In this document: in pieces, positions 1 to 63,227 of the stretch
Layout: every line of letters starts with the position of its first letter
Numbering within the stretch: the first letter of the stretch is position 1
Assembly (NCBI GenBank): GCA_001953115.1
Contig: LSSL01007710.1
Span: forward strand, 1 to 63,227
Direction: 5' to 3'
Source: Smittium mucronatum
Taxonomy: Eukaryota > Kickxellomycota > Harpellomycetes > Harpellales > Legeriomycetaceae
Length of the DNA stretch: 63,227 nucleotides
The notes under the pieces: model-generated
What the model was told of the DNA's origin: nothing
Seen by the model: the letters and a program-made list of their open reading frames with translations, nothing else
Database searches by the model: none
Program-made: the position numbers and the translations under genes

Positions 1-703
1 TCAAAACTTGGATCTGCTATATAGACTACAGCAAGGCATATGATAGGGTACCACACATGGCACTAATACACAAGCTCAGATTCATCAGTATCGAAGTTAA
101 ATTTTTAAATACTATAAACATCCTGTAAAAAACCCAAAAATATCGGTCAGGATTGACGATGAGATATCCCCACCTTCAAAATATCTCTGTGGAGTCCGTC
201 AAGGATGTCCAGCATCACCTATTCTGTTCGATTTCTATATTAACGATATTTTTAATGATGTAATTGGAGTAGAGGTGCCCGGACTGTATCAAAAAATTCC
301 TGGACTGCTTTTTGCCGATGATACAGTCCTATTGGCCGACTCGAAGAAAAATTTACAAAAATCATTAGATGCTATTGCCGTTTGGTCTGAAACCTGTTAA
401 ATGAAAATAAATGCCAAAAAATGTGGAACCATGGATATAAGCTATTATTAGTCGAATATCCCAACTATAAAACTCCAAATTATAACTAGGGATGATTTAT
501 AACAATACTTAAAATGTATTATGAACGGTCAATGGAACATCTCAGGGGCTATCAAGCAAAATAAATCAAATGCAATAAATAATTTTTATGCGTCACATGT
601 ATTTTTAAAACAGTCTTATATACTAATCGCACTAAAATCAGTTCATAAAATCATTACTTGTTCATATTGTCTGTTATTTGGGACATATTTTTGGAATGAT
701 TAA
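1..703 (+). mobile_element. LINE reverse transcriptase fragment, inactivated, cut by window edge
   Basis: Reading the plus strand from position 3 gives the palm of a non-LTR (LINE) reverse transcriptase: YIDYSKAYDRVPH at about 25-60, then after a frame break GVRQGCPASPILFDFYIN at about 190-245 and the catalytic box LLFADDTVLLADS at about 308-346. These are the usual RT motifs A, B and C in order (A holds one catalytic Asp, FADD the other two). The frame is broken by a stop near 125, a shift before 150 and a stop near 399, so it is a dead copy. Sequence after about 400 shows only short frames and probably carries the decayed downstream domain. The 5' part (endonuclease, ORF1) lies outside the window. 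The RT motifs read differently from those of the LINE at 45-49 kb, so it is probably another family. Confidence 0.85.
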
Positions 704-3700
704 GTTTAATGAAGCCTCATCCAAGCTAAAATTGAGATATTTATTTAGTTTATAGTCAAAATTTTCTATAACTCGATCTGTATATGATTATGGGAGTGTT
801 AGTAATTTAATATAAGTTCATAAACACAGGAAAAGTACGTAATTTTACATTCTAAATATGTTCCACGTTAAATGAACGAAAAGACTATCTCAAAAAAAAC
901 TTCCAATGATATCAAAAAAATAAATCAACTTTGGTCTCAAATTTTTCAAAAAATCCGTTAAAATAATAAATCAGGAGAAAAAGCCGTATCATCGACCGAA
1001 AGAAAAATGATAAAAGAAGATATGTTAGGGCTAAGGTTGAAAAATAAAAGGATTTCATATCTTGATTGACACTGAAGCTATTTATTTGATTTAATATTCA
1101 ACTATCTATATACTAAAAATATTAAAATGGAGATTTTTTGGAATGCTTATATCTAAAAACTCATGAAACAACTCCAAATTTTTTGATAAATTTCGATTTT
1201 AAAATCACTATACTTATGAAACTCATATAAATATATATATTTTCCGCTGATGCTTAACCAATTAATTTGAAAATAAAATAATTTTTTGTTAATAGCTTCA
1301 TCAACAGAAAGATTTATTGTTTTTTTTCCTCCAAGCTACTAAAATTTGGTTGAGATGTTGGGTTAATTTTATTGGAAAGGGGCGATACTTCAAGTTTGAG
1401 TTTAATATTTGGATATTATATTAAAATGGATTTTTTTAAATTCAAATTATTATTTTTTTGTCGAAATATTTTTGTTAGATAGCATATATTAGAAATGATA
1501 TATGTCAAATAAGAGCTCTTATTCATCTGATAGTAATTTTGAATCCATGCTAACAACTCCTAAGATAATTTTAATAGGATTATATTAATTTTGAAAATAA
1601 TTATAGCTATCTAGAATTTTGTGCGCATTTTATCATTTTCCAGAAGAAAAAACTCAAGAAAAATTCATCATTAACGATGATTTGAATCAGATTCAAATTA
1701 AACCCCACATTATTTTTTAAATTAATTTTAAATTGCTATAAAAAGTACTTTTTATAGATATTTATTGTAAATTTTGAAATTTTATACATAAGTACTGAAG
1801 AAAACTTAGATTTACATCGTTTATATTGTAATTGTATTAATTCAGTGATTTTAAAAAGTGTTTATCTAAGTTATTTAGACTAAATTTACTATATTTCAAA
1901 CATATTCAATCTTTAATAAATGCATGTATATTATAAAGGTTGAGAATCTAAAAAAATACACAATAATTTGGTTTTTCTGGTATTTTAAGCTGAATAAATT
2001 GAATATATACAAATTTTGGAATAATAATTTCAAAAAATTCTATTTAATTAAAATATATGAAATTTCACTTTTTTGTTGTTAAATCGACATTATTAACATA
2101 TTACTGTTGATTTTTCATGTTTTTTATATATCATTTTATTCTGCTTTTAAGAATTTAGTTTATATATTCCCTATAGACAAGATTATATTAAACCTAATAT
2201 ATAGCCTCTTTATTAATTTTAATAATAAAAATTTCTCTCTAGAATTTAAATCGGCCATTTAATATATTTTTGATAATACTTTTTTAAAAGAAATATTTTA
2301 AAAACGGAAGATCTTCTTTTAGTATTTATCTCATCATTTCGTATTCCTAAATATATTTATTCAAATAAACTGAACGGAGTTTTTTTTCGACTCTCAATAA
2401 TTTTGCTTTTTTAAATTGGATTTTTTAAAAAAACTGCCGGAAAAAAGCCGAGTTCGAAAGAAAAAAATGAATGACTTATACCAATAAAACTGAGTTAATT
2501 TTCATATTTAAATATTAAGATCATTTAATTGGTTTATAATAATAATTTATCCCGAAATAGCATATTTAAATGGTGAAAAAACCAAGAATAACTGTTCTAT
2601 ATTTAACTCCTATTTTTATTACTCAAAAATATGAGAGAAATTCGAATAGAAACTCCTTTTATGCAACCCAAAAGATTTAAAAAGGGACAAAAAGCAAAAT
2701 AAATTAAAATTTCAATGTTTTTTCATACGATAAAAAAACCGAAAAAAAAAGGGTTTATGGACTAAAAAATTATGCTTAGATTTCACTCGACAATTTTTAC
2801 ACTAATTCTCATAAAACTTGAAAAGAATATATATGCGGCTTCTGACCATTAACCGGAATAAAATGCATTAATTTATAGCGGATGAGTATTATTTCAACTA
2901 CTGAATCGCTACAGGCACCCTATGAGAGTAATATTTTTAAAAGTGATGAAAGAGTTCCAAATTCACTTATAACGTTTTAAAATTCGGTACCAGATATAGA
3001 AATGATGAGATAGTAAAAATTTATACATTATTTTTTAGCTGTAAGGATATAATTATTTTTGGATTTAGATTAGAACAATTTAGAACCAAAAAATACAGCC
3101 CTAAACCGTGATAATTTTGATACAATTACTATTATAAATTAAATTAAATCAAATTGATGACCTTTGGGGGATTTATTTGATCTGCAGATGATAATAAAAA
3201 AAATCCTATTTATTAAAATATTGAATAAAATCTAATTTATTCACGAAATATCATAAATCATCATTACGTACTTCCCGGTCATTTAAGAAAAAAAAAGAAG
3301 ATATTATACACATTCTTTACCCCCTTTACTTAATCTTGAAAAAGAAATATCGGTTCTAAAGATCTGATTCAAGAAAAAATCTATATAAAATCTAAAAAAA
3401 ATCTTTTTTCTAAAAATCAAGATTTTTATTACAGGCTCATAATCATTTTTATTGTAAATATTGATTATTAAAAGTGAAATAATTATTTTTACTGATTTTA
3501 TAGTGATATAAAAAAATTTGATATTGAGATTTCAAAAATATAAAAATATCTCATAAGAAATATATCTAAACACCTAATTTTTATATTTTTATTAATAAAA
3601 ATTCAATTTTAAGACTTATTTCAGGACCCAAAGGAGATAATGTAATACTGAAAAAGAATATTAATAAATTTTTTATATACTAAAAAAATAAAGGTGATTT

Positions 3701-6700
3701 TTTGGCCATTTCAAAAACCAAAAATTTATCCCTGTAAAAGTTTCAGTCTTTTAGAGGGGTGAATATATATAATTCTACTCAGACATAGGTTAATTTTTCA
3801 AAAAAAAAATAAATTAAATTAAGGCACAAAAATATCTGTGATATAGATATCACCTACATTCATAGAAAATTTATGTGTTTCAATATACCGTGAATCGCTG
3901 ATGGAAGTGAATTTTAATCATAAATTTCCGATAAAAGTTAGATTTGGTGTATTTAGAAAGATGAAATTCACTGGTTACTCAAAAAAATACTGTTGTGAGT
4001 AGTAGTTATTAAAAATCAAAACAAGCTTTATCTCACTCGATTAAGTTTAATAACTAAGCTTTTTATTGATTAAAATGTGGATAAAATCCAAAAAAAAAAA
4101 ATTCAATCGCGTATAAATTTATATCATTTTTAAAACCTTGATACAAATGATATATTGTAAAAATAAAAAATATCCACTGTCTAATTCAGAAAAACAAAAA
4201 ATTCAAATAATATTTGAATTATTATTTCTTATTAAAAAATGGTTTTATATTAATTTTTCGGATCATATAGTTAAAAATATTCCATCAAAAAAATTTAAAC
4301 AAAGGGGAAAATCGGTAATTTCAAAAAATTTCGAATTTTTTTATATAGAATATTAATTTACAAATTTACCCTTATATATTTTTTACAAATTTTTTCCAAT
4401 TTTAATTTTAATTAAACTTTCAAAGTGGAAGAATGAATATATAATTTCAAAATTTAATTCCCGTTCAAAAATATCTGGATTATATATCTGAAACATTTTT
4501 TTTGAACTTAAAATGTGAATTACTAATTTTTTTGGATAAAAGGAATACATTCGAAATTTATTACATCAACTACCAACTACTAAATTCAAATTCTTCTAGA
4601 ATCTATAAGAGGATAAAATTTTAAATTAATGGTATTCGACCCAAAAAAAACATGATTTATTTGGAATAAACTGATGCATAAACTATATAAATATTATTTT
4701 ATTGACCAAATAATTTTCATTTATTATACTTCAAACATTTAAGAAAGCTTTGTAATAAACATTAATTTATTAACCATTAAATAATAATAATTTAAATAGA
4801 GTCCAATATTTTAATAATTTCAAGCATAAACTTACCTCACTATATATATTAATATCCCGAGCTTATTTTAAAAACATTTTCTGTAAAAAAATTCGATTCT
4901 GAACAGCCCATAAGTTCTGTTTTCCAGAAATTTCGAAAAAATAATTAAAATATAGGTTGGAAATTATATGTGACTCATAATATAATAATTTTATTAAAAA
5001 ATACCATTTTTTAAATTTAATAGCTCTAAAAATAAATTTATTTGATTGGTATAATATCTAAAATGAAAACAAACAGTTAACATTTAAGAAAATATCTTAT
5101 TTTATATCTTTAAAAAGATAAATTTTTTTACACAATGTATATCTTAAAATAAACTGATACACAGTTGGTGAAAAAAATAATTTAATTTAGATTTTATTCT
5201 TCTTATTTGAAAAAAAATAAATCACAAAAATAAAATAAAACTATTTTCGAGAAAAAAATAAGTCTAAGATTTAAAAAAAATAATTAAAACGCATCTTTTA
5301 GACTATTTTAGTGTAATTATAAAGATAAAATATTCATCAAATCTCTGTTTTATAAGATCTTTTTCAAAAAAATCATATTAAAAAAAAGTCTTGATAATAG
5401 CATAATTAAAATAAGATTGGCATAAATAAAAACACAATCTAGAATTTTTAATCCATTGAGTAATATTTTTTATTTGTTTTTTAAAAATCGAATTTCTATA
5501 AAATCATTATAAAAATATATGCCGAATTTTATTCCTGGTTCTCTGTATAGAATAAAGATTTGATTTAAATGCGATTTTTAAATATTTTTTTCATTTTTAA
5601 TTACTCAAAAAGATAATAATACCTTTTATATTTGTGATCTTTACAGATATTTTTCCTTAAATTCCCATAAGCATATAACTTAATTACAGTAATTTACATA
5701 CCAAATTTTTTTTTAGTTTATAAAATAATTATATCCAACCAGAAATTTTTCTAAAACTAAAGGTTTTCAAAAAATTCACTTAGTATTTTGAGTTTTTATT
5801 TCAAAATTTAATATAACAAACGTTATTTCACAAAAAATGATATTTGATACATAAATACTAATTTTATTAACTTAATAATACTTGATAAGAGGGATCTCAA
5901 AAAAATTTAATGTTTTTTTATTCCTTGGGGAGGATATATAAGGAATTTATATTTTATTAAATATCTGTAAATTTTTTTAAAAAATAGTGATTTAAACATT
6001 CATATTCTTGTAAAATGGAAAATTAATATCATTGATAAGTCATATTTTTTCAATTTTATGAAAATCATATTATAATAGGTGTTGTTTTTTTATAATAAAT
6101 TTCATTTTTTTTTTATTTAGAAAAGTTTTATGAAATTTCAAAATATTTCGATTTTTAGAAAAATTATAATATTGAAAACGTTTTTATGCCAATTAAAACT
6201 AATTTAAATAGAATTAATATATATATAATAAAAAATTTTAGCATATACAAATAATTATATTTTTACACGAAAAAAATCTATAAATTATAAAAAAACTTGA
6301 TCGAAAAATAAAAAAAATATTAGGGATAAAAAATAAAGTTTTAAAAGGGATAGAGGTTATTAAAATTCTCGATTAAGTAAAATTACTCTTAAAATGAAAA
6401 TCAATTACTTAGAGAGGGAATTTCAATTTAAAATAAAGTATAAGTGCCCTCTCCACAACAAAAAAAAAACTTTAAGTGGCTCAATAGTTTTTTTGTGACG
6501 GCAATAATCAAAGTTGATTTTGAAAAAATAATTATTTACATTTATAATAGTATCGTATCAATTTGAAACGATGAGACGTATATAACTTGTACCACTTATA
6601 AAATTTAAATTCTATGCACTTTTTTTATAAAATAAAACCAGAATCAAATTCGAAAAAAATTCCTTCTTGTTCAGATATAAATAAAAAAACAGATTCAGAT

Positions 6701-9700
6701 ATTTTATCTTAATTGTGAGCTTATAATGATAGAAACTTTCAATTAAAAAACAAACACTCTTTCTTTACTTGAAAGTATGATTTATTCATGTAATATGTGT
6801 CTATTATTCGTTATATGTCACTTTTTTCGAAATAATTGTAATCTAATTTTAAAAAAAAAGTTTATTTAGAAATTCATCAGTCATTAATTAATAAAATTTA
6901 CATTAAATAATAAATTGTGGAATTAATTCATAACTTGAAGTTTGGCTAATAATTGATGGGCTATTTAAATCGAGTTTTTATTAAATGATAGCTCTTTTAG
7001 TTATTTAATAGAAGAATTTTAATAAGGATATTGGTTTAATTTTTTGATTAGAATATTTTAATTTGACTTTTATTTGTTATTTTATTATATATTTAACTAT
7101 AATTAATATGAAATTAACTAATAGTTCCAATTTATTAAAAATCAAAGCATCCCTAAACTTTAATCAGATGATAAAACCAGTAATTCCGATAGTATAGCTT
7201 TAAAGCTGCAAGATTTTTTAATAACTTATGTTCGGCTAGAAAAAATCTTATCATTCTTCCTTCTTAAAAATATCCCATCAAATCAGTTTCTATAATTATC
7301 TTAGTTTCCTAAAATTTCGATTTATAAGTCTTTATTTGTCTCTTAAAACTTCAATCGATTTTTATAACTTAAAGCTCTTAAAAAAATGATTTTTATTTTT
7401 ATTTTTGAAGATTTTATCGTTCCAAAACAATGATGCTATATAAAAATTAATACCTATTAGTAATTATAATATATCTATTGATATTAATACTTATTTCAAA
7501 GTTATTTTAGTTCATTCAGGGTCAAAAAAAATAATTCACTTTTATTTATCAATAAATACTGCAATAGACCAAAAATATTTCATATTATTGGTTAAATTAA
7601 TACTTATGAATAATTTTTGTAGCCACATACACAAAAAATGATTAAATTTAAAATATGGAATTATCAATCCACAATTTCTTTGATATAATTCTAAATGTGA
7701 TTTATTTATAATAAAGCAGATAGGGTTTTTGATTAACCGGGAGTGAATTAAAAACAAATCTAACCATTAAGAAATTGATCGTGTTATTTCGAAATGACTT
7801 TTCTTATTTAATTTTTTTAAATGAGAGTATTAGTTTTTTTGAATCTTTATAAAATTATCATACCAATAAATTTAATAATATTTGATGTTTTTCTTTTAGA
7901 ACCAGAAATTAACTAATTAGTCTAACATTAAAAAATAACTCGGTCAAAAAATTTTTTTAGGGGGTTATTAAGTTATTCGAGGGCAAATTTTAACAAGTGA
8001 GAGGTTTTATCTTTATAGTTACACAATTAATATAAAATCTCTTTTATTAATAAAAAAAATTTAAAAAAGAATTTTTCTATTGAGCAACTCTTATAACCGA
8101 AAAAAAATAAAATTAAAGCCCTAATTACAATTATAGTTTATTAAAACAAAAAATAAATACGAATAAATTGGCTTTCTATACACTCTGTGCGTCGAAAACA
8201 AAATCATATTAGTCTATTAACTAAAAAGTGCAGAAATAATTGTCTTTGAGACTACAATTTGTATGAATTTTTGATAGATATTATTATATTTATAAAAAGA
8301 GTTATCAAAAAATTAATCAGAAAATTAAATAAAATTTACGAAAAATAACACATTATACTAAATTATAATTGATTAAAATTTCTAATCAGTCCAGTTGGGA
8401 TTTATATATTAAAAAATAAACCCCATATTAGCTTTATTTAGTACTTGGAATTTTAAAGGGTTATATAATTTCTATAATATAACTATAATATGATTTGTGG
8501 ATAGAAACCCATGAAATTAATACTAATATTTTTTTCAATGAGAATAAAACGTTCTTTTCTTTAAAAAAAAATTATTGACGATAATTCGAAAAAAGTAACA
8601 ATGTTTTTTTGGCCGTAAAAGTATTCTTTAAAAATAATGTGACTTTTATATACCAATATTTATATAACCATAAAAGCTTAAAACAAAAAGAAAAATATAA
8701 ATCAAATGAATAGCTCATACTTCTAGAAAAGAAAAAAATAAATGGGAGGTTTTTTTATGTTCAGTATGCAATTATATTGCTTTAAAATTAACTAAATAAT
8801 ATCCAATATTGTAAGATTTTTTTTTTCCAGAATAATCTTAGCTTATCTGATCCTAGGCATCCTTTTTATGTAAAAAGAATAAATATTTATTAATTAAAAT
8901 TTGTAAAGTATTAAAAATTAACCCTTTTTTACGCGGCAATTTTCTTGATGTGGGGAGATAGTTAGATATTTATAAAGTATATAACTTTTTATTGTTCATT
9001 TTCAAAAATAACTATAACTAAGAGCAATAACTATCTATAATAATCTCGAAATAATTCAAAAAAGGATATTTTATTAGTTCCAAATAATAATTTCAAAAAA
9101 ATATTTTATATTATAATATCAGAAGAAATCATAACCTTTTTTTAAAAAAAAATCAAAAGCTTTCTCTTTTTTCGAATAAATCGTAATTATATCAAAAAAT
9201 AACCAAGATAAAATCAATCGGCTAAATTATTAAATATGTAAATTTAAATCAATGAATTTCGAAAAAAATTGGGTTTGGGATTAAAGATCAGACACATCAT
9301 TAAAATTTAAATATGTCAAAAAAAAATTCCAATTTAATTTTGACGTATTAATATTTAATTATATAGGCAATAAAAGAATGTATTTTTTTGAAGAAATATC
9401 TAAGGTTTAATTTCAGAAATTTTAACGTAAAAAAAATAAAATAATTTTCCATATTATTTCTATCATTTTTTTTTGCGTATTATTCCGATTGAAAGGGGTA
9501 AAATTCTTATTAATAATCGAAATTCCTGGTTTTAATTAAATAAATATTGATTTTATTTATATCCTAATAATAAGATTTCTAAAAAATCATGAGTCCATAA
9601 TGGCCAAAAAATTATTCTATAATGTTAAAAGACCTTCGATGTTAGTTTAATTTGTATCTCCAAAACTAAGATAAAAAATTGAACAAAAGTTTATGTATTA

Positions 9701-10748
9701 TTATTCTTTTTGGCTGGTTTGAGTAAAAAATTGAACAAATATCAAAGAAATTTTTATAATCAGAATATTAATAAAAATGATAGAAGAAAAAAGTATAAGA
9801 AAAAAAGGGATGATTCAAATTCTTTATTTGTAAAGAGGTTAAAATATTTTTTTTAAAAAAAGAATTATGTTACTGTGTTATGTTAGGAAATATTAAAACT
9901 TATAGGTAAAATGAAAATTTTGAAATATAAATCTTGATTTCAATCGAACCTACAAAAAAAAACATAATCTGGTTAATTTCGAGGTACAAAGAGTAATAGT
10001 TAAAAAGTTAGTGTTTTCTTGGAAAAAAAGAAACTCCCATTCAATATTCCTAATACATAATTTATATGACCGAGTAAACTAATTGTTTTTTTTTTTGAAA
10101 TAAAAAATATATAAGGAATCACTTTTATTCAAATAATATTAACCTGATTTAAAATTAAAAATGAAGGAAATTTGATATAAGGATATCAAGTTAGGTGTTT
10201 AGAGATTATGGATATATATTTGAAAGATAAAATTTACTAATTGATTAGATTAATAAGTTTAGTAAAAAATGGGGCAATTATAAGGATTTAATACCGTAAT
10301 CTAAGACCACACTCAATAAGATTAGAATGGCCTCAATTCAAATATAGTAATGATAACTATTATTGTATTTTAGAAAAATATATAAACTCAATCAGGTATC
10401 AAATAAAATATTTAAATATGACCAACTACTAGTTTTTTTTGTTAGCAGAGAATTTTCATAAAAAATCCTTAACCTAAAAGTATTAAATCGAGAACTCAAA
10501 AGAAACCATTACCTTGAATTTCATTTGAATAGGGGAACGGGGGGGGGGGGGTTATAGCATCTTTTTTATCAAAAAAAAAAACATCATTAGATTTTTTTAA
10601 AAAGAAAAACGAAACCACATATATTTTTAATTGGAAAGAAGTTTTTTTTATGTAGCTTTGCTCTTGAATAAAATTTTAAATTTTAAATTTACAAAATCTC
10701 GTTTTAGTATAATACACAAATAAAATTTAAAAAAAGGGAAATAAGGTT

Positions 10749-10751
<3 letters not shown>
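704..10751. other. AT-rich gene-free tract
   Basis: About ten kilobases of very AT-rich DNA dominated by A and T runs. The longest frames (72 aa at 4138-4356 plus, 71 aa at 7542-7757 minus) are Lys/Asn/Ile/Phe-rich, as expected by chance at this composition, and match nothing I recognise. I saw no tRNA, splice-structured gene or terminal-repeat element. The tract is most likely old transposon sequence mutated past recognition. A 13-base G run at 10539-10551 stands out. Confidence 0.6.

Positions 10752-10779
<28 letters not shown>
10752..10779. repeat. (TA)n microsatellite
   Basis: An uninterrupted alternating TA run of 28 bases near the edge of the AT-rich tract. Confidence 0.95.
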
Positions 10780-10782
<3 letters not shown>

Positions 10783-12463
10783 CAAGTGACACTTTTATAG
10801 TAAAATTGATGGTGGATTCCCTGAATTTAGTAATGTTGAGACATAGGATAGACTCTATATCAACATTTAATTTCAATGAATTTTACAAAAGAGAGATCAA
10901 TCTTTGAATACTAAATTAAATCAATATTATTTAGAAAAAGTTGATGAAGAAAATTGGGCTTGGGTATGACAATTATTAACACATGGTTTATATAATATGT
11001 AAATCAATATTTAGCTTTTGATTAAACATAGTTTGCTAGAGGTCATACAATGGGAATTCTAGTCAAATCCCAATAAAAGGTAAAACGAGAGTAAAAGCTA
11101 CGATGTTCAAAACAGCTATATGAATTAAACAAATATTACACAAAGTATCAAACCCCAGGGTACTCTGGTAAGGAAATATAATCCATTTCTGATATTTCTA
11201 GAAACTGGATATTTCTTCAGGTTCCCACGGGCTATAATTTTATCTGTTCTACTAAATTTTAACCTAATTATTACTTGGAATTAGCTTGGATATCAAGAAT
11301 TTGAAAAGGATTGTCTAAACAACTACAGCTATGAAAAACATTTTTGGGTTAAATAAAACTTTGAGAAATCAATGGTAACAGAAAAAAGAAAAAACTCAGT
11401 GTGGAAACGAGCGACTAAATTGAATCATACAAAAATGGATAATAGAAAAAATGGCCATAAGTTTACGAAAATCATGACCCCACTTTCCGTTAAAACCCGT
11501 AAATAGAGAAATTTAGCGATCAATTTTCGAATATTTGTATATATTAGCAATCTTACGATTATCATCCATCTGTTGATTAAACACAAAATATTTACAGAAA
11601 TCTGGAGTTGTGTATTGGGAATAGCAAGTTTTTTATTCTTAGAAAATAAAATAAAGGAATACTATTTGTGATAAAAAATTTCCGTATACAAATAATTTTC
11701 TGGCGGATATTGCAAATTCTGGGTAGGTTGATCAAAAGGTATGGAGATGAAAAAAACAGTTCTTGATCTATTTTTCTTTTTATAGGATACAGATTTTACA
11801 TGAGAACAGGAAATTCCAATGACCAAATGATATTTATTTGGACAACTTGCTTCAAACTCAACTGGTTGGACAATAATAACCAACCCTAGATTTTTCCCAG
11901 GAAACCAATTGAAAACTTTTATTAAAAAAGTCTGGATCAGTATGATTAATGGGGGAAAAGCAATGTTGATCTATTGGAAAAATAAAAGTATCTTTTTTTA
12001 TATAATACCCAGCAAATGGACGTTTTGGACAAGATTGGAATGATACGTTTTATTGGTTAATGGTTAAAAGAAAAGGTGGGAATAGACAAGGGCATCTTTC
12101 GGGACCTATAGAGAGTAAGATTTCAAATTGGCGATATGGTAATTTTCAAGCCAACAAAAACAAAACGTTGTATCTATTTACGAATATGTATGGATATTAT
12201 TGGTCGAAAAAAATCGTAAAAAAAAGCATTAAATCCAAACCTGGATTCTGATGACCTTTTGTAATTTTTTTTGGTGGGAAGGGGCAGGGATACAGGTCCT
12301 TGGTAGGAAGACTTCCAAGCAAGCAGAATTCGCAGAGGGGAAAGGCGATGTGGTTGCATTAAAATATGTGTAGCTTTTTTTAAGTTTTTTTTGGTTTATT
12401 ATAGAATTTAAGCAGCTTCAATACTGATATTTTTTTAGAAAAAAAAGAAGTATACACTAGAAG
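10780..12463. other. Upstream flank of the PRPP-synthetase gene, possible decayed coding DNA
   Basis: Base composition becomes more even from about 10.8 kb onward. Short frames occur on both strands (63 aa plus at 12060-12251, 73 aa minus at 11662-11883), but none has a recognisable domain. The composition suggests either decayed coding sequence or the regulatory flank of the gene at 12464. The last 100 bases are T-rich with several TTTTTT runs, which is usual for a fungal promoter and 5' leader. No clear TATA box stands out from the AT background. Confidence 0.4.
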
Positions 12464-13495
12464 ATGCAAGATATAGCTTTGATAGCTGGTTCAAGTCACC
12501 ATGATCTGGCCCGTTTGATAGCCCAGTATTTGGGAATTGCGGTGACGCCCACGAAGCTGGGAAAGTTTTCCAATATGGAGACTCGAGTCGAGATCCAAAA
12601 ATCAGTAAGAAACAAACACGTCTACATACTTCAATCTGGCGGAGGAAACGTTAATGACGATCTAATCGAGCTGCTGATCATAATTCAAGCCTGCCGGTTC
12701 GGCAGCGCTGAAAAGATTTCTGTGGTTACCCCGCTTCTTATGTACTCAATGCCAATGGCCTTGAGAAAAGAACCCCTTGTCGAAAATATCGATACTAAGA
12801 TCGTAACTGGGTACAAGTCCTGGGAAGCTCGACCTGGACGTCTAATTACTAATTTGTTGGAAGCTGCTGGAACCAACCATTTAATCGCTATGGATTTGCA
12901 TCAATCCGAATACCAAGGGTTCTTCTCAATTCCTGTAGATATCGTGTATGCCGAACCTGTGATCATTGAATATATCCGCAAGAAAATCCCAAATTACCAA
13001 AATGCAGTTGTCGTTTCTCCCGACGCTGGTGGCGCGAAACGAGCGGCTTCTATATGTAATAAACTGGATTTGCAGTTTGCACTTATCCACAACACTAATC
13101 AAACCACCTCTCCGCTAGATACTTCTAACGGTGTATACCATAGAGGAAGTTGTTTTATTGGAGATGCTGTTGATCGACCCATTATCCTAATCGACGACAT
13201 ATCAATCACAGGCAATACTCTAGACAAAGCAGCTGATATTCTCAAACGAGGCTACTGCGCTGATATTTATGCTATTGTCATTCATGGGTGTTTCACGAAC
13301 AAGTGTGTTGAGCTTTTGGAAACCAGCCCTATTACGCGAGTTGCATGTACGAACTCTATTGCCCTAAATGAGTGTGTTCTCAATTCTCCAAAGATTGATG
13401 TCATCGATGTATCTGTTATTCTTGGCGAAACTATAAGAAGGACCTTTAATGGTGAATCTGTTTCCCAACTATACAACAGAGACACATTTGAATAG
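12464..13495 (+). CDS. PRS: PRPP synthetase (ribose-phosphate pyrophosphokinase) homologue with degenerate active site
   Basis: A 343-aa intronless frame, full length for a family usually near 320 aa. The start fits because the family begins a few residues before the IAGSSHHDLA stretch (residues 7-16). Both phosphoribosyltransferase-like halves are visible: VNDDLIELLIIIQACR (63-78), MDLHQSEYQGFF (143-154), VSPDAGGAKRA (184-194) and the PRPP loop LIDDISITGNTL (242-253). Active enzymes make PRPP from ribose-5-phosphate and ATP for purine, pyrimidine, His and Trp synthesis. Several catalytic elements are altered here. The ATP-binding FPYxRQ-type motif reads LLMYSMPMALR (91-101) and is followed by an insertion of roughly 17 residues before GYKSW. 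The flexible-loop Lys/Arg pair after the conserved IH is replaced by HNTNQ (209-213). The acidic residue in the PRPP loop (DDxxDT) is Ile. From these changes I infer a regulatory or non-catalytic subunit, as proposed for some yeast Prs paralogues. The frame is intact and its composition is unlike the surrounding decayed DNA, so it is under selection. Confidence 0.93.
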   Translation: MQDIALIAGSSHHDLARLIAQYLGIAVTPTKLGKFSNMETRVEIQKSVRNKHVYILQSGGGNVNDDLIELLIIIQACRFGSAEKISVVTPLLMYSMPMALRKEPLVENIDTKIVTGYKSWEARPGRLITNLLEAAGTNHLIAMDLHQSEYQGFFSIPVDIVYAEPVIIEYIRKKIPNYQNAVVVSPDAGGAKRAASICNKLDLQFALIHNTNQTTSPLDTSNGVYHRGSCFIGDAVDRPIILIDDISITGNTLDKAADILKRGYCADIYAIVIHGCFTNKCVELLETSPITRVACTNSIALNECVLNSPKIDVIDVSVILGETIRRTFNGESVSQLYNRDTFE

Positions 13496-16005
13496 ATTCC
13501 TCTTTTCTTCTTTTTTTTCGCAGTTTGTTTGTGGTCTCTTTTGATTTTTATTATTTACTACATCGAATTAAAGTCGGTGTATATACGATGTACTTTTTTG
13601 TATATTTTGTTTCAATCGTAAAACTTTTTTTGGTTTATTTTAAATATCTTTTTAAAAGATACTTGTTAGTGGATTTTAAATAAATATCCTCCGAATTTTT
13701 GGAAATTAAACGGTTTTGAGGGGCCAATGGCTGTATTATAAAAATTTCGCCAATTTAAGAGATTTTACTAATACCTCTTTTTTCGATTGTTTATTAAGTG
13801 CATTCTTAGATTTTGATTTTGTTGGAATAGGGAAAGGATGAGAGGCAAGTTATTATCTCTTTAAAAGTTGAAATATTCATATAACGTTTCATGTGTTTTT
13901 TTTTGTTCCAAAATCCTTCAAAATTAAAAACGTATTTTCCTATATATTTTAACACTACTCTTTTAGAAAGGAGAGCTAAAACCATGTATTTCTTTCACAA
14001 AATATATTTGCATTGTTATATTCTATATCAGGTTAGTTGTAGTTATAGAGTAATATTGGAATAAAAATGCACATCTTTCCTAGCTACCACAGCCTCCACT
14101 TTTCTCCAAAATATTAAATCAATTTCAAAAAAGAACTATGGAACTTTACGAATAAATAAACAAGTAATATATTTGGATGCTTAACCACTAATGAAACCTA
14201 CTCCTGAAAACAATATTTTAATAAAACCTTCCTCCGCGCCTCCTGCCTAAAAATTATCGTGGTAAATATCGACACAGCAATTAACAGAAATTTGGTCATT
14301 TTATAAAGTAGAAATAAATTCATCGCCCTCCAATATACAGTACCATCAACACAGCCGAAAGTATTCCTTCACAATATTACTATTTATTCTATTAATAACA
14401 AAAATAGAAATCAATTGATCGATATTGCTATTATTGTTTACACTTAGGAAATGCGGCGGACTTTTCAAGGCTAATGAATGGGCCCACAAAATTTTCGAAA
14501 CCTAAACGAAAAAATATGCAAACAGCCGTACTGGTTGGAAATATACCATGTAGCTTGGTTTTATTTAGGATAAATGATTAGGGGAACAGGGTATGCTCGA
14601 AACTCGTTGTTATGACCCAAAAGAAACATGGCTGCTATAACCATAGACTCATTGTATGGATGGTAGTTCTCATAAATTTCCACTTTTGCTGAATTGGTGA
14701 GTATGTGCTTGAGAGGAAAAAAACGTTATATTGATACCAAAGATTAGAAAAACCATTAAAATCATAAATTAAAAGTTTTAAAGAACTCACGCATTTTTGA
14801 AAATTTTATTGAAAAAATCTAGTGGGTAAAAAGAATCCAATCTTTAAACCTTTCCTTCCATTTTCATCTAGATCAAATTGAAATGTAGTGAATGGTCAGA
14901 TTTTCTATTTCTTCCTTAAAACAAAAAAATTAGCCCTAAATAATTAACAGTAACTACGTTTAATTTTTTTCAGGGATTATATTTCTTTCAACTAAAAGAT
15001 GAATAGAACAAAAATTAACCATCTTTGATTTCTGATTTCACAGAATTTTTAATCTTTTATGGTTACAAGAATGGGCTCCCGATTTCTGAATTTGTTTGTA
15101 TTAGTATTGAGCCTTTGTGGTTTGAAGATGATGCATATTCAATTAAACTATTTTGCTTTTTTTCTGTTCAGCAAAATAATTCGTCTAGCCGCACGATGTT
15201 CCTGATTCAAGTTCCTTCGAGTAATCGATTCTCCTTGGGGATTAACAAGACAATTAATAAAAAAACAGGCCATTATTAGGAAACGTTTGTTTTTAACCAA
15301 TGAATTATCCAATTTGCAACTATAATGGCTGTGCCACAGAGAATTACTAATGCATAAAACATTAGTTTTTTGCCAAGAGTATTTTATATCCAATAAAAAC
15401 CAATTATCAGGAACCATTCTGGCTAGTACGAACTTTACGCTCTTCAAACAATTAGGTGGTTTGCAATTTGTCGCGAAGGCCCCATTTTCTAGCAAATCTT
15501 TTGGCGTAAAAGCTGAATCAATCCATTGGATAAAAGAAAGGAAATAGACGTACACGCGAACATAAATGAGAATTGTGAGTTCATATGTATAAAAAACAAT
15601 TGCAATCAAGACAATTTGTGAACAATTTTATAATGGTATTTTTTTTAAAGGGAAAAATGGGTGCAGTAAAATTACAGTGCCCAAGGGGTCAATGAAAATA
15701 CTCACTTTATTATTTTTTCAGGTTTCTATCTGATGAAAAATTTCCCAATTCCTTTATCAAGTATCGAATAATTATTTATACACTTTTCCAATACTTTCCT
15801 ATTATTAGATTGATTTTTTAATTTTAGCATTAATATACATACCCTCATTTATTCGAGTGTTTTCGTGTACATATTCCGCTCCTGTGGCCTTTAGCATTGA
15901 TTTATTTTTACCCCCATCTCTTCGACACTTACCTCAGATTCGTCAATTTATTTAGTTCGATTAGCTTTCTCGAGTTCGTTTCATACACATGTTCCGTTTT
16001 CAGCA
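13496..16005. other. Intergenic region between the PRS homologue and the COPI-associated gene
   Basis: The first 200 bases are T-rich and probably hold the 3' end of the PRS transcript. Two overlapping antiparallel frames occur at 15025-15609 (153 aa on minus; 84 and 65 aa on plus), but none shows a domain, a start context or splice sites that I can defend. The segment 15840-16005 is probably promoter and leader of the downstream gene. A CAG preceded by TTTT lies at 16001-16003, just before its start codon, so a leader intron is possible. Confidence 0.4.
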
Positions 16006-17494
16006 ATGAAATCTTTTCTAAATTTTTACTTGTTGATGCTACTTGTCAATTTTGTAAATCTATGTGCTTGCTTGCTTTTAATCGCTATCGGAACCGCTAA
16101 TGTTTTTACAAAACCTTCACCCACCTCCTTCATTATATACAATCTCTACATCGTGTAAGCATCCATGAATTATTTTTAAAAAATTATCATATCTATATCT
16201 ACTTGACTACTAATCTAACTCTGGCATATTTATGTTGCGAATGGTATTTTTCAGTGCCTTGTCCATAATGCTGATAGTGTTTGATCTTTTCCAGCCTAGA
16301 ATTCTAGTGCTATACGCTAGGTTTCTCGCTACTTATCGGGGTCGCAGTTTACTATACTTATTTTTAGGGTGTATCATATATCCGTCGCATCCGGTTAACT
16401 TCAGGCTGCTGAGTTTGGTTTCATTCGCGTACATTATCTTTATTTCTGCTGCTTTCTTGGTACTTTCGATGATAGATTTTGTGGCCCCCTCCGATGGCGC
16501 CGTGTATAATTTTCATCGGTGGCGTATACAGGGTAATAGTATGCGCCCTTTTCTAGCACCTAACCCGCCCACTAATCGCAGCCATGACAGTATAAATTCT
16601 GCTACACATAAACTGTCATCGCTAGATTCAAAAAGTCTCGCTAAAAGAAAGCGTGTGTCTCTATTAGACAGCTTCGAACTAGCGACTAATGTTGATATTA
16701 CCGGACCGGATGGTGATAAAGCCATGAAAAACTCGTCTCAAGAAACCAAAATATCAGATGGTGCCTACCCCTATTCATTCAAAATCGGACTCGAATTCAA
16801 TGATTCTAGAAATGTTTTAGATCATCATTCTCATCTCCGCTCCTCTCATAATAAATCTGGTTCTTCTCTGTCGGAGAATATATATGACTTTAAAAGGGAC
16901 AGTCGAAGTCGCGAATATAAATCAAAGCAAGCAAGCACGCCGCCCTGCACCCCGAAATCAGTCCTTCCGAAGGGCCCATCGCTTAAAGTTAAGCATGCGA
17001 ACCTATTTCCTGAAACTGGTGGTGGATCCAGTATTTCCTTTAATAGCCAAAACCACCTCTCACCTGTTCATATCAGCGATATGGCTTTTAGTTACGAAGG
17101 AAATAATGAAACATCGATTAGTTTCAAGGCCACATCGGCACATTCTCCAACAAGAAATGATTCGCCAATCCAGCCTATATCACCTGCCTCTGAGTCCAAA
17201 AAAGGTGACTCGCATTGGAAAATTCTACCCAATGGATCTCCCATTGATGGGTATCACAATGAGTACTATACGGGACCCATCGTTAATCGCGAAGACTGCG
17301 TATCAGTTGAGGTATCCGAAGATAATATGACAGGTCGTCTTGGTTCACCAAGCTGGAGAAACGATGCAGTGAGTGTGAAGACACACAATCAGGTGAAAAG
17401 ACCCAGCGAAGATTACAATACGAACCCAAAACTGAAGGCAGAATTGGACAAAATATCAAGGATTATTGATGAGCAGTATGGGTTTGGGCATTGA
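16006..17494 (+). CDS. COPI-associated / Tvp15-type Golgi membrane protein (two exons)
   Basis: I read this as exon 1 at 16006-16154 and exon 2 at 16255-17494, giving 462 aa. Exon 2 alone is an open frame from 16232, but it lacks the first membrane helix that the COPI-associated family (PF08507) has. Joining through a GTAAGC...TTTTTCAG intron restores it in frame. The N-terminal ~125 residues hold four hydrophobic helices: about 8-28, 43-61, 80-91 and 101-122. The family signature is seen in FQPRILVLYARFLATYRGR and LLYLFLGCI (residues about 62-90). Relatives sit in Golgi membranes and associate with COPI vesicles; yeast Tvp15 is one. The remaining ~330 residues form a Ser/Pro/Asn/Lys-rich, low-complexity cytosolic tail, longer than I expect for the family, ending in a short helical stretch (LDKISRIIDEQYGFGH). 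The gene converges with the HIG1-domain gene about 650 bp downstream. Confidence 0.85.
16155..16254 (+). other. Spliceosomal intron in the COPI-associated gene
   Basis: A 100-base intron starting GTAAGC and ending TTTTTCAG, with a branch-point-like CTACTAATCTAAC at about 16207-16219. Exon 1 ends in codon phase 2 (GT) and exon 2 supplies the third base, so the frame continues from ...NLYIV into ALSIM. Without removal, the frame meets TAA at 16156. Size and signals are typical of fungal introns. Confidence 0.8.
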
Positions 17495-18150
17495 TCTCTC
17501 TAAACAGAAAACGAATTTCTCCATTACTTCATTCACCTGCATATAGCGGCATCCACTCTCCACTCTCACCATCTTTCTCCCGCGCTTTTCATATTAAAAA
17601 TACTCTCAAATTTATTTCCGCTTTTCTTTTTAAAAAATGTACAAATACAAACTATACAAATATAAGATCAGACATTATCTTTCGTGAATCTTTGAATTTA
17701 ATTTACTTATTTAAAATTCTCAAATTTTTGAATGCGATTGCAACTTCGAAAATAAATGGCCGGCAACTGATGTGGACCTATCACAAACCCAAACAAGAGA
17801 TATGCCAAACAAACAGATAAGGGAGAAAAAAAACGCAACGCCTAGAAAAGCAAGAAAAGAATTGACAAATATGAATATATTTCGCAGTACTTTTTTTACA
17901 GAGAAAAGATTAAAAGTCAAACAATAAAAAAAAAGTGCTAGATTAAGAATGAATGTAAAAAGAAAAAGGATAAAGAATGGCTAATTATGAAAAAAATGGA
18001 GGGAGATAGGGCCCGGCAACTAAGCTGCAAGAAAATTAGTGGGTTTGGAAGAGGCAGGAGAGACAAAAAAATTCACTCTGAACCCTCCCTGAAGCAGAAA
18101 AAACTCGAGAAAGCAAGTCTGAGATTATAAGAAAGATAAAAGTCGATTCT
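17495..18150. other. Intergenic region between convergent genes
   Basis: It carries the 3' flanks of two converging genes. The only frame of note (109 aa, plus, 17491-17820) is rich in Lys/Ile/Phe/Ser, overlaps the end of the COPI-associated gene and has no domain. The plus strand is A-rich and purine-rich from 17.8 to 18.1 kb, consistent with a T-rich 3' UTR for the minus-strand gene. Confidence 0.45.
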
Positions 18151-18726
18151 TTAGTAGGATTTGCTGAAACCCGAAGTCTTGTGTAGATCCTCGTGAGCTA
18201 GCTTAGAAACAGCAGCAACACCCAGTAGACCAACAATGGTAAGGGCCTGGGCATACATACGGGCCTGAACTAAACGCTGGGTCCATGTGATATGCTTGTT
18301 CAAGTATAGCTTATATACGGAACCGGCGGCAGCAGCAGCCCACATGGTTCCGAGGATACCGTACTTGTTCTCCAAAAAGTAACTGAGGGCACGGTCGGCA
18401 CCGGAACCGGGAGCGATAACCTTTTTTGGCTTAGGGGCCTCCTCGGGAGACTCGTCACTGGCACCGTGTCTACCGTTCTTATATAGAACACGCTCGTATA
18501 AGATGTTTTGGTTTTCAGTTCGGACGACCATAAGGGCAACAGTTCCAGACATGATCAAAGGACCTTTGATACCCAAGGGGAGACGGCCATAGGCGGGCCA
18601 GACACGGGATAAACCCATACTGGCAAGAGTACCTAGACCGACACCCATACACACACTAACAATAGTGTTATGGAGGATAAGCTTGTCGATGACACGATCT
18701 TCTTCTTCTGTTAGAATCTTAACCAT
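18151..18726 (-). CDS. HIG1-domain mitochondrial protein (Rcf2-like respiratory supercomplex factor)
   Basis: A 191-aa intronless frame on the minus strand, starting MVKILTEEEDRV. Hydrophobic helices lie at about 20-40, 53-69, 122-141 and 160-175. The C-terminal pair, KYGILGTMWAAAAAGSVYK (121-139) followed by the polar loop QRLVQARMYAQ (150-160), matches the HIG1 signature QxxxxRxxxQ between two membrane helices. HIG1 proteins (Rcf1/Rcf2 in yeast) sit in the mitochondrial inner membrane and help assemble or regulate cytochrome c oxidase and III-IV supercomplexes. An N-terminal helix pair joined to a C-terminal HIG1 domain resembles Rcf2 more than Rcf1. The linker 85-112 is charged and Pro-rich. 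Even base composition and lack of broken codons mark it as a maintained gene. Orthology with Rcf2 is inferred from architecture only. Confidence 0.87.
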   Translation of the reverse strand: MVKILTEEEDRVIDKLILHNTIVSVCMGVGLGTLASMGLSRVWPAYGRLPLGIKGPLIMSGTVALMVVRTENQNILYERVLYKNGRHGASDESPEEAPKPKKVIAPGSGADRALSYFLENKYGILGTMWAAAAAGSVYKLYLNKHITWTQRLVQARMYAQALTIVGLLGVAAVSKLAHEDLHKTSGFSKSY

Positions 18727-21700
18727 TTTGATGAAATTTTGTTTTTATTTACTAAAGATATAATGATCCTGCTGGTAATAAGGTGTGAATGAAAGATAGT
18801 TTTTCTAATACAAGAAAATATGCAATATCGGTGAGGATAAGTTGATGAATAAACGGAATTGAACTCTACAAAGTTTAAGGAAATCTCGGCGTGATTTTCA
18901 GACAGCCTTTTATACAGAAAAATCGCAACTGATTATTTCAGTTTGTGTTTGCCAACATATCGTTTCGAATGAATCATAGGCTGTAAAGATAAACACTATT
19001 TGCCACAGACGCATTTACCCCATTGGATGGTGGGAATTAGTCTAAATCAGCAAATGGCAGGACTGATATTTTTTCACATTCGGAAAAAATTTCTTAAGAT
19101 TTTTTTTCTGCAGCACTATTCGTATAATTACTAATTATCCCCAAATCTAATCAAAATTTCCCTATCCTTGTCTTGCCTAAATTTGGGCTTCTCACCCACC
19201 TGCCATGCTTTAATTTTTCCGTACAGCAATCAATAAAAGCAAACCAACAATAATCGAATTTAGACACTTGTGGCCTGTTGATCACTAGATTAAGACCATT
19301 ACTGCTACAATCATTGGCTAAAAATGGACCACTCTTCCTACCTTTCAATATCACTAGTGCTATTAAAAAATCAGCGCATTTCTGAAATACTAAAAAGCTG
19401 TTGGCTCCCAATAGTCACCGCAATTCCCTGTTAATTATGGAACCATACCAAGAACAGTGACCATTGCATTTAACAAAGACCCGGCGCAATACCCGTTCCT
19501 TTTGACTCTTTATCGCCTAAAATCCTGGGTTGCCAATTCGCTCCAACTCTTGGAAAAAAAATGACTAGCCAATTTATTGGATGGGTAATTTTCATTGTTT
19601 TTCGTTCCGTCCATTAAACTCGAATTCGCCAATATACTGATTCCGTCGGCAGAAAAAACAAAAGATCTGGTATTTTGTAAAGTCACGCCATTTCTTGCAT
19701 CAAATGATCCAGTTTCTATCGAGACTATTTGCGGAAAAAATCGGTGTAATCACATCTCAATTACGCATCACAGATGCCTGGCCCTATTCACCATAATCCA
19801 TTGGCTCAACAGGACTCCTCAGCATTCTTCAAAATTAAATCCCTCATCGGTATCCAATAATACCATTTTTCCTATCAACCTTATACTCCGGTGCAAAATA
19901 ATTAAAAATGGCGTCTATATTTTCAATCTAGATAAACAAAAGTGCCAAATTAGTAATTGATTCAATTTTACTCCACTTTTGATCCGTAAGTATCCACCTT
20001 TGGGCCTGGAAGGTTTTAATCTGCCATGGAATGTTTATTTTGTTCATTCTGGAAGCCATCAGTTTCCATCTAAAGCTCTCCCAATTAGCTGGTTTATATC
20101 AGCTTTAGACCTCGCAGTAGTCTCTTATTCTTTTTTTTCTGGATCACACAAAGCTTTAGCAACGTTCATTGTTCATGCGTAGCCTCTCCACTCCCCCTTC
20201 AAAAAATAATTAAGGGGGGAAGAAGTGCTCTTCACAAGGATGCTTTGGGAATACTATTACACCACATCTATTAAATGACAATAGACCCTCTTTTTTATTA
20301 GATTGTTCTTTTTATTTTACAAGAGGTTGTAGTGCATTCAAATATAGAAAATACTTGAATTGAAATAAAACTACTGCGAAAATCTTCTCCTTTTGCGATA
20401 TGCAGGATTTCCTTTTACTACTATTAACCACATCCCACATATCTACGCTCTCTTATTAGGCGCAAATAACGACTCCAAACTATGAACCAACGTTTTTTAG
20501 TTCTGGAAGAGCTAAAAAAAATTTTTAGTAGATATTTGTGCAAAAAATTATTTTACAATTCGAAAATTGGTACCATTAAACCAATAGCCTACACTACATG
20601 TTTACTTTTGAAACCATAATGTTACTTTTTGTGACATCTTGTTCTGGAAGGGAATTAGGCTCCAGATTATTGAGTCTCAAATTTCCAGCGAAAATTAATT
20701 TAATGTTTGTTTGTATTACATGAAAGCCAAAAAGGCCAAGACTGTTCGGACCAACCCCAAATTTATTTTCTATTGGCTTAAAATTAAAGATAGCTTTTTT
20801 ATTTGCTCTTTTTGTATTAGCTTTATGAATTAATCCATAGTTTGCTTGATTAAAATCTCCTGTTAATTCCCGAATATTGTATCTTCAACTCGACATCATT
20901 TAGCAGCATCCATCTGCTCTATGTAAAAATCATCCAATAAAAACGTCTCAATTGAGCCATTTTTGCTTTAATAAAAAAACCCTTTATTTTTTTCACTCCT
21001 GGTCCGCCCCGACTGGGTTTATACGTGGTGAGTTTCGTAACTAATCCATTTGTTTGTCAACACCTTAATCCTTTTAATTTTCTCATCAAGGACAAATCTC
21101 TCAACCCCCCCCCCCATCTCCCTCAGTACCTATTCCCTAAAACCTAATTACTCGTATTAAATCCTACCACCGTATTCTTCCCTCTTCTTAAAAAAAAGGG
21201 GGGGGGGGGGGGCTATACATAACGCCACTTTTTTTGTAGGCTCAATTTGTTCGAAATACGGATAATATTCACATTAAATCCGTACATTTTTCCATTAGTA
21301 ATACGGATTCGCTGTATGTGCATGTCACGTGTATCATGAGAGTAAGGTCCCATTATCCCCCACGAATAACCACCACTACCTTGCAAATCATATGCATGTG
21401 AACCAGTTACCTCTAAAAATTATCTTCTCTATAATATTATAATCATTCGCCGAATTTATGAATACGATACGCTCTCGATTTAACAGCTTTCAACTCTGAT
21501 GTGAAATCGATCTGTTTTCATGCCAAGTTCCAATTTTTTTTAAAAAATAGAGTCTAAATATGACAATTACCAGATCAAAAGTAAACCTTTGGCTCTAAGA
21601 GTCTTGCCAACATATTATCCTCCTTTATATTTATAATTTTCGTGTAACACTCTTCCCAAAATACATTAAAATTGTTTATTTTTCCCATATTTTTAAGGAA

Positions 21701-22700
21701 AGCTGCAATAATTTTGTTATTTATCCATTTAACCTACATACATGCATTTCGACTTTTTAAATTATTTTTTGATATTTAGTATAGTTTCTATGGTTGAACC
21801 ATATTCACTTGAATGTTCTATTTGCTTTTTTATTAATGCCTTTATTAAAAGTTTTAAAAAAAGTAAAACTTTATAGCTTTTTTTCTCCTCAAAAAAAATA
21901 CGTTGCGCAAAATTTACAATCTACAATTTGAATCTCCTCTTTTAGTGACGTTTTAGTTTAATATTTTTTAGTATATGGAAAATGAGAGAATTAATTCTTC
22001 GCATGACTTTTTTTTTTAATCCCTTAGATTTTTTTTGCATAAAAGAAAATGATAAAAATCCTTCGATTTAAAATTTATGGAAATTATTCTACAAATAAAT
22101 AAGCGGGTATCTATTTTACTAGATAAAAATAATGTTGGGAATTTTATTTAAAAAAAATCATATATTTGGGATGAATTGAACTTGGGGTAAATGAACTATT
22201 TAGCTGAGGTGAATTAGCGTAAGGAAAAAGTCGATCAAACAAAATTTTGGTGGAGTTTTTTTTTTAGATAATTTAATCACCTTTTTTTTTTTTAAAGGGA
22301 ACTTATTTATAATATTCAATACTAGAAAAAACTAGAGGAAAAATACAATAAAAAGAAAAAAATAATCACATTTCATCCCACTTCCATCTGCGTCTCTGGC
22401 GACTCCGTACCCACTGGGCATTGGTTCAAGGTGGATAATTTCATTAAAAAATAAAAAATCTATACACAATTATTTCAGAAAAGCTTTAGTGATTATTTTT
22501 CCGAAATTTCCTAATGAAACACGTTACTTTTTTTGCCAAGATATGTTTTTAAATAGTCTAAAATTTTTTTGATTTCTATACATTAAATATCATATTTGGA
22601 TATTATCTTTTAACCAAGAATTTTCAAACTCTAAACAAATAAATATTAAATTTAAAAACTATTTCAGTCAAAAATAGATAATTTTTTGAAAAATAAGTCT
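18727..22700. other. Mixed-composition region without a defensible gene
   Basis: The first few hundred bases are the promoter side of the HIG1-domain gene. From 19.1 to 20.2 kb, composition is close to that of the genes, and short open stretches lie on both strands (86 aa minus at 19151-19411; 121 aa and 67 aa plus at 19595-19960 and 19979-20182). None shows a recognisable domain, and they cannot be joined by convincing splice sites, so a decayed gene is one explanation. From 20.2 kb onward AT content rises. An 11-base C run (21105-21115) and a 15-base G run (21198-21212) stand out. Confidence 0.4.
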
Positions 22701-22734
22701 TTAATTAATTAATTAATTAATTAATTAATTAATT
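22701..22734. repeat. (TTAA)n microsatellite
   Basis: Eight and a half copies of TTAA in a row, directly left of the terminal-repeat element at 22741. Confidence 0.95.
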
Positions 22735-22740
22735 GAATTA

Positions 22741-23250
22741 AAGGGTTTTTTGTTCCAATAGACCCTTTTTTTCATTCCAATAGACATTTTTTTCTGGACC
22801 TGTGGAGTCATTCTTTTTTTTTTTTGTATCACGGAATTTTATTGCAAGATAACGTCATTAAAAACTATACTAAAAAAAAAGAAAAAAAGAAAAAGACGTA
22901 TAGAAAAAGACTATTATCCTAACTACAATAAGCTCCTCTGCCGGACTACCGGCTGCGTACCTACGGGAAAAGTGGAGTCATTCTTATAAGCAATAATTCA
23001 CTTTAACTTATATGCATTGGTATATGTCATTATTGGTTAAAATACTATTGTTCTTAGGTATTATAAGTTTTTTCTTTTTGATTGATATAAATAATTATTC
23101 AGTTCAATAATAACGCTTTTTACATTTTCATTAAAAAAAATAAACCCGCAAATCTAAAAAAAGGCCTATTGGAATGAAAAAAAAGTCTATTGAAATTAAA
23201 AAAAGGTTCTATTATAATGAGAAAAAGGGTCTATTAATATGAAAACCCCT
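22741..23250. mobile_element. Short element with terminal inverted repeats related to the DIRS-like element ends
   Basis: The left end AAGGGTTTTTTGTTCCAATA and the right end read in reverse (AGGGGTTTTCATATTAATAG) form imperfect inverted repeats. Each arm is made of tandem 20-22-base units of the form TTCCAATAGACxxTTTTTTT, two on the left and about four on the right. The same unit, more diverged, opens the terminal repeats of the DIRS-like element at 26.07-34.55 kb, and the interior shares a TATTGGTTAAAA motif with it. I infer a solo terminal repeat or a short non-autonomous derivative. It was later hit by the SINE-like insertion at 22816-22971. Confidence 0.6.
22802..22985 (-). mobile_element. 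SINE-like retroposon with 14-bp target site duplication
   Basis: GTGGAGTCATTCTT occurs at 22802-22815 and again at 22972-22985, flanking a body of about 156 bp. The body read on the minus strand starts CCCGTAGGTACGCAGCCGG and ends in an A run (the T run at 22814-22825 on plus). A poly-A end plus a direct target duplication is the hallmark of LINE-mobilised retroposition. A second copy of the body lies at 59030-59178 on the plus strand. The 5' part contains a GGTAGAGxAGC-like stretch (clearer in copy 2) that resembles a tRNA D-arm/A box, but I see no good B box, so a tRNA origin is tentative. It has no coding capacity. Confidence 0.8.
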
Positions 23251-26069
23251 GTAATAATCGTAAGTCTTTATGTGGTTTTAACTGATGATACTTAATATTT
23301 TCAATCTTTAGTACACCACTATATTTTTTTAATTGAAATTTTATTGATATGACTAATGGATTCTAATGTAAAAAAAGAGACTTTTTTATAAATATTACAA
23401 GGCTTTTATTTAAATAACTTCATTTTTTAAATATAAAAAAACTAATAATGAATATAAATCAATATCCCAGTTCAAAAAGAGAGTAAAATAACACTATATA
23501 TTAACTTTATTTCCCATTAATAGCTATCAGAAAATTATCAAAAGGAATTTAAAAAATTCGGAATTATTTAAAATTTATAGTTTTTATTTTAATAAACCGA
23601 TTAGATATTAATAGAGATTTGATAATAGAATTATAGGTGTGAAATAACAAAAAAAATGTGTTTCAAGTAAAAGTATTTCTATCTTTGATATAATAATTTT
23701 ACTAAAATATAATCATAAGAAAGTAGGTATCAATATTTACCTATTTATATATCGATTGTTAATATTATATTTTTAATTTAAAAATTTGTATAACTCGACA
23801 TATTAGGGACTTAAAAATTTTTATCATAAATTTTTTTTTTTTTTATATTATTATTACTATTTTGATTTTTTTGATTTTTATCATTTTTAAAAGACCAATA
23901 AAATTACATTTTATTTAAAAATGGGTAAAATATGAATTAAAAAATACCAGATTAGTTTATCAATTAAGTAATATTTTTTGGGGAAAAAATGTAATGTTAC
24001 AGTGTAAATTTCTCGGATCGGATTTTCCTTTTCGATATATATATTTATGTTTTTTAATCTTGTATAACCATATAATTAAAAATATATGTTTTTTTTATTG
24101 ATGTCGATATTTTGAAGTAATATTTCACGATTTTAAATTTTTTTTGAGATATTTGGGCTTTTTCGGTTATTAAATAATCGATTTTACATGGAAATGCATT
24201 TATAACTAATTATTCCTTTAATTTAATCAAAGAAGAAATATTTTGAAAAATAAAGAATTATAATATTTAAAAATATGTTTAATTAACATATCTATTATGA
24301 GTTATAAATAAAAAAATATTTCATGTAAATTATTTTTATATTTCTTATATTAATTCAATTTTTTAACACATGAAAAATTTTAATCAATAGTAGTAATAGA
24401 AAAGTCCAAAAAAATCCAGTTTTCAACAATTATGGCAAAAAGTTAATTATTTTCGAGCTACTATAAAAAAAGAGAGATTTTTTTAAAAAAAACCAATTTT
24501 TTCTATATTCGAAACATAATAAATACACATTTATGTTTTCGAAAAAAAAATAATTTAAACTCAAGTTCAAATATCTATAGTTTAAAATCGGCTTAATTAT
24601 TTTCTAAATTTAATTTTCTGAAAATAATCAATGGCTTTCTTAAAAATGATTTATTATCAGTCTAATTATTTCACTTTTTATATTTTATAAATATAAATAT
24701 AAAATCATGAAAATAAAAAAGAACCCCATAAATAAATTAAAAACTTATACACATTTTTTTAAAAAATGTATTAAATTACATATAAAAACTAGCTATTTTA
24801 TTTAAAAAAATAGATATCATCCTATAAATCTAAACTTCTTGGCTGAATAAATAATATTTATTAGATATTATTAATACCTTGAATATTAAAATCCCATAAA
24901 TAACTTTCTATAAATGGCTGATATATTTTTTAATTAGTAACTTTATATTGAAATAACTTAATTTTTATCCAAATGTATAATAAATACCCTAAAAATATTT
25001 ATTTAGGATACAATCAAGTTAATCCATTATATTTTTTTTTATTTGCTTGGTTATTTTTGTGAAAAAATCACTCTACTTTTCTATTAATTAAATTATACTG
25101 ATTAAATTGGCTCAATTTTTTCTTATAAAAAATTACTCTGGAATTTTTATTACTAATTGTATCATTTTCATTTCGAATTTTTTTCAATTCAAAAAAATAT
25201 CATACAATAAATTTATACCAAAAAATTAAATAGAACGAAAATTGGGTTTTGTAACTTTATCCTTGATTTTTATAGTTCTAAATAATAATTGAAATTTAAT
25301 TTAATTTTAGTGCTTTGTAAGTGTTGGGACTAATCTAAGACCCGGTTTATTCGATAAAGTTAATAAATTTTGTGAAAAATAATATTTATATGGGATAAAT
25401 ATGCCATATATAAATAAATGTGATACTTAATGAAGTATGGGGTTATGATTTATGTAATTAAATATAATTATTAATCACTTTTTGATTTAATAGATTAAAA
25501 AATGTTTACAATATATTATAAACTGGAATAAAATAAGTATTCAACTGTAAAATTGGCACTAAAAGACAATTTATCGCTATTAATAACAAATGCAATGTTT
25601 TATTTATATATCTTTTATTATTTAATAGTTGAGTGTATTAGCTTATGGGGTTTATTAATGTAATTTTTTGTTTACATTTAAATAAACTATTTTATTTCAA
25701 CAATATTCTATTTTATTCTATACATAAATAAGAATAGCAATTAAATTTTTTTAGTATTTTTTATTTTTATAAAAGCAAAATTGTTATAATTTAGTTAAAA
25801 AAATCTATAAAACACCACAAAATTAATATAAATGCATAAGTTTACATTATTAAAAAAACCTCAAATAATCAAAAAATTCCCATCTATAGCATAAAAATTA
25901 ACAAATTTTTTTTAGATAAAAAAATTGACTCAAATACCCCCCTCCCCACAAAATTTTTTTTTCTAAATTACATAAGATAACTAAGTGGGGTTTCTTTATT
26001 GAGTTATACTAGTATCAATTATTATTAAAAAAATTTAAGTTTATTTAGGCACTTCATGGCGTTTTTAAA
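23251..26069. other. AT-rich gene-free tract
   Basis: Very AT-rich with homopolymer runs. I found no reading frame, RNA gene or terminal-repeat pair here. Confidence 0.6.
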
Positions 26070-26412
26070 GGGGGTTTCATTCTAAAAGATCTTTTTTTTC
26101 ATTCGAATAAACACTTTTTTTCACACCAATAATAAATCTTTTCATAAGAATTAATGGGAAATACTGATTTTATAATTTAATCGTGCGCTATAAAAACGCC
26201 TAAATTATGTTATAGTTTATAAAAGTAAAGCTAATAATTTTTAAGATCGAGAACTTTATAACTAAAAATTCACAGAGTTCCTAATCAGAAAAAAAAAATT
26301 ATTTATATAAAACTGAATTTTAAAAAGTAAATATTTCTATATTATCTTCCATTATTCAATCATTTTACATTTATTTTAATTTCATGTACACCATTGGTTA
26401 AAAATAGAAAAA
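26070..26412. repeat. Left inverted terminal repeat of the DIRS-like element
   Basis: Pairs with the reverse complement of about 34204-34552 with many mismatches and small gaps. Landmarks are AATAAACACTTTTTT, TAAATTATGTTATA, CACAGAGTTCCTAATCAG and CATGTACACCATTGGTTAAA. The outermost part is built of three diverged 21-22-base units. Being imperfect, it contrasts with the perfect repeats of the nested transposon. The outer boundary is set by the AAGGGGG start and is uncertain by about 10 bases. Confidence 0.75.
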
Positions 26413-27029
26413 CTTGTTATATGTACCGATTAGGGCACAGAATTATATCCGGTTAATAGAAAAAAGTTATTTTAAGATTTTTTAATCGATTTTTTTTTGT
26501 TATAGTTTAATCGTTTTATTGGAAGGTTTTTTGGGTAAGCAATCTTTCTAATAAAAAAATAACTAATTTCTAACTTAAAAATATTATCATGATAAAACAA
26601 ATAAAATTATTGGATCTTGAAAATCGAATCTCAAAAACATAGCTGTATTTGGATATATTTTGTTATAAATATATAAAATCAATCGATCTCAAAGAGTTAT
26701 TATTAATTGTTATTATTAAAGGAGAAGAGAAATATTAAGTGTTATCAATTTATTGGATAAAATAACTGAAATTTACAGATTAGGAAATTTCAAAAATAGA
26801 AAATTTCAAATCACTAAAAAAAAAAAATCTAATATATGTAGAGAAAAATACGCGTTATAGCTTCCCTATTATATTTTCGTGTATTTTATTGGATTGTGAT
26901 GGATGGGAATTATTATTTCTCTTCTCTGAGAAATAATATAAAATTAATCGATCTCGAAGAGCGAATATTAATCGTTATTATTAAAGGATAAAAGAAATGT
27001 TAAGTCAACACAGGGTTAAGATAAACTCG

Positions 27030-28100
27030 GTGAGGTTGGATTTATTTCTCTTGAGGAGTATATATTAAGTGCCAAAAATTTAATACGCAGCCCAGTTTAC
27101 GTGGGATAATATTTGGTTAGAAGAAAAGCCAGCGTTAGCGACGACTGTGGCACCGATAGTTCTTGAATTAGGAACGCATGCTTCCTTTTTTTCGACATTA
27201 AAAAGGATATTGAGTTAATGTTTCCTGAAATTATATCTACTGATAGTGGTTTGAATTTATCTTTTATATTTCTAAAGAAGTGGTTTATGCCTAGATTCTT
27301 TGAGTTAGAATGTTTTCTGATACACGGACTTTTTATAAATCTAACTTTTTATGATGAGTAGGCTTTTAAATGGAGTATATATTCCTCATATTGAAGCTTT
27401 ATCTTGTATATTTTTTGGATCGAGATTTCTATTATCTTTTTCTTTTGGTACTATTATAATGACCCTTATTTAACCTTTATCACAGAGTCGTCGATTCTGT
27501 TAATATCACTTGAGTGTGGATTCCACGAACTGCGATTATTCTGATAGTTTTCTTTAACGAATTCTTAAATACATTTTATACTTTGAAACTGATGATTTAA
27601 AATGTTTGGTGATGGCGCTTATTTAGAAATCGGTGCCTTTCAGTTCCTATATAGTAGAATATTTAAGATATTTGACAACTTCTTTTAAGAATTTTGAATT
27701 TTGAATATCATTATTTTTGGTTAACAAGTTGAAAAAGGCTTATTTTTGGGGTTTAATTGAAGTGGATTTTAATTTTCTTTCAATCATCTTTTTTTTTAGA
27801 AAATTTATTATATCCGATGTTGATATTTCGCTCGAAATGTAGATATCTACCCGCCAGTTGATGAGCTCTATTTGGATCGAGTAATTTTTGGATATCCTTT
27901 TAACTAAAATGTCGTTGTAAATTAATAATTCAATGAAGTTTTTAGTTTGTTCCTTCTTTTTAGAGAGTTTTCCATTGATTTTCCAAGCTTTAGGTGACCA
28001 GATATATTTCTTTTTTAGTTATGATTTTCCGCTTCATGGGTCTGGAATGTTCGCTATTGCTGGTATCATTATCGGGTCTCCTTGGGCTAATATCATCAAC
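27030..28100 (-). pseudogene. Tyrosine recombinase remnant of the DIRS-like element
   Basis: Reading minus from about 27180 gives SRTIGATVVANAGF followed by SNQILSHVNWAAY and, after a stop, IFGTYYI. This is the C-terminal pattern of DIRS/Ngaro-type tyrosine recombinases (Arg of the HxxR region, Ala-Gly-Phe/His, NW, then the catalytic-Tyr region). In the living family the enzyme integrates the circular DNA copy without target duplication. The part between 27.2 and 28.1 kb has several stops and is recognisable only by its position and scattered hydrophobic motifs. I cannot place the HxxR histidine with certainty. Confidence 0.7.
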
Positions 28101-28119
28101 TTTAGGAACCAAATTCAGA

Positions 28120-29000
28120 CTTTCAATGTAGGTTTATTATTGTTATAGAGATATTTTTCGATATCGCTTGTTTTAGGACTTGGGGAATCATATTATATGG
28201 TGGGAAATAGTATGTGTTCACCCATTGGGACCAGTTCTGTTCGAAGGTGTTCACGCCTGCTACTTTCCGGTCTTTTATCAGCTGTATTTTGCTGGTGTTT
28301 TTTTTCTTCACAGATATAAAAATTTTCATATCGTCAGAGACGAGCCTCGTGTCCAAATATTCAAGAGCTGTTTTTCTTATCCCTGATTCTGTTTGTGAAT
28401 TAAGTCTGCTTGGAGTACCCGCAGGGTTGATTTATGCTGGAAAAAAATGAATCTTTGTACGGGTTACATTGTGAAGAAATCTTTCCACAATTTCTCTGTT
28501 ATCTCTAGTGATTGGATCGACGTGTTTCTTCCAAATTTCTTCACTCAAGCAATTGTGGTATTATTTTTTTAATATATAGATATATTCCTCCATATCAACT
28601 CTGATAACTGTAATGCTTTATACAATTTAAACGATTCTTTTGCGTTGATTTGAATTTTCTTCTTTATTAAGCCCCAATAATCGGAGAGGTAATTATCTCC
28701 TATTACTATTCCTCATGATGAATTACTCGAATATGTAAATAATTCTATCTCTGGTGTCTTTGGGATGAATAATTTCCCATTCCAATTAGATATTTTGGGT
28801 TTCCACAACCACAGGTTTAATCTGGTAGAGGGGTTAATTGTTACTTTTGCTGAACATTCCTTCTTTTTTATTATAGCTTGGTTATTTAGATCTATTATTA
28901 TTCTCAACACGAGTCTTCCAGGAAGTAAAGCGATTGAAATCGCCTGTGATTTTCCTATGAAAGAGGCTTGGAGTCTCAGTGCTTTCGATCGAAATGATAG
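28120..29000 (-). pseudogene. RNase H domain remnant of the DIRS-like element
   Basis: Open stretches at 28713-28910 and 28123-28356 (minus) carry LWLWKPKISNWNGKLFIPK, then EIELFTYSSNSS with a TGA where family members have Trp, then a GIVIG stretch, WGLIKKKIQINAKES and VNTFEQNWSQWVNTYYFPP. The layout (NG...P, a T[D]xSxxxWG box, INxxE, and a D/NxFxxxWxxxxxYxFPP tail) is typical of the RNase H region of DIRS elements, which removes RNA from the RNA:DNA hybrid. The first catalytic Asp of the TDAS-type box is Tyr here. Confidence 0.8.
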
Positions 29001-29129
29001 CAGTTTAATATATTCTCTCTTCTCTTCTGGTATTGATAATCATACCCAAGTTTTATATTGATTGGGAAAGCTTCAGCGATGATTTATCGAAATTTACGAG
29101 AAATAATATACTCGGCATCTGACCAGTTA

Positions 29130-29680
29130 ACTTTCTAGTATTTCATTTTCATTTTTTTTTTTGTCCTGAATAAGATTAAAAGGTCTTCCGATATGCAGAA
29201 ATTTGTATTCCTTGTGTTTTGGCCCATTTTTTTACAAGTTTAGTATTTATGTAGAGACTGATGGGATTAGAAATAGTCCAAACTAAAGGAACCGGAATTC
29301 CTTCCCATTCAATGCGAATCCCGAATATTTAATGCAAACTTTTTGTATCTATAAATGCAGAAATGAGTCTCTCAAATCTATTGACTTCAAGAAGTCTATA
29401 TTCTATATCATTTTGCATATTGAGAACATGATATCCATTTTTAAACTCCTCTCTTCTACAAAACTGTTTAAATTTCTCAGGATTATCACTGGGCAAAGGT
29501 CTCCAGTTTTCTTTGAGATTTTGAAGAGCTTACTTTACAATTATGGGGCTGAGATTTTGACATCCTGGATTACTTTCTTTGTTAACAGATTTTTTATTTC
29601 TTTCGTAATAGCAATCTATGCTTCTCTGTTAATTTTCCTCTTTTTCATGAGAGGATATTCGTGAGCTGCGGAAATAAGGT
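29130..29680 (-). pseudogene. Reverse transcriptase remnant of the DIRS-like element
   Basis: Read on the minus strand, about 29560-29440 gives LFKISKKTGDLCPVIILRNL (fingers: xPKKxGxxRPVIDLRxLN), then FLKSIDLRDSFLHL (motif A with its Asp), FGIRIEWEGIPVP, and WAKTQGIQISAY leading into the catalytic motif C at about 29180. There the expected LDD reads RKT. Order and wording fit DIRS/Ngaro reverse transcriptases better than LINE or gypsy types. At least four in-frame stops make it inactive. Confidence 0.82.
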
Positions 29681-29829
29681 ATTAAATTAACCCTATTTTT
29701 TGTTATTTTTTTTTAATTCCTCTATATCACGATAGGCTTTCTATGTTTTCTTCTTCTAAGAAGAAAAGTATGCTGATCTCCCTGCGAGAGGAATTTCATA
29801 AACCGGCTTAGATCTGGGTACTATGCTGG

Positions 29830-30281
29830 GTTTCTAATTCCTGAAAGAAATTAGGAAGCTCGAAGTCACTATGGTTTGAACCCATTCGCTTCAGTGATCT
29901 TTTCCCAGGAAACACGGTATTGAGAAAATCAACCGCATACCCAGGTCAACTGATTTTGCTATACTAATAGCTCTTATTCTTTTCTTTTTGAGGACATTTT
30001 TGAATCCTCTTTCTTTTTAATCTAATTTTCTGTGATTTTTGTGTGCCCTGGGTTGGGACTGGGATTTTTGTAGCTTTCTGCTCTTTTAGCACCCTTGAAG
30101 AGCAATAACTAGTGGCTTGATGCTGGCACTTTGGAAATGTCCATCTATAAGACCCTTTGTTATTAAAGGCTGACTTTTTTGTTTTTAAAGATTTTTCTAG
30201 ATTTTCTGAGTCTATCAACGGCGCAGTGATCAATTTTACCAGTAGATATTCTTTTTCAGGTAGTTCCATGGTTTTATACAC
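29830..30281 (-). pseudogene. Gag-like ORF remnant of the DIRS-like element
   Basis: A 105-aa minus-strand frame at 29964-30281 begins MYKTMELPEKEYLLVKL and continues through a basic, Gln/Lys-rich tail. After a stop and a shift it resumes as KRSLKRMGSNHSDFELPNFF near 29.9-29.83 kb. It lies upstream of the RT in the element's orientation, where DIRS elements carry a poorly conserved gag-like gene. I recognise no zinc knuckle. The assignment rests on position, Lys/Pro-rich composition and coding-like base use. Confidence 0.5.
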
Positions 30282-31332
30282 GTTTTATATTCTAATCTGT
30301 GCAATTTAAGACCCCAGGTCAGAAAATAGTCTTTTCATAGTTTCTAATATGATGATATTTCCATCCTCATTAGACTCAGGCATACTCTGGTTTTCTAATT
30401 TCTCTTTAACACACTGTTTCAGCTGTCTTGTTATGTGCACAAATGATGTTTGGACTCTGCAATCGATATTATCTACTCTCTTAACTGATTTTTAGGCAGC
30501 TTATATAAGTGGAAGTGTATTTTTATTCATCCCCATAAACTTGTGTAATGCTTAAATTACCTCTTTTATATCTTCATTCTCAAGAGGATTTCTGAAGAAA
30601 TATTTTCACATGTATGGAATAGCCTCCTTGAGTTCTATATATTCTTCAACTTCGACCATTGGAGCTTTGCTTTTTACGTATGAGTCTACGCTTTTTGATG
30701 GTAGCATATCCATTATTTTTTCTTGATGTATATTCTGAATCTCTTTCTATGTAGATAAAGTCGATCTTTTCTGATAGATCCTTGATGATATTTATTATAT
30801 CTTAGTTCATATTAATCAATTTAATTCGATTTTTTCTATCAGAATAATATTTTATATTATTGTATTTTATTTACATAACAAGTTTTAAATGATGGTAGTG
30901 TACCTATGCGAAAGGAGAGATGATAAGAAAGCTATAACGGGCATTTTACTTTATGTATGTTAATAAAAAAAATTATTCATTTGAAAATTTCTATTTTTAG
31001 AATTATATACTCTGCAAATTTCGGTTATTTTATCCAATAAATTGACAAAGCTTAATATTTCAATTCTCTGAAAAATAACAAAGAGAAAAATTGGAAAATT
31101 AGTGAGAATTTTTGAATATTTTTATCAACAAATGGAATTCATTCGTATTTTAACCAATAATAAAATGATAAAAAGGAGTATAAGTAATCAAACTTAAGAA
31201 AACTTAGTGTAAAATATTTTTATTTTCCAATAAAAAATATTATTGACAAAATATTTTAATAGAATGTATTTTTGGGGGTTAAATCGTTAATCTTCCGATC
31301 CTTAAAACAGATTAATCGCCAATACATAGCAC

Positions 31333-31884
31333 CAATTATAAAATAGATTATAATTATAGCGAAAAAAATCCCGATTAAAAAAAAACTCCATAATAAATAT
31401 TTTTATTATAACAGATTCACACTTTCCACACATTTAACTGGCCTATAAATTTAATGCGTGTTTGATTTAAAAACCATCCAAAAAAATGGGAGTATTACAA
31501 AAACTTGTTTTTTTTGGAATATCGATTACTTTTTTAATTTTTTTTTAAACTTCGTAAAACTTCTATAAACCAATCGGTTTATTTTAAAAAAATTAATACA
31601 TAAATATTAGTACTCCAAATAAATTTACTGAACAGAAAACCCCAAATAAAGATTCAAAAAAAAAAAAAAACTGTATATCCAATATCATAATATATTTAAA
31701 AAATAATTGGCCAAAAAACTTTTCACAAAGATAAATAGAATATGGAAATAAAATTTACATAAGTTTGCTCTAACGATGTTACAATATAAACATATTTTTT
31801 ATGATTAACTTCCGAAATAGGATTGATAAAATTATAAAATAATATTTCTGGTTCTGTAAATGTGGATATTTTTTTTAGCATTTA
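31333..31884 (+). repeat. Left 552-bp terminal inverted repeat
   Basis: Exact inverted partner of 33649-34200. Matching stops abruptly on both sides: outward GCAC versus ATAAA, inward after GCATTTA. Confidence 0.92.
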
Positions 31885-33648
31885 AAATTATATTTTTTTG
31901 CCTAATAAATTTATTAGTTCAATTGTTGCAAAAATTTTCTTTTAGAATTAATTTTTTGTACATATTCAGTTTATATAATTTTTCAATGATAAGTTTTTCT
32001 ATTTTTTTATAAATTATCATTCATATTAAATCACTTTTATTTAAACTATTAAATTCATATTTGTAATTAAACTATTAGTAAAATATTAAATAGATAAATC
32101 AACGGATTATTACAGTTATTATTAAGATTCATTATACTTTGAAGAAAAATTATCCGATAACTCTTATTTAGATGAAATTACAGTCTTCAACGAAGTTCCA
32201 AAAAAATGAAAAAAATTTTAAAAAAGGAAATCATACCAAAATATATACTTAAATATGAAGATGGAAAATCTAATCAAATTATCCAATCATATTTAGTCTT
32301 TTCAAATTAAACAGCTATATGGTTTAGTAAAAAATACGTATTGGTCCAATTGGATCCTGATAAATTTATCGATTTTACTGAGTTGAAAAAAAGTAGAAGA
32401 AAGGGAAAATCAAAGCTTTTTTCTTCTATATCTTTACAAATTTTAGATAATCCGTCTTTACTTTGCATAAAATAAAGAATAGCTTAGAAAATGATGGCTA
32501 TTTTTTATCAATTCCATCATTACACAGAGAAATAAAGATATGAGATATTCTCAAAAAAGACTAATAATAATTCCTATAGAAAAGATTTTTCAAATTTTTC
32601 TGAGTCTAAGCAAAGAGGTTTGTAGAGAAATAAAAAATGATTACGATGAGTCATTAATTTACTTTGAAAAACGGGAATTAATATCCATTTAGTTAGAAAA
32701 TATGATTATTCAGAAATCAATTCAAAGGCTGTATGGATTTCTTAGAAAATAAGGTTAAGAATTTGTCTATTCTTGTAAAAATATCCATTTGAGAAATTCA
32801 GTGCTGCAAAATTATCAAAAAAACTCTTTAACACAAGTAGTTTTAATAAATTTTTAAGTATTTAGTACTTCTGTTTTCATTTAATAAGGAATTAAGTTAA
32901 TTTTGGAAGTCTTGGTTATTTGGTTTGATTTAATAGCTTAGATTATGTAAAATATATGAGAAAAGAGAATAGGTGGAAACCCTTTTCTGCGTTTATATAT
33001 GTAAAATTTAAATATTAATGGTATTATTTAAGTTATTTTTTTTTATGGGTTGATTTCTTAAATCACATATTTCAGCGGCAAATAACATTGACTCATTTTT
33101 GGGATTCTGTCGAGGTTTATTTTTTTAAAATTATTGATTATATAACAATAAAATCAATGTATTTTAGCTTACAGATAGTCAATTCAGTTATATAGTGGGT
33201 GAAATTATTCCAGATATTAGCTGATTTCACTAAGCTAATGACATAGCATAAGCGCAAAATTATTACCGACTATTGGGGATAAAAAATTTTTTGTGTTGGA
33301 TATTGCAAGTTTGCACAGATATAAAAATACTAGATCAATAATATCGTCTTCAGGTAATATTCAGAAAATTTGACCTTCGTATTAACCACAGATTAATCCA
33401 ATCGAAGAGTTTTTTCTACAGTAATGTTCAAATATAAATGTTTAACATCACAAGCAACCAATTATGAAACTATTTAGGAGTATGTATTAGAGTATTTTGA
33501 CGATAATTTGTCAAAATATTATAGTAATACGAGTCAATGGATGGATATTGGTATTTTTAAACAAACATTCATATAAATATCGAAAATAGAACAATATTTT
33601 TTTATAAATTTTAACCAATATATTTTATACAGTGAATTTTTGTGATGA
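31885..33648 (+). pseudogene. Tc1/mariner (DD34E) transposase remnant
   Basis: The clearest part is at 33293-33418: VLDIASLHRYKNTRS, whose Asp codon is 33299-33301, followed in the same frame by QINPIEEFF, whose Glu codon is 33404-33406. That spacing leaves 34 residues between them, the DD34E signature of Tc1/mariner transposases (DDE_3 fold; the P-x-x-N-P-I-E box). Downstream, after a one-base shift, comes a C-terminal helix-rich tail ending WMDIGIFKQTFI (about 33541-33570). Upstream to about 32190 the frame holds coding-like Lys/Ile-rich pieces with several stops. Stops at TGA and TAA within the catalytic block mean this copy cannot make an active enzyme. Confidence 0.8.
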
Positions 33649-34200
33649 TAAATGCTAAAAAAAATATCCACATTTACAGAACCAGAAATATTATTTTATA
33701 ATTTTATCAATCCTATTTCGGAAGTTAATCATAAAAAATATGTTTATATTGTAACATCGTTAGAGCAAACTTATGTAAATTTTATTTCCATATTCTATTT
33801 ATCTTTGTGAAAAGTTTTTTGGCCAATTATTTTTTAAATATATTATGATATTGGATATACAGTTTTTTTTTTTTTTTGAATCTTTATTTGGGGTTTTCTG
33901 TTCAGTAAATTTATTTGGAGTACTAATATTTATGTATTAATTTTTTTAAAATAAACCGATTGGTTTATAGAAGTTTTACGAAGTTTAAAAAAAAATTAAA
34001 AAAGTAATCGATATTCCAAAAAAAACAAGTTTTTGTAATACTCCCATTTTTTTGGATGGTTTTTAAATCAAACACGCATTAAATTTATAGGCCAGTTAAA
34101 TGTGTGGAAAGTGTGAATCTGTTATAATAAAAATATTTATTATGGAGTTTTTTTTTAATCGGGATTTTTTTCGCTATAATTATAATCTATTTTATAATTG
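33649..34200 (-). repeat. Right 552-bp terminal inverted repeat
   Basis: Exact inverted partner of 31333-31884. Confidence 0.92.
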
Positions 34201-34203
34201 ATA

Positions 34204-34552
34204 AAAAGTTCAAGGTTTTCGATTTTTAACCAATGGTGTACATGAAAGTGAAATTCATGTAAACGTATAGAATACTGCAAGACACTATACGGATATTTAT
34301 TTTTTTAAAACTCAGATTTATTGTTTTATAGAAATAATTTTTTTCCTGATTAGGAACTCTGTGAATTCTTAGTTAATTTTTTTTCAATATTTAAAATGAT
34401 TAGCCCCTCTTTTATGAAATATAACATAATTTAGGCTTTTTAGAGCGCAAAATTAAATTATTCTATCAATATTTCGCATTCATAATTATAAAATAATTCT
34501 TTATTGTAGTGAAAAAAGTGTTTATTGGAATTAAAAACCATTTAATAGAAAT
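34204..34552. repeat. Right inverted terminal repeat of the DIRS-like element
   Basis: This is the 5' end in the element's own orientation. It pairs imperfectly with 26070-26412 and starts right after the nested transposon, so the insertion landed at the inner edge of this repeat. The outer part again shows 20-22-base units (TTCCAATAAACACTTTTTTC in reverse). Confidence 0.72.
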
Positions 34553-36400
34553 TTGTCGGCCCTAAAATCAAATTTAAAAAAATAAAAATAGTATAATTTC
34601 CTCTTTCTGTATTAATAATAAAAACTTCATTAAAAAAATCCAAAAAACTCTCATAATTACAAATTGAAACTGAAATCAAGTGGATTTTGAATAGATTTAA
34701 GATTGATCCATAAAAAAATAAAAAGTAAATTAAAATAAATTAGATAAATTTATAAATTTAAACAGTCTATTTTCAAATAACCCTCTTCAAAGATTGTTTT
34801 TTTAGAACTTAAATGCTTGGTTTTTTGATTTTTATTCTAGAGTATAGATAAAAAAACCAAAATTTATCCCTTATTTGAATAGCCCCAGCTATAATAAATT
34901 TTAACACATCCACATCATCAGATATAGGTAAAAAAGGTGGATATTATCTTTAAAATCCCACATGAACAAATTTTTTTTAACTATATCGATAAATAATAAT
35001 TAAACCGTTATTTTATTAAACAAAAACCCCACATTTCACTTATTTATTTTTTTTGATTTGTATAAAACATAAATGAATTTTTTTTTCATAATGGGATATT
35101 TATTTTAAATACATCAATTTAATATTTATAATTGGATTATATTATATTTTTTCATTTATTAAAAATTTCATTTAACAAAATTTTACTGCAATATATAGAT
35201 ATACTAAGCATAAAATTACTAAGTTCTTATAATAGAGATTTTATTAAAAAATAGAACTTACACTCTTAATTCTAAAATACTTCTTATCTTTAACTATATA
35301 AATACAGATGTTTCTTTACACGAAATGTTATGCTTTTCAACGACATCCAGATTCCTATTCTATTATTTTTCATTGATTTATTTCTTATTTCATTTGGATT
35401 ATTCTATATCAGTCTTGATATTTCAGCCTTTGATATAAACCACAAAAGTTTTAAAAGTATCTCAAACATTTGCCTAAAATTATTGCACAACTAATAAGAA
35501 CTTTTAAAGCCATAAAATACACCACCTAGACCTAAAAAATTCTTTCCAAAAAAACCCTCAAGTATTTAGCCCAGAAAAAAAAAGATATGTAAAAGACACT
35601 AGAAGCATCCGTGAGCTTGGAAAATTATTGTGTTGACTTTTAAACCCGGTCACACGTACAGTTACAAGTTTAAACCAAGATAAAAGAATATTTCCGGTTC
35701 AATTCACTATTCCAACCCCAATCCAATATAAAATCCCAAGCACATAGCTTATAAAGTTCAAAAAAATATAAACCTCTTCAGCAGGCGTAAAAGATTCTAA
35801 AAAATATAAAAGCGTTAATCTAAGATTCAAAGTTTAAAAAAAAGCCTCAGAGTACTTCTAAGTCATTTCAATTATAGAATTTTTTTTATGTAACCCAGAA
35901 ACATCCAATTTAGTAAAAAAAAAAGTAACATTCATGATAAAATATATCATTGAAACTTAATAAACTTGGTTTTGTTCATTTTTAGTTGCTAATTATACTT
36001 AACTTAAATACTTCGATGCAATATTATTTGAGTTAAAGTATACCTTATCTTATCCCAGCTATAGCATCAAAGCTATATGCCTAATCATAAACTACCAAAA
36101 AGAATACGGAGGCCTGTACGCTTAAGCAAAAAAAAAAATTCATAGAAATGGAATGCGATTTTCGATTTGACTATCAAACTCTTTTCGACTAATTATTACG
36201 TAATCTTAGCCCAAAAATTATGTTTTATCTGGTGGTTATATTCCTGTGATAATCGCTCGAAGAGAATATTATCCTCATATTTTGAGTTGAAAAAACCCTC
36301 ATTTCAATCAATATGATCGAATTAAATGTGATATTTCAAAACACAACTCATTAAAAAAAAAACTGGCTCTAATTTCGCCTCAATTTTACCACTTATCCCA
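34553..36400. other. AT-rich region, no gene seen
   Basis: No reading frame or RNA gene is recognised. It may contain the 5' long terminal repeat and gag of the gypsy remnant that follows, but I could not pair a left with a right LTR by eye. Confidence 0.45.
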
Positions 36401-36479
36401 AAAAATCAATAAAATATAGAAACAGAAGACCATCTCTTGCAAAAAGATAGAATAAAAATGTGATAATTATTCTTGTTAC

Positions 36480-39400
36480 TATATTGTGGTTATAATGAAC
36501 ATATATCCTTATATTTTTCCAGAAGAAAACCATTGGAAAAATACAGAACTCAAAAGCAAAACCATAGCTGATTTTGAGCGTATAAAATGGCATTATAATA
36601 AAAAAATTTGTTTTAATAGAAGTTTTATATTCCTAATAAAACTATTTTTAAAAAATGAAAATAATTCTATTATAAAACCTGTTTAATATTATCTGAGGAA
36701 ACAGAAAATTTTATTAAACGAATATTTGAAGAAATATTTACAATTAACCATATAATGTAATTGAGTTCATATATAAAACCTGGCAGATCGTAGCTCACTT
36801 ATGAAAAAATTTATACGAAATTTTCAAAAAAATACACATAATATTCGATATTATAAATAAAGACATGATAAATACATATCCGTTATTAGTTTTTAAAACA
36901 CCTATAGTTTTAGGGTTGCCATATCTCATAAAAGATAACACCAGAATAGACTGAATAACTCAGAAATTTAATGTTAAAAAGAATCCAATTTTGAAAAAGA
37001 AAAATGGAGAAAATCTGCACTAAAACTTATCTTTGGATTACCTAGTGAAATAAAGCCATCGGAATCGAATTCCGAATCTGAAAATTTAAATATTGAAGGG
37101 AAACAATTGAATAAACTTATATAGAGAAAGAAACGTCTGTGAACAAGAGCCAGCCAAAAATGTCACCAAAACCTTCATACAAAGTATAAACTAACTGAGG
37201 AGGTAAAAATGATTAAAAAACTATAAACTTGCCAAAATATAAGAAATTAGAATCAATACTGAGACTTTAGACGGCCTTCCAAGCGAATGAACAGAATTAA
37301 AGAAAGTATTAAGTAGGAAAGATACAGAAAAAATACATCCATATCGAAAATATGAATAAACAGTAGATTTAACTCCTATTTCAAAGCGATATAGGGACCC
37401 AATTTACTCTTTACCTTAAATAGAAATGATAGGGATGAAGAAATAAGCCGATAAAAATTTGAAAATATGATTTATTAGATCATGAAAACCCACTGCTGGA
37501 TATCAAATTATATTTACCTATAAAAAGGATCTATATTTGATTTTATGCTTAAACTGTCTATAGTTCAATAATATAAAGATAAAAAACAGACCCCCACTAG
37601 TGATAATCGAATATTCATTTTGCAGGCTGATTCAAGAAAACATTTTCACTAAATTTGACTTATGCATTATATAAAATCTTATTCAAATACAAGTATGATA
37701 TGAATGTAAAAACACTTAAGATACCTACATGGTTATTTGGTATATCAAGAGATACCATTTTTTTCTGACAAAATCCCCTAAAAAATCCAAAAAAATTATA
37801 AATGGTTTACTACTAGACGTTTTATATACAAAGAAACAGCTTATATGTATGGAAATTTGATTCAATGTAAGAAAAGCCGCGTAAAATACCCTGAGTTTTA
37901 AATTGGTACTGAACCGAGCTCAAAAAAAACATACTATTTAAAATCGGATAAATGTAAATTAAAGCAAATTAAATATAATTTCTTGAATATTTTCCAATAA
38001 ATATAAGGGGAAAAAATGACCTTGAAAAGGTCGAAAATTTATAATAATGTAAAAACCCAGTTTTAGTCAAGAAACAGAATTTTTTATGGTTCGAAATTAT
38101 TGCAAAAATTTTATAACTAGAATTTCAAAAACTGCACTACATCCCACCTATCTAAAAAATAAAAACACTATTTTTAAATTGAGCCGCAAATTCTAAGCAA
38201 ATTCTAATTATTTGGTTTGGTTTGGACCTTTTTCTACTCCCCTGTACTCAAATACTTAGATTCTAGCAAAAAAATAATTTTAGAGACTTGTAACTCATAT
38301 TTCGTAATAAAGGCTGTATTTTTACAAGAAGAATTCAATGGTGGTCTTAATGCGGTATCATATCCATCCGAGAAACTCTCGGCATTAGATATAAACTATG
38401 GATTATAATATAAAAACTCTCAAAATAGTTAAAGTTATAAAATAATGGCTCCAATATATGGATAAAGTTAGCCACAAATTTAGTGAATTTATGGACCGAA
38501 AAAGTTGGGAAACTTCAGAAACCCTAAAACTTTGGAAATTGGACGTGCTATATTGAAACCTGTGTTCAACAGTTTAGATTCAGAACTAAAGTTTTGGACC
38601 GAAAAAATCGAATATAAACCTGGTTTTATATCGATTAGGTCAAAATTCAAGGACAGGAAACCAATTGAAAATAATACTCTAAGGCTCTGAAATTTTTTTT
38701 AGTCAACTTTGGCCTCAATTATGTAAAAAAAATATTATCTAAGAAAACTGATTTGGTGCAACACTCAATAAATAAAATTTAAAACTCAAACGAAAATAAT
38801 AGATAATAACAACAGAAACCGGAGAATAAAAATTAAGGATAAAAATTAAACTAGAAAAAAATAAAAAATTTAATTTTTTATAACATACTGTTTTTTCAAA
38901 AACTATATACCTTTTTTAAGTGGATTTTTTTTTCAGGCCTATGAAAATAATAATATAGTCATATTTTAAGCCCTATACAGTCCGAAAATAATAAAAAAAT
39001 AGAAAGATTAAATTAAATGCTTCTCTCCGAAATTTCAATACACCCAAAAGACTTTGGGACTCAATTTTTTGGGGCTTTATTGTATAACTCTCGAAATTCA
39101 AAGAATATTCAAAAATATTTGAACTAAATGGCTTATTTAACTAAATGATAATTTTAATTTTACTGAGGAAACTTCCATAACATAGAAAACTCGTGGATCT
39201 TCTAATCAAAAACTTGTTTTCCCAATATTTATCCCAAAATGTAATGCTTTATGATAAAGGGACTCAATTCACTGCAAATTTATATCAAGTAATAACGAAG
39301 TTTTTCAATATCAAGATCAATATTTTATCGAGCTTCCAGTCAGAAACATAAGGTCGGTAATAAAAGATAACCCCACCCCCCAGAAAACCATTTTCGCTGT

Positions 39401-39720
39401 CATGATACTACAAGCAATTGGAAAGTTAAAAACTATCTAAGCTTTCGATTTTTCCTTAAAAAAACTCCAAAAACTCCTCTAATCGAATCATCTCTTTTTA
39501 AACACTAATAGATAAATATATTTGATTTAAAAACACCCAAAATTATTTTTCTTTTGTACCTTATTTCGGGTATAGAATATCTGATCTCCGAGAGATAAAT
39601 ACCAGCTTAAACAACAACTTATCTCATGTTATATTTCACTTAAAATATAGTTTCGATGATAAAGGAGTCAAATAATACTGATTTTATGTAGGGTATCTAA
39701 TTTTTCCAAAATCTAAAAAC
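36480..39720 (+). mobile_element. Ty3/gypsy-type LTR retrotransposon remnant
   Basis: Two segments are diagnostic. At 38217-38408 the frame reads FFYSPVLKYLDSSKKIILET and, further on, YPSEKLSALDINYG, which is the RT-to-RNase H junction of Ty3/gypsy pol (APVLKxFDxxKxxILETDAS...SRKLSPAExNYD). At 39241-39350 it reads MLYDKGTQFTANLYQVITKF then a decayed HPQTDGQ-type box, the integrase core around its second Asp. RT itself (about 37.4-38.2 kb) is barely recognisable. A 66-aa frame at 36486-36686 may come from gag. Many stops and shifts; order RT-RH-IN on the plus strand fits gypsy rather than copia. LTRs not identified. Confidence 0.75.
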
Positions 39721-40657
39721 TCAAAGTCCATCGCTCCATCAAAAAACTAGATCACAGTTTCATTTGTAATATTAATTATGACAATTTTAAATTAGACCTT
39801 CCAAACATTATTTGTATCCAACAATTACGAGCTTTCGCACAATATCCTGTATCTCTTTGTTAGAAAATCGTCTCAAAAATACCAGTATAGATAAATTAAC
39901 CTACCCAATACATCAAAAATAAGCCTTATAGCAAGAATAAAGTGTAGAAAATAAAATAAAATACCAAATTTACCGCAATTCTAAACCCCATTACCTGATA
40001 AAAATTGAATTTATATAAAGAATGATATATAAATTAGCCAGTGGAAAAAAATATAAACATTGATGAAGCTTGGCTGTTACAAAAAAAATAACTGAAAAAA
40101 CGAGTACTTATTCTATATCAATTCCAAGAAAAAAATACAGCTTTTTATCAACCACCATAACCACCCCAATAGATAAAATTTTAAATTTATAATTAATAAC
40201 AATGTTTTTCGTCCGTCCTTAAACTGATGCAACAAAGAGAGGGAGTAAGGGTGAAGTATCGAGAGTGATTTAGTATGTGCTAGCAATTTTGTTTTATATT
40301 TTCTGATATTCAAAGTATGCCTTACTAAGCACTAAGGGAAAATAACTTTGATTATTGAATGGTGAAATAGTGTCATAATTCAATAGTTTACCACACTATA
40401 CCCAAATAACAAGCCTTAAATAGCATAGATGCTGATCACAATAATTTCAAAGTTTATAAGAACTGCAATTTTGATTATAAATTCATATTTTCTATATATA
40501 TATATAAATACAGCAAAATACCACATAGGAAATATTATTATGTTCAAAGACATTCATCTTTATAATATACCACCAATAAATTTACATAACATTCCTTAAG
40601 TATACCCATATAACCCTTTTTTAGCTAAAAACTAATGTCAGAAGTAATATATATGTG
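39721..40657. other. AT-rich spacer between transposons
   Basis: No gene seen. A 66-aa minus frame (40113-40313) has no recognisable domain. The segment may include the gypsy element's 3' end. Confidence 0.45.
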
Positions 40658-41547
40658 TATGTGGTATATTTCTCCTAAGTATTATTATCCAAAATCGGTA
40701 AATTTGTTCCTTATGTATTTCCGTTCACAAATTGGTGATTTTTATTTCTATGCGTATACGAACCTAAATTATATTTTTCATACAATTATAATCGGAATAA
40801 ATGAGAATAAATAAAAATAAACCGATTTTCCTTTGTATATTTTAAATATTTCCAACAATAAAACGTAAAATATAGAATATTAAGATGATATATCAATTTT
40901 TTCGGTAGGAAAAAAAATGCAAGAAAAAAAAAGCACCAGAAAATCCCTTAAGCAATCTTAAAATTTAAATATGAAAATACACAAAGATAAAAATATCAGC
41001 GATTTCAGATTAAGAGAAATAAGAGAATAAAAAAAAAGGATGAGCATTTTATAACAACAGAAAACTAAAACTAAACTCAGACATAAAATTCTTTATTATT
41101 AAACCAAATATAAAATACAGATATTCTGTCGCTTAATCAAGATTTAACACTTTTGAACTAAATTTTATTATTTTCTAAGAGATTCAAGGAAAACGAAAAT
41201 GTAAACTAGATCTAAATTATTATTTTTTCAAATATATTCACTTAGCTTATACCTAAATTTGGACTACCGCATAGCAAAATTCAGCTTTAATTTAAACCCT
41301 GGTAATATGAAATAACCAAACTTAGACTGGTCCCTATATTTTCTCAAAGGCGCATAAATTCTCACAAAAAATACAATTTCTTTGCTAAGTTATCATCATT
41401 ATAATTAAGTATATTGAAGTTTTTAACATTATTCAGAAATTTCTTTTCATACTTTTAAACATTTTTTCATATATTTAATTATCGATAGGTGTTGATACAC
41501 TGGTTATCAGTTATATCTGATTTAATTATTTGATAATAACTTATAAA
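40658..41547 (+). repeat. Left 890-bp terminal inverted repeat
   Basis: Inverted partner of 43561-44450; matching ends at TATGTGG outward and AACTTATAAA inward. Confidence 0.92.
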
Positions 41548-41743
41548 ATTCTTTACTATTTTTTATTTTATTTAAAAATTTCCATTAATAAAAATTTGAT
41601 TTTAATGTTTATTAAATAAGTCACCACTCGTTCTTGGGAAATAATATTACAAATTTTAGAAGTTATGATTAATCCGTTTGAGATAATATCGTATTTTTTT
41701 GAAATTATTTTTGAATTACCATTATCTTTTTCTTCAGCCTCTT

Positions 41744-43400
41744 TTAAGCGGAGAATTTAAATTCTACTCCTAAAATATGCCCTTGAATATTTCTAAGTGC
41801 TCCATTTATTGATATTTTATTATCTTTTATTTCTATATACTCACCGCTTTCTGATGAGTATAAGTTTTTTTTTAGCCTTATCTCTAGGATACCGAATTCA
41901 GTTCCTATTTGATAATGATCTCTCACAGAATTTATTACCCTTCCAAGCAAAAAAATCTTTCATATTATGTTTTGGTCTTTTTTTGGGATTTTTATTTTAA
42001 CTTTATCTCCAATATATTCAGTTTTTATTCAGTTATTATTACCTCTTATCATTTTTTGTGGATTTATTCTTCGCTCTTTCATAACTGTGACAATATATTG
42101 CTAGATTTAGATGATTTTTCAATATGGTATATGTTTTTTTTATAAGATATCAAATTTGTTGCAATTATATCCTTATAAGTATTTTGGTCTATTGCGATGT
42201 TGGAATTATGGTTTTATATGGAATAATTATAAATGTTTTTTTGATTGTTTTTCGTGGCTTGATTTACACTCTAAGCTCTAGTAATTTCTGAAACCTTTTT
42301 AATAATATCAGTTCTAATCTTTCCAGAGCTGGTTATCTAATGTTTATTTCAGTTTTTTCGATGTTACTCCCATTAATATTTATAACAGGTATAATTTTTT
42401 TTTATTTTACTGTCAAAGAATTATCTGATAAAAAACTAATCTCGGTGGAAGAGTTTTTTAAATAAAATGCTCTCGATGGAGGAATATTCACTCTCCTAAT
42501 CTTTGTCGAATACTTAAAATATGAACAGTAAGATAATAATGCATTTTTTTTATAAAATTAAATTTTAAATGGTTTAAAATTTCATGTATGAGTTCAATCA
42601 AAGAAATTAAAATATTTATATAGTTCTAAAAATTAAAAATACCTGACCCAACGGTTTTCCCCAGTTTCTTCTATCAGAGAATTTATCCTGAGATAAAGTT
42701 TACTATATGCCTATTCCACAATTACATTGGTTTTTAGGTGCCTCGGTAATATAAATATAGGATTTTTTTCCTTTTATAACCAAAAAAACCACCTATAAAT
42801 TATACACTGATAAACTATTTTCTATTATCAACTTGAATAAGTTTAGATGAATTTGAAAAATTGTATATAAAAAAACTTTAGAGTGTTTAATACTTCATTT
42901 TCAGATTTATTTTTTAAGGGATAGATCTATTTGAAGTGACTATAATAGTAAAAAGCGTGAAAAATCTACTTAAAATCTCCTCCGGGCGCACTTCTCATGT
43001 CTATTAGATTTATTTCTATTCCCTGAAGAGTTTTTTCTGATTTAACTTGAATCACAAGTTTAATTTTTTTCTAATAAAGTTCAATTTTTAGCACTTAAGG
43101 TGAGATTTGACAAAAGCATTAAACATAACCTGTATTGCGCCATAGATACAACTTGGTACACGTCTATAAGTTTTTCCCACTCCTGGATGGGTTATTCCAT
43201 AATTTATTCCTTTTATAGATTCTAAAAATTCATCTTCAGTAATAATTATTAATTATTTGATTTCATGTGTAATATGGTCTCGCTTTTTAAGCAGTAATAT
43301 CTTTTCATGTTTTTTAGTTTTCCCTATGCTATATTTTTCTCGAGTCCTGAAAATTCCTCCACATACTCTTTAATATCTCCATTCAAAATAATGGATTTTT
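41744..43400 (-). pseudogene. Ginger-like integrase/transposase, inactivated
   Basis: Read on minus from about 43.23 kb: a stretch ending DEFLESIKGINYGITHPGVGK is followed by KSHLKC, consistent with an H2C2 zinc finger. Then INLIDMRSAPGGDFK (about 43010-42965) opens the rve integrase core with its first catalytic Asp, next to a TAG where relatives have Trp. A decayed VDNRK...F near 42830 is the second Asp block. The C-terminus, open at 41744-41950, follows GDKVKIKIP and reads HYQIGTEFGILEIRL. That is the conserved tail of cellular integrase relatives such as KRBA2/SCAND3 and Ginger2-type transposases. In living elements the enzyme cuts and joins the terminal repeats. Only a modest number of stops and shifts separate it from an open frame. 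The third acidic residue could not be placed. Confidence 0.78.
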
Positions 43401-43560
43401 TGGAATCAAACTTGGATTAAATAAGAAAAATTTATTTGTGTATGCCTGAAATCGCTTTACAAACAAAAAAATTTTGAATTTATTTATATTTATTAATAAT
43501 TAATTAATATTTGTGTAAAATACTGTATTAAAATTATTTTACAGATAATTGAAATAATAA

Positions 43561-44450
43561 TTTATAAGTTATTATCAAATAATTAAATCAGATATAACTG
43601 ATAACCAGTGTATCAACACCTATCGATAATTAAATATATGAAAAAATGTTTAAAAGTATGAAAAGAAATTTCTGAATAATGTTAAAAACTTCAATATACT
43701 TAATTATAATGATGATAACTTAGCAAAGAAATTGTATTTTTTGTGAGAATTTATGCGCCTTTGAGAAAATATAGGGACCAGTCTAAGTTTGGTTATTTCA
43801 TATTACCAGGGTTTAAATTAAAGCTGAATTTTGCTATGCGGTAGTCCAAATTTAGGTATAAGCTAAGTGAATATATTTGAAAAAATAATAATTTAGATCT
43901 AGTTTACATTTTCGTTTTCCTTGAATCTCTTAGAAAATAATAAAATTTAGTTCAAAAGTGTTAAATCTTGATTAAGCGACAGAATATCTGTATTTTATAT
44001 TTGGTTTAATAATAAAGAATTTTATGTCTGAGTTTAGTTTTAGTTTTCTGTTGTTATAAAATGCTCATCCTTTTTTTTTATTCTCTTATTTCTCTTAATC
44101 TGAAATCGCTGATATTTTTATCTTTGTGTATTTTCATATTTAAATTTTAAGATTGCTTAAGGGATTTTCTGGTGCTTTTTTTTTCTTGCATTTTTTTTCC
44201 TACCGAAAAAATTGATATATCATCTTAATATTCTATATTTTACGTTTTATTGTTGGAAATATTTAAAATATACAAAGGAAAATCGGTTTATTTTTATTTA
44301 TTCTCATTTATTCCGATTATAATTGTATGAAAAATATAATTTAGGTTCGTATACGCATAGAAATAAAAATCACCAATTTGTGAACGGAAATACATAAGGA
44401 ACAAATTTACCGATTTTGGATAATAATACTTAGGAGAAATATACCACATA
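43561..44450 (-). repeat. Right 890-bp terminal inverted repeat
   Basis: Inverted partner of 40658-41547. The 76-aa minus frame at 44294-44524 lies mostly in the repeat and is a by-product. Confidence 0.92.
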
Positions 44451-44899
44451 AAACATATATATCGGAAAATCGGTTGAACTGAACAATAAAAAACATTTAA
44501 AATCTCACTAAAAAAATAGACCAAGCCAAGCTAACAAACTCAAACTCAATTATAGAGCGATTTAATCTTATTAAAATAGTTTCAAACATCTGTACGACTC
44601 CATTTGAGATAATTTTGCTGATAACATCCCTAATCCTCAGTTAGGTATTACTACTGGAAGAAAAATAGTAAAAGAATCTGATAAAAACTACGAGCCCGCA
44701 TCGATATTAGAAATTATAATGAGAAATAAAACAAAAAATAAAACCACCACGTACATGGGGGGGGGGGGCTCCATTTAAATTCGGATGCAGATTAGGTGAA
44801 TACGATGTTGAAATTTAAATCTTCATTAAAAAAATACTGGAACTTATTATTAAATAAAACATGCTTTGAAATGAATTCCAGAAGAAAAATTCTATTCCT

Positions 44900-45640
44900 A
44901 AATTTAAAGATAAATTAATTATGGAAATAGTAAAATATAAAGAGATAAAATATGTTGGTAAAAAAATAGAGCTCCTGTAGACTTCGGTATACTGCGAGGA
45001 CTACAAATTTATAACTCTTTCCATCTATAATCAGCTGAATATCTGGGACTTTTCTAAAGAAGCATATGAAAAATTGAAATTTTTAGAAGTGGTACTTGAG
45101 ACTTCATACCTAAAAAACACTAAATACAACTCTTATTCATCAAAAAGTATAAAAATAATAATTAAGACATTAAATAAAAATGAAATACCTTATATTATAG
45201 TATTCGGCAATATAAAAGTGAAAATTTTGTGGGATGGGGCTAAAATTATATGTACATAATGTAAAGAAGCCATCCGCTAAAAAATCTAATTCCCTTAAAT
45301 AAGTGCTAAATCCGAAAAAAACTTAAAATAACAAGAAATAACACCCCAAAAAACACCAAAATATTTATTTAAGAAATAATTGATAAGTAATATAAAATAT
45401 AAATACCATAAAAAACGCGGATAAAAATTTGAAAAAAAAAGGTTCTCATTATAGTGATTTTATATCTGAAGCTTATCTAAGACCTAAGGCCGCCTCTCTG
45501 AAAGATATACCTATTAGTAAAAGCTTATTTACTCAAAATAAAGATAATTCTTCTAAAAAACTACAACAATTAACTGAGAGAGACTCTGACCTGTTGAGAA
45601 TACCCTCTGAGCGAGTTTTTCTATTCAAAAACTAATCTAA
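44900..45640 (+). pseudogene. LINE ORF1 (gag-like, zinc knuckle) remnant
   Basis: The open stretch 45074-45259 ends VKILWDGAKIICT, followed across a stop by CKEA. The pattern VxWDGAxxxCxxC is what precedes a CCHC zinc knuckle in LINE ORF1/gag proteins that coat the RNA; the His and last Cys are lost here. A second open stretch at 45429-45635 (68 aa, ending with the charged ERDSDLLRIPSERVFLF) continues the ORF in a polar, low-complexity tail. Confidence 0.6.
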
Positions 45641-46379
45641 TGAGCGTTAAAAAACTATAAAAATGAAAAAATATTGGAAGAAAAAATGAAAAAAACGGAA
45701 AGAATAAAAAACAAAATAAGAAATAGGGAGATAGAGAAAAAAATATATAAAAATAATTCTTATATAAAAATATAGAATTACCTGAAGCCTCAAACCAGAT
45801 AAATGAGGAATACATTTCAATCAACACACTCTTAATCTAAATAATTATAATGCACCCCCTGATAAAGCGAACCTAAATTATCTATCCAAACTTTATTTTG
45901 AGACTGAGAAAAAGTAAATTGTTTTTTTAGAATATGATTTTTTTGAATTTCTCGAATTTATTGGGGAGAAAAAATACAAAAATACAAAAAACAGACAAAA
46001 AATCACATTTAGAAGAAAAAACTCAGTAAAAAAATACAAAATATGATAGAAAAAAATCAAAAAATCAAAGTTTAATGTAAAAGAAATATCAGAAAACGAA
46101 AATAAAAACAGGATTTTCCCATACCCGAAAAAAATTATCAAATCAGACACACTTTTCTTAAAAGAGATTAAAATTAAAGATTCGGATAAAAAAATCTGGT
46201 CCGCTTATTGGGGGGTGGTGGCAAATTTATTTTGTCTAAATATACTACCACAATTTTAAACAACGAAAACTTCTCGATTCTATCCAATCATATATATAGG
46301 GTAGGATAAATATTACATATATATCCGTGAATAATAATAAACAAATATAAGTAGCTAATCTTTACTTTTACAAATATGA

Positions 46380-46720
46380 AAAAGAAAGGAGAATAACTAT
46401 CTAATTTCTACAAGAAAAATTATTAATAACCACCAATGAAAATGAATACATTATTATAATAGGGGATATGAATGTGGTAGAGAATGAGTTCGCTGACAGA
46501 TTCCCCGGAAGAATCATCAATAAAATGGAGAGGAAAATGTTGAAAAAATAAGTATACAATATAGATTGTTTAATTAAATATCTAAATTTAATCCAAATAA
46601 ATACATATTTATTTGGGAATACTACTCAAGAAAACATAAACTTAGAATAGACCAAATTTTAATCCCTGAATTCCTAAAAGAATACACAAAAATATTAGAT
46701 ATTTAATCTAATGAATTCTC
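46380..46720 (+). pseudogene. LINE apurinic-like endonuclease remnant
   Basis: About 46430-46530 reads YIIIIGDMNVVENEFADRFP. GDMN (GDFN in most) is the conserved endonuclease motif, whose Asp and Asn lie at the active site. In the family the domain nicks the target DNA to prime reverse transcription. The frame runs into stops after 46550. Confidence 0.7.
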
Positions 46721-47199
46721 CGACAATAAATATGTAACAATTAATTGGGTCAAAAAAAAAACAACCATAAAAACTTAAACAACTATAAAATAAATGAAAA
46801 CCCCTTAGGAGTTTCAGATGTATAATATTAAAGTTTGCATGAATTTCATTAAACGACTGGACCAAACTTGAAAATAACTTCGAAAAATTCTTCATAAATT
46901 ACGCAAAAATTAACAAAAATAATCCAAGTTAAAAAATTAGGGACGACAAATAAATGATATTAATAAAGCTAAAAGATCCGATTAACGAAAAATCAAATAA
47001 ACTCTTATATATACAGGAAATGAATTCAAGTAAAATTAAAATTAAAAAAGACTAGCTTAATGGATTAATCTTACGTTCTAGAGTGGTTAGGAAGAACATA
47101 AATAAAGATAAAAAATAATTTCTACAATCTACTTAAATAGAGAAAAAAACAAAGAAATATGTGAGCTAAATGATGAAAAGAAGGATAAACTCACAATAA

Positions 47200-48330
47200 A
47201 AATTTCATCAAAAAAGGATTACACTTTTTCTATACAAAATTTTTTCCAAAAAATCAACACAGAAAAACTCAATAAATCAATTATTTTATCAGGTATATGT
47301 AATACATTTAACAGCGCAGATTTGCAAATGATAGACAAAAAAATCAAGATAATGGAAATATTAAACGTAATATATGACTCACCTAATAATAAATATCCGA
47401 GAACTGGCGGATTACCATTTGAATTATATAATAATATTTTTAAAAAAATAGCTGACCACTTAAAAAATATTTTCAATAAGAAATAAGAAATGGAAAAATG
47501 GAGCGCTGTTAGTGGTGGATATAAAATATTCATAATACCTAAATTGGGCGACTTAAAAACATAAAAAACTATATTTAAATAACCCTATCTAACTCAGATA
47601 AAAATATATAAACTAAAATTATTTCCAAAAGACCCCAAAAAGTGATAAGAAAACTTATTTTTATTCACAGATAAGGATTCATTAAAAATAGAAAAATTTT
47701 CTAGTGCATACTTACAGCAAAATTTCTATTTTAAAACAGCATAATCAATCCCAATGAGACAAATTGATATCTAATTATGCTTAACCAATAAAAAGAATAT
47801 GATATAATTGATTGGATTTATTTATTCGTGATAGAAATTTTTGGTTTTAGTAAATCATTTTTTAAAATACTAAAGAATATATTATAGGACCAAGTAAAAG
47901 GATAGCATAAATGAAATACCCGTCAATACAATAAAAACTTAACAAGGGCTCCTCCAAGAGGATCCCCTCTCACCGTTACTGTAAAATTTGATAATTGAGC
48001 CATTGCTAATAAGTTTAAACAATAAAAAAATGGGATAAAAGTATTAAAAGTATTAAAAGAAAATTTCAAATATCAATTCTATGAATATTATTTTTTGATC
48101 CAAATTGAAGTCCAAAAAGATGAAATAATAATTAATTAAACTCTCATAATTCATTTTCTTGATTCAAAAGCAAAAATAAATGTAGAAAAAACTATATTGT
48201 CAGGATATTAAATACAGAAAAAGTTTGGTTAGAGCAAAAAACCCTTAAGCCAAGTGGAAATTTTAAATATTTCGGGACTTTCTTCTCGCTCAAGGCATTT
48301 TCAATAAAAAGGAGCCAAGAAGAACTTGCC
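47200..48330 (+). pseudogene. LINE reverse transcriptase remnant
   Basis: Motifs in order: SGICNTF...NNKYPRTGGLPFELYNNIF (47280-47440; the SPGxDGLPxExYK block), IIPKLGDL (about 47530), a KxYRPISL-type block in another frame, then TRAPPRGSPL (about 47945-47975; QGDPLSPLL in the family). At least three frame changes and many stops. The catalytic FADD box is not recognisable. Confidence 0.72.
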
Positions 48331-48959
48331 ACTAAAATCTCCAATAAAAAAAGGCTATAAAAAAAAAGGTCTATTTAAAGCGGAAAATCATGTTATAAAA
48401 AATCGCATATTCTCTAAACTTTTTTATATCGCGCGCGTAATTCCATTCGAAAACATTTTTTATCAAAAACGTAAAAATATCATAAATTAATCCATATGGA
48501 TTAGTAAAAAAGCTCATTTAAAAATAGATAAATTAGAACTTGGTATAAACTGTGGGGGTTTTTGAATATTAAATATCTAATACCAATCAAAAAAAAATTG
48601 TTCTTTAAGTGGCACGATTGTTTTTTATCAAATAAATCCTTAATATGAATAAATATAGCAACCCAAAATTTTTATTCGCTAAAGAAATTATAATACAAGC
48701 TTGAAAGAGTGCATATCATAATGGCTAATAATACACTCCTAAAATATCACAAGAACCATACATCAATATCGAGATAATATATTTAAAATAGAAAAAGTAT
48801 ATTCAAAAAAAATTTAAAGAAATCAATGATTGTTCATACGAAAATTTCAAAATTCTTGACCTGAAGAGCATTAGAAAGTTAATTAGAACTAGCCTTAATA
48901 AAAAGTATATACAATGGCAATTAGATAACGAAATATATAACTGCGGAAAATTCTTTGTA

Positions 48960-49355
48960 AAATTCTCGCTTATATGGGGAGATCAATCAGACTATATATT
49001 TACAATATATATCAATAGAAAACCTATTAAATTTTTGGTAACCAGACTAATAAAAGAAAAATGTTTTGATAAAGGTTACATTGGGTTCGATAACATAACC
49101 AATAAGATGTTCTTAGAAGGGAACTCTCCATGCAATATATTTGAAAATAGATTAATAATAAAGAAAATAATTAAGGGTTGGACCCAAATGGAAAAAATGG
49201 GGGGGGGGACTAACACAAACCTAAGATTTAATTGGACTAAATTGCACGATATTGATCTGGATCCAAAGATGAACAGTCATATTTTACTTCTATTTGGGTT
49301 TCTTTTTTTAGAAATCGAAATTTTATCCTGCCAAACTCAAATAACTAAGGCATAG
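48960..49355 (+). pseudogene. LINE C-terminal domain remnant
   Basis: From about 48960 the frame is nearly open: SLIWGDQSDYIFTIYINRKP, then LVTRLIKEKCFDKGYIGFDN and CNIFENRLIIKKIIKGW. Conserved Cys and Trp residues after the RT fit the C-terminal region of a LINE polyprotein, but I cannot name the domain. It ends near the A-rich 3' flank. Confidence 0.55.
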
Positions 49356-49360
49356 CCAAA

Positions 49361-52300
49361 AAACTTGAATTCATCAATAAAAATATTTTTAAAATCATTC
49401 TCCGTCATATATATCTTTATTAAATCACCAAAAAAGGGTTGTTATTTTCCCCATTGGTTCTATTGGTTTAATTTTTACTATTAACTTTTTTTTTCTCTTT
49501 AATGAGTAATTTGATTCTCAATGTGATATTAAATATTTCTGTATAAAGATATTTATATAAACCTTAAACTTAATATAAAATATTTTTATTTAAGCTGGCA
49601 TTACAATGAAATTTTTATGCGAAATTTCTTTATATTAAATTTATATCTTAAATAAACATTTTATATTTATTATAACAATAAAATATTAACTTGTGCATAC
49701 CATCAATACGTTTTGGGTTGGATGAAGAGATATCAAGAAAATGGAATATCTCGAGAAAATAAAAAATGATAAAATACTCTGCTTTATATTATTGTTTTCA
49801 TAACAACGATAAAAAAGAGTGCAATTTAATAATGAAAGTGGTAAAATAATATGATTAAGGCGAGTTTATATCATACTTTGCATATAAAAACTTGTATGGA
49901 TGTGAAAATGAAGAAAAAAAACCAACCATTATCAATAATTTTGGCTAATTTTTATGAAAAAAATTCAAAAAAGCCTTATTCAAATAAAAAAAGAGTTTAA
50001 AAGATAGAAGTTTGCAAGTAAGTTAAAAACATATATATGCGGTTATATTCAGTATAAACAGTAAAAATAACCAAAGATTTGACATCAATCTGGATGATCT
50101 AAATGATTTTTGCGAGAAAATCTCGGGAAAAATTAAAAAAATGGGCCTTATACTTTTTTATATGATCATAATCCAAAGTATGTTAAAATATTGTTTAAAT
50201 CAAAAAAATCATTGTCGCATTTCCGTGATTTCCAGAATCTCTATAATGATATTACATATAAAATAACGAAATTATGATATCATTTTTTTTTATAGAAATT
50301 TTGGATTCACTCAAAAGCTCTCTAACATTGTTTTAGATATCATAAAAGATCAAAAGACACCTAATATTTTATGTATTTTAAATAAAATAAAATATGAGCT
50401 TTTAAAATATGGCTACATTTTCTGTATATCAAATCTTATATCCAATTCCGCACCTCAAATATCCGCAGCCTTAGAAGATTTTAATCCATCCATAAAAAAA
50501 CTAACTGTTGGGTTCATACTTGTAGAAAAATAATCAATTTAATTAGGTTTGCCCCAAATATACTTCGAGATAAAAATAAAAAAAATTATATTTTTCATTC
50601 AAAATACATTTAATGAAGGTATTTTTGAACTGTTTCGATACATTTTTATATAAAAAAAATGGAGAAAATTCTCTGATTTAAAATTGATATTTTTGTGGAT
50701 AAACTAAACATAAATTATTTTTGGAAGAATAGAAACTGGTACTAGTGATATCAGTACCCTTCTCCAAGAACTAGCAATTGACTTGAAATCTTTAACTTGA
50801 CTATAAAAAAAATGCGTTTCATGATGGAAAAAGATCTTTGTACACATTTTAGGGATATTTTTTTGAATATTAGAACAAGTGGAAAATTTAAGACCCATAA
50901 TTCCTCAAAACCGAAATATTCTAAAGAGTTTACTCGCAAAGAATATGAATACAGTAAGCTTCTAATTTTTGAAACAGCCGAGAATAGAACTTCTGGGCTC
51001 TATCATAAAAAAATCGATTTTTCTATTAATATCATAAGAAAGTTGGATAAGTTTTCTTTGAAAGTTCAAATTAAATGAAAAAAATACTCCAATACATTTT
51101 TATTAGATTTAAAGTCGAATTGATTAATTAAAAAAACATATTTTTTTGTATAACTTTTTCTAAGAGCTGGGAGTGCCAGAATTTTTATTAATATTTAAAT
51201 AAATCAAATATTATGCATGTTATTCACACTTATTTGGAACCAAATAAAAAAAGATGGAGGTATAAATCAAAAGAAACTTTAGAATAATAGCGATAAAACA
51301 GTTCAGTTTTTTTATGTAGAAGTATCGTCATTAAAATAAAAAACTTAAACAAGAAAAACAAATTCAAAATTTTTAACTAGTAAAGAAATAAATATTGGAT
51401 GATAATATTGATGTTACATCTATTTCTTTATTTCTTACTGTATTGTTTCCTCTCAGTTATATCGATTGCTTGTTAAAATTATTATCCTGATATAGCATGG
51501 GTGATATAAAGAGGAAATGATTTCATTTTATGATTACGCTTAAAATTTTGTGAGTAGATTAAAAATTTTACTTAGCTAAATAGCCCTTTTATGATTTGAC
51601 CGGTATCTAATTTTCGAATCCCATCGTTGCTCCAATAATATCTAGATATCTTTTTCAAAATAAAAATAAAAAGGAATAAAAATTAAATACCAAATCTCAT
51701 TTACTTATTAAGTTATGAATTATTTTTATCTTGAAAGCTAAAGAGAATTGATTTTTTCTCGTAACTGTAAAATCGAGCTGTTAATATTTTTCTAAATTAG
51801 TAGAAATATAATCAATAATCATAAAAAATCATATCCATGAATTTAAAATAAAGAATTTGAAGAATTTATATATTTACCTGACTTTCAGACAATTTGCACA
51901 AAGATAAATTCGAAATTTCTCAATTTTTTTAAATTCTTTGAGTAATTCTTGGAACTTACAAAATAAAGTGATGTTAATCTGAAATATAATTTATTTTTTT
52001 CTAATTTTCAAATTTTAGAATAAAAAATAAGCATATATGAATCTCGTATATCGAATGTTCTATTTCTGAAAAAATAATCACTATAATTTTTAGATTAATC
52101 AATTTTTTTGATTCCATCCAATACAAAATACCAATTAATTTTTTGGTGACAAAAAATACAGAGGAAAGGTGATTTTGGCGATGAAAAGGATATTTTTATT
52201 ATCCGTTTGATATCTCAGATTTAATGATAGAGATTAATTGGCTGATGATTTTAACCGCTCCTATTTCACAACGGTATAATCATCGGAGAGAGAATTATAA

Positions 52301-53500
52301 TATGGAATAAAGGCACATTTAACCAATCACAATAATTTAAAGCGCGCACAGCACGTAAGGAAACGATTTAATATATTTAATTTGGATGTAGGCGAGTAAA
52401 AGATTTATGGAAACATATATATATATATACCACTTCAAATCAAATTGATAATGGGATATTCAACAGACTAACAACAGACGTAATATAAAATTTTCTAGAG
52501 CCAGCAGATTTTGTTATTTTTTCAAATATAGACATTCCATACGAATTAGCTGTATGGAATATCAACAGAACAAGGGACGAAACAGTCCTATCTGAAACAA
52601 AATTCACTGGATGAAGACTCTTCAACAGATTGAATCACGAAATAAAACAGATAAATTATAATGGATGCCAAACATATTAAGAAAAGATAATTCTGGTTGG
52701 TTACAAGAACCCATTGGCTCTCAATAGAACCAGGAGGAAAATTGGTGTTCAGCGATAATTGATTATCCAACCCAAACCCTATCTCTTTACTTTATCTAGC
52801 AACTTATACCTATAACTTTAAGTTTTTTTTATACAAATATAATAGCCTATCACAAATAAAATTAAATATATAAAAAATGTATATATTGAAAAGGCGAGTC
52901 TAAAAAACTTCAAAATTTTCTTAAAAAATCATTCTTTTTTAAAAAAATTAATATTAAAACATTAAACTTATCATTTATTTTATCATTAAAAAAATTAAGG
53001 GGAGTTTATAAAATTAGGTGTGTAGCTTCAATTTTGCTTAATGGGTCTGTAACCCCCCCCCCCCAAGATAATAAAGGTTATGAATTCTGTTATCGTATAA
53101 TGGATTTGTTTTAAGGGAAAAGACCTATTTAAGCCACAATAAAAAATAGTCATAAATTAGTAACTTCAATGTATTTATTGGAAAGAGACTGAGTTTAAAA
53201 TTTAAAAATTATGTCTTTATGCCAAGAAAGTAGTGATTGAAGTAAAAGATCTCTTAATTTCTTTTCAACAAAAAGACCTAAGTTTATCTTATGACTCTAG
53301 AGTCAATCTATCGATTTAATTTTAAATTGGTTGAAGTAAAATAAATAAATTCTTTTTTAGTGAATTTAATTTTTTTTACAATCACTAAAACAATATCCTC
53401 TATGAAAGCAAAATACTAGCGGTATCTCTGTAAATCGATAGTCCTATATGTATGATGATGATGTATGATATTTGCTATATTTTGAATTAACATAAAGTTC
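49361..53500. other. AT-rich region with unidentified coding fragments
   Basis: Two stretches look like old coding DNA. At 50330-50530 (plus) the frame reads IVLDIIKDQKTPNILCILNK and onward, and a 93-aa frame at 50797-51078 holds DLCTHFRDIFLNIRTSG; I recognise neither. At 52440-52770 composition is higher in C and G, and plus-strand frames read YELAVWNINRTRDETVLSET. They may belong to one or more lost transposons. A 12-base C run is at 53053-53064. Confidence 0.35.
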
Positions 53501-53710
53501 GGTGTCAGGACTGAAGGCTTACAGGACATTTCACCTAATTTTTAAACCTATTAAACCTCTGAATTAAAAAAACACCACCCTGTAAAAACAAATTATTTCT
53601 GCAAAAAATACATGATTTTGTTAATTTTTCAAAATAGGAAAATCATTGGATAAAAAGTAGGCGAAATGTCTCGTAGGTGAAATTTCCATTAGGTCTTCAG
53701 TTACGTCACC
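53501..53710. mobile_element. MITE-like element with ~40-bp terminal inverted repeats
   Basis: The left end GGTGTCAGGACTGAAGGCTT and the right end read in reverse (GGTGACGTAACTGAAGACCT) are imperfect inverted repeats. Both arms continue into ATTTCACCTA. The 210-bp unit has no coding capacity. The left-arm sequence recurs at 58247-58283. The target duplication is not clear. Confidence 0.6.
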
Positions 53711-55920
53711 ATAAAATTAATAAGGTTGTTCGCCAAACTTGCCAATAGATGAAAAGTGCTTAACTCTTTTGTTGTCAGTACATTTCACCCACTCCTATTT
53801 GTTATATCCTCAAGAAACCCATTTGGTTGTTGATTGAATACAACCAATGAAATATAAACTCTCACAAGTGTATTGCATAGTGGTATGAAAATTGGCAATA
53901 AATATTTCCACAATATGTTCTACTGGATGTGAATGAGTTGTTGAATCCAATAAAATATGCTAAAAAATCAATTCGAAACCAATTTAGGTTTTGATGGGAA
54001 AACAGCATGGCGTTTAATTTTGTATTAATTCAATTGGCCTCATTTTGATAAAATGGCCTGGGATTGATAAAACAGTTTGTGGTTAATAACTAATAAGTAT
54101 CTAGCGTAACATTTATTGGTGATATTGGTTACAAATGAGGAAATGAACGTGTAATGTAATAGATATTATGGCAGTTTATTGGTAACTGCAATTTTTTATA
54201 CGCTAATTGGGTGACGAGTAAAAATATAGTGGGTAAAAACACCAGTCGAAGCCGTAAATCTCAGTTGTAACTAAATAAAAATTATTCATTAGCTGTGCAT
54301 TCTGGAAGCTAATGTTAACATTGTTTCTCAAAGAATTGGAGGCAACTATCACAAGTTAAAAACCAATTGTATAGCAGGAGTAATAATAAATGCTAATCAC
54401 ACACTGTCTACATATTCAAATGAACAATTGTAATTTTTGTTAGGAATGAGTTATTATACCCAAAGAAAATCCTATTGTTTAAATAGCTTTGGAGCATAGT
54501 GGAGTCTATTTCCAGAAATTCGGAAATTATATTTTTAGTATTATCTTAAGTCCACTCAAAATGGTACATTTTTACTCTAATTTTCTGAGATCAAATTTTC
54601 TCGGTTCTTGTGTTTGTGTGACATGATATATCCAATCATGTTCAGATGTATGCCAACCAACAGCAGTGTTTACATATAGGTATAGGTATAAGTATATGTC
54701 ATTTTCATTTTACTATTGATAGTCAAGTTGAAATAAAGGTTTTATCACCAGAAATAGATGGAAAATGAATGAAATGGTAAATGAATGCAGCTGACAACAA
54801 CTGAGCTAATATGAATTCTCCTTTCTCTTTTGTTCGCTAAAAATTGAAAATTAAATGACGTTTTCAAAATAGTATACTTCAAATGGATGCGTTGTTTTTT
54901 ACTCTTGTATGCAATAGACTGAAGTAAGTAAATAGATTGCTCAAAGGTTACTCAGCCCATATTTTGGATTTAAATCTTATGTAAATGATTCTCAAAGCAG
55001 TTAAATGAGTTGGTGAGCATCATTTCATTCCCTTGGCAATTATTTTTGTGACACAATAAGATCTATTTCAGCATTAGAAGTAACATTTAATGTCTTGTAA
55101 AACTAAAATAGGCAGTGAGATATGCTGAACAATGAGAAAATTTACGCCTAATTATTGGCTAAAGTTCCATGAAAAAACTCCCTTCCCATCATTTATTGAG
55201 TATTCTCATAACGTCTGTGAAGACCTCATAAAATAACGCGATCTGTAAGCTAATCAAACCATGCTGGCTAGATAAATTCGTTTATTTTAAATAAAAAATA
55301 ATCTCTCATTTCTGGCCAGTGTATTCCATAATCCCAATCTGATTAACTACGCTTCTAGAAATTGATTTATTGTGATGATATCCAAATTGCTATTTGTTGA
55401 AAATGAGAGTTTTCGAACTTATATAAAGGCTCCATTTAGATAGTTGCATTCAATACAGACAAAACTCACCAATTAAATACACTATTTTTTCGTTTAAGAA
55501 ATTTAGCGAATGCAGTTTCTTATATTAGCTAACTGGATTTTTAATAAATAAACTGAGTTTCAAATTAGAGCGTATTGTCTTACAAATCCACGATGTTTTT
55601 TACCAAGGCTTTTTTGATTCCATTATTACCATAGGCTGCGCTATGGACATTACTTTTATGCTTTTTCACAACATAAACCTCTTCACATATTATGTCGTAC
55701 CTAGACGATTTAAAAATTAACTGTATCATTTTATTTCTTTAATTTTAGAGATCGCTTTCGCGTATTATTGAATATCCTACTCTTACCACACATAGCTTAA
55801 ATTTACCAAACTTCTATCACTAGAAATAATTTTTATCGATTTATTCAGATCCGAAATCATTTAGTGTAAATGATCGCACCATAAGTACCAGAGGCTAAAC
55901 TAAATCTACTACATATAACG
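53711..55920. other. Upstream flank of the RING gene, no gene seen
   Basis: Composition is more even than in the transposon blocks, yet no frame above 60 codons exists on either strand, so this is non-coding DNA or sequence decayed long ago. The last few hundred bases presumably contain the promoter of the gene at 55921; a CACC-rich leader precedes its ATG (CATATAACGATG). Confidence 0.45.
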
Positions 55921-56784
55921 ATGCTGAAATTTTTTTCATATACTTTTATGGCCACATTATTATTCTCTGTAACTTCAGTCCCTTATCTGCAAACTTCAGA
56001 ATTTTCTAATATACATCAAGTTCGAGAGCTGTCTTTTCCAGAAAACCATACTTCTCAAACTACAAATAAATTAGCAAAAAGACAAAACTCACAAGGCTCA
56101 TTCTCCTATACTCCATTAATATTTGGCTTCCTCGCAGTTACACTCGCATACATACTAATCAGATTGTATGTTGCATATAGAAACAATAAGAGGGCGGCTC
56201 GCAATGCCGCTAACAATATAAATTTAACCATGAGAGGTCTTGATAATAACTTACAACCCATAGCTGAGGATGGGGTAGTTTATTTCTCGGTTTTTCGCCC
56301 TAATATGGTTGGCGGAAGTTACTTTTATTTACAAGGCACTGGATTAAACGGCGGTCAAATTCAGACCCCTCCTTCGGCTATAACTTCTAAAAGGAAAGTG
56401 TTTCTAACCGACATTGAGTTAGATAATAATTATCCAGCTGTAAAATTCGATACTTATAAGACTTTTTCACTAAATTCCCCCACCCTACAAGTAACCGAGG
56501 ATCAATCAGCACAAGATAAGGGTATCCTTGAGTCACCCAGGCCACAGACCGAATTACAAAACATCGTTGTTCTCCCACAGCCCGAAACTGAATTAATAAA
56601 AAAATCCGATATCTCTGGCAATGAGGGTGAATGTTTAATTTGCTTCGATCCCATTTTACAAACTGAATTAGTGAGATCCATTCCATGTCACCACGTGTTT
56701 CACAAAGATTGTCTTGATATCTGGCTCAAAACTAGGTCGACCATGTGCCCCATTTGTCGATATGATCTTAAAGTTAGAAAATGA
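55921..56784 (+). CDS. Membrane-anchored RING-H2 E3 ubiquitin ligase
   Basis: An intronless 287-aa frame. Residues 1-24 form a signal peptide (hydrophobic MATLLFSVTSV core). A KR pair at 53-54 (KLAKR) looks like a Kex2 site. A membrane helix lies at about 62-84 (PLIFGFLAVTLAYILIRLYV), followed by the basic RNNKRAAR stop-transfer stretch, a polar linker, and a C-terminal RING-H2. The zinc ligands are C238, C241, C256, H258, H261, C264, C276 and C279 (C3H2C3, normal spacing CX2C-X14-CXH-X2-HX2C-X11-CX2C), with the E2-contact Ile239, Trp268 and Pro277 present. Architecture predicts a short luminal head and cytosolic ligase domain, like the single-pass RING ligases of the secretory or endosomal pathway. 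Substrate unknown. The intact frame inside transposon-rich DNA argues for selection. Confidence 0.9.
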   Translation: MLKFFSYTFMATLLFSVTSVPYLQTSEFSNIHQVRELSFPENHTSQTTNKLAKRQNSQGSFSYTPLIFGFLAVTLAYILIRLYVAYRNNKRAARNAANNINLTMRGLDNNLQPIAEDGVVYFSVFRPNMVGGSYFYLQGTGLNGGQIQTPPSAITSKRKVFLTDIELDNNYPAVKFDTYKTFSLNSPTLQVTEDQSAQDKGILESPRPQTELQNIVVLPQPETELIKKSDISGNEGECLICFDPILQTELVRSIPCHHVFHKDCLDIWLKTRSTMCPICRYDLKVRK

Positions 56785-57226
56785 GTAGCTTGTCAAAGTA
56801 TCCCACTCTAAACTGTAAGATATGTTATTTAATCTACTTTAATCCTGTAATCCCGATCTCCCAATTTATATATTGGTACTCCCTCATCTTTTCACAATCT
56901 AAACTCTGGCTAAATTGAAATCTCGTATTGTTGTGGTATATATTATATCTCTGTATCCCTGTGCTCATAATTCTTTTGATCCCATTGCAATGCAATAAGG
57001 CTATTATCAATTCAATACATGTATTCCAAACTCTTGTTTCTAATAAATTCATCCCCCAATTCGTATAAAAGACTAGACATATCACTTAGACTTTTTTTTA
57101 TTAATCTTTTACTTTATTCTTAATAATGAAATCCCACTTTACTTTGGCTTTTTTTCTTCAATTTTTGTGAAAATGAGTTTGGATAAGTTTTGTTAGCCCT
57201 ATCACTAATATTACCCTTGAAAGCTT

Positions 57227-57229
<3 letters not shown>

Positions 57230-57264
<35 letters not shown>
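57230..57264. repeat. (TA)n microsatellite
   Basis: A 35-base uninterrupted TA alternation. Confidence 0.95.
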
Positions 57265-57267
<3 letters not shown>

Positions 57268-58246
57268 GTACTATTAACAGGATTAATTTATAGTTAACGA
57301 TAAAAATCTCTTAACCACTAGATTAAAAAAAAATGCTAGCGAAGGACCCAATTTTATCATGGTTGGATTTTAAGAGTTTTATTATCTGAAATCAAGACAT
57401 GATCTAAGGGCATTTACCCCTATATTTGGGCTAGGGAGGGATCTCAATAAAAGTTTTAGAAAACTGGAATTAAGTTTTCGAAGCTAGTATCATTATCTAA
57501 AAGAAATAAATAACACGATTTTATTATTTCAGCTAGAAAAAATAGGTTAAATAATCAATTATTTCTACCATGGAATTTTATTTGCAGACAGTATAAGTAA
57601 AAAATGCTGAAAACAATAATAATAAACGTGCAAAACACAGAAAAGATTGATGCCCTCAAAGTCAATGAATTTTTCTACCAATCTAAGAATGTGCACTTAT
57701 GGGAAATCGTAATAATATCTACCACCCGGCATCGTCTGAAGTATGCCGGATGGCTGAGGAAACATGCAGCTATGAACCAATCGTGGCATCAGTGAACACA
57801 AATATATTAGGATGATTGAGCTGCTCTTTAGAGCTTGCTTCTAACAGGGTTAATAAAGTGTATATTCGTACTATAAAACGTCTCTATTTCCTCCACAGCT
57901 ATCCTACAACATTATATGAAGCTTTGAAAAATCACTTCACTGATAGGGTATAAACTATTCGTGCAGGCAGTACACAAGATGCACAGATTCCGACTCACCC
58001 CCACCCCTCCTATTAGCGGCATACACTTAGCTGATTTCTTCCATGCCGAATCTTTGAGATTCTGCTACAAATCTTTATCCAAAGTAAGGATGTCTCTTTG
58101 TAATTTTAATATGTGTACATCCTTTTAGAATTTTCGCCTAATCCCCTAAAACACGAAAAAATATTCTACAATTATGATGTTAATTAGCCAATGAATAAGA
58201 TTAGATTCTAGATTTTATAAAAGTTGAAATTTGATATTCTTCAGAT

Positions 58247-58285
58247 GGTGCAATGGCTGAAGACTTGCAGGACATCTCACCTAAT
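58247..58285. repeat. Second copy of the MITE-like terminal sequence
   Basis: GGTGCAATGGCTGAAGACTT followed by GCAGGACATCTCACCTAAT resembles the left arm of the element at 53501 (ACTGAAGGCTTACAGGACAT, TTCACCTAAT). No matching right arm was found nearby, so it is a solo end or truncated copy. Confidence 0.55.
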
Positions 58286-59029
58286 ACTTTTAGGTTTGAT
58301 GATCTTTTCATAAAACTCCAAACATTTTTAGAGAAATCAAAATTTTAAAGAAAAGTTGCTGATTTTTTTAAAAGCGCACTAAATTATAAAAGTCTCTACC
58401 ATCCGATGTTACACGAGGCTTAATTTTATTTGAGGATTCAATCAAGATCATACTAATTCTGGAATAAATTAAAAAGTTAATGAGTTTGATAAACCTGTGT
58501 TTCGTTGTGTATTATAAGTTGCAAGAAAAAGAAAAACGAAGTATGAATGCACTCCTAAGAGCAAAATGCTATTTTGTGGCTTAGAGACCTAGGTGGTGTA
58601 CTTTTACAAGTACATTGTACTAAAATTTTACATATAGCCGTACTGTTATTGGTTGGGGGTAGTGGAGACTTCGCACAGCGATTAGGAGGTCAGGGATTCT
58701 AGAGGGGGGCCATTCCGAAGCTGGGGCAATCAATCTTTCAACACAGCTGAGACATCTTCTAGTGCATAAGTCCAGCATTCGACAGTCAGACGGATCTAAG
58801 CGTCTAATGGCTATTTGTAGGAAAGCCATTTCGATCAATCTCACGTTTGAATAGGAGCCTATTTTTATTAATCCTGTTGGATTTAGGCTCTAACTAGGAG
58901 CTCAATAGTTTCAACGGATTATTTTTTGTTGAAAAATAGCTTAATCCTTTACTACATGTAACCTCAGTCATACGGCCTACTTGAAGCAATTCCAGAGGAG
59001 GTCTTTCTGTTGGTAAATTTAGCCTTCAT

Positions 59030-59178
59030 CCCGTAGGTACACAACCGGTAGCCCGGTAGAGGAGCTTATTGTAGTTAGGATAAAAGTAATTTCCATACGA
59101 TCTTTTCTTTTTTCATATTTTTTTAGTATAGTTTTTAATTGGGTCATCTTAAAATAAAATTCCGTAATAAGAAAAAAA
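59030..59178 (+). mobile_element. Second SINE-like copy
   Basis: It starts CCCGTAGGTACACAACCGGT, contains GAGGAGCTTATTGTAGTTAG and TTAGTATAGTTTTTAATT, and ends ATAAAATTCCGTAATAAG plus an A-run. It follows the 22.8-22.97 kb copy along its whole length but with point differences and one diverged middle stretch. No direct repeat flanking it could be seen, so it is probably the older copy. Confidence 0.78.
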
Positions 59179-62100
59179 GTGTTGCAGGATTAAAAACTAT
59201 TAATATGGATATATATTATATGTGTATAATATTAGAAGGCCATCATCTTATTTAATAACCCTTATAGTAATGAAACCGATTTTAATTTTATAATATACTT
59301 TTATTACGAAAAACACTCAACTTATTTCTGTTTTTTTACGCGGTTTTAAAAATAATTTTTTAAATTTAGAAATTTGTTTTATATTAATCATAATTTATTT
59401 ACTTTTTTAAAAGCGATTTCAGTGCTAGATATTAAATATTTCTGGTTTTAAAATTATCTTAGTACATGTTGTATATTTATTCCTTGAAAAAATAACTTTT
59501 TTGAGCTTATTAATAAATGAAAATTGGTATTTAATTTAAATTTTAATTTTAATCAAATAAATATATACTTCTTAATCGCTCAATTAACTCATTTTTTTGA
59601 AAAGGGTTTTGATTTTTAGAGGGAAAAAATAAATCATGTATTAATTTTTCTCTCTTTTTAATCGGTAAAATTTTATTATCTATAAATTAAAATGAATTAA
59701 ATTGGTTAAATGAAAACAAAAATTTAATTTAAGAATATAAAATTATTTAAGAAGATTTCTTTATAAAAAATTTATAGACATATTTTAATATCATGAAAAA
59801 TCACGGAGTAATTTTTTCGTAAATATTTGTAAGATTTTATAATTATCATAATTAAAGAATAATAAACCTATAATTAATTGATCAAAAGAAAAAAAAATAT
59901 TCAATGAATTTATATTAAATGCTTGTTTTTTTTCAAGATTCTTTTGTATGATGTTTTCTATTTGACAGTATTTTTGATTTATTTGAAAAATAACAATAAT
60001 TGTGTTTAAAAAAGGGCTAAATTTGAAAAGAAATTTCCCTGAATAACAAAAATATCGGTTCAACTTGGATCATTTTTGTTTTTTTAAAAAAAAATCCGAG
60101 CCATATAATAATATTTGAATTGATAATAAAGTGTCTATTTATCGAAATCGTATTTTAAATCCTAATTTAATGATTGCGTGATTGCCTAAAATCTCAATAA
60201 AAATTATTAATTTTGGCACGCGTTGAATTTTTTTTGTTCTATATGATAAAAAATAGTGAAAATAGTATAAAAAAATAAATTAGATACATTATTTGTTTTA
60301 TGACTCGCTCTTATTATAAAAAAACATCTCCAATATTTGATTAATATTAAAGATTTAGCTTTCTACTTTTTATAATTTATTTCTTGACACATTCTATCTA
60401 TCATTTTTAGAAAATCGGATAATAAAGATTAAAATATGATTTTTTTCCGTGTGAAAAAAAAATATAAAGGTATTTATAAGATTTATAATTTATGATATTA
60501 TTTTTTTAAAATAAAAATATTAAAATCCAATAACCCTGCAATTATATTTCCCTTATCTGGTTGAAGAAAAAAACTCTGGAACAAATATATTGTGATTATA
60601 TAGCCCTATTTTTTGTATCTTAAATGCTGATATTCCAATTTTGAATTATTTTTTTATATCAGTTAATCTATATTAAAATTACATTAGAAAAAAAAATCTC
60701 ATTTAATACCCACAATTTGTATTCTCTGTTATTTTTTTTCGTATTCATTTCAAATTCAGTATTTAAATCAGTTAAATTCTTAATATTCTGGATTTTAACC
60801 TTACAAAACTGGGGAAATTTACATATACGAAGCTATTAAACATTTTTTTATAATAAAATAACCGATATGATAATAAATGATGCGTTTTTGATCTTAATTC
60901 GATTTGAATTTAATTTATTTTTTATCAATAATAAAATAAATTTTTACTCTTATATTTTTTCCTTTTTAGACCAGTGAATCTTTTGATACTCAGTCTACAT
61001 TGATCTTTATATTTTATCTTTATATATATATATGATAGAAATTCACGCATCAATTAAAGTGATGATTTTTTTATTATCCTATTTTTTAATGATTTTTAGC
61101 CATAATTTCCTATTTTTAATTTTATTACTAAGAATTTAAATTTCTTATATTTGCTTTGTATACCGAAATTTCATAAATAAAGACCATTTGTTTTTTATGG
61201 TGGCATTTATTTTAATCTTCTTAACCATAAACTCGTTTTTAATCTTCCTTTTATAGTTTTAATTTTATTTTTTAAAAATTACACACCTTTTTTTTATATA
61301 TTTAACCATAAATTTATGAATAAAATCAATAAATTTTTTAATTATAATAAGTGTTTTTTTAATAGTACACATTTTAAAAATTTAATTCTATTATCAAATT
61401 TACATCATAGTTTAAAATTAAAATCCGCGAATAAAATCTATTTCAAATCAAAAAAAATTTGTTAATTCTATATATAGTATTTATTTTGACACTAAAAGAC
61501 TCTTTTAAAATCTATTCATCCCTAATATGAGGATTTTCCAGTAATATTACCTCTACAAAAAAAATTTATGAAAATAATAATAACTGTATATTGGGTTTTT
61601 AAAAGGGTTATTTTAATATATCAGGAAAAATCTTCAATTATTATTAAATATAAATAATATAGGATATTTTGATATGTTTTATTCTAAAAAATACAAATTT
61701 AATAATATTTGATGCAAATTTTTTCTTTCTATATAGAGTTGAAAAAATCTCACTATTAAATATAATACATAATAATTATTGTTTTAGGGCATTTTAAATC
61801 TTTAAAGAGTTCAATTTAAAATATTTACACTGATTTAAAACTCCTATTTAGCTTAAATGCTAATATACATATAATTTTTTTTTTTTTTTTTTCATTAAGA
61901 CAAGTATTTGTACCCTGTTAGAAAATTTATTTGATAATTATTTTAGGTATATAATTGATAAAATAAAGAATATTAACCATAATTAAGTTTGTTATATGTA
62001 GATTTTTATAATTAATTTTATGAAAAATAATCGGAATATTATAAAAATATTCCTGATTAATTATAATCCGAGTCTATTGCCGAAAAAAAAATGTATATTA

Positions 62101-63227
62101 TGCAGATATTATTGCAAAAAATGAAATTTTTAGCTTAAATCGCTCTAGGATTAAAATTTCAATTTTTTTTATACCGATTATTATTTATTTTATTTTTCTG
62201 ATGCTATCTAGGGCTTTCAAATGACTCGCTTAACCTTTTTGGATCCTAAAGCTACCAATAAAAATATTTGGGCCTCATATTTTGTTTTTTTTTAGTACAG
62301 CTATCTACCACCATCCTGAGAATGCCAAAATATATAATACACACCTTATACTTTAAATTTACCGATTTTATGTAAAACTGAAAAGACAATACTAGTTCAA
62401 TTATAGTTAACAAAAAATAATTTTGTGATATTTTGAGAATTTCGGATTTGAAAAAAAATACCCAGTCTACTTGAATTGGTCACAGAAAGATCAAAAATCG
62501 GTATTTATCAATACCAAAATATTTTTTTAATAATGAACTTATTCTATGTGAAATTATCTTTTTTTAGTATTTAATCGCTTTTTTTGAAAATTAAATTCTT
62601 CGGATAAATAAAAAATGGGGAGATTGTGGTAATTAATTAGCACGAAAAACAAATTTTCTGTTTGTTTTGGTATATTTAATCTCACTCAAAAATTTCCATA
62701 AATAAAAATTAAAAAATAAACCTTGATTTTAGATATTTTAATACTGCATACAATTTAAATCAAATTTTTCATTTTTTGAAAACAGTAGAAAATATGAATT
62801 TTAATAATTTACGCAACAATATAGAAGATTGATACAATTTTTTTTTTCGAATCACGATTCATATTTTTTAAGCAAATCAATTTTTTTAATCACTGCCACC
62901 TTAAAATTAAAAAATATTTAAATAATAGTACATTATTTTTTGCTAGAAATTCTCATTTTGAACATTAAATTGATTTAATAAAATTAAAATGTTTATTACA
63001 CCCAATTGTAATCATATAGACTCCTAAAAACCACAATTTTTTTAGAACATTTATTTTTAACTATGTGTTTTTTTAGCATAGAGAACTGAAACCACATAAG
63101 AAATAAAAAATGTTAAATGTTAAATGCGTTTAATTTTATCTTTACTAAAATTAATATACATAGTAGTTTTATTGAAGATTCCCTAGAATCCTATAAAAAA
63201 AAATTTACTAACTCCAAAGAAAAATAA
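59179..63227. other. AT-rich gene-free tract to the window end
   Basis: Very AT-rich, homopolymer-filled. One 90-aa minus frame (59791-60063) is Phe/Ile/Asn/Lys-rich with no domain and is expected by chance at this composition. No RNA gene or element end seen. Confidence 0.6.

What the first reader, a model, noticed from the sequence alone, without database searches (positions are those of the whole stretch)
40658..44450. Ginger-like integrase transposon with 890-bp terminal inverted repeats
A retroviral-type integrase with no RT, flanked by inverted repeats that occupy nearly half the element, is an uncommon design. The C-terminal GTEFGIL block links it to cellular integrase relatives (KRBA2/SCAND3, Ginger2). 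It could represent an undescribed fungal subfamily.
Basis: partly seen in the sequence, partly recalled or inferred. Interest (0 to 1): 0.8.

Follow-up and report, generated by a model that had tools for sequence, protein, structure and literature searches.

The report
Dead transposon with self-matching end repeats
This is a long-dead jumping gene in a fungal genome whose two 890-letter end repeats are still identical, probably because the cell keeps copying one end onto the other, which would make such relics a natural record of DNA self-correction.

Summary
The inverted repeat is real: arms 40658-41547 and 43561-44450, 890 nt, 100% identical. Between them lies a broken integrase gene on the minus strand (9 stops in 268 aligned residues, three frames). 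It does not group with the ten gypsy integrases tested from this genome, but with 'SCAN domain-containing protein 3' of Smittium culicis, the closest database protein found, and a relative's Cys-rich C-terminus matches SCAND3-type proteins. Six copies in this genome show arms of at least 601 nt (a seventh 202 nt, cut by its contig end), differing 0-2.5% within a copy. At 10 of 10 tips that I could place stands an (AT)n run, the target type reported for Ginger2. Unexpected: within subfamilies the inner parts differ by 22-38% (five pairs) without codon signal, so they drifted as dead DNA; arms differ as much between copies, but hardly within one. Recurrent arm-to-arm copying (gene conversion) explains this best; two copies with a truncated arm have lost the identity. 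Published Ginger2 repeats are 45-297 bp. Verdict: new variant of a known kind. Ginger2 membership is not proven (no named Ginger2 protein at hand), and reads were not available to exclude collapse of small arm differences.

The parts
40647..40654 (.). alternating AT run outside the left arm (target-type tract)
40658..41547 (+). left terminal inverted repeat, 890 nt
   Evidence: 100% complementary to 43561-44450; related arms 67-80% identical in other copies
41747..43452 (-). remnant of one integrase/transposase gene, 44% identical to P0001 over 259 residues of the core, 9 stops, three frames
41747..41959 (-). C-terminal block with GTEFGIL
   Evidence: 71 aa; relatives in the genome
42969..43070 (-). 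piece with the first catalytic motif; reads INLIDM where P0001 has IDLIDM (that this D is catalytic is recalled)
43091..43252 (-). piece aligned to the region of P0001 that holds the H2C2 zinc-binding domain
43561..44450 (-). right terminal inverted repeat, 890 nt
44455..44462 (.). alternating AT run outside the right arm

Best explanation
A dead copy of a Ginger2-like DNA transposon with a SCAND3/KRBA2-type integrase: kilobase TIRs around one transposase gene, sitting in an (AT)n target. After death its coding part drifted as neutral DNA, while the two arms were repeatedly homogenised against each other by arm-to-arm gene conversion (the inverted arms pairing in one molecule, or one serving as repair template for the other). 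Shown: the arms, the family, the broken gene, divergence without codon signal within subfamilies, and arms far more alike within a copy than between copies. Inferred: gene conversion as the agent, cut-and-paste movement, and a possible start of conversion at the outer tips.
For: Arms within a copy: 0/890 (window), 6/926 (C105), 22/960 (C1797), 6/601 (C82), 10/649 plus a gap (C1582), 3/739 (C21), 5/202 (C300). Inner parts differ by 22.5-37.8% in five within-subfamily pairs; arms of the same pairs are 67-80% identical. Third-position excess 0.93-1.17 in 14 within-subfamily pairs, all intervals including 1. Nine stops need about 0.1-0.3 changes per site in a simulation, while two 890-nt arms each changed by 0.02 would be identical with P 3e-16. 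Copies with one truncated arm: 21/345 and 50/219 differences. Remaining differences lie mainly in the inner half: 41 of 47 in five copies; with C300 counted by hand, 43 of 52. (AT)n run at 10 of 10 placed tips against 5.5-7.2% background.
Against: No reads were available; the assembly has contig ends inside arms (C1582, C21, C82, C300) and pairs of contigs with identical scores, so collapse of small arm differences is possible. The codon test is weak for the most decayed copies: of the between-subfamily pairs, C1582 gives only 1.02-1.35. Shared stops are slightly in excess (24 against 16.5 expected, P 0.05), so some lesions may be inherited. No GC-biased conversion is seen (arms poorer in GC than the inner part in 6 of 8 copies). 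The truncated-arm contrast rests on two copies. C300 alone has 3 of 5 differences in the outer half. TGTNR fits 3 of 7 tips read by eye.
Confidence: 0.72

Rival explanations
1. Youth: the copies were moved recently in trans, so their arms had no time to diverge.
For: Dead copies can be mobilised in trans; arms are nearly identical.
Against: Cut-and-paste does not equalise the two ends, so moving a dead copy does not reset them; the copies are 22-38% apart without codon signal; among the 139 matches (141 of 234 candidates scored) the only stop-free ones are two short pieces and 11 gypsy-type matches at 21-30% identity, so no source of transposase was seen.
Confidence: 0.1
2. Assembly artefact: one arm's consensus was used for both arms.
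For: Contigs end inside arms; pairs of contigs with identical scores exist; both long inverted repeats of the window are exactly 100%.
Against: Scattered arm differences were kept in C1797 (22) and C105 (6); a 20-30% difference would not collapse; the plan recurs in independent contigs.
Confidence: 0.12
3. Selection keeps the arms complementary, for instance because a hairpin RNA from them silences the family.
For: Long inverted repeats can give hairpin RNA (recalled).
Against: Pairing does not require 99-100% identity in every copy, and the arm sequence itself is not conserved between copies. Not tested with RNA data.
Confidence: 0.04
4. A gypsy relic: an integrase fragment caught between two LTRs in opposite orientation.
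For: Gypsy elements are present, and a weak RNaseH trace lies 2.2 kb away.
Against: The ten gypsy rows are one side of a branch (100/99) that leaves the window copy out; six further copies have the same arm-gene-arm plan; the Cys-rich C-terminus is of SCAND3 type.
Confidence: 0.02

Closest known systems
Ginger2/TDD DNA transposons (PMC2836005; parts 1-3 of 4 of the main text read)
   Same: H2C2 plus DDE integrase without RT, TIRs, AT-rich targets (RTATAY), low copy number
   Different: TIRs of 890-960 nt here against 45-297 bp; (AT)n target in which no TSD can be read; a Cys-rich C-terminus of SCAND3 type; place in a tree with Ginger2 not tested
SCAND3/KRBA2-type integrase proteins of fungi and animals (database names)
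   Same: 36-41% identical to P0001 over the core in most listed rows; same C-terminal Cys block
   Different: A separate branch (100/100) in the tree; their element ends could not be seen here
Ginger2-like integrase of sesarmid nimaviruses (PMC10871703; abstract, passages and section 12 read)
   Same: Inserts into (AT/TA)n; TIRs
   Different: 46-base TIR, large viral genome; sequence not compared here
Foldback elements such as Tetris (PMC4079207; passages read)
   Same: Long TIRs (up to 1,735 bp)
   Different: Tandem repeats inside the TIRs, no coding capacity; most foldbacks are referred to Mutator
Maintained inverted repeats: C. elegans gene pairs (PMC1803023; abstract and passages), primate palindromes (PMC3723533, PMC8981503; search listing only)
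   Same: Inverted structure kept while sequence changes; arm-to-arm gene conversion proposed
   Different: Gene pairs or large palindromes, not a set of dead transposons

Membership tests
Ginger2/TDD | H2C2 zinc finger and DDE integrase, no RT | tested here: met
   P0001 and genome copies; the window copy itself is broken, with N at the first motif
Ginger2/TDD | TIRs (published 45-297 bp) | tested here: met
   TIRs present, but three times longer
Ginger2/TDD | termini TGTNR | tested here: inconclusive
   3 of 7 tips read by eye: window, C1582 and left C1797 fit; C1364, C105, C82 and C1456 do not
Ginger2/TDD | 4-5 bp TSD | tested here: inconclusive
   ends lie in (AT)n; no TSD can be told
Ginger2/TDD | AT-rich target, RTATAY | tested here: met
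   AT run at 10 of 10 placed tips, background 5.5-7.2%; part of the run may belong to the element
Ginger2/TDD | no GPY/F motif | tested here: inconclusive
   none seen by eye in the C-terminal blocks; no model was used
Ginger2/TDD | groups with Ginger2 transposases | not tested
   no named Ginger2 protein available
SCAND3/KRBA2-type integrases | integrase core most similar to these, with the C-terminal Cys block | tested here: met
   in the unrooted tree the genome copies with P0001 form their own branch
Gypsy LTR retrotransposon | integrase inside the gypsy group | tested here: not met
   against ten gypsy rows of this genome only
Gypsy LTR retrotransposon | RT and protease in the unit, direct LTRs | tested here: not met
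   no room between the arms, which are inverted
Ginger1 | GPY/F, YPYY, OTU or Ulp1 domain, CCGG targets | tested here: inconclusive
   targets are (AT)n and no OTU or Ulp1 was seen in the Pfam scan, but the copy is too decayed to exclude lost domains
Polinton/Maverick | very long element with DNA polymerase B and structural genes | tested here: not met
   3793 bp with room for one gene; features from PMC5753468, passages

The most novel reading that the evidence does not exclude
A host process in this fungus homogenises the arms of any kilobase inverted repeat, whatever the transposon superfamily, starting from the outer ends at fragile (AT)n tracts and failing once one outer end is lost. A second element in this window (31333-34200, 552-nt arms at 100%, around a weakly matched, decayed DDE_3-type transposase) shows the same pattern. 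Dead transposons would then form a graded natural series for measuring gene conversion between inverted repeats.
Probability: 0.35. Interest if true: 0.78.

Novelty: new variant of a known kind. Interest (0 to 1): 0.6.

Why it matters
Near-identical TIRs are easily taken as a sign of youth. Here copies that are 22-38% apart as dead DNA keep arms 97.5-100% identical. Several independent copies, with neutral divergence as a clock and with whole or truncated arms, would let the rate of gene conversion between inverted repeats be measured against arm length. The family also extends integrase transposons to TIRs about three times the longest in the published Ginger2 table.

Tried and rejected
Gypsy origin: not borne out by the tree. 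TSD: cannot be read in (AT)n. GC-biased conversion: no sign. IMG/VR scan for relatives with visible ends: one weak hit without a long inverted repeat. Rfam (gathering threshold) and tRNA scans of the window: nothing. The second element could not be searched in the genome. Rows dropped: C21, C1333b, C549 and C2850 of 26 anchored rows before the tree; 38 of 120 held proteins were used in it (471 matched, 120 listed). Copies C1636, C1622, C1801 and C2262 were held only in part and could not be tested for both arms; C2667, C1145 and C15 show single arm pieces. Tips of C21, C2667 and C300 were not placed. C300 was left out of the position test. Six between-subfamily pairs were chosen for the intervals; the full list is lower for C1582 (1.02-1.35). 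One search was spoiled by a gapped query and replaced. Papers were searched; in their listings I saw no description of SCAND3/KRBA2-type transposons with kilobase TIRs or of Ginger2 in Harpellales.

Full report
Observation. No stop-free frame in the element exceeds 85 aa. The minus strand holds pieces of an integrase in order: N-terminus near 43452, zinc-binding region, first catalytic motif, remnants of the second and third motifs (QVDN; VE followed by a stop) and the GTEFGIL block at 41747-41959. On P0001 the core is 44% identical, with 9 stops and three frames. The first motif reads INLIDM where P0001 has IDLIDM; that this is a catalytic residue is recalled. No Pfam family reaches E 0.1 in the six frames.

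Host. The genome G000 has 73.8 Mb in 2957 contigs, and the window is one whole contig. The one database protein found with the pieces of copy C300 is 'SCAN domain-containing protein 3 [Smittium culicis]' (P0001; 1578 candidates); with P0001 as query the other named relatives are from Smittium angustum. The best match of P0001 in G000 is 57%, so G000 is probably not that strain. A gut fungus of the Harpellales is likely, but this was not tested with host genes.

Family. DNA searches with arm and inner part found copies on C1582, C1456, C21 and C1364 and an arm on C2667. A protein search gave 139 matches, several per locus, from 141 scored of 234 candidates. Thirteen of them are stop-free: two short pieces (C2427, C110) and 11 matches of gypsy type at 21-30% identity. 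Three further copies that I could fetch, C82, C105 and C1797, have arms of 601 (cut by the contig start), 926 and 960 nt; the C300 locus shows 202 nt up to its contig end. Loci of C1636, C1622, C1801 and C2262 were too short to test. Four gypsy-type loci gave no inverted repeat in the same call, but these too were short.

Integrase. A tree of 60 rows (38 database proteins, 12 copies and 10 gypsy rows from this genome) puts the 12 copies with P0001 on one side of a branch (100/99), the gypsy rows on another (100/99) and the other 37 proteins, fungal, animal and metagenomic, on a third (100/100). It is unrooted, without named Ginger1, Ginger2 or Polinton proteins; seven rows have an odd letter make-up and three have long end branches, the window copy being among the former. 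P0001 also matches PFV integrase in the PDB (E 6e-16). The Cys-rich C-terminus of copy C300 aligns with that of a Metarhizium 'SCAN domain-containing protein 3' (34% over 53 residues, E 1.6e-9 among 120 held proteins).

Ends. At 10 of 10 tips that I could place stands an alternating AT run of 6 nt or more; 6 are fixed by both arms, 4 were placed by eye from arm alignments, and tips of C21, C2667 and C300 were not placed. Background: 5.5% in the window, 7.2% in fetched loci. Ginger2 prefers RTATAY (PMC2836005), and a Ginger2-like integrase of nimaviruses uses (AT/TA)n (PMC10871703). In C105 and C1797 part of the run is inside the repeat and may belong to the element. No TSD can be read.

Arms. 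Within a copy: 0/890 (window), 6/926 (C105), 22/960 (C1797), 6/601 (C82), 10/649 plus a gap (C1582), 3/739 (C21), 5/202 (C300). With one truncated arm: 21/345 plus a gap (C1456), 50/219 plus two gap columns (C1364). Inner parts differ by 28.1% (window-C1456), 31.7% (window-C1582), 37.8% (window-C21), 31.6% (C1456-C1582) and 22.5% (C105-C1797); the arms of these pairs are 67-80% identical. So arms drift about as fast as dead coding sequence, but hardly against each other within a copy.

Neutrality. In 14 within-subfamily pairs the third-position excess is 0.93-1.17, with all intervals including 1; in six chosen between-subfamily pairs it is 1.46-1.63, with all intervals above 1. In the full list the window copy gives 1.24-1.51 against other subfamilies, but the most decayed copy, C1582, only 1.02-1.35, so the test is weak there; window-C1456 and C105-C1797 are the cleanest cases. 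Stops are mostly private (24 shared, 16.5 expected, P 0.05). A decay simulation gives a mean of 4 stops at 0.1 changes per site and about 9 between 0.25 and 0.3; two 890-nt arms each changed by 0.02 would be identical with P 3e-16.

Mechanism. Cut-and-paste movement does not equalise the two ends (established knowledge), so identity needs homogenisation, and gene conversion between inverted arms is the known process (PMC1803023; primate palindromes, listing). The remaining differences lie mainly in the inner half: 41 of 47 in five copies, 31 of 37 without C1582; with C300, counted by hand, 43 of 52. In C82, C1582 and C21 the outermost part of one arm is missing from the contig. Both copies with a truncated arm have lost the identity. 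This suggests, without proof, that conversion starts at the tips, perhaps at breaks in (AT)n. Collapse in assembly may hide the last 1-2%, but not 20-30%.

Second case. The window holds another perfect inverted repeat, 31333-31884 and 33649-34200, 552 nt, around a decayed DDE_3-type transposase (E 0.002, below Pfam's cut-off). Its genome search did not complete.

Verdict. Observation confirmed, interpretation partly supported, a new variant of a known kind. The main interest is the concerted evolution of the arms of dead transposons.

Noticed in passing
window 31333-34200: A second perfect inverted repeat (552-nt arms, 1764-nt spacer) around a decayed DDE_3-type transposase (E 0.002, below cut-off).
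   Followed up: partly
window about 38238-38408 (+): Weak RT-RNaseH trace of a decayed retroelement, 2.2 kb outside the element and on the opposite strand.
   Followed up: no
G000 contig pairs C203/C1256, C965/C2912, C2342/C2815, C1635/C1830, C191/C1739, C2247/C2631: Pairs of matches with identical scores and lengths: redundancy in the assembly, or recent duplication; sequences not compared.
   Followed up: no
G000:C336:24269-24966 and C1582:2421-4000: The end of C336 repeats, inverted, 592 nt of the right flank and 106 nt of the right arm of the C1582 element (99.86%): either an inverted duplication that extends beyond the element or redundancy of contig ends.
   Followed up: partly
window about 11-22, 27-31 and 53-59 kb against the rest: GC compartments: about 30-43% in the islands with long frames (for example a PRPP synthetase-like frame at 12461-13495), about 17-29% elsewhere.
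   Followed up: no
window 45-49 kb: Strong A over T excess on the + strand (AT skew 0.18-0.27), with a 187-aa frame at 48792-49355 that was not identified.
   Followed up: no
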